In this document: piece after piece, positions 1 to 15,580 of the stretch
Numbering within the stretch: position 1 is the first letter of the stretch
Layout of the letters: each line of letters opens with the position of its first letter
Origin: Litoreibacter sp.
Lineage (GTDB): Bacteria > Pseudomonadota > Alphaproteobacteria > Rhodobacterales > Rhodobacteraceae
Assembly (NCBI GenBank): GCA_013042765.1
Contig: JABDPP010000346.1
Location: 1 to 15,580 of the forward strand
Length of the DNA: 15,580 nucleotides
Reading direction: 5' to 3'
The notes under the pieces: generated by a model
Told to the model about the DNA's origin: nothing
Seen by the model: the letters and a program-made list of their open reading frames with translations, nothing else
The model's database searches: none
Translations under genes and position numbers: made by a program

Positions 1-407
1 ATCAGCACCTGACGGGGCAGCGGCACAAGCTCGGCCACATAGCCGGACGCGCCCACAGAAATTGCAGCAGCGGCGATCATCGCTTCAAACAACACCGCCA
101 GTCCCACGATGATCGTCAGCCAGGGACGACGGAAGGCGGCCTCCACGTAGACGGCCTCACCCGCGGCTTGGGGCACACGCGCGGACAACTCGGCAAATGA
201 CCCGGCCGTGAAGGCCATGACAAAGGCGGAAAGCAGAAAGGAGGCAGGGGCGAATTGTCCAGCACGCACAACCGTCTCGCCCACAAGGACATAAATGCCA
301 GCACCGATGGTAACGCCAAGCCCATAAAGGATCAGCCCGGAGAGGCCGACTGACCGCCTGAGCGTAGCATGCCCGTTATGCGGCGCGTTTTGGCGCTCAA
401 GGCCCAT
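1..407 (-). CDS. APC-family amino-acid permease, N-terminal part (cut by window edge)
   Basis: The first 135 residues of an integral membrane transporter are visible, and the rest lies beyond base 1. Translation from the ATG at 407 gives a short polar leader, then a first membrane segment with the motif GLGVTIGAGIYVLVGE. That is the classic broken-helix TM1 signature of the amino acid-polyamine-organocation superfamily, where the G-[AV]-G-I element binds the substrate backbone. Two further hydrophobic stretches follow, about residues 55-68 and 90-115. A GGGAGG ribosome-binding site lies just upstream of this start on the minus strand. In this family such proteins move amino acids or amines across the inner membrane by symport or antiport; the substrate cannot be read from the N-terminus. 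It is divergent from the Lon-type protease gene and shares its promoter region, including the FNR box. The family call is firm and the specificity is unknown. Confidence 0.88.
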   Translation of the reverse strand, partial: MGLERQNAPHNGHATLRRSVGLSGLILYGLGVTIGAGIYVLVGETVVRAGQFAPASFLLSAFVMAFTAGSFAELSARVPQAAGEAVYVEAAFRRPWLTIIVGLAVLFEAMIAAAAISVGASGYVAELVPLPRQVL

Positions 408-471
408 GGCCCTCCCTTTCCCAATCTCATGCCGATGCCCGCGATGATCGGACCGGCAGGGGCGCCCCGCA

Positions 472-485
472 TTGATAAGGATCAA
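472..485. promoter_or_regulatory. Perfect FNR/FnrL-type operator (TTGAT-AAGG-ATCAA)
   Basis: The 14-mer TTGATAAGGATCAA is an exact match to the dyad recognised by FNR/Anr/FnrL/FixK-type regulators (TTGAT-N4-ATCAA). It sits in the 139-bp divergent region between the permease and the protease. Its centre at 478.5 would place a class II start site near base 520, about 27 bases before the protease start, which is a sensible leader. Toward the permease, the same geometry gives a start near 437, about 30 bases before that gene. Which gene is controlled cannot be told from sequence; the protease/stress-protein pair is my favoured target. A 10-bp perfect palindrome, GGGGCGCCCC (459-468), lies just beside it. 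Confidence 0.7.
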
Positions 486-533
486 GACCCGGACCCCGGG
501 GAGACTGCAAGGTTTGAAGCGTGAATATCGTTG

Positions 534-540
534 GGAAGGA
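534..540 (+). promoter_or_regulatory. Ribosome-binding site deciding the protease start
   Basis: GGAAGGA touches the ATG at 541 but lies 6 bases before the ATG at 547. Correct spacing therefore favours initiation at 547. A TTG further upstream at 472 opens the same frame, but it falls inside the FNR box and has no Shine-Dalgarno sequence, so it is very unlikely to be used. Confidence 0.6.
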
Positions 541-546
541 ATGACA

Positions 547-2997
547 ATGGCGAGCGCCGCGCCCAAAGCCCTGACTGGCCGACAGTTGCGCCAGAGATGC
601 GATCCGGCCGCGCTGCGCAGCACTTCCAGCGAGCAGGTCGAGCAGGCCCCCGGCCCTGCCCTTGTCGGTCAGGAACGCGGGCTGCGCGCACTGCGTCTGG
701 CCGTGGAGATGCGCGGCAGCGACTTCAACCTCTTCGTTCTTGGACCACCCGGCACCGGGCGTCATACCGCTGTTCATCGCGTGCTTCGCGAACAAGTGGC
801 CAGCCGTGAGCTTCCCCCGGACTGGGCCTATGTCAATAATTTCGATGCGCCGCACAGACCGGTCGCTCTGCGGCTGCCGGCGGGAATGGCAGACAGGCTG
901 CGTCAGGAGATGGAGCGGGTTGTTGATGATCTGGCCAGCGATATCCCCGCGCTTTTCGAGTCCGATGAATACCAGACCCAGCGCCGAGCCATAGACGAGG
1001 AATTCGGGGAACGGCAGGAACAGGCCATGGCCGAGTTCGCTGAACGCGCCCGCAAGGAAGATGTGGCCGTTGTCCGCACGCCCATGGGTTACATGGTTGC
1101 CGCGACGCGCGACGGCGAGGCCCTGAAAACGGAAGACTACAACAAGCTCCCGGAAGAAGAGCAGGAAAAGATCGACGAGAAGATCCCGCGCTTCCAGGAA
1201 GGTCTGACCGAAGTTTTGAGCAATGCCCCCAAGCTGGAGCGTGAGCATCGCGCCCGCGTCGAAGCTTTGAACGCGGAAATGGCCGAGCGCGCAGTCTCCG
1301 GTCGGATCACGGAGGCCGAGGCGGCACTGGGAAATGGAGAAGAGATCCAGCCCTATCTGGCCCGCGTGCGGGAGGACATGATCGCGAATCCGGAATTGTT
1401 CCTGCAAACAACGGCTCAAATGAACGAGGGGCTCTTCCCCGAACCTCTTGGCAAATCGCATCGCGAACCGGCTTTTGGCCGATACATGGTCAACGTGGTT
1501 GTGGCCAATACGCCGGGGCCGGACGCCACAGCCCCCATCGAAACCGAGGATCTGCCGACGCTCGACCGGCTGGTGGGACGGATCGAGCATGTCTCCCACA
1601 TGGGCTCGTTGATTACTGATTTCACTTTGATCCGACCAGGCGCATTGCACCGGGCCAACGGCGGCTTCCTTGTGCTTGATGCCCGACGGGTCCTCAGCGA
1701 GCCCTTTGCATGGGACGCGCTGAAACGCAGCCTGAAGAAACGCGCCATTACCATAACGTCGCTGGCCGAGCGCATGAGCCTGATGTCGACCACGTCGCTG
1801 GAGCCGGATCCGATCCCGCTCGATCTGCGGGTGATCCTTGTGGGCGACCGCTTGCTCTACGCCCTTTTGGTCATGCTCGACCCGGACTTTTCGGAACTCT
1901 TCAAGATCCAGGCCGATTTCGAGGACAACGTCGATCGCGACAGCGCCTCGTTGGCCGGGCTGGCAGGATTGATCCGCAGCTATGCCGCGCAGGAAGGGCT
2001 GTTGCCGCCGGAAGATACGGGCGTTGCACGCCTGCTCGACGAGGCAACGCGGATCGCGGAGGACAGCCAGAAGCTCTCCCTGCGGTTGAGCCAGATCGCC
2101 GACATCCTGCGCGAAGCGGAGCATTATGCACGCATGCGCGGACAGGCGGAGATCGCGGCAGAGGATGTCGATCGCGCGGTGGAGGAGCGCGACCGGCGCG
2201 GTGCCCGGATCCGGGACAGAACCCACGAGGCGATCACGCGAGAGACACTGATGATCGACACCGATGGCGAAAAGGTCGGCCAGATCAACGGGCTTTCGGT
2301 GGTGGGCCTTGGCGATCACCGGTTCGGGCGGCCCTCCCGCATCACCGCCCGCACCCGGATGGGAACCGGAAAGCTCATCGACATCGAACGGGAGGTCGAA
2401 CTTGGCGGTCCGCTCCACTCAAAAGGCGTGATGATCCTCGCGGGCTATCTGACATCTACCTATGCGCTGGACGTGCCTTTCTCATTGCATGCAAGTCTCG
2501 TCTTCGAGCAAAGCTATGGCGGCATCGACGGAGATAGCGCCTCCTGCGCCGAGTTGATCGCGCTGCTGTCGGCACTGTCGCATCTGCCGATCCGTCAGGA
2601 CCTTGCGATCACCGGGTCGGTCAACCAACTCGGCGAGGTGCAGGCCATCGGAGGCGTCAACGAGAAGATCGAAGGGTTCTTCGATATCTGCGCCAGACGC
2701 GGACTGACCGGGGATCAGGGCGTCCTGATCCCGGTCGCGAATGTCGCGCATCTGATGTTGCGGGACCGCGTCGTTGAAGCGGCAGAGGCCGGGCGCTTCC
2801 GGATCATCCCGATCGCGAAGGTCGATCAAGCCATGGAGTTGCTAACCGGGACCCCCGCAGGCGCACGAACACCGGAAGGTGATTTCGAAGCGGACAGCGT
2901 GAACGCCAGGATCGAGGCTCAACTTCAAGCGTTCGCACAAGCCCGGCGGGCCTTCGCGGCCCGTTCGGAAGAACCGGATCCCGGAGGCCTTGCATGA
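547..2997 (+). CDS. Lon-type AAA+ ATP-dependent protease (LonB-like, AAA_32 / peptidase S16)
   Basis: About 816 residues, usual for the bacterial AAA_32-Lon family (shorter and differently arranged from LonA). A P-loop GPPGTGRHT spans residues 66-74, with Arg71 where most P-loops have Lys. A long charged helical insertion follows, about residues 115-310. The Walker B segment GFLVLDA is at 373-379, preceded by the family block GALHRANGG, with a VGDR sensor-type strand further on. The C-terminal proteolytic domain, from about residue 560, has the Ser-Lys dyad: Ser664 in GDSAS and Lys707 in GGVNEKIEG. The 43-residue spacing equals that of E. coli Lon (679/722). It should unfold and degrade proteins in the cytoplasm. 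The stop codon overlaps the next start (ATGA), so the two are probably co-translated. A perfect FNR box upstream suggests low-oxygen induction. The start was chosen from RBS spacing; 541 is the alternative. Confidence 0.93.
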   Translation: MASAAPKALTGRQLRQRCDPAALRSTSSEQVEQAPGPALVGQERGLRALRLAVEMRGSDFNLFVLGPPGTGRHTAVHRVLREQVASRELPPDWAYVNNFDAPHRPVALRLPAGMADRLRQEMERVVDDLASDIPALFESDEYQTQRRAIDEEFGERQEQAMAEFAERARKEDVAVVRTPMGYMVAATRDGEALKTEDYNKLPEEEQEKIDEKIPRFQEGLTEVLSNAPKLEREHRARVEALNAEMAERAVSGRITEAEAALGNGEEIQPYLARVREDMIANPELFLQTTAQMNEGLFPEPLGKSHREPAFGRYMVNVVVANTPGPDATAPIETEDLPTLDRLVGRIEHVSHMGSLITDFTLIRPGALHRANGGFLVLDARRVLSEPFAWDALKRSLKKRAITITSLAERMSLMSTTSLEPDPIPLDLRVILVGDRLLYALLVMLDPDFSELFKIQADFEDNVDRDSASLAGLAGLIRSYAAQEGLLPPEDTGVARLLDEATRIAEDSQKLSLRLSQIADILREAEHYARMRGQAEIAAEDVDRAVEERDRRGARIRDRTHEAITRETLMIDTDGEKVGQINGLSVVGLGDHRFGRPSRITARTRMGTGKLIDIEREVELGGPLHSKGVMILAGYLTSTYALDVPFSLHASLVFEQSYGGIDGDSASCAELIALLSALSHLPIRQDLAITGSVNQLGEVQAIGGVNEKIEGFFDICARRGLTGDQGVLIPVANVAHLMLRDRVVEAAEAGRFRIIPIAKVDQAMELLTGTPAGARTPEGDFEADSVNARIEAQLQAFAQARRAFAARSEEPDPGGLA

Positions 2998-3719
2998 GCA
3001 CCTCGCTGCGACGGACCCGCCAATTGTTGATTGCCGCAAAGTGCTTCGCGGATGCGGAGGCAACCCTTCCCCTTATTCTGCCGCTCTTGAAACTGATGCC
3101 CGCGCGCCTTGCCGGCATCCTTGCGGAAGAGAGGATCACGGAGCTCGCCGTCACCGCGGACCAGCAGATCGTCTCGACCCGCGGCCGCCGTCTGGAAATC
3201 CCGTCGCAATTGGAAACGCTTGGACTTTCAAAGAGCGATGCACGTGCCTTTGAGAGAACGCTGGCCGAGACGGCAGCCGCACAGTCGACGGAGTGGAGGT
3301 TCAAAACAGAGCCCGGCGACCTGATCAGCAGCGTCTGCGCCTCTGTCTCCGACGAAGATCTTGTTCTCCTCGGACACAGACCGCTCCTGCGCCAACGTGG
3401 GCGTGTCCTTTTGCTACGTTCGCGGAGCGCAACGAAAGACAGGGCTCAGGAGATGGCCTCAAAATTGGCCCAAGCACTGAGAACCGTCGTGTCGGAAGTT
3501 CCACCTGAGGAAGGAGAAGTGTCGCAAGATATTCTCGCCCGTGTCGACCGCAGCCATGCGTCGCTTGTTGTCGCCGATTTCAGAGCCGGGCCGCTCAAGA
3601 CCCGCGAGGAATTGCGGCGCCTGCTCGACGCCGCCCGATGTCCCGTGGCCGTCCTTGGCGTTGCCGAAATCAGGCGGCGGAACAGGTCGCCCGCGCAAAA
3701 AACTGCGAAAAAGGGATAG
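2994..3719 (+). CDS. Uncharacterised protein with tandem universal-stress-like modules, coupled to the Lon-type protease
   Basis: 241 residues, no signal peptide and no membrane segment. The ATG overlaps the protease stop by 4 bases (ATGA) and has a perfect GGAGG 6 bases upstream, at 2983-2987. I do not recognise a defined family. The layout suggests two Rossmann-like halves. In the first (about 8-132), the strand LLIAAKCF and a helix resemble the opening of a UspA domain, ending with EDLVLLGHRPLL. In the second (about 136-222), RGRVLLLRS leads on to ILARVDRSHASLVVADFR and finishes with the UspA-like ARCPVAVLG. The usual UspA ATP-binding glycines (G-x2-G-x9-G-S/T) are not evident, so nucleotide binding may be lost. 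A basic tail (RRRNRSPAQKTAKKG) follows. The coupling suggests an adaptor or stress partner of the protease. That role is inference; the USP resemblance is by eye. Confidence 0.75.
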   Translation: MSTSLRRTRQLLIAAKCFADAEATLPLILPLLKLMPARLAGILAEERITELAVTADQQIVSTRGRRLEIPSQLETLGLSKSDARAFERTLAETAAAQSTEWRFKTEPGDLISSVCASVSDEDLVLLGHRPLLRQRGRVLLLRSRSATKDRAQEMASKLAQALRTVVSEVPPEEGEVSQDILARVDRSHASLVVADFRAGPLKTREELRRLLDAARCPVAVLGVAEIRRRNRSPAQKTAKKG

Positions 3720-3864
3720 GACCGCGAACACAAGAAACCTGTCTCCGGGCTTTCATATCTGTGCGCGCCCTAGGGCTCGATGACGAATTTCCCACGGCCT
3801 AACAAGAAGTTCTGACGCCGCGTTACATCTTGCACGGAGGCATGCTGTAGCGCAGGTTTCTTCC

Positions 3865-5172
3865 ATGAGCCTGCTCAGCCAAGCCCGCGCGGCGGCGCGA
3901 CAAACACCCGCCAGCCGCAACCGCGCGGCTGATTTCTACCGGACAGCGGCGATCTGTTTCGTCGTTCTGGGACATTGGTTCTTGGTGGCCCCTTATGCTC
4001 CGGAGGGGCAGCTGGAGCTTCGCAATATCCTCGCCGAACTGCCCTGGACACAGTATCTCACGCTGATTTTTCAGGTCATGCCCGTGTTCTTCTTCGTGGG
4101 CGGGTACTCGAATGCGGCCTCCTGGACGTCGGCGCGCCGGTCACCAGAAAAGCGCAACATCTGGGCCGCGGGCAGGCTGCGCCGCCTGCTGGTACCGGTT
4201 GTGCCTCTGGTGATCCTCTGGGCGATCGCTGCCACCATCGCATATCAACTCGAAACCGATTCGGAGCTTGTCGCGAATGCCTCCCGCGCCGCCCTGATCC
4301 CGGTTTGGTTCCTCGCGGTTTACCTGATGGTGACGTTGGTCGTTCCGATATCCTATGCGTTCTGGGAAAGGTTCGGCCTGTGGTCGGTGATGGCCCTTGC
4401 CGCGCTGGCCATCCTCGTCGATCTGATCGGCGTCGGGCTGGGTCAGAGCTGGCTGCGTTGGGTTAATTACGCGCCGGTCTGGCTGGCAGCACATCAACTC
4501 GGCTACTGGTGGTGGCGCGGCGATATCGGAGGCCGGGGCATTGCCCTGCTGATCGCCACGGGCCTTGTCTGGATGAGCATTCTGCTGGGCCCGGCAGGTT
4601 ATCCGCTGAGCATGGTATCCGTCCCGGGCGAGGCGTTTTCCAACACCCGCCCGCCGACAACCGCGATGCTCGCTCTGGGATCTATCCAGATCAGTCTGAT
4701 GCTGCTTTTGGCGCGACCGCTCTCAGTCTGGCTGCAGCGGGAGACCCCTTGGGCCCTCGTCATTCTCGCGGGTCAAAGCATTATGACTCTCTACCTGTGG
4801 CACCTGACCGTGGTGATTGTGCTTGTTGGCCTGTCGTTGGCGCTCGGAGGCCTTGGCCTCGCCATCGAGCCCGGCACGGGAGCATGGTGGGCCTTTCGCC
4901 CGGTCTGGATGGCGACGCTGATCCTTGGGCTTCTTCCATTCATGGCAATCTTCAGCCGATTTGAGGCAGGCTCACGCGCGGCGAGCGACCGCCCTGTCGG
5001 GTTTGCGCAGGCAGGCATCGGAGCCGTTACGACCTGCATGGGTCTAAGCATGCTGGCTCTGCTCGGAATCGGATGGGACGGCCTGCCGGGGTTTAACTGG
5101 ATTGCCGTGTTCCTGATCCTTGCGGGCGTGACAATGGCCACGCGCGGGCGCAAGCATCCGCCCGACACCTGA
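3865..5172 (+). CDS. Acyltransferase 3 family integral membrane protein
   Basis: 435 residues with roughly ten hydrophobic segments. It begins with the family block ADFYRTAAICFVVLGHW, where His37 matches the conserved first-helix histidine needed for acyl transfer. VFFFVGGYSNA follows at the place of the usual FFxxSGF motif. An arginine-rich RLRRLLVPVVPL marks the next helix, and MTLYLWHLTVVIVL lies late in the protein. Members (PF01757) acylate sugars, glycans or lipids at the inner membrane; the acceptor here is unknown. The ATG at 3865 is the only plausible start in frame, but its ribosome-binding site is weak. A better GGAGG at 3836-3840 instead sits before an ATG that runs straight into a stop. 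The gene stands alone, 145 bases after the USP-like gene and 172 bases before the phosphorylase, so its neighbours do not indicate a substrate. Confidence 0.87.
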   Translation: MSLLSQARAAARQTPASRNRAADFYRTAAICFVVLGHWFLVAPYAPEGQLELRNILAELPWTQYLTLIFQVMPVFFFVGGYSNAASWTSARRSPEKRNIWAAGRLRRLLVPVVPLVILWAIAATIAYQLETDSELVANASRAALIPVWFLAVYLMVTLVVPISYAFWERFGLWSVMALAALAILVDLIGVGLGQSWLRWVNYAPVWLAAHQLGYWWWRGDIGGRGIALLIATGLVWMSILLGPAGYPLSMVSVPGEAFSNTRPPTTAMLALGSIQISLMLLLARPLSVWLQRETPWALVILAGQSIMTLYLWHLTVVIVLVGLSLALGGLGLAIEPGTGAWWAFRPVWMATLILGLLPFMAIFSRFEAGSRAASDRPVGFAQAGIGAVTTCMGLSMLALLGIGWDGLPGFNWIAVFLILAGVTMATRGRKHPPDT

Positions 5173-5344
5173 TGCCTTTGACTCAGAAGTGCATGATTTA
5201 GAAGCGGAAACGCGATGTCTTACCGCAAAGCTTCACTTTTTCTCAGACACGCCGGATCACAGTTTGACTCCTAAGGCGAAAGCCGAAAAACAATTATACG
5301 ACAGTTTTGCCGTTTAATGCCGTCGGCCCAGGAGACGAGAAGGC

Positions 5345-7090
5345 GTGACACAAAATAAGAGCTTGTTGCATCTGCGCCTGAAGGAGCTGGTTCAACGAAT
5401 TTACCCTGAAATTGCTGCAGACGCCCTCGTCAAACAGGTCGAAGACGCTTTCTGGCCCAACGGTACAAGCTGTCGAAAGCGGGCGCGTGTGCCCGGTAAC
5501 AGCCTGTGGTCGGAACATGATGCGGTCCTGATTACCTACGGCGATTCCATCACGGACGGGCGCCACAAACCCCTGGACCTCCTCGAAAATTTTCTGTCGC
5601 GCAAGATGGATGGCGTGGTCAACGGCATTCACATTTTGCCGTTTTTTCCCTTCAGTTCTGACGATGGGTTCGCGGTAACCGATTACCGGGCCGTCAACTC
5701 AAGACTGGGGGATTGGAGCGATGTAACCCGGATCGCATCGCGGTTTCACCTGATGTCGGATCTGGTCCTCAACCACGTCTCCAGCCAGAGTGCGTGGTTC
5801 AATGCCTACCGGCAGGGCAACAGCCCCTATGACCGGTTCTTTTTCGAGGCGGATCCGGAAGATGATCTCTCCCGCGTGGTGCGGCCACGGACAACGCCGC
5901 TCCAGCAGAAGGTAGAGACACGTGATGGCGCGCGGCATGTCTGGTGCACATTCAGCCATGACCAGATAGATCTCGATTTTTCAAATCCGGAGGTCCTGCT
6001 GGTGATGCTGCGGATCATCCGGATTCATATCGACAAGGGCGTGCGGATCCTGCGGCTCGATGCGGTTGCGTTCATCTGGAAAGAGCCTGGTTCGACCTGC
6101 ATTCATCTGCCACAGACCCACGCCATTGTTCAGTTGCTTCGCCTGCTTTGCGATTATGCCCATGAAACGGTTGTCCTTCTGACCGAGACCAATGTTCCGC
6201 GCACCGAAAACCTCAGCTATTTCGGCAATCGCAACGAGGCGCACGCGGTCTACAATTTTCCGCTGCCGCCACTGATCCTGCATGCAATGCAGTCGGGCAC
6301 CGCACGCTATCTCCACCGCTGGCAATCCGCGATGCCGCCCGCGCAACTTGGTTGCGCCTATCTCAATTTCACCGCCAGCCATGACGGGATAGGCATGCGC
6401 CCGGCCGAAGGGGTCCTGCCGCCGGAGGAGCGGGACCGGATGATCGACACCGCCCTTGAGGCGGGAGCTTTGGTGTCCATGCGGGCATTGCCAGACGGCA
6501 CCGAGGCCCCTTACGAGCTGAACTGCGCGCTGTTTGATGTGCTGCGCCGCACGTTCAAAGGCGAAGATGACCTCCACATTGATCGGTTCCTGTGCTCGCA
6601 GACGATCCCGATGTCCCTTGAAGGTATTCCCGCCTTCTACATTCATTCCCTTCTTGCCACGCGGCATGATCACGACGCGGTCGAGCGGCGCGGCATGAAT
6701 CGCGCCATCAACCGGCATAGGTGGCACTATCCCGATCTTCTGGAGCGTCTCGCCGACCCCGAGACAGACCAGTCCCGGGTTCTCGAGGCCTTGTCCGAAC
6801 GGCTGCGGTTGCGCGCAAGACAACCGGCCTTTCACCCCAACGGAACCCAGTTCACGCTGCGGATGGATGACCGCCTGTTCGGGGTCTGGCGCCAGAGCCT
6901 TGATCGCAACCAGTCTGTCTTTGCCATCCACAATGTCAGCAATGAGACCGTTCAGGTGAGCCCTTCGGAGATCAACCTGATCGAAGATGACAGCTGGATC
7001 GACCTGATCAGCGGCGAACAGATCGTTCCATCCGCGCCGGAGATCCCTTTCGCGCCCTACCAGTGCCGGTGGATTTCAAACCGGGCGTGA
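5345..7090 (+). CDS. GH13_18 sugar phosphorylase, probable glucosylglycerate phosphorylase (YcjM-like)
   Basis: 581 residues starting at GTG, with AGGAG about 10 bases upstream. This is a (beta/alpha)8 enzyme of the sucrose-phosphorylase subfamily. Conserved region I is DLVLNH. The catalytic nucleophile is Asp239 in RLDAV, the acid/base is Glu281 in LTETN, and the transition-state Asp347 lies in ASHDGIG. The blocks KEPGSTCIHLPQTH and PDGTEAPYELN closely resemble E. coli YcjM, a glucosylglycerate phosphorylase, as I recall its sequence. It would use phosphate to cleave 2-O-alpha-glucosyl-D-glycerate to glucose 1-phosphate and glycerate in the cytoplasm. This reading is strengthened by gpgS and gpgP converging on it from the other strand. 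Sucrose phosphorylase or another GH13_18 acceptor specificity is the alternative. I found no convincing promoter in the 172-bp gap upstream. Confidence 0.85.
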   Translation: MTQNKSLLHLRLKELVQRIYPEIAADALVKQVEDAFWPNGTSCRKRARVPGNSLWSEHDAVLITYGDSITDGRHKPLDLLENFLSRKMDGVVNGIHILPFFPFSSDDGFAVTDYRAVNSRLGDWSDVTRIASRFHLMSDLVLNHVSSQSAWFNAYRQGNSPYDRFFFEADPEDDLSRVVRPRTTPLQQKVETRDGARHVWCTFSHDQIDLDFSNPEVLLVMLRIIRIHIDKGVRILRLDAVAFIWKEPGSTCIHLPQTHAIVQLLRLLCDYAHETVVLLTETNVPRTENLSYFGNRNEAHAVYNFPLPPLILHAMQSGTARYLHRWQSAMPPAQLGCAYLNFTASHDGIGMRPAEGVLPPEERDRMIDTALEAGALVSMRALPDGTEAPYELNCALFDVLRRTFKGEDDLHIDRFLCSQTIPMSLEGIPAFYIHSLLATRHDHDAVERRGMNRAINRHRWHYPDLLERLADPETDQSRVLEALSERLRLRARQPAFHPNGTQFTLRMDDRLFGVWRQSLDRNQSVFAIHNVSNETVQVSPSEINLIEDDSWIDLISGEQIVPSAPEIPFAPYQCRWISNRA

Positions 7091-7114
7091 CGCCTCGACG
7101 GCATCCGACCACGG

Positions 7115-8335
7115 TCAGCCAAATTCCTGCGCATCTTCTGCGGCCGCGAGCCTGAAATCCTGCAAGAATTCAGGGTCTGCGGCGTTCACCCTGCTCCAGG
7201 TCGCGATAAACGGAGTGTCATGCGGATTATCGAGGAACATTTGCCCTGCGCGGATGATGTTCTCCGCAAAGAGTTCAACCGATTTTTCTTCCTTGTGGCG
7301 GTCGACCACCAAGCCGTTCATCTTCGCGTCGTTGTAGTAGCTCTCCAGAAGGTCGAGCGCGACACGGTAGTAAGTCGCTTTCAACGACCGAAACAGATTC
7401 GGCGTGAACACCGTACCATCAGCGGCAAGTTTGCGGAAAATAGCCTTGCAGATATCCGTCGACATCCGGCTCAAACCCCGCGACGCGTCTTCGGGCGACA
7501 GGTCCTGATGCTTATGGTCATAGGCATCCGAAATCTCCACCTGGCAGACCGACTGGGGGGCCAAGTTACGCCACGCTTCCGACAGAACCCCGACCTCGAG
7601 CCCCCAATCCGAGGGAATGCGGAGGTCTGGCAGGGAAGGTGTACGCATCGCGAACTCTCCCGACAGCGGGTAGCGGAAACTGCGCAGATAATCGAGGTAG
7701 TCGCGGTCGCCGATGACCTTCTTCAGGGCGATCAGAAGCGGGCTTATCAAGAGACGCGTAACACGGCCGTTCATATGCTTGCCATCGGTTCTGGGATAAA
7801 ATCCCTTGGCCATCTGGTAGCGGAAATCGGGGTGCGCGACCGGATAGACAAGGCGGGCCAGCATCTCTTTGCGGTAGGTGAGAATATCGCAGTCATGGAT
7901 CGCCATCACCGAGGTATCCGCGCAGGCGATGAGATAGCCGATGCAACTCCAGACATTCTTGCCCTTGCCGGGCTCGAGAGGAGAAAGCCCCATTTTTTCA
8001 AGCCGTTGACCCAGAGACTTCATGCGAGGGCTATCGTTCCAGATCACGATATGCTGTTGCGGCAGGCGTGAAAAATAGCTCTGTGCATGGCGGAACTGGG
8101 CTTCATCCGCCTGATCGAGGCCAACAATGATCCTGTGCAGGTACGGCACCTCCGATAGTTCATCGAGAATGCCGGATAGGGCCGGCCCTTCAAGCTCGGA
8201 GTAAAGACTGGGAAGAACAAGCGTGATCTTGCGGGTTTCCGCAAAGGCATTCAGCTCATAGGTCAGGTCATCAAGGTTGCGCGTCCGGAGGTTGTGCAGC
8301 GTCGCAATATTGCCGTTCTGATGGAAATCAGCCAT
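7115..8335 (-). CDS. gpgS: Glucosyl-3-phosphoglycerate synthase (GT81 glycosyltransferase)
   Basis: 406 residues from the ATG at 8335; the longer open frame reaching 8548 only overlaps the phosphatase gene. The GT-A fold is visible: a VLPSLYSELEG strand-loop near residue 40, GKGKNVW near 124, and the metal/nucleotide-binding DCD at 148-150. The GT81 region LSGEFAM, then IPSDWGLEVGVLSE, is followed by YDHKHQ with the likely metal-binding histidine. This resembles actinobacterial GpgS. It should transfer glucose from an NDP-glucose to 3-phosphoglycerate, the committed step to the compatible solute glucosylglycerate. The start overlaps the gpgP stop by 8 bases (ATGGCTGA), so the pair is coupled. 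It ends 24 bases from the stop of the convergent phosphorylase. A mannosyl- rather than glucosyl-donor cannot be excluded from sequence alone. Confidence 0.85.
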   Translation of the reverse strand: MADFHQNGNIATLHNLRTRNLDDLTYELNAFAETRKITLVLPSLYSELEGPALSGILDELSEVPYLHRIIVGLDQADEAQFRHAQSYFSRLPQQHIVIWNDSPRMKSLGQRLEKMGLSPLEPGKGKNVWSCIGYLIACADTSVMAIHDCDILTYRKEMLARLVYPVAHPDFRYQMAKGFYPRTDGKHMNGRVTRLLISPLLIALKKVIGDRDYLDYLRSFRYPLSGEFAMRTPSLPDLRIPSDWGLEVGVLSEAWRNLAPQSVCQVEISDAYDHKHQDLSPEDASRGLSRMSTDICKAIFRKLAADGTVFTPNLFRSLKATYYRVALDLLESYYNDAKMNGLVVDRHKEEKSVELFAENIIRAGQMFLDNPHDTPFIATWSRVNAADPEFLQDFRLAAAEDAQEFG

Positions 8336-9122
8336 GGAATGTCGGCTCTCTCTTCGTTGAAAATTCGTCCAATATCTCTGACACCGCGTCGCTCCAGCCG
8401 TCGGGTCCTTCGCGCTCGGTACGCCGGATGCGCCCGCTGTCTTCGCCCGGCAGGCGTGGCACGTCGGGACCCGCGCGGTTCGCCACGATGATCCCGATAT
8501 CCGCCCACTGGAGCATCTCCGCATCGTTTGGAGCATCCCCGAGGGCAATACTGTGTTTCGGTCTGTAGCGTTTGATCAGATCGACCACCCGATCGGCTTT
8601 TGTCTCGCCGAAGGAGAGTGCCGTAAAACGCCCGCCCCGCTGCACGAATAGCCCCGCTTCCCGCGCCGCGTCGGTAAATCTCTGGAAATCCGCTTCAGCC
8701 CCGATCCAAAGCCCAGGTTCGCTGAATTGCCGCGCCTTGGCATGTTCAGCACTCTGCGGAGAAAGGCCTGTGAGAGCGCTAATTTCATCGTTCGTCATAT
8801 CGCCAAACCCCCTGAAACCTTGCGGGAGGTCACGCAGCGCTGCACGTATCTCCTGATAGATCGAGGTGTCTTGGGTTGGCTGGTTGCCCGGCTCGAGAAG
8901 ACCACCGCCATTCTCGACAATTGCCGGCCAGGTGGAGAAGCCGATCTCTGCACGCAGTGGCGCAACCTCTGCCGCCGTCTTGCTGGTCGCCAGCACAAGC
9001 CCCGCATTCATTGTCCGAAGCCGCGCAAGCGCCGGCTCCGCTGCACGCCATTGATAAGTCTCGTGGTCCAGCAACGTCCCGTCGAGATCGGAGAAGATAA
9101 GGATTTCAGGACCCGGGCTCAT
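8328..9122 (-). CDS. gpgP: HAD-IIB glucosyl/mannosyl-3-phosphoglycerate phosphatase
   Basis: 264 residues, normal for the mannosyl-3-phosphoglycerate phosphatase family. HAD motif I is SDLDGTLLD with nucleophile Asp12 and acid/base Asp14. Motif II is LATSK (Ser47), the conserved lysine is Lys175 in GETKAD, and motif III is LGDAPND (Asp196, Asp200). The family-specific RQFSEP (131-136) and GPDGW (239-243) are also present. It removes the phosphate from glucosyl-3-phosphoglycerate made by the coupled downstream synthase, releasing glucosylglycerate. Mannosyl substrates are also known in this family. The ATG at 9122 is preceded by an in-frame stop and has almost no Shine-Dalgarno sequence, which suggests a very short leader. 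A candidate EcfG-like promoter and a 13-bp dyad lie just upstream. Confidence 0.88.
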   Translation of the reverse strand: MSPGPEILIFSDLDGTLLDHETYQWRAAEPALARLRTMNAGLVLATSKTAAEVAPLRAEIGFSTWPAIVENGGGLLEPGNQPTQDTSIYQEIRAALRDLPQGFRGFGDMTNDEISALTGLSPQSAEHAKARQFSEPGLWIGAEADFQRFTDAAREAGLFVQRGGRFTALSFGETKADRVVDLIKRYRPKHSIALGDAPNDAEMLQWADIGIIVANRAGPDVPRLPGEDSGRIRRTEREGPDGWSDAVSEILDEFSTKREPTFHG

Positions 9123-9135
9123 ATCGCCACATTAC

Positions 9136-9163
9136 AGAACGAAACCGCATAACGCGAGGTTCA
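9136..9163 (-). promoter_or_regulatory. Candidate general-stress (EcfG-type) promoter of gpgP-gpgS
   Basis: Reading the minus strand, TGAAC (9163-9159) is followed after 17 bases by CGTT (9141-9138). This is near the alphaproteobacterial EcfG/RpoE-like consensus GGAAC-N16-17-CGTT, with one mismatch in the -35 element. Transcription would start about 7 bases before the gpgP ATG, which fits that gene's missing Shine-Dalgarno sequence. Stress control of a compatible-solute operon is biologically sensible, but short matches like this occur by chance. Confidence 0.28.
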
Positions 9164-9168
9164 ACCTC
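9156..9168. repeat. 13-bp perfect inverted repeat GAGGTT-C-AACCTC upstream of gpgP
   Basis: Two 6-base arms around a single central base, 34 bases before the gpgP start and overlapping the proposed -35 element. It could be an operator. It has no T-tract and essentially no loop, so it is not a terminator. Confidence 0.4.
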
Positions 9169-9180
9169 AGGCGCCAGCGG

Positions 9181-9204
9181 AAACCCTTCGGCAAACCTTT
9201 CGGC
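9181..9204. repeat. Two tandem 12-bp units (AAACC[C/T]TTCGGC)
   Basis: Adjacent 12-base copies differ at one position. They lie inside a loop flanked by an 8-bp inverted repeat, CCAGCGGA (9174-9181) and TCCGCTGG (9229-9236). All of this falls in the 125-bp gap between the ATP-grasp/CapA stop and gpgP. The function is unknown; it may be a regulatory region or a chance repeat. Confidence 0.35.
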
Positions 9205-9247
9205 GACTGGCCAACAAGGCTTTATGTCTCCGCTGGAGCTGCTGACC

Positions 9248-11482
9248 CTAGTCTAGTTGCGCGCAACGCCGGCTAACGGGGCCGGCTCTCTCAACAAAGT
9301 ACCCGCGACTGTCCTGACCGAGCGAGAATGACTGCTGAAATATTCGCTGACCTCTCTCTGTGAGGATGTCGTAAACCTCCAGCGCCTCCTTTTCAGTGAC
9401 CGGACGTGGCGAAAAACCGGTTATACGATTATCGGAAACGATCGGATATAGCCGCAACCGCGTTGCCCATCGCTTCGCATGGCGCTGAAGGTTCAGGCGT
9501 GCGACGAGGCTAAAGGGAGGCGCCCCCAATTTTTGGTACCTGCCTGGCGAGTTGAAAACGAAATTACCCAGAGAGAAAATCGTTGTATCGCGATCCTCGA
9601 CCCAGCATTGCTGCATCATATGAGCGCCATGCCCCATCACCAGGTCAGCGCCAGCTTTAAGAAACGAGGTGTTGACCTTGAACATTTTCTCGTTGGCCCA
9701 AGCATAGTTTTTCGAAGCACCCCAGTGCGGGAAAGCCACGATAAACGCGGTCTGGTCCTTCGACCTCAGATCACGAATTTCGTCTGCCAGCTGGTTGTCG
9801 GGGGCTTGCCGAAACCGCTGGACCCCGGGGCGCGCGCGTGCGGAATAGAAACGATACTTCTCGTGGTAGCTTCGGCGATATTCAAATCCGCTCAAGATAT
9901 GGACGTTGCCTAGATGCGTCGACAGGGTCAGAGGATGTGAAGATTCAAGGCGGTCGTTGCCTGCGCCAAAGGCATTCACGCCCTCTTTCTTGAAGTGGTC
10001 AATGGTTTCCATCAGAGACGCAGCGCCAAAGTCCATGGTGTGGTTATTCGCAAGCGAGACTGAATCGACGCCAATTGATTTGAGGGTCGAAACCGTGCGA
10101 TCCGGATCATCCAGCCCCATGAACTTCTTCTCACCTCCCCAAGGATCGGATGCACGATCAGCCAAAACACTTTCGAAATTTAGGACGAAATGGGATTTAT
10201 CGGTGATGAGCGGTGACAGCCTTTCGAAGAAGCTCTCAGGCTCTTTGCAAAGGCGTAGCTGAGCGTCTGGATATTTGCCACGGGCCAGATACGTATCGCC
10301 AAGGCTGGTATCCCCCCCGAACACCAAAGTCATTTCATCGTCTCTAGGCACGAGAGCAGTATTCGCCTTTGAGGCTCTCGCTGGCGACGGCTTGGACCTA
10401 GTCTTCTCCAACACAGTTTCCAACAAACCCATTCGCTCGACACAAGATTCAACAATCAAACGCGCAACATTGATCGGTTCCCCGAAATCAGGGAACTGGT
10501 GCCCCATGATCCTCGCGTCGGTGTTAACCTCCAAAACGATGTAATTATTGCCTGAGATTGGCTTCGAATGGTCTTCGGCAATGATATCCGCGCCAAGCAC
10601 GTGTAGGCCCGGGAAAGTCTTGGTAATCTTCTCGACCAGGGCGATCATGGAGGGATGAACCCTGCCCGTGATATTCACTGTATCGCCACCCGGGCCGGGA
10701 CCTGATTTGAGATCCAGCACAACGGTCTCATCCTTCCCGAGAACGGAATTCAGAGTGAAACCTCGCTGCTTGAGGAATGCTAGCTGTTCAACAGTCTTCC
10801 GGATCAGGTATTTGCGACGGCACGGGTTGTTGCAACGAACCGCGTTTGTCCGCTCGACCAATTCTTCGATCGTGCTGGTTCCGTCACCAATCACGAAGGG
10901 TGGCAACCTCAACGCAACGGCTACGCATTTACCGTCGATCACCAGATACCGGGCTTCCTTGCCTCCGCTGATGAAGCGTTCAATGAGAATACCTTTTTTC
11001 GTCTCAAGGCTGGCTTTCTTCCAAGCCGCCTCGAAGGTATCCGGCGTAACATCGAGCGATACGCCTTTGCCTTGATGACCATCCAATGGTTTGACCGCGA
11101 CATGCGGCGTGCTTTCTACGAAACACCGAGCGCCCTCTTTATCATCGAGCGAGAAATGATCGCCTTCTGAAACCCTGATTCCGGCCTCTGCCAGAAGGAC
11201 TTTCGTCAAAGGCTTGTCCTTTACCAGTCTACTTGTGAGGTTGGAATCGAACCCTGTGACATTTTGTGAATTGAAGGTTGCCGTTCCTTCTTTCGTGGAA
11301 CGGATCACTGATCCAAATTCCTCGACCCGAAAGCCCAGTTTTCTGAATTCACCAGCTATCAACTTATTGGTAGCGAACTCTTCTCCCGAAAAGTCGTTTC
11401 TCTTCTCGTCTCGGAAATCCAGTGCTTCTTCAAACAAGATAATGTCTGGCCACCCTAAATCAGCGTCGTAGCTAGAATTCAC
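9248..11482 (-). CDS. Fusion of cyanophycin-synthetase-like ATP-grasp ligase and CapA-type metallophosphoesterase domain
   Basis: 744 residues. Residues about 85-350 form an ATP-grasp of the CphA/GshF type: DKPLTKVLLAEAGI, the ATP lysine in VAVKPLDGHQGKG (128-140), ILIERFISGGKEARYLV (165-181), VIGDGTSTIEELV, PGGDTVNITGRVHP (264-277), LGADII, and the Mg-binding LEVN near 317-320. A proline/serine linker (about 360-382) leads to a CapA (PGA_cap) domain: VFGGDTSLGD (387-396), LNFESVL (434-440), SLANNHTMDFG (476-486), FPHWG (584-588), MGHGAHMMQ (616-624), FSLGNFVF (636-643). There is no CphA Mur-ligase half and no signal or membrane segment, although CapA proteins are usually membrane-anchored. 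It may join and/or process a peptide-like product; the substrate is unknown. The GTG start follows a stop codon and lacks a good ribosome site; TTG 45 bases on is an alternative. Hand-counted lines give 42-55% GC. Confidence 0.85.
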   Translation of the reverse strand: MNSSYDADLGWPDIILFEEALDFRDEKRNDFSGEEFATNKLIAGEFRKLGFRVEEFGSVIRSTKEGTATFNSQNVTGFDSNLTSRLVKDKPLTKVLLAEAGIRVSEGDHFSLDDKEGARCFVESTPHVAVKPLDGHQGKGVSLDVTPDTFEAAWKKASLETKKGILIERFISGGKEARYLVIDGKCVAVALRLPPFVIGDGTSTIEELVERTNAVRCNNPCRRKYLIRKTVEQLAFLKQRGFTLNSVLGKDETVVLDLKSGPGPGGDTVNITGRVHPSMIALVEKITKTFPGLHVLGADIIAEDHSKPISGNNYIVLEVNTDARIMGHQFPDFGEPINVARLIVESCVERMGLLETVLEKTRSKPSPARASKANTALVPRDDEMTLVFGGDTSLGDTYLARGKYPDAQLRLCKEPESFFERLSPLITDKSHFVLNFESVLADRASDPWGGEKKFMGLDDPDRTVSTLKSIGVDSVSLANNHTMDFGAASLMETIDHFKKEGVNAFGAGNDRLESSHPLTLSTHLGNVHILSGFEYRRSYHEKYRFYSARARPGVQRFRQAPDNQLADEIRDLRSKDQTAFIVAFPHWGASKNYAWANEKMFKVNTSFLKAGADLVMGHGAHMMQQCWVEDRDTTIFSLGNFVFNSPGRYQKLGAPPFSLVARLNLQRHAKRWATRLRLYPIVSDNRITGFSPRPVTEKEALEVYDILTERGQRIFQQSFSLGQDSRGYFVERAGPVSRRCAQLD

Positions 11483-11486
11483 CTAT

Positions 11487-11496
11487 CCAATATTGG
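11487..11496. promoter_or_regulatory. 10-bp palindrome CCAATATTGG at the ATP-grasp/CapA start
   Basis: A perfect palindrome 5 bases upstream of the GTG start, where a ribosome-binding site would be expected. On the minus strand a loose sigma-70-like pair lies above it: TTGTCA (11542-11537), a 19-base spacer, AATATT (11517-11512). It could be an operator blocking initiation; the evidence is weak. Confidence 0.25.
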
Positions 11497-11544
11497 TACT
11501 TGGCAAGGGAAAATATTCGGTTCCGACTGAAAACGATGACAAAA

Positions 11545-11567
11545 GGTCGCGACCGTTGTATCGCGAC
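11545..11567. repeat. Palindrome GGTCGCGACC followed by a repeated TCGCGAC
   Basis: A 10-bp perfect palindrome (11545-11554) shares TCGCGAC with a second copy at 11561-11567, set 14 bases apart, in the 167-bp gap between tarD and the ATP-grasp/CapA gene. The spacing of about 1.4 helical turns is not typical of a dimer site. It is a possible regulator-binding region only. Confidence 0.25.
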
Positions 11568-11649
11568 ACCGGTCTTTGTAGCTTCGACGCCGACGCTCCA
11601 GAAACTCCTCGAAAGCTGAACACCTGCCTGCGCACAAGCCTGCCTACCC

Positions 11650-12819
11650 TCAGGTACCGGTCGCTTCACGCAAGCACTTGATCAGTTTCTGCTTACACTC
11701 AAAGCCAATTCCGGGCGCATCTGGCAGGCCGATACGTCCGTCCTCAACCTGCGTGTGGTCGGCGAATCCACCGAAAGGCGCAAAGACCTCTGGGTAGCTT
11801 TCGTTACCGCCGAGTTTCAGGCCCGCCGCAATGTTGAGCGACAGCTGGTGACCACCATGAGGCACGACGTTGCGACTGGAAAACCCGTAATCCGGCAAAA
11901 GCGCGAGCGTACGTAGGTACTCCACGAGACCATAGGACAGCGCGCAGTCGAACTGCAGCCAGTCGCGATCGGGCCGCATGCCGCCGTGACGCAGAAGGTT
12001 GCGCGCATCCTGGTGACTGAAAAGGTTCTCACCGGTCGCCATCGGTCCGTCGTAATGCTTCGCTAATTCGGCCTGCAGGGCATAATCCAGCGGATCGCCG
12101 GCCTCCTCGTACCAGAACAGGCCGTATTGGCTCATCCCTTCCGCATAGGCGATAGCCGTATCGAGGTCGAACCGGCCATTGGCGTCCACGGCAAGGTATT
12201 TGCCGTCACCGACGACCTCAAGAACCGCCTCGATCCGACGCTTGTCCTCGTCCAGAGACGCGCCCCCGATCTTCATCTTGACGACCTCATAGCCCATGCC
12301 ACGGTAGCGTCGCATCTCCTCCTGCAGTTGTGTGTCATCCTTGCCGGGGTAGTAATAACCGCCCGCCGCATAAACAAAGACGCTATCATCGGCGGTGCCG
12401 TCACCTTCAGTATCTGCGAGATAGCGCCACAGGGGCACGCCCGCGATCTTGGCCACCGCATCCCAGACCGCCATGTCGACCACGCCCACCGCGACCGAGC
12501 GTTCGCCGTGTCCCCCCGGTTTCTCATTGGACATCATCGTGGCCCAGATCCGGCGCGGGTCGAGGTTGTCGCCAGCCTCGTTCAGCAGGCTATCGGCGTT
12601 CGCTTCGCGGAGCCGGGGCAGAAAGCGCTCGTTCAGAAGCCCCGAAGCGGCATAGCGGCCGTTCGAGTTGAACCCATAGCCGACGACGGGCTTTCCATCG
12701 CGGATCACGTCCGTCACCACAGCCACAACACTCGCAGTCATCTTCGAAAAATCGATATACGCGTTCCGGATCGGAGAGGAGATCGGAACCACGGCCTCCC
12801 GAATGTCAACGATACGCAT
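11650..12819 (-). CDS. tarD: D(-)-tartrate dehydratase (enolase superfamily)
   Basis: 389 residues, the same length as Bradyrhizobium TarD as I recall it. It belongs to the mandelate-racemase group. The second-strand motif VVKMKIGG holds Lys181 and Lys183, and Mg ligands are Asp212 (VDANG), Glu238 (WYEE) and Glu264 (TGEN). The catalytic histidine is His321 in VPHGGHQ. Each of these is one position before the residue reported for the Bradyrhizobium enzyme (Lys184, Asp213, Glu239, Glu265, His322). It dehydrates D-tartrate to oxaloacetate in the cytoplasm. It follows matB by 57 bases on the same strand and has a strong AGGAGGT ribosome site, so it is likely the last gene of the dicarboxylate operon. 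A related acid-sugar dehydratase is possible, but the motif match makes TarD the best call. Confidence 0.9.
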   Translation of the reverse strand: MRIVDIREAVVPISSPIRNAYIDFSKMTASVVAVVTDVIRDGKPVVGYGFNSNGRYAASGLLNERFLPRLREANADSLLNEAGDNLDPRRIWATMMSNEKPGGHGERSVAVGVVDMAVWDAVAKIAGVPLWRYLADTEGDGTADDSVFVYAAGGYYYPGKDDTQLQEEMRRYRGMGYEVVKMKIGGASLDEDKRRIEAVLEVVGDGKYLAVDANGRFDLDTAIAYAEGMSQYGLFWYEEAGDPLDYALQAELAKHYDGPMATGENLFSHQDARNLLRHGGMRPDRDWLQFDCALSYGLVEYLRTLALLPDYGFSSRNVVPHGGHQLSLNIAAGLKLGGNESYPEVFAPFGGFADHTQVEDGRIGLPDAPGIGFECKQKLIKCLREATGT

Positions 12820-12827
12820 ACTTTCTT

Positions 12828-12834
12828 ACCTCCT
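12828..12834 (-). promoter_or_regulatory. Near-ideal Shine-Dalgarno of tarD (AGGAGGT)
   Basis: AGGAGGT lies 8 bases before the ATG at 12819 on the minus strand. It fixes the tarD start and indicates strong translation of this gene independent of matB. Confidence 0.8.
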
Positions 12835-12876
12835 GAGATCGGAGCAACTTGAAGAAGCCACTCCAAAACATTGTTA

Positions 12877-14388
12877 TTATTTGTTAAATACGCCCTGATA
12901 TTCATCACGCAGAATGTTCTTCTGGACCTTGCCCATCGTGTTGCGCGGCAGTTCTTCCACGAAATACACCAGCTTGGGAAGTTTGTACTTGGCCAATCGT
13001 TCCTGAAGCGCTGTCTGAATACCCTCAGCCACAATTTGTGATCCGCCCTCGCGGACCACCGCGGCGACCACGGCCTCCCCGAAATCGGGATGCGGCACGC
13101 CAATCACCGCCGATTCCAGCACGCCGTCCAACGCGTCGATTTCGGATTCGACCTCTTTGGGATAGACGTTGTAGCCGCCGGAAATCACGAGATCCTTGGC
13201 GCGCCCCACGATGGTGACGTAGCCCTCCGCGTCGATCCGGGCGATGTCGCCAGTGATAAAGAAGCCATCCGCTCGAAACTCCTCCGCGGTCTTTTCCGGC
13301 ATCCGCCAGTAGCCCTTGAAGACGTTTGGGCCGCGCACCTCCAGGATACCCACCTCGCCCTGTTCCAGCACCGCGCCGGTCTCGGCATCGGTGATGCGCG
13401 CCTCCACGCGTGGCAGCGGGAAGCCCACGGTTCCGGCGCGACGTTCCCCGTCATAGGGGTTCGAGGTGCTCATGGTTGTTTCGGTCATGCCGTAGCGCTC
13501 GAGGATCCGGTGACCTGTACGCGCCTCGAACGCCTGATGCGTCTCGGCCAGCAGCGGCGCGCTACCGGAGATGAAAAGCCGCATATGCGACGTCAGATCG
13601 CGGTCGAACCGGGCGTCGCTCAAGAGGCGGGTGTAGAAGGTTGGCACGCCCATCATAGCCGTGGCCTCCGGCAGACGCGCGATTACCGTTTCGAGGTCGA
13701 ACTTCGGCAGGAAGATCATCCGCCCGCCGACCCTGAGCAGCACGTTAACGGCCACGAACAACCCGTGGGCATGGAAGATCGGCAGAGCATGGAGCAGCAC
13801 GTCGTCACTGGTAAAGCGCCATGTTTCCACCAGCGCTTCGGTGTTCGACAGAAGATTGTCCTGGCTCAGCATTGCGCCCTTGGAGCGCCCCGTCGTGCCC
13901 GAGGTGTAAAGGATCGCGGCCAGGTCATCCGGCTCACGCGGCACTGTGGCGAATTCATCAGGTGCTGTTGCTGCGCCTTCGGCAAGTGTTCCGCCTCCCG
14001 CCCCGTCCAGGGTCAGCAGCTCAATTCCCTTATCGCGCGCCATGGGACCCAAAGCCGCCTCGGATGCGGGATCACAAATCGCAACGCGAGGCTCTGCGTC
14101 CCCAAGAAAATAGTCAAGCTCGGCTGTCGTGTAAGCCGTGTTGAGCGGCAAAAACAGAGCCCCCGCGCGCAAACAGGCGAGGTAGAGTGCAAGCGCCTCC
14201 ACCGACTTCTCAGCCTGTATTGCCACGCGATCCCCGGGTTGCAGGCCTGCGCCCACCAGAACGTTGGCAATCTGCCCCGATAGACGGTAGAGCGCATCAC
14301 CTGACAGCGTACTACCATCCGGACGGATCAAAACGGCATCGGCGCGTCCCGAAAGAGGAGCGACCAGAGCATCGGCAAGTGGATTCAT
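12877..14388 (-). CDS. matB: Malonyl-CoA synthetase (malonate-CoA ligase)
   Basis: 503 residues from the ATG at 14388, very like Rhizobium MatB in length and sequence. It is an adenylate-forming enzyme with the phosphate-binding loop YTSGTTGRSKGAM (161-173), the ALPIFHAHGLF and LFISGSAPLLAETH blocks typical of MatB, YGMTET (299-304), VISGGYNVYPKEVE (401-414), and catalytic Lys487 in PRNTMGK. It activates malonate with ATP and CoA to malonyl-CoA through malonyl-AMP. The ATG overlaps the transporter stop by 4 bases (ATGA), indicating coupling. The open frame continues upstream to 14487, but that extension only overlaps the transporter gene and is rejected. No matA-type malonyl-CoA decarboxylase or matC carrier is visible; the upstream crotonase and TauE/SafE protein may replace them. 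Confidence 0.94.
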   Translation of the reverse strand: MNPLADALVAPLSGRADAVLIRPDGSTLSGDALYRLSGQIANVLVGAGLQPGDRVAIQAEKSVEALALYLACLRAGALFLPLNTAYTTAELDYFLGDAEPRVAICDPASEAALGPMARDKGIELLTLDGAGGGTLAEGAATAPDEFATVPREPDDLAAILYTSGTTGRSKGAMLSQDNLLSNTEALVETWRFTSDDVLLHALPIFHAHGLFVAVNVLLRVGGRMIFLPKFDLETVIARLPEATAMMGVPTFYTRLLSDARFDRDLTSHMRLFISGSAPLLAETHQAFEARTGHRILERYGMTETTMSTSNPYDGERRAGTVGFPLPRVEARITDAETGAVLEQGEVGILEVRGPNVFKGYWRMPEKTAEEFRADGFFITGDIARIDAEGYVTIVGRAKDLVISGGYNVYPKEVESEIDALDGVLESAVIGVPHPDFGEAVVAAVVREGGSQIVAEGIQTALQERLAKYKLPKLVYFVEELPRNTMGKVQKNILRDEYQGVFNK

Positions 14389-15125
14389 CCCATAAGCCCT
14401 TTCCAAAGCATATAAATTGCGCCGAAGGCGACAAAGGTCTCCAAGACCACGGTGTGCACCCGGATCGACGTGCGCCGCACGATCCAACGGCCCACTGCGT
14501 GGCCCGGAAATGTGCAGAGCCCAAGCACCGCGCCAAGCGCTGCCAGCTCGAGGGTCAGCAGCGGCGACAAGCCAAAGGCTATGGTCTTGGTCAGGTTGAG
14601 CACTACACCGGCGACGGCAACAGTCGCAAGGAGCGCTTCACCGGCAATACCGGCGCCCAGCATAAACGGGGCAAGGATCATACCTGCCCCGAAACTGGTT
14701 CCCGACAGGAAGCCATAAGGCACCGCGACAGCGGCTATGGCCGGACGCGGGACGGCAATACTCCGCCCTGACAGGACACGTCTAAGCGGCAGGGACACCA
14801 GCAGAAAAGAGCCCAGAAACAGAGCAACACCGCGGTCAGACATATCGACGTAGAACATCACGCCCGCGACAATGAACGGGAATCCGAACAGAAACAGCAT
14901 CCGAAATGCGCCCCAATCCACCGCCTTGCGAAAAAGCCACGCGCGCGTGGCGTGGCTGATCATCATTGCGACGGCCACCACTGGCACCGTCTCCTTGACC
15001 CCGAGCACTGGCGCCACGGCAATGGCCATCAAGAGCGCCCCGGCAAAACCTCCCACGCTATGCAGAATTGCTGTGCCAAAGGCTGCGGCCAGCAGGTAAA
15101 GCAGTTCAAGATTGCTGTAATCCAA
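14385..15125 (-). CDS. TauE/SafE (TSUP) family membrane transporter, possible malonate/dicarboxylate carrier
   Basis: 246 residues, usual for the family, with about eight hydrophobic segments in two related halves. The first half begins with AAAFGTAILHSVGGFAGALL and ends near RAWLFRKAVDW. The second begins with PYGFLSGTSFGAGMILAPF. These small-residue-rich first helices are the TSUP hallmark. Family members move organic anions, sulfonates or sulfite across the inner membrane. Here the gene sits between the crotonase (3-base gap) and matB (4-base overlap), so a malonate or related diacid substrate is a reasonable inference. In Rhizobium this step is done by the unrelated carrier MatC. Sulfite or sulfonate export is the default annotation for the family but has no support in this context. 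Confidence 0.88.
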   Translation of the reverse strand: MDYSNLELLYLLAAAFGTAILHSVGGFAGALLMAIAVAPVLGVKETVPVVAVAMMISHATRAWLFRKAVDWGAFRMLFLFGFPFIVAGVMFYVDMSDRGVALFLGSFLLVSLPLRRVLSGRSIAVPRPAIAAVAVPYGFLSGTSFGAGMILAPFMLGAGIAGEALLATVAVAGVVLNLTKTIAFGLSPLLTLELAALGAVLGLCTFPGHAVGRWIVRRTSIRVHTVVLETFVAFGAIYMLWKGLMG

Positions 15126-15128
15126 CCC

Positions 15129-15580
15129 TTAGCGGCCCTTGAAGTCGGGCTTCCTTTTCTCGAGGAAAGCCTTGCGACCTTCGACGTAGTCTTCGGAGGC
15201 GAAACAGGCCGCCACCAGTTCGTCGCAACGGTCCAGATCACGGGTGTCCGGATCAGCTGCCAGAACCTGCGTCGCGATGAATTTCATCGCACGGATCGTC
15301 AGGGGCGCATTGCCCGCAATCGTGCCCGCCAGTTCACTGACGCGTGCCTCGAGCGTGTCTTCGTCCACGATCTCCTGCACCAATCCCAGACGCAGCGCCG
15401 TATCCGCGTCGATGGACTTCGCAGTGAACATGAACTGTTTTGCGGCAGCTGGTCCGACCGCGTTCATCAGTCGGCGAATTGCATCGAATGGGTAACCGAG
15501 CGCCAGTTTTGCCGCCGGCATCGCGAAGCGTGACTTGGCGGAAGCGAGGCGAATATCACAGCACGCCGCTAGGTTGAGAC
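15129..15580 (-). CDS. Crotonase-fold protein (enoyl-CoA hydratase family), 5' end cut; candidate malonyl-CoA decarboxylase
   Basis: The last 149 residues are visible, open to the window end. The crotonase core reads NLAACCDIRLASAKSRFAMP, and the C-terminus is SEDYVEGRKAFLEKRKPDF, typical of the family and much like E. coli YgfG. Aligned by eye to rat enoyl-CoA hydratase, the position of Glu144 is Asn (codon 15573-15575) and that of Glu164 is Ala (15513-15515), so the hydration machinery is missing. In an ungapped alignment with YgfG from the FAM/FSM block, a tyrosine (15492-15494) falls on Tyr140, an active-site residue of that methylmalonyl-CoA decarboxylase. Being first of the visible matB cluster, it may convert malonyl-CoA to acetyl-CoA. 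The oxyanion half lies outside the window. The open frame starting at the internal Met (15521) is not the real start. Confidence 0.85.
   Translation of the reverse strand, partial: LNLAACCDIRLASAKSRFAMPAAKLALGYPFDAIRRLMNAVGPAAAKQFMFTAKSIDADTALRLGLVQEIVDEDTLEARVSELAGTIAGNAPLTIRAMKFIATQVLAADPDTRDLDRCDELVAACFASEDYVEGRKAFLEKRKPDFKGR

Follow-up and report, generated by a model that had tools for sequence, protein, structure and literature searches.

A single minus-strand gene in the window, i.e., the whole 15,580-nucleotide stretch of Litoreibacter sp. DNA that was analysed, encodes one protein chain in which an ATP-grasp half related to cyanophycin synthetase (CphA) is followed by a CapA half, each with its catalytic residues. 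Judged by sequence, this fusion protein is best read as a cytosolic bifunctional ligase-epimerase that makes a D-residue-containing peptide or oligoamide, a reading which we consider about equally likely to be right or wrong.

An earlier note on this DNA had claimed the one-chain fusion at 9248-11482 without giving a strand. The span is exactly that of an open reading frame on the minus strand, both domains were matched, and frame 1 of the plus strand is full of stops. The features are collected in Table 1. We are unsure whether translation starts at GTG 11482 or TTG 11437; residue numbers of the 744-aa form equal those of the 729-aa form plus 15. The terminator-like hairpin is a weak feature, since 6 such sites are found in 7000-13000 where 5.7 are expected by chance. 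With regard to composition, the gene (GC 52.7%, GC3 0.59, the low GC being common to both halves) lies below its nine neighbouring genes (GC 57.5-63.1%, GC3 0.66-0.75). The lower GC noted before is thus real, but the single-line counts of 42-55% versus 73% exaggerate the gap. No membrane segment is evident in a 19-residue hydropathy scan: the maximum of 1.61 falls inside the ATP-grasp half and the first 70 residues reach at most 0.32, in line with the claimed lack of an anchor.

Table 1. Features of the window around the fusion gene (positions within the window).
Feature	Position	Strand	Remark
ATP-grasp-CapA fusion gene	9248..11482	minus	744 aa from GTG 11482 or 729 aa from TTG 11437
CphA/GshF-like ATP-grasp half	10406..11356	minus	residues 43-359 of 744
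Linker	10346..10405	minus	residues 360-379; gap between domain envelopes
CapA half (PGA_cap, calcineurin-like)	9323..10345	minus	residues 380-720 of 744
Terminator-like hairpin	11546..11567	minus	between upstream enolase-superfamily gene and fusion gene
Mannosyl-3-phosphoglycerate phosphatase (MPGP)-type HAD phosphatase	8328..9122	minus	125 bases downstream of fusion gene
GpgS-like glucosyl-3-phosphoglycerate synthase	7115..8548	minus	327 bits, model cut-off 700
Enolase-superfamily protein	11650..12819	minus	close to Bll6730 (2dw7) and 4kem; judged unrelated

The ATP-grasp half is matched over residues 78-346 by cyanophycin synthetase models (172 bits; partial, cut-offs 850-877) and by the CphA structure 7lg5 in the PDB (E 5e-40). 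The same residues align with the G domain of CphA1 (7lg5, 7wac) and are 33-39% identical to CphA-type proteins. For comparison, we took the roles of CphA residues from passages of PMC9427784. K90, K131, R178, R192, D299, E318 and N320 (744 numbering) are retained, i.e., the ATP lysines (K90/K131), the Mg site (D299/E318/N320) and R178 as the equivalent of the substrate-binding Arg309; CphA1 Arg323 is kept as well. The ATP/Mg residues are common to nearly all fused relatives, which carry R at the Arg309 site in 58/62, D at the Asp431 site in 60/62 and E at the Glu450 site in 57/62 cases. The ATP-grasp motifs called complete in the earlier note are therefore intact on alignment, the feared loss of catalytic residues was not seen, and by sequence this is an intact ligase half. 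GshF and N-acetylglutaminylglutamine (NAGGN) synthetase belong to the same CphA-like branch, but the fusion protein has neither GshA nor acetyltransferase parts and scores far under their NCBIfam cut-offs (133 vs. 425 bits for GshF, 114 vs. 569 for NAGGN synthetase).

The CapA half is matched by Pfam PGA_cap (PF09587) over residues 385-644 (147.5 bits, cut-off 27), the one such match in the 80%-complete source genome of 449 contigs. Previously given ranges of 85-350 (ATP-grasp) and 387-643 (CapA) agree with both profile matches. Among solved structures, the only significant match of the CapA subfamily profile is MslH (PDB 8gq9, E 7.8e-18), a lasso-peptide C-terminal Trp epimerase that is likewise of the CapA family by sequence. 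With MslH and YmdB residue roles from passages of PMC10406935, we find the MslH-equivalent D391, E437, N480, H481, D484, H586 and H621 (744 numbering) retained. The pairs His88/Asp91 and His295/Asp11 correspond to H466/D469 and H606/D376 (729 numbering), and each of the positions Asp11, Glu44, Asn87, His88, Asp91, His259 and His295 is kept in at least 104 of the 105 CapA domains that score over 200 bits. Of the four Ca ligands, Glu44, Asn87 and His259 are kept, while the His261 position holds Gly (Gln 54, Gly 41 and His 2 over the 105 domains), for which the nearby H603 might stand in. The fusion protein further differs from MslH in being joined to an ATP-grasp ligase and in scoring 35.7 bits against the MslH equivalog model NF038314 (cut-off 700), and no lasso-peptide genes were found among the window ORFs scanned. 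As the His/Asp/Asn set is largely common to calcineurin-like phosphoesterases, it permits epimerisation but does not prove it.

In the proposed ligase-epimerase, the ATP-grasp half would activate a carboxylate as acyl phosphate and join it to an amine; by analogy to CphA1, an amino acid or short peptide would be activated at its C-terminal carboxylate. The MslH-like CapA half would then invert the C-terminal residue at its alpha-carbon, with His and Asp as acid and base and a metal assisting, such that the two halves would share one C-terminal end as their site of action. This would give a D-residue-containing dipeptide, oligopeptide or short polyamide, probably completed by other proteins (c2, see below), and the product may have an osmoprotective or surface-peptide role. 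The Thermotoga maritima epimerase of the TabS route is of another fold than CapA (enolase type). That engineered route, described in passages of PMC13338154, also couples ATP-grasp ligation to subsequent epimerisation of the C-terminal residue and yields L-Cys-D-Val, but there two separate enzymes were combined by people whereas here one chain carries both activities, if our reading holds. This precedent speaks for the ligase-epimerase, as do the intact ATP/Mg residues, MslH as the sole significant match among solved structures, the conserved MslH positions, the fusion of CapA to several kinds of ligase and to epimerase-like enolases, the recurrence of the ATP-grasp-first order with a distant CapA branch, and the ATP-grasp frames near related loci (see below). 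It counts against the ligase-epimerase that, according to parts of PMC3815933, amide ligases of the ATP-grasp type as a rule activate the carboxylate of the donor and leave stereochemistry uninverted; the Gly at the His261 position, the low NF038314 score and the solitary state of the gene's own branch also speak against it. The earlier note had the protein ligate and then trim or modify its product. The single soluble-looking chain and its intact ligase half bear this out in part, but trimming is less likely than had been stated, as the one solved structure to which the CapA half is related by sequence is that of a peptide epimerase; 'epimerises' fits better than 'trims'.

The domain-architecture search suggested earlier shows that the ATP-grasp-CapA architecture is not unique: it recurs in dozens of relatives and in both orders, while neither a described function or product nor, in a full-text literature search, a published description of it was found. 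Full-length relatives of the same order occur in other assemblies (P0003 69%, P0004 53%, P0005 51%, P0007 49% and L002 47% identical), and about 60 proteins join CapA to a ligase in either order, some of them also carrying dipeptide-epimerase-like enolase or MurF-like domains. The ATP-grasp-first order is also found with a distant CapA branch (P0030, G066, G574). The fusion is sporadic in its family. Ligases fused to CapA are of ATP-grasp, TupA-type ATP-grasp and MurF-like kinds. CapA-TupA fusions make up 28 of 107 architecture rows, a set that holds the window gene and the G066 gene twice each, some relatives as both database protein and locus, and one CapA-MurF protein (L030) with a CapA call of only 28 bits. 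Enolase fusions account for 9 of the 94 distinct domains in the CapA tree. The fused enolase resembles dipeptide epimerases (the N-acetyl-D-Glu racemase DgcA only below cut-off; one member tested) and may thus be a second epimerase-like fold accompanying CapA. Plasmid matches covering >80% of the fusion protein come from one place, Microvirga ossetica. A role in anti-phage defence was rejected, as five proteins were without PADLOC match.

Next, we evaluated neighbourhood conservation. Further ATP-grasp frames lie near 18/28 CapA-subfamily loci (at least 3 frames in 14) vs. 1/44 other CapA loci, a comparison not free of bias since the loci (78, from the best 80 of 313 relatives) were ranked by the full-length query, which places ATP-grasp loci above CapA-only loci, and near kin (three Phytoactinopolyspora and four Alkalicoccus loci) were counted separately. 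Many relatives sit in little-studied ligase-gene clusters that may yield D-amino-acid peptides. Unlike these arrays, the branch to which the fusion gene belongs stands alone: the flanks of L002 hold no additional ATP-grasp frame, and none was matched elsewhere in the source genome. In the window, the adjoining enolase at first suggested a Rosetta-stone link, given the CapA-enolase fusions seen in relatives. It was rejected as a partner dipeptide epimerase, being a Bll6730-type dehydratase that matches two CapA-fused enolases at BLASTP E 1.9 or worse. The osmolyte genes were also rejected as partners: the 34 loci L002-L035 yielded no homologue of GpgS or MPGP, and neither GpgS nor enolase had matches in 20 genus mates at E 1e-60 (the limits of 1e-60 and 1e-30 for the G000/G197 coincidence were set after the matches were known).

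The enzyme had also been called self-contained, which is doubtful because relatives repeatedly have a further, poorly described protein, c2, as a partner that is either joined to CapA or close to it, and the source genome encodes c2 away from the fusion gene, on contig C220. The c2 profile A4 has 17 rows, 10 of them from genomes with the CapA subfamily (seven in the c2 count, L013 uncounted, two outside the count). Without the seven counted rows, the c2 comparison gives 10/25 vs. 1/44 (Fisher p 8e-5), where L017 was omitted for sharing its MAG name with L009. No dedicated Pfam or NCBIfam model was found for this large family. Against the PDB, the profile gave six insignificant matches (best E 0.27), such that an identity from this source was rejected; all six are sugar enzymes of the alpha/alpha barrel or toroid type (mannanase, pectate lyase, cellobiose 2-epimerase). 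With one c2 sequence from a bacillus, the only matches were three ankyrin designs. On plasmids, c2 matched four Acinetobacter baumannii records only, with CapA two genes away in the one inspected.

Other readings of the fusion protein have to be weighed against these data. The CapA half might be a metallo-phosphoesterase or hydrolase that removes phosphate or frees the product of an ATP-grasp peptide ligase. Its metal-site motifs are shared with calcineurin-like phosphoesterases such as YmdB (passages of PMC10406935), His261 is not conserved, and acylphosphatase-domain fusions among the relatives show that phosphate chemistry occurs in the family. Given that 93/105 CapA domains have Thr or Ser where YmdB holds its second-metal Asn40, that MslH is by sequence the sole solved relative and that CapA occurs together with epimerase-like enolases as well, we find this unlikely, if the most serious of the alternatives. 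That the protein is a cyanophycin synthetase, or derives from one by decay, is highly improbable. Although no family models match the ATP-grasp half better than those of CphA and Microvirga has a long CphA-like protein beside CapA (L005, 411 bits) or fused to it (L111, 416 bits), the equivalog cut-off is missed, N domain and Mur-ligase half are absent, and the CphA1-specific Glu215, His267 and Arg458, kept in 46/56, 48/56 and 56/56 CphA-type rows, are replaced by R85, Q137 and Met. We therefore rejected it. A fusion created by assembly or sequencing error, named earlier as a possible refutation, has nothing in its favour beyond the 449 contigs; it is excluded for practical purposes by the full-length homologues in other assemblies, and the low GC shared by both halves speaks against it, too.

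Somewhat less probable than the phosphoesterase is a single-chain enzyme that makes a gamma-glutamyl polymer or an osmolyte, i.e., a PgsBCA counterpart of the ATP-grasp type that would help the cell tolerate salt or alkali; such a product would be compatible with the ligase-epimerase. Many named hosts among the best 80 of 313 relatives are presumably halophiles or alkaliphiles, going by their names, and the gene lies beside osmolyte-type genes, though these are private to the window, and several of the relatives stand alone or belong to hosts that are not known to be halophilic (e.g., Microvirga). In PgsBCA/CapBCA, CapA likewise works with an amide ligase, but the ligase here is of ATP-grasp instead of Mur-type CapB kind and part of one soluble chain; a scan of ten window ORFs found neither CapB nor CapC next to a membrane-anchored CapA, as already noted before. 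Passages of PMC3815933 report L-PGA in B. halodurans without pgs/cap genes and suggest an ATP-grasp synthetase there, and TupA, fused to CapA in relatives, is linked to teichuronopeptide in parts of PMC8153356.

Returning to the ligase-epimerase, we tentatively suggest, with less than even confidence, that the fusion gene represents the minimal version of an unnamed, modular system for non-ribosomal amide assembly with a portable CapA epimerase. This system would combine CphA-like ATP-grasp arrays, TupA-type ATP-grasp or MurF-like ligases with an enolase-type epimerase and c2, make D-residue-containing peptides or (glyco)polyamides and be spread mainly among halophilic and alkaliphilic bacteria, by host names. 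The ATP-grasp route to gamma-glutamyl polymers that is sought in bacilli without pgs/cap could be part of it. If true, the coupling of ligation and stereochemical inversion in one soluble chain would provide a simple enzyme for D-residue peptides, doing alone what was built from separate enzymes according to passages of PMC13338154, and the question raised in parts of PMC3815933 (2013), i.e., what makes the gamma-glutamyl polymer in a bacillus without pgs/cap operons, would become testable. The c2 family would gain a context, and attention would be drawn to the little-explored ATP-grasp clusters of halophiles and alkaliphiles. CapA itself would no longer be seen as an accessory of capsules at the membrane but as a peptide epimerase module of general use.

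The ATP-grasp and CapA domains that the earlier note placed in one chain are indeed encoded by a single open reading frame, for which the strand can now be supplied (see table), and no transmembrane segment is evident in the protein, which bears out the claim that it lacks a membrane anchor. The gene's GC content of 52.7% (GC3 0.59) is lower than that of its nine neighbours (57.5-63.1%, GC3 0.66-0.75), i.e., the reported deviation is real but smaller than first claimed.

Coordinates of the fusion gene, its domains and the c2 partner genes
Feature	Location	Strand	Remark
ATP-grasp-CapA fusion ORF	window 9248-11482	minus	possible starts: GTG (744 aa) or TTG (729 aa)
CphA/GshF-like ATP-grasp half	residues 43-359	minus	domain envelope
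CapA half	residues 380-720	minus	domain envelope; Pfam PGA_cap 385-644
c2 of locus L002	L002:12426-13529	minus	
c2 of the query's genome	L108:2484-3629 (G000 contig C220)	minus	48% identical to the L002 c2

Generic Pfam ATP-grasp models match the query weakly, with CPSase_L_D2 alone barely exceeding its cut-off. Residues 78-346 score 172 bits against the NCBIfam CphA models, far under their whole-protein cut-offs, and the CphA structure 7lg5 is matched by the ATP-grasp half with E 5e-40. For a comparison with cyanophycin synthetase CphA1, residue roles were taken from excerpts of PMC9427784. The aligned counterparts of Lys220, Lys261, Arg309, Arg323, Asp431 and Glu450 are K90, K131, R178, R192, D299 and E318 of the query (744-residue numbering). 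In contrast, the query shows Gln, Arg and Met in place of His267, Glu215 and Arg458. Among 62 fused ATP-grasp domains, the five most common residues at the His267 site (52 rows) do not include His, and Arg458 is retained in 7, versus 48/56 (His267) and 56/56 (Arg458) in CphA-type rows. Since ATP and substrate residues are kept while cyanophycin-site residues are changed, the query should be able to ligate but would not be expected to make cyanophycin.

For the CapA half, MslH is the only solved structure with a significant match to the subfamily profile (E 7.8e-18). Based on the residue roles in the sections of PMC10406935 consulted, we find Asp11, Glu44, Asn87, His88, Asp91, His259 and His295 of MslH kept in at least 104 of 105 CapA domains scoring above 200 bits. 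At the His261 site, 54 of these 105 domains have Gln and 41, like the query, have Gly. The position of YmdB Asn40, which serves a second metal according to the same sections (PMC10406935), is Thr or Ser in 93/105.

A homologue search provided about 60 proteins joining CapA with a ligase, which databases name 'CapA family protein' or 'ATP-grasp domain-containing protein'. The nearest, P0003 from a Paracoccaceae MAG, is 69% identical across 97% of the query. Applying our own domain profiles to 107 CapA-bearing protein rows (some genes are counted twice), we observed CapA-ATPgrasp (32), CapA-TupA (28), the query's order ATPgrasp-CapA (17), CapA with no partner detected (9), enolase-CapA-ATPgrasp (6), CapA-MurF (5), enolase-CapA (4), MurF-CapA (2), and one row each of ATPgrasp-CapA-ATPgrasp, ATPgrasp-CapA-ATPgrasp-ATPgrasp, CapA-ATPgrasp-ATPgrasp and ATPgrasp-MurF-CapA. 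The first of these single rows, locus L003, could illustrate a route from one domain order to the other. When the architectures are mapped onto a carefully computed maximum-likelihood tree (94 CapA domains, several of them on long branches), at least 18 changes are needed, and at least 3 for the query's order. One Syntrophomonadaceae MAG encodes a frame of 2,274 aa that opens with CapA-ATPgrasp (L016:735-7559); over its other ~1,680 residues, Pfam gives no hit at E 0.001.

In a quick tree, the query's group comprises 10 further ATPgrasp-CapA proteins and two CapA proteins that stand alone. Of these two, the one from Microvirga massiliensis (L005) is encoded near genes for an ABC/HlyD exporter and for a CphA-like protein, and a Microvirga ossetica plasmid carries ABC, HlyD and a CphA-CapA fusion together. 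This gene company suggests export in the Microvirga-containing branch.

In locus L008, CapA is fused to an enolase domain that shows weak likeness to solved dipeptide epimerases and related enolases (1wue, 1e-8; 3rit 'dipeptide epimerase', 1.6e-7; 1jpm 'L-Ala-D/L-Glu epimerase', 3.8e-6), muconate cycloisomerases being also among its matches. The L008 enolase domain scores 46 bits against the N-acetyl-D-Glu racemase DgcA (cut-off 400). Given this resemblance, two unrelated epimerase-like folds, i.e., CapA and enolase, appear to accompany the same ligases. The window's own enolase-superfamily gene (11650-12819) was rejected as a member of this CapA-associated type, with BLASTP E values of at least 1.9 against two fused enolases. 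Among solved proteins, it is closest to 4kem and to Bll6730 (2dw7, 1tzz), a D-tartrate dehydratase.

The surroundings of these genes were surveyed in 78 loci, obtained by one scan of genome contigs for the best 80 of 313 relatives. Membership in the CapA subfamily, defined by at least 370 bits, holds for 28 loci. A CapA-ligase fusion is present in 25/28 of them, and 18/28 have at least one further ATP-grasp frame in their flanks (at least three in 14/28), with a maximum of nine in Halomonas heilongjiangensis (L003). The respective numbers are 1/6 and 2/6 for intermediate loci, and 0/44 and 1/44 for other CapA loci. The sole exception among the latter is Salinicoccus albus (L037) with five, where the query matches in its ATP-grasp half. 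Ten subfamily loci, including L002 of the query's branch, are without a further ATP-grasp frame, which counts against a universal array. Scanning one representative per gene cluster, we also find TupA-type and 'sugar-transfer' ATP-grasps, family 2 glycosyltransferases and ABC transporters in the arrays, as well as a peptidoglycan-binding glucosaminidase in bacillar ones. Four to nine separate ATP-grasp frames occur in L003, L010, L015, L019, L023, L024, L025 and L026, whose hosts are halophiles and alkaliphiles by name; except in L023, TupA-type ATP-grasps and family 2 glycosyltransferases are additionally encoded there by genes of their own. Judging by name, we take many hosts to be halophiles or alkaliphiles (Halomonas, Vreelandella, Haloechinothrix, Phytoactinopolyspora, Alkalicoccus, Salipaludibacillus, Natribacillus, Alteribacter, Shouchella), and some host MAGs presumably come from soda lakes; exceptions exist, e.g., Microvirga.

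A recurrent partner in the CapA setting is c2, a poorly described protein of about 370 aa with the alignment motifs YNxLRHAG, YYPGEA, DHW and RxDxxQH. It is widespread outside this setting, too (1,189 homologues among 8,000 candidates scored). Neither Pfam nor NCBIfam gives a notable match for its L002 form, and two bacillar forms score barely above cut-off against the GH127 barrel model. On weak evidence, c2 is probably an alpha/alpha barrel. Using a profile of seven proteins, none taken from CapA loci, we found the fusions CapA-ATPgrasp-c2 (L014, cut by the contig end), CapA-c2 (P0060), c2-MurF-CapA (P0045, a weak match in pieces) and c2-ATPgrasp (L022). On either strand, c2 lies beside or near CapA fusions in L002, L010, L013, L015, L019, L020, L024, L025 and L030; in L002, of the query's clade, it is the adjoining gene on the opposite strand. 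At E 1e-15, c2 occurs in 17 of 32 genomes with subfamily or intermediate CapA versus 1 of 44 controls (Salinicoccus albus). Excluding seven of these genomes, which had contributed rows to the profile used for this count, leaves 10/25 versus 1/44 (Fisher p 8e-5, in a test that ignores shared ancestry). Its absence from 15/32 genomes, among them the array-bearing Halomonas heilongjiangensis (L003), Haloechinothrix (L004, L006) and Phytoactinopolyspora (L007, L008, L018), counts against c2 as a fixed part. Within 394 family genomes, c2 reaches E 1e-30 only in the query's genome and in G197; these are also the two genomes in which a query-like ATP-grasp scores beyond E 1e-60, both limits being picked after seeing the matches. 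The c2 protein P0128 and the 69% identical relative P0003 are encoded on contigs of equal length (2,651,973 bases), each named Paracoccaceae MAG and presumably one and the same. Just downstream of c2 in the query's genome, a gene that looks sulfotransferase-like by eye lies on the same strand (L108:1671-2435, minus). An Acinetobacter baumannii record (L112:2136-11757) holds a large Bap-family adhesin gene followed by a c2-like gene annotated as poly alpha-glucosyltransferase, a 160-aa ORF and an unannotated CapA ORF.

The window is the entire contig C258 of a 2.6 Mb assembly (449 contigs, 80% complete, 2.5% contaminated). This genome has one CapA match; a 21-row profile (A3), with which eight candidates were scored, gave no second one at E 1e-3. 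In 21 genus genomes, the query finds itself alone at E 1e-40. At E 1e-60, none of the 20 genus mates has the window's GpgS or enolase, but MatB is present in 21/21 genomes. The region is thus sporadic within the genus, for which horizontal transfer or a mis-binned contig is a possible source. With at most two candidates scored per genome, the close query type occurs among the 394 family genomes in its own alone, the next best being a stand-alone ATP-grasp gene in G197 (E 3.5e-68); G066 carries a distant ATPgrasp-CapA fusion. E 1e-40 is reached in 3/390 order genomes, i.e., the query's own, G066 and G574, the latter two with distant fusions of the same domain order. In G197, some 750 bases separate the ATP-grasp gene from a homologue of MatB (region L101:6087-9509) that is 63% identical to the window's MatB, which is two genes from the fusion gene. 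In G066, the gene immediately after an ATPgrasp-CapA fusion (L103:10511-11710) resembles type III polyketide (chalcone) synthases. Elsewhere in the window, GH13 (sucrose-phosphorylase-like), GpgS-like and MPGP-like genes (5345-9122) form a probable glucosylglycerate-type osmolyte locus, and 472-2997 encodes an AAA+ protease of LonB/LonC-like type, which matches Lon_C but stays below every listed NCBIfam cut-off.

Both domains and the pairing of CapA with a ligase are already known. Among the papers listed by full-text searches, none has a title or abstract opening that describes an ATP-grasp-CapA chain, although the 2009 ATP-grasp survey by Iyer and colleagues may mention such fusions; on this basis, the one-chain soluble form and the unnamed cluster type appear to be new. 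Concerning its function, the ATP-grasp half very probably makes an amide, while epimerisation by the CapA half is only somewhat favoured. Both halves would act at one C-terminal end, and the product would contain D residues. In the parts of PMC3815933 consulted, B. halodurans is described to produce L-PGA without pgs or cap genes, with, e.g., novel synthetases bearing an ATP-grasp domain proposed as its source. The CapA-TupA arrays of bacilli related to B. halodurans are candidates for such an ATP-grasp route to L-PGA. The same parts describe ATP-grasp ligases as being without isomerisation (PMC3815933), which a fused epimerase would supply.
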